This document shows positions 1 through 5,672 of a stretch of 5,672 nucleotides of DNA, piece after piece. The stretch spans positions 1 through 5,672 of the forward strand of contig JAGVEU010000115.1 of NCBI GenBank assembly GCA_020057985.1, written 5' to 3'. The notes under the pieces are model-generated. The model had not been told where the DNA came from and did not search any database. It worked only from the letters and a program-made list of their open reading frames with translations. The stretch comes from Calditrichota bacterium. GTDB taxonomy: Bacteria; Electryoneota; RPQS01. Positions within the stretch are counted from its first letter, which is position 1. Every line of letters starts with the position of its first letter. A program made the position numbers and the translations under genes.

Positions 1-930
1 AGCCGCGTGGCAGGTTCGGCAAAGCGATCTTAGGTGAGGGACTTGCTCAGCAGCTGGTCTGTCACAGAATTCGTAGGTGATGTGATGAACCTCTTCGGCG
101 GGCAGTTTGCAAAAGACGCAGAGAAAATTGTCCATTTGCTTCCGCAGTTCTTTCGCCTTTTTATCCTCTGTTTCATCCATTTCGCGATAGTCTTCAAACA
201 TAGTTGGTCTGCGAAGCGATTTTTCTACGGGTGCTTGTATTTCTGTGGTTATGAGATAGCGCGGCCGATAGTCCCAAAAGCCGTAAACAATCGGCACATC
301 GTACACCAAACGCATTTCTTTCGATGTTGGTTGATCGATATGGAGATCCATTACTACTGGCAAACTGACTTCTGGTTCGTGCCAGTGATCTCGGCATCGC
401 CACGGCACAGCACGCAATGAGCAAAGAACATCGGAACTGTCTACTGCCTTCATATAGACGGGCGAAGACGGAACGCAACTCTTGCGCCCCAGATAGATCG
501 GCCATCTTGGGTTCTCTAAGGCACTCATATAGGTGTCTATAAGAGTGGCCGAGCCACTAAGAGCAACAATGAACTCGGCATCCACGAGATACTGGCGACG
601 AGAGAGCTGCGTTTCAAACTCGTCAGTATCTTGCGTCTTCTTGATGCCTCCTTGCGCTTTACGTATTCCGTATCCAGCACCTGAGGTGTGATAATCCCAT
701 TGGGGTGTTCCCTGATGATCAAGCCGCACGGCCATCTGCATGGAATGCAGTTCGGGCAAATATTTACGGGAATCTTCCCGGCGAATACCCCTCGCACAAA
801 GTAGCAAGCCCAATACGCCGGATTTGCTCGGGAAGAGATCGGTACGGCGAATCTGATGGCGCGAGGAAGTTCCCCATGATTGCATCGGGCCAGCCAGCCG
901 CAGCAACAATGTATGATTCGGTATGTTCAT
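1..930 (-). CDS. cas5e: Cas5-HNH fusion: type I-E Cas5e (CasD) with C-terminal HNH nuclease (partial, 3' end off window)
   Basis: This frame is open from ATG at 930 to the window edge, giving 310 residues without a stop. Residues 1-235 read as a complete Cas5e, the Cascade subunit that caps the crRNA 5' handle: LLLRLAGPMQSWG near the N-terminus, then PSKSGVLGLLL (~35-45), WDYHTSGAG (~78-86), YLGRKSC (~146-152) and a final PIVYGFWDYRPRYL block (~213-227). A charged helical linker (~236-269, rich in E, K, D, R) leads into an HNH domain from residue 271: C271-x2-C274, VHHITYE (281-287) and LCRTCH (303-308) with C304 and C307. This is the zinc-knuckle HNH pattern of the HHxTY subgroup, which often lacks the central Asn; here H299 stands near that place. 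Plain Cas5e ends at about 220-250 residues, so the HNH is an addition. The start lies 5 nt after the cas7e stop with no strong ribosome site, suggesting translational coupling. Inferred role: target DNA cleavage within Cascade. Confidence 0.93.
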   Translation of the reverse strand, partial: MNIPNHTLLLRLAGPMQSWGTSSRHQIRRTDLFPSKSGVLGLLLCARGIRREDSRKYLPELHSMQMAVRLDHQGTPQWDYHTSGAGYGIRKAQGGIKKTQDTDEFETQLSRRQYLVDAEFIVALSGSATLIDTYMSALENPRWPIYLGRKSCVPSSPVYMKAVDSSDVLCSLRAVPWRCRDHWHEPEVSLPVVMDLHIDQPTSKEMRLVYDVPIVYGFWDYRPRYLITTEIQAPVEKSLRRPTMFEDYREMDETEDKKAKELRKQMDNFLCVFCKLPAEEVHHITYEFCDRPAAEQVPHLRSLCRTCHAA

Positions 931-935
931 CACCG

Positions 936-2303
936 TCAGTCCGTGGCTTTAGATGAGAGTAGAGCTTCAATCCTTTTGACCAGATCTTCGTGCGACGCAA
1001 CGAGTTCACGCGAGGTCGTCAAATCAACCTTCGCGTGACCTACCGCAAGCAAAAGTCGCTTGGTATCTGAGGGCGCGAAGGCCGGTGCAATCTCGTCCAC
1101 ATACCATACTAACGCCTTGGCAGACTCGGTCATGAAATTCTTCTCCAAGCCTCCCTTCACAGGCTGTAAAAATGCGTTAGCATAACTTTGCGGACGGCGA
1201 ACGGAAGAAATTTCCACCAGAATAAGCTCTGGTGCACTCGGATTGGCCATGCTGGTTTGCCTGCCACTGCTGGGGTGTTTGCCATTAAGTTGCACTCTTT
1301 CCGAACCGGGATGACTGTTGGAAGCCACGCCTGCAAACACAGAGATCGCATGCGCCAATTCAGCGGTTGTCAATGTGCTGACATTATCATTAAGCGCTTG
1401 CATGTCTACGTTGAAGTACTTGTAGAAGACTGAAGAACAAAAGAAGTTTTCCTGCTCTCCTGATCCGATGTAACTTGCTCCGGATTTAGCCACCTGACCG
1501 TCAACGTATTCGTGTTTTAGGTCGTCCATGGCCGTGAACCAGTCGCTTTCAATGAAAGCATCGTGTGTTCCAATGGCATGGGCAACCTGACACGCTGCGT
1601 CCACATTCACAACCAGATCGCTGGTAGTCATCCTGCCGAATAGCCCAACGTCAACAGTGAACTCCTTGCTGGCAGTTGTGATCTTTTCTAAGAAGGACTT
1701 GAGTTCCTTGCTTTTCTTGTCTTGTGCTTTTTCTTCACCTCCCGCTTCTTGACTTTGCTCTTTGACGGTATCGTTCTCTTCACTATTTTTCTTCTTGTCT
1801 TTTGCCTTCGGCGGGGTCAAGAACTCCTCATAGACTTTCTTCTGATTGTTTCGTATCTCGACGATATGTTCAGCCGTTCGCATCGCAAATTGCTTTGGAA
1901 AGTACACAAGTTGACCGGTCACACCCGGGTCCTTGTCTTCGGATTTTGACTTGTTCTTCTTCCCCGGTTCTGTGCTCTTGTCCGATTTTGTGTCCTTGGG
2001 CTCAGATTTGAATTGCTTCGAGAGTGCGTTTAGAATTTTCACGAGTTCGTCTTCTGAAAACTCGTCTTTGCCGGAGCGCAGTACATCCGCGACCATTCGT
2101 GGAAAGTAAACTGTCCGATGTGAACGCGCATCTGTAAGCAAGTTGTCAAATTCTGGCGAAAAGCGGATGGTGCGTTTCAGGCATTGACTACTAATCCGAG
2201 CGCGCGTTACGCCTCCGAACAAACATTGTTTCGGCTGGCCAATGTCATCCCGGTTTACGTTACCCGGAGCAATTGACTGAAGGACATGAATCTGTACGAA
2301 CAT
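936..2303 (-). CDS. cas7e: Cas7e (Cse4/CasC), type I-E Cascade backbone subunit with charged inserts
   Basis: This is the Cas7 backbone protein of type I-E Cascade, which polymerises along the crRNA spacer. The family signature is clear: VQIHVLQS followed by NRDDIGQPK and GGVTRARISSQCLKR (residues 3-44), DVGLFGRM (218-225), VDAACQVAHAIGTH (234-247), WFTAMDDL (255-262), and SSVFYKYFNVD (290-300). The protein has 455 residues against 363 in E. coli CasC. Two lysine/glutamate/serine-rich low-complexity stretches (~99-127 and ~163-201) account for much of the excess. They lie between the N-terminal motifs and the LFGRM block, in the region that forms the helical fingers in E. coli Cas7. An AAAGGA ribosome site at 2311-2316 sits 7 nt before the ATG. 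The gene starts 26 nt after cas8e and ends 5 nt before cas5e, so the three form one operon. In canonical type I-E operons cse2 (cas11) lies directly before this gene; here it does not. Confidence 0.96.
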   Translation of the reverse strand: MFVQIHVLQSIAPGNVNRDDIGQPKQCLFGGVTRARISSQCLKRTIRFSPEFDNLLTDARSHRTVYFPRMVADVLRSGKDEFSEDELVKILNALSKQFKSEPKDTKSDKSTEPGKKNKSKSEDKDPGVTGQLVYFPKQFAMRTAEHIVEIRNNQKKVYEEFLTPPKAKDKKKNSEENDTVKEQSQEAGGEEKAQDKKSKELKSFLEKITTASKEFTVDVGLFGRMTTSDLVVNVDAACQVAHAIGTHDAFIESDWFTAMDDLKHEYVDGQVAKSGASYIGSGEQENFFCSSVFYKYFNVDMQALNDNVSTLTTAELAHAISVFAGVASNSHPGSERVQLNGKHPSSGRQTSMANPSAPELILVEISSVRRPQSYANAFLQPVKGGLEKNFMTESAKALVWYVDEIAPAFAPSDTKRLLLAVGHAKVDLTTSRELVASHEDLVKRIEALLSSKATD

Positions 2304-2329
2304 GGTGTGTTCCTTTCTGAGAGTGTATC

Positions 2330-3946
2330 TCAGGCTACTAATTGATTAAGATCTACGCAAAGTTGAACCCAATTGAACCTTTGAGGATATGGATGCCGTA
2401 TATTCCGCTTAATTTCTGATTGGAGTGTAGCCTCAAGGCGATAGCCACTCGGGAACGCCAGCGGATAAACACGCTTTGCTCTGCGTGGAACCTTTTGCCT
2501 CATAGGAATATTGTGTAGTGGGTTTAGGCCACTTTCATCTGTGTTCCGATAGCCACGTGGAACTTGGGCCAAAAGCTTGAGCAGCAGCCATGCGACGCCA
2601 TGCGATGGCAAGTGGTGCTTTTCTTTTAGGCTCCAGTAGAGACCCGCCAACAGATTAAATGCGGCTGGTCTTTCTTGCATCGCACGCAAGGATGCACCTG
2701 CAAGTTTGGACCAATCGCCATCGGACAAGTGGTTTGTCGCAGCCTGAATGAATTGCTGTATACCCTTCTCGCCATAAGATCTCGCCGGTAGTTGCCACCC
2801 TTCAGGCAGGCTGGGCATTCTTTTTACCAACTTTGGAATTGACCGAAGGATGCTGTCTGTACTGAATTCCTGCAGATCCACAACTCGATGATCATAGGTC
2901 TTGGCGTTCCCCGGAGTTGAAGGAACAATAAGGATCCAACCGCGATGATCTGGATTCGCCTGCACGACTGATGCATATGCGAATCCTCTCTTGTCTATGA
3001 GTTTTCCAATGTCCCTCTCCTCTGCAGCAATTACATCGCTGCCTGACGTCATGGCCTTAAACTTCTCGTCTTTATAGAACGCTGCCGGGTCCTTCCATTT
3101 CGGCGCCCTTGACTTTGTATAGTCGTTCTTCTTGTAAACTATCTTTCCGATGCCTACCGTCCCACGCTGGCCGCAGTACCAACAAATATCCACTTTCGTT
3201 GGCTTTCCCAAGTGGATCCGACGCGGATTCCAAGTGAAGCCTTCCATATAGGGTATAGTCTCACCGTCGGGGAGTGGTTCATAGTGCCCGGACCAATGAG
3301 CTTCGCCTGCTGGGATGTCTAGCGTTACAAGATTAAGACCAAGTGTTTCTGCAAGGTTCGATCCTAATGCCAGTGCAATGATAGGCGGTGCCTTGTGTAT
3401 AGCTGCCGAAAGCCCTTGTCCGCCTTGCTGGGACCACGGCACAACACGCAGCATTCCGAACGTAGTACAGCGTAAGCAAAGTTGTGCGCGCTTGTCGTCA
3501 CCGTGATGAAAATGTGCGATATTGGTTCCTACCGCAAATTCTGAGAACAGAGAACCCGCTGAATACGGCTTCTTCGTATTCCGAGCCGTAAGGTCTTGCA
3601 GGAATGGCACTTGATCATCAAACATGCGGAACGAAGACGCTGAATCCCTAAGGTTGTTGAGCAGACTCGCTGGTACTTCGCCGCTTAGTAGCGATTCTCT
3701 GACCTGTATCACACCTCCCGCCATATCCGCCTTCCAATAAAGCAGAGTCAAGAGGAACCGGTGGGCAGCGAATAGGTCCAGTGGGCTTGCAGCAGCGATA
3801 CAACGGATCTCGCTCGCTCTCTTAAGGGCTTCAAATGGAGAGTAGACTTGAGACTCAGCATTCAAATCCACTATCTCCAGCCAGCAACTATTGAGTACGT
3901 TCCAGTCCTCTTCAAGAAGGTTGTATGCTTCTGTCTTTTGTGGCAT
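2330..3946 (-). CDS. cas8e: Cas8e (Cse1/CasA), large subunit of type I-E Cascade
   Basis: This is the large subunit of type I-E Cascade, which recognises the PAM and, in ordinary systems, recruits Cas3. Supporting features are PFLQD (114-118), the paired cysteines C157-x2-C160 and C255-x2-C258 that match the two CxxC pairs of CasA (probable zinc site), LNLVTLDIP (204-212, like LNVLTLP in E. coli), GFTWNPRRIHL (236-246), and a helical C-terminal region from ~395. Length is 538 residues (E. coli CasA 502). The tail from ~460 is very basic (PMRQKVPRRAKR at 481-492) and I see no close resemblance there to CasA. The start has an excellent ribosome site (AAAGGAG at 3952-3958, 5 nt before the ATG). 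It is the first gene of the cas operon; upstream lie a zinc-ribbon gene and murQ, not cas3. With no separate cas11 gene present, an internal product from its 3' end is conceivable but unproven. Confidence 0.93.
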   Translation of the reverse strand: MPQKTEAYNLLEEDWNVLNSCWLEIVDLNAESQVYSPFEALKRASEIRCIAAASPLDLFAAHRFLLTLLYWKADMAGGVIQVRESLLSGEVPASLLNNLRDSASSFRMFDDQVPFLQDLTARNTKKPYSAGSLFSEFAVGTNIAHFHHGDDKRAQLCLRCTTFGMLRVVPWSQQGGQGLSAAIHKAPPIIALALGSNLAETLGLNLVTLDIPAGEAHWSGHYEPLPDGETIPYMEGFTWNPRRIHLGKPTKVDICWYCGQRGTVGIGKIVYKKNDYTKSRAPKWKDPAAFYKDEKFKAMTSGSDVIAAEERDIGKLIDKRGFAYASVVQANPDHRGWILIVPSTPGNAKTYDHRVVDLQEFSTDSILRSIPKLVKRMPSLPEGWQLPARSYGEKGIQQFIQAATNHLSDGDWSKLAGASLRAMQERPAAFNLLAGLYWSLKEKHHLPSHGVAWLLLKLLAQVPRGYRNTDESGLNPLHNIPMRQKVPRRAKRVYPLAFPSGYRLEATLQSEIKRNIRHPYPQRFNWVQLCVDLNQLVA

Positions 3947-3951
3947 CAGGT

Positions 3952-3958
3952 CTCCTTT
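3952..3958 (-). promoter_or_regulatory. Strong ribosome binding site of cas8e
   Basis: On the minus strand the bases read AAAGGAG, 5 nt before the ATG at 3946. This near-consensus Shine-Dalgarno sequence fixes the cas8e start. Confidence 0.8.
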
Positions 3959-4032
3959 GCGTCATCCTCAGAATTGGTTGAATGTAAATTGGCGCACGCA
4001 GTGCGGCACTACGGGAACATTGTCGGGGTTTG

Positions 4033-4050
4033 GACACAGCAAGCTGTGTC
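4033..4050. repeat. Perfect palindrome, possible RNA hairpin
   Basis: GACACAGC-AA-GCTGTGTC is a perfect 18-base inverted repeat. As RNA it would form a 7-bp stem with a CUUG tetraloop (minus-strand reading) or CAAG (plus-strand reading). It begins 27 bp past the stop of the zinc-ribbon gene, where a terminator could sit, but no T-run follows it on the minus strand, so it is not a classical intrinsic terminator. It could be a factor-dependent terminator, an mRNA 3' stabiliser, or a copy of a dispersed intergenic palindrome. Confidence 0.55.
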
Positions 4051-4077
4051 GCTACAGTGTGGGCGGGCGATTTGCTG

Positions 4078-4470
4078 TTATTCGTAGCGAACGTGTTTGC
4101 TGTAGGGATCCTCGGTCCAGTCGTTATTGCGGCACTTGGGGCAGCGGGCAGAAGCACTGAAACGGAAGTGTCCGCCGCAGCCGCACAGGCCAGTATGCTC
4201 TTCGACTTTTTGATCGTATTCCTCTTCCGAAATCGGCTCGCCGGCGAAGTTTTTACTGATGAATTTGTCGCTCTTGCGCGTGGAATGGGCATAGGGGCCG
4301 CCGAGGCCTTTGAGATAAGCCGCATGGAGATCGCCGAGTTCTTCAAACGAAATACTCTTTGCTTGTCCGCACGTTTCACAGTGCAGCACGTGAAACGCGG
4401 AGCCGCCGCCGGCGTCCACCATGAATTTCGTACCGCATTGGTTGCAAATCGCACCGAAGGATTGACCCAT
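4078..4470 (-). CDS. Small double zinc-ribbon protein, function unknown
   Basis: This 130-residue soluble protein has two apparent zinc ribbons. The first uses C9-x2-C12 and C31-x2-C34 (CNQC, CETC); the second, near the C-terminus, uses C96-x-C98 (CGCGG) and C110-x2-C113 (CPKC). The middle (~40-92) is acidic and helical, without membrane segments. I do not recognise a named family. Paired ribbons of this type occur in nucleic-acid-associated and metal-binding proteins, but no catalytic motif supports a reaction. An AAAGGA ribosome site at 4476-4481 lies 5 nt before the ATG, and the gene begins 26 nt after the murQ stop, so it is very likely the last gene of the murQ operon. There is no evidence linking it to the CRISPR system beyond being next to it, across a 131-bp spacer. 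Confidence 0.8.
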   Translation of the reverse strand: MGQSFGAICNQCGTKFMVDAGGGSAFHVLHCETCGQAKSISFEELGDLHAAYLKGLGGPYAHSTRKSDKFISKNFAGEPISEEEYDQKVEEHTGLCGCGGHFRFSASARCPKCRNNDWTEDPYSKHVRYE

Positions 4471-4496
4471 GTTATTCCTTTCTTATTTCTAATTTT

Positions 4497-5477
4497 TCAT
4501 TTCTTGTTTTCAAGCGCCGTCCGCACCACTCCGCCGCAATCATCAAGTAATTCTCGGGCGCGCTCGGCACTCATGTTTTTGAAGTGCATGACGAGGGCGG
4601 TCTTGAGTTCACCACGGGCGGATTTCAGGATTTCGTCGGCCCATTCGTAGTCGCTGTCGGTTAACTCCATGAAGATTCGTCTGGATCGTGCCCGGAGTTT
4701 TTCTGATCCGGTTCGCAAGTCTACCATGAGGTTTTCGTAGCATTTACCAAGCTGAATCATGGCCGTTGTGGTTAGCATGTTCAAGACCAGCTTGGTGGCT
4801 GTTCCGGCTTTTAGGCGGGTGGATCCAGTCAGGATTTCGGGGCCGACGGGGAGGCTGATGACGATGTCAGCGATGTCCAACGATGAACGATGAACGATGA
4901 ACGATGATTCCGTTTCTGATTTCGGATTTCTGGTTTCGGATTTTGCTTCCGGTGGATCGTTGCAGATGATGTAGATGGTTTTGGCACCACGCTCGGATGC
5001 GTATTTCAGGGCACCGAGGACGTATGGTGTTCTGCGTGAGGCTGTTATTCCACACGCAACGTCTGTTTTGTTTATACAACAGACGTCGAGGTCGTGGGCG
5101 GCTTGTTCAGAATCGTCTTCTGCTCCTTCAATTGCTTTGAAAACAGCACCTTGACCACCTGCAATAAAGCCTTGCACCATCCACGGCTCCACTCCAAAGG
5201 TGGGCGGGCATTCGGAAGCATCGAGTATTCCCAGACGGCCAGAGGTCCCGGCACCTACATAGAAAAGGCGACCATCATTGCGAAAAGCCTCGACAACGAG
5301 ATTCACCGCCTGCTCAATTTGAGGTAATGCGGCAGCTACGATCTCTGGCACAGCACGGTCTTCGCGGTTCATGGCTTCGAGAATCTCGCGCACAGACATG
5401 GAATCGAGATTCATTGTGGCCGGATTGCGGGCTTCGGTGGTTAGTTGCTTTAGTTCCTCGAGAACACTTCTACTCAC
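4497..5477 (-). CDS. murQ: N-acetylmuramic acid 6-phosphate etherase (MurQ)
   Basis: MurQ is a cytoplasmic SIS-domain enzyme that cleaves the lactyl ether of MurNAc-6-phosphate, giving GlcNAc-6-phosphate and D-lactate in peptidoglycan recycling. Counting from the GTG at 5477 (326 residues), the signature blocks are TTEARNPAT (13-21), VGAGTSGRLGILDASE (74-89), EGAEDD (117-122), GPEILTGSTRLKAGTA (212-227) and NLMVDL (249-254). The acidic residues in DASE and EGAED correspond to the catalytic glutamates of the E. coli enzyme. I chose the GTG at 5477 because AAAGGA at 5484-5489 sits 6 nt upstream and the overlap with the preceding gene is then only 8 nt; an in-frame GTG at 5510 would add 11 residues. 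Two oddities appear: about 23 residues encoded by tandem repeats are inserted at ~177-199, and the conserved ASGRTPY loop reads ASRRTPY. E. coli MurQ has 298 residues, so the insertion explains most of the extra length. Confidence 0.95.
   Translation of the reverse strand: MSRSVLEELKQLTTEARNPATMNLDSMSVREILEAMNREDRAVPEIVAAALPQIEQAVNLVVEAFRNDGRLFYVGAGTSGRLGILDASECPPTFGVEPWMVQGFIAGGQGAVFKAIEGAEDDSEQAAHDLDVCCINKTDVACGITASRRTPYVLGALKYASERGAKTIYIICNDPPEAKSETRNPKSETESSFIVHRSSLDIADIVISLPVGPEILTGSTRLKAGTATKLVLNMLTTTAMIQLGKCYENLMVDLRTGSEKLRARSRRIFMELTDSDYEWADEILKSARGELKTALVMHFKNMSAERARELLDDCGGVVRTALENKK
4879..4948 (-). repeat. Short tandem repeats inserted in frame within murQ
   Basis: Two adjacent tandem repeats lie inside murQ. 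AACGATG (plus strand) is repeated four times without error at 4879-4906, encoding FIVHRSS-type residues on the minus strand. Beside it (about 4911-4948) a ~14-base unit, minus strand GAAATCCGAAATCA, occurs about two and a half times with changes and encodes KSETRNPKSET. Together they supply roughly 23 residues that other MurQ proteins lack. Their reading frame is preserved. I recall similar RNPKSE and FIVHRSS peptides in genomes of planctomycete-like and other uncultivated bacteria, which makes this a likely dispersed repeat. Confidence 0.8.
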
Positions 5478-5672
5478 TTTCCGTCCTTTCCAATAGCAAA
5501 AGGCGCCCACCAGTAGTAAGTGGTCGCTCTATGATCAACCTCAGACTCAGTGACGCGAAATCGGCTTCCTTTTTCCAGTCAGTTCCTTTCCACAGAATCC
5601 AATTTCCGGACGGCTTCACAAGGCGATTCGTCCACCTAATCAGGTCAGGAAGCTCAGCGACAGCCTTGGCTG
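5470..5672 (-). CDS. rsmG: Probable RsmG-like 16S rRNA methyltransferase, C-terminal fragment
   Basis: Only the last 66 residues are in the window; the gene runs off the right edge. The fragment begins AKAVAELPDLIRW, followed by LVKPSGNWILWKG, then a lysine/glutamate-rich helix and a final strand GGRLLLLER. This matches the end of RsmG (GidB), the SAM-dependent enzyme that makes m7G in 16S rRNA, where a SRAFASL-type motif is followed by a GRFYALKG-type strand and a C-terminal HLVVI-type strand. The SAM-binding part is not visible, so another class I methyltransferase remains possible. The stop (TAG, 5470-5472) overlaps the murQ GTG start by 8 nt, indicating translational coupling in a shared operon. 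Confidence 0.68.
   Translation of the reverse strand, partial: AKAVAELPDLIRWTNRLVKPSGNWILWKGTDWKKEADFASLSLRLIIERPLTTGGRLLLLERTESE

What the first reader, a model, noticed from the sequence alone, without database searches (positions are those of the whole stretch)
1..930. Cas5-HNH: a nuclease domain fused to the Cas5 subunit of a type I-E Cascade
One uninterrupted frame joins a full Cas5e domain to an HNH domain with CxxC, VHHITYE and LCRTCH motifs. Normal type I-E Cascades have no nuclease and depend on Cas3. Cas5-HNH Cascades are a rare, recently reported class, so each new locus is informative about how class 1 effectors can gain built-in cutting. The fusion is seen directly; the cleavage role is inferred from the HNH family and from reported relatives.
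Basis: partly seen in the sequence, partly recalled or inferred. Interest (0 to 1): 0.93.

Follow-up and report, generated by a model that had tools for sequence, protein, structure and literature searches.

The report
Self-cutting Cascade with fused Cas8-Cas11
This contig carries part of a bacterial CRISPR complex whose Cas5 subunit is joined to an HNH nuclease domain and whose Cas8 subunit is joined to a Cas11 domain, so that it would likely cut invading DNA by itself without the usual Cas3 enzyme; Cas5-HNH complexes are already known, and this is a divergent member of a branch in which two more subunits have merged.

The parts
1..930 (-). cas5e-HNH, 310 codons, 3' end off the contig
   Evidence: open frame; 8yb6_A, E 4.2e-51 over 2-311; TIGR01868
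367..912 (-). Cas5e domain of cas5e-HNH (residues 7-188, ATG numbering)
   Evidence: TIGR01868 match 8-189 in GTG numbering
1..132 (-). HNH domain, truncated (residues 267-310): D267, C271/C274, H283, C304/C307, H308
   Evidence: identical in 120 of the 120 listed homologs; aligned to 8yb6_A HNH; the final His (H308 here) is Ala in 9jxs_B
936..2303 (-). cas7e, 455 aa, with two Lys/Glu-rich insertions
   Evidence: TIGR01869 204.5 bits over cut-off 178.05; 8yb6_D; alignment
2330..3946 (-). cas8e-cas11 fusion gene, 538 aa
2819..3913 (-). Cas8e (Cse1) part, residues 12-376
2333..2770 (-). Cas11 (Cse2) domain, residues 393-538, in place of the Cse1 C-terminal helical bundle
4078..4470 (-). neighbour: small zinc-ribbon-like protein (130 aa); upstream gene, not a cas gene
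   Evidence: only sub-threshold zinc-ribbon hits
4497..5510 (-). neighbour: murQ, N-acetylmuramic acid 6-phosphate etherase; ties the contig to its genome
   Evidence: TIGR00274 351.5 bits over cut-off 302; 76% identity to a genome of the same family

Best explanation
This is a type I-E2 (Cas5-HNH) CRISPR effector operon in which Cas5e is joined in frame to an HNH domain and Cas8e is joined to a Cas11 domain that stands where Cas8's own C-terminal helical bundle would be; it would likely bind DNA matched by its crRNA and cut both strands itself, without Cas3. [quoted passage not shown] My reading of the fusion, also inferred: the HNH domain has taken the place of one of the two Cas11 copies of ordinary I-E Cascade, the one Cas11 left is needed in a one-to-one ratio with Cas8, and in this branch the two genes therefore could merge and Cas8's own bundle could be lost, giving a four-protein Cascade (Cas8-11, Cas7, Cas5-HNH, Cas6).
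Against: The HNH tail, stop codon, cas6, cas1/2 and array of this organism are off the contig and not found in its 56.5% complete genome, so it is not shown to be a working system. Against ordinary Cas11 families the fused domain is barely detectable by sequence (hhalign probability 7.7; PF09485 does not hit it), so its identity rests on the Cas5-HNH-type Cas11 and on predicted fold. One of 18 Cse1 rows of the structural comparison (8zlu_C) runs on to model residue 510, at rmsd 7.2, and Foldseek's Cse1 alignments run over 465-575 columns at rmsd 13-17 with 8yb6_K only at E 0.013. Two further genomes have sub-cut-off Cas3-like hits (93.1 and 77 bits, cut-off 102.45). Chain counts show what was modelled, not necessarily what assembles. 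Altae-Tran reports that Cas11 was dispensable, with reduced activity, in human cells. In-frame starts within the Cas11 domain recur in 7 of 15 loci each at two places, so free Cas11 is not excluded. The order HNH-then-fusion rests on two unfused rows; 26 of 500 shuffled labels cluster as well as the fused label.
Confidence: 0.85

Rival explanations
1. The Cas11 domain is also made on its own from a start codon inside the cas8 gene, as in some other type I subtypes (recalled: I-B, I-C, I-D), so that the complex still holds two Cas11.
For: The window has an in-frame ATG six codons before the aligned start of the domain with a weak Shine-Dalgarno-like stretch (-4.8 kcal/mol). A GTG at the conserved Val 17-18 codons into the domain is found in 7 of 15 loci, twice with a strong stretch (-8.4 and -7.6), and the ATG of Met423 in 7 of 15 with weak ones (+1.9 to -5.0).
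Against: No start codon position near the junction is shared by more than 7 of 15 fused loci. The GTG lies inside the first helix of the domain and Met423 after the first two, so either product would lack part of the fold. The Cas5-HNH Cascade has one Cas11 chain per entry.
Confidence: 0.15
2. The system is a DNA binder or needs Cas3 from elsewhere; the HNH no longer cuts.
For: The tail of the HNH is unseen. Cas3 over the cut-off is present in 2 of 16 genomes, and two more have hits somewhat under it.
Against: The HNH residues identical in 120 homologs are kept at 49-64% overall identity, including the His that is Ala in 9jxs. Fourteen of 16 genomes, some incomplete, have no Cas3 over the cut-off, and in G042 the Cas3 sits with a separate ordinary I-E operon.
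Confidence: 0.08
3. The Cas5-HNH or Cas8-Cas11 join is an assembly artefact or a one-off.
For: Short contig of an incomplete, fragmented genome; no other of 38 genomes of its phylum has Cas5-HNH at E <= 1e-40.
Against: The same two joins recur in separate assemblies whose titles name Planctomycetota, Chloroflexi, Nitrospinaceae and Deltaproteobacteria, and 118 of 119 listed Cas8 homologs have at least 120 residues of the domain. The flanking murQ is 76% identical to that of a genome of the same family.
Confidence: 0.01

Closest known systems
Type I-E2 (Cas5-HNH) Cascade of Candidatus Cloacimonetes (PDB 8yb6, 8yha, 8zlu, 8zm3, 9jxs; Altae-Tran 2023)
   Same: Cas5e-HNH architecture and HNH residues, Cas7e and Cas8e as closest solved relatives, Cas11 of the same kind
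   Different: There Cas8 (535 aa) and Cas11 (174 aa) are separate chains; here they are one 538-aa protein without room for the Cas8 C-terminal bundle. Cas7 is longer (455 against 378 aa) by charged insertions. In the HNH, VHH here is VQH there.
Cas5-HNH systems with cas8 fused to cas11, one sentence in Altae-Tran 2023 (PMC10910872, passage)
   Same: Same fusion as far as the sentence tells
   Different: The passages that I read do not say that the Cas8 bundle is gone, how common the fusion is, or how it arose; their supplementary data were not open to me.
Type I-F4 (Cas8-HNH) Cascade of Selenomonas (PMC11822464, whole text; PMC11459484, passages; name I-F4)
   Same: Built-in HNH, no Cas3; there the HNH stands in place of the Cas8 helical bundle that equals Cas11
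   Different: HNH sits on Cas8f, not on Cas5; no Cas11 subunit
Ordinary type I-E Cascade (E. coli, T. fusca)
   Same: Cas8e N-terminal part, Cas7e, Cas5e, gene order cas8-cas7-cas5
   Different: No separate cas11, no Cse1 C-terminal bundle, HNH on Cas5, no cas3 upstream of cas8 in the window

Membership tests
Type I-E2 (Cas5-HNH) | Cas5e domain joined in frame to a C-terminal HNH domain | tested here: met
   the last part of the HNH is off the contig
Type I-E2 (Cas5-HNH) | Conserved HNH residues kept | tested here: met
   8 residues identical in the 120 listed homologs are all in the window; the final His equals the one that is Ala in 9jxs
Type I-E2 (Cas5-HNH) | Cas8e and Cas7e in the same operon | tested here: met
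Type I-E2 (Cas5-HNH) | Cas11 present, as its own gene or, as noted in print for some, fused to Cas8 | tested here: met
   fused form; no separate gene between cas8 and cas7 (26 nt)
Type I-E2 (Cas5-HNH) | Cas3 absent from the locus (typical, not absolute) | tested here: inconclusive
   none upstream of cas8 in the window; downstream side off the contig; own genome has three hits under the cut-off (best 45.3 of 102.45 bits) but is 56.5% complete
Type I-E2 (Cas5-HNH) | Cas6 and a CRISPR array with about 32-nt spacers | tested here: inconclusive
   not found in own incomplete genome; in relatives Cas6 in 13 of 15 genomes and arrays in 8 of 17 loci
Type I-E2 (Cas5-HNH) | crRNA-guided double-strand cutting by the HNH | not testable with these tools
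   shown for the Cloacimonetes system in PMC10910872 (passages)
Ordinary type I-E Cascade | Separate cas11 (cse2) gene between cas8 and cas7 | tested here: not met
   no stand-alone copy found in own incomplete genome
Ordinary type I-E Cascade | Cas8e with its own C-terminal helical bundle | tested here: not met
   similarity to unfused Cas8 stops at residue 358 and the rest of the chain is Cas11; A3 against unfused Cas8 gives probability 2.9

The most novel reading that the evidence does not exclude
A sub-branch of I-E2 in which Cas11 has replaced the C-terminal bundle of Cas8, giving a four-protein self-cutting Cascade with Cas8, Cas11 and HNH locked one to one to one; the nuclease domain displaced a Cas11 copy first, and that loss made the Cas8-Cas11 merger possible.
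Probability: 0.65. Interest if true: 0.6.

Novelty: new member of a known kind. Interest (0 to 1): 0.45.

Why it matters
Type I effectors normally need Cas3 besides a Cascade of several proteins. A branch that carries its own nuclease and has merged Cas8 with Cas11 would need only four proteins and would be expected to make a clean double-strand break, so it is a compact candidate for study. It also gives a readable order of events (nuclease gained, then subunits merged) and a direct test of how many Cas11 copies such a complex needs. The window is a divergent member: over the whole Cas5-HNH stretch its best identity to the listed homologs is 51.5% (the cut-off piece L018 reaches 69% over 89 residues), and none of 38 other genomes of its phylum that were searched has the system.

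Tried and rejected
Stand-alone Cas11 elsewhere in the genomes: PF09485 hits 3 of 16, namely an ordinary I-E operon in G042, the separate cas11 of L014 in G053, and a sub-cut-off hit inside a 920-aa frame in G052; profile A3 found no separate copy in the 14 fused genomes, many of them incomplete assemblies. TIGR01587 as a Cas3 detector is loose: it rings at E 1e-3 in 16 of 16 genomes and in all 14 controls, so only hits over its cut-off were counted, 2 of 16. CRISPR repeat pattern in own genome: none. Sequence-only link of the fused domain to ordinary Cas11 families: weak, so the case rests. Cas7 insertions were looked at and left as variable charged loops. Viral collection: one Cas5-HNH locus, unfused, L042. 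Fold searches list no Cse1 chain for the C domain alone, which by itself excludes nothing. Papers: searches listed no paper that I could see to describe the Cas8-Cas11 fusion in I-E2 beyond the one sentence of Altae-Tran; of the papers listed I looked into PMC10910872, PMC11822464, PMC11459484, PMC12669027 and PMC11127173 only. Zhang 2024 Mol Cell on the I-E structure was not read.

Rows dropped: the tree uses 27 rows: the window, all 16 HNH loci and 10 of the 24 loci without the HNH motif; L018 was left out because its Cas5 is cut after 89 residues. Alignment A2 uses 42 of 119 listed Cas8 homologs, A1 34 of 120 listed Cas5 homologs, and A3 13 of 14 fused loci besides the window (L018 left out). 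The homolog lists are capped at the best 120 of 2533 and of 250.

Full report
What is there. The window is a whole 5,672-base contig (G000:C275) of a fragmented genome, 2.89 Mb in 537 contigs, 56.5% complete. On the minus strand lie murQ (5510-4497), a small zinc-ribbon-like gene (4470-4078), cas8 (3946-2330), cas7 (2303-936) and cas5 (930-1, running off the end).

The finding. The cas5 frame holds a Cas5e domain (TIGR01868, 167.6 bits, cut-off 68.95) followed by an HNH domain. A single phmmer match to 8yb6_A, the Cas5-HNH protein of the solved Candidatus Cloacimonetes Cascade, covers residues 2-311 (E 4.2e-51). Of the 120 listed homologs (best of 2533; 343-393 aa), 119 fit a loose HNH motif, and eight HNH residues (D267, C271, C274, H283, Y286, C304, C307, H308, ATG numbering) are identical in 120 of 120 and present here. 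The last of these, the His of LCRTCH, is Ala in the deposited dsDNA-bound structure 9jxs (that it was changed to stop cutting is my inference). The homologs continue for 33-78 residues, median 66, past the end of the window's protein, so what is missing is the end of the HNH and a tail. Pfam's HNH model does not see the truncated window and sees 26 of 35 members weakly.

How general. A scan of genome contigs gave 40 loci and one of viral contigs gave one. Of these 41, 16 carry the Cas5-HNH motif, L018 is cut inside Cas5, and 24 have Cas5 without it. Of the 16, cas8 is in view in 15: 13 fused, two (L014, L042) with a separate cas11, that of L042 interrupted in the contig. L018 is fused too. In L008 the cas8 is split in two frames. 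Of 119 listed Cas8 homologs (window excluded; best of 250), 118 have at least 120 residues of the domain. The scans were seeded by relatives of the window, so this does not measure how common the fusion is among all Cas5-HNH systems. In 14 genomes with a fused gene there is no separate copy of that domain at E <= 1e-3; G042 has two fused systems and, on another contig, hits for Cas6, Cas11 and Cas3 that look like an ordinary I-E operon. Cas3 over the cut-off occurs in 2 of 16 genomes, on contigs other than the Cas5-HNH one; G051 and G045 have hits at 93.1 and 77 bits under the cut-off of 102.45, also elsewhere. Cas6 is found in 13 of 15 relatives' genomes. Cas1 follows in the four loci checked (L002, L003, L005, L012) and Cas2 in the two checked (L002, L003). 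Eight of 17 loci have a 29-nt repeat array with spacers mostly of 32 nt.

Order of events. A tree of Cas5 (without HNH columns) and Cas7, 27 rows, needs one change for HNH and one for the fusion; the fused rows (with L004, whose cas8 is off contig) form one side of a branch at 100/100, next to L014 and L042 (100/98), and the ten rows without HNH lie outside. Read with these as the outgroup, HNH came first and the fusion later. Limits: two unfused rows only, 26 of 500 shuffles of the fused label reach the same count, and L033 is a very long branch. The window is a long branch (1.08) within the fused clade.

Mechanism. In the solved relative the HNH sits in the belly between Cas6 and Cas11 (PMC11822464, whole text). 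PDB chain counts give one Cas11 (6 chains, 6 entries) and six Cas7 (48 in 8) per Cas5-HNH entry, against two Cse2 (6 in 3) for 5u07, 5u0a and 6c66 (T. fusca, organism recalled). I infer that HNH took one Cas11 place, which left Cas8 and Cas11 at one to one; a gene fusion then costs nothing in stoichiometry. No internal start that would supply extra Cas11 is conserved through the 15 fused loci; a GTG inside the first helix and the ATG of Met423 recur in 7 of 15 each. Cutting of both strands without Cas3 is shown in print for the Cloacimonetes system, where Cas11 was dispensable with reduced activity in human cells (PMC10910872, passages); for this branch it is inferred.

Host. The flanking murQ is 76% identical to that of a genome of the same family (71% in the tblastn). 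None of the 38 other genomes of the phylum searched has Cas5-HNH at E <= 1e-40; one, G003, has a Cas5 match over the Cas5 part only (E 2e-39). Acquisition by transfer is a likely reason.

Known or new. Cas5-HNH is known: Altae-Tran 2023 (passages), named I-E2 in Makarova 2025 (passages), structures in the PDB. Altae-Tran also writes that in some cases cas8 was fused to cas11. Five library searches showed no further description. I therefore file it as a new, divergent member of a known kind, and offer the replacement of the Cas8 bundle by Cas11 and the one-to-one argument as the added points.

Noticed in passing
window 1683-2018: Cas7e is long (455 aa) because of two Lys/Glu-rich, low-complexity insertions (about residues 96-130 and 162-207); other members of the fused branch have shorter, variable ones.
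   Followed up: partly
window 4867-4955: The murQ frame holds about 21 extra residues against TIGR00274 (312 residues aligned to 291 positions), at a place with short direct repeats (AACGATGAACGATG and TTTCTGATTTCGGA); that the extra residues are those of the repeats is read by eye.
   Followed up: no
L009:2119-2406: A 95-aa fragment with a PF09481 (Cse1) match lies directly upstream of the fused cas8, as if part of a second Cse1.
   Followed up: no
L003, L015 (genome G042): One Chloroflexi genome holds two fused Cas5-HNH systems and, on another contig, Cas6, Cas11 and Cas3 hits that look like an ordinary I-E operon.
   Followed up: partly
L042: A contig of the viral collection carries an unfused Cas5-HNH operon whose cas11 frame is interrupted.
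   Followed up: no
window 4078-4470: The zinc-ribbon-like gene between murQ and cas8 is not found (tblastn E <= 1e-3) within about 1.5 kb of murQ in three genomes of the same family.
   Followed up: no
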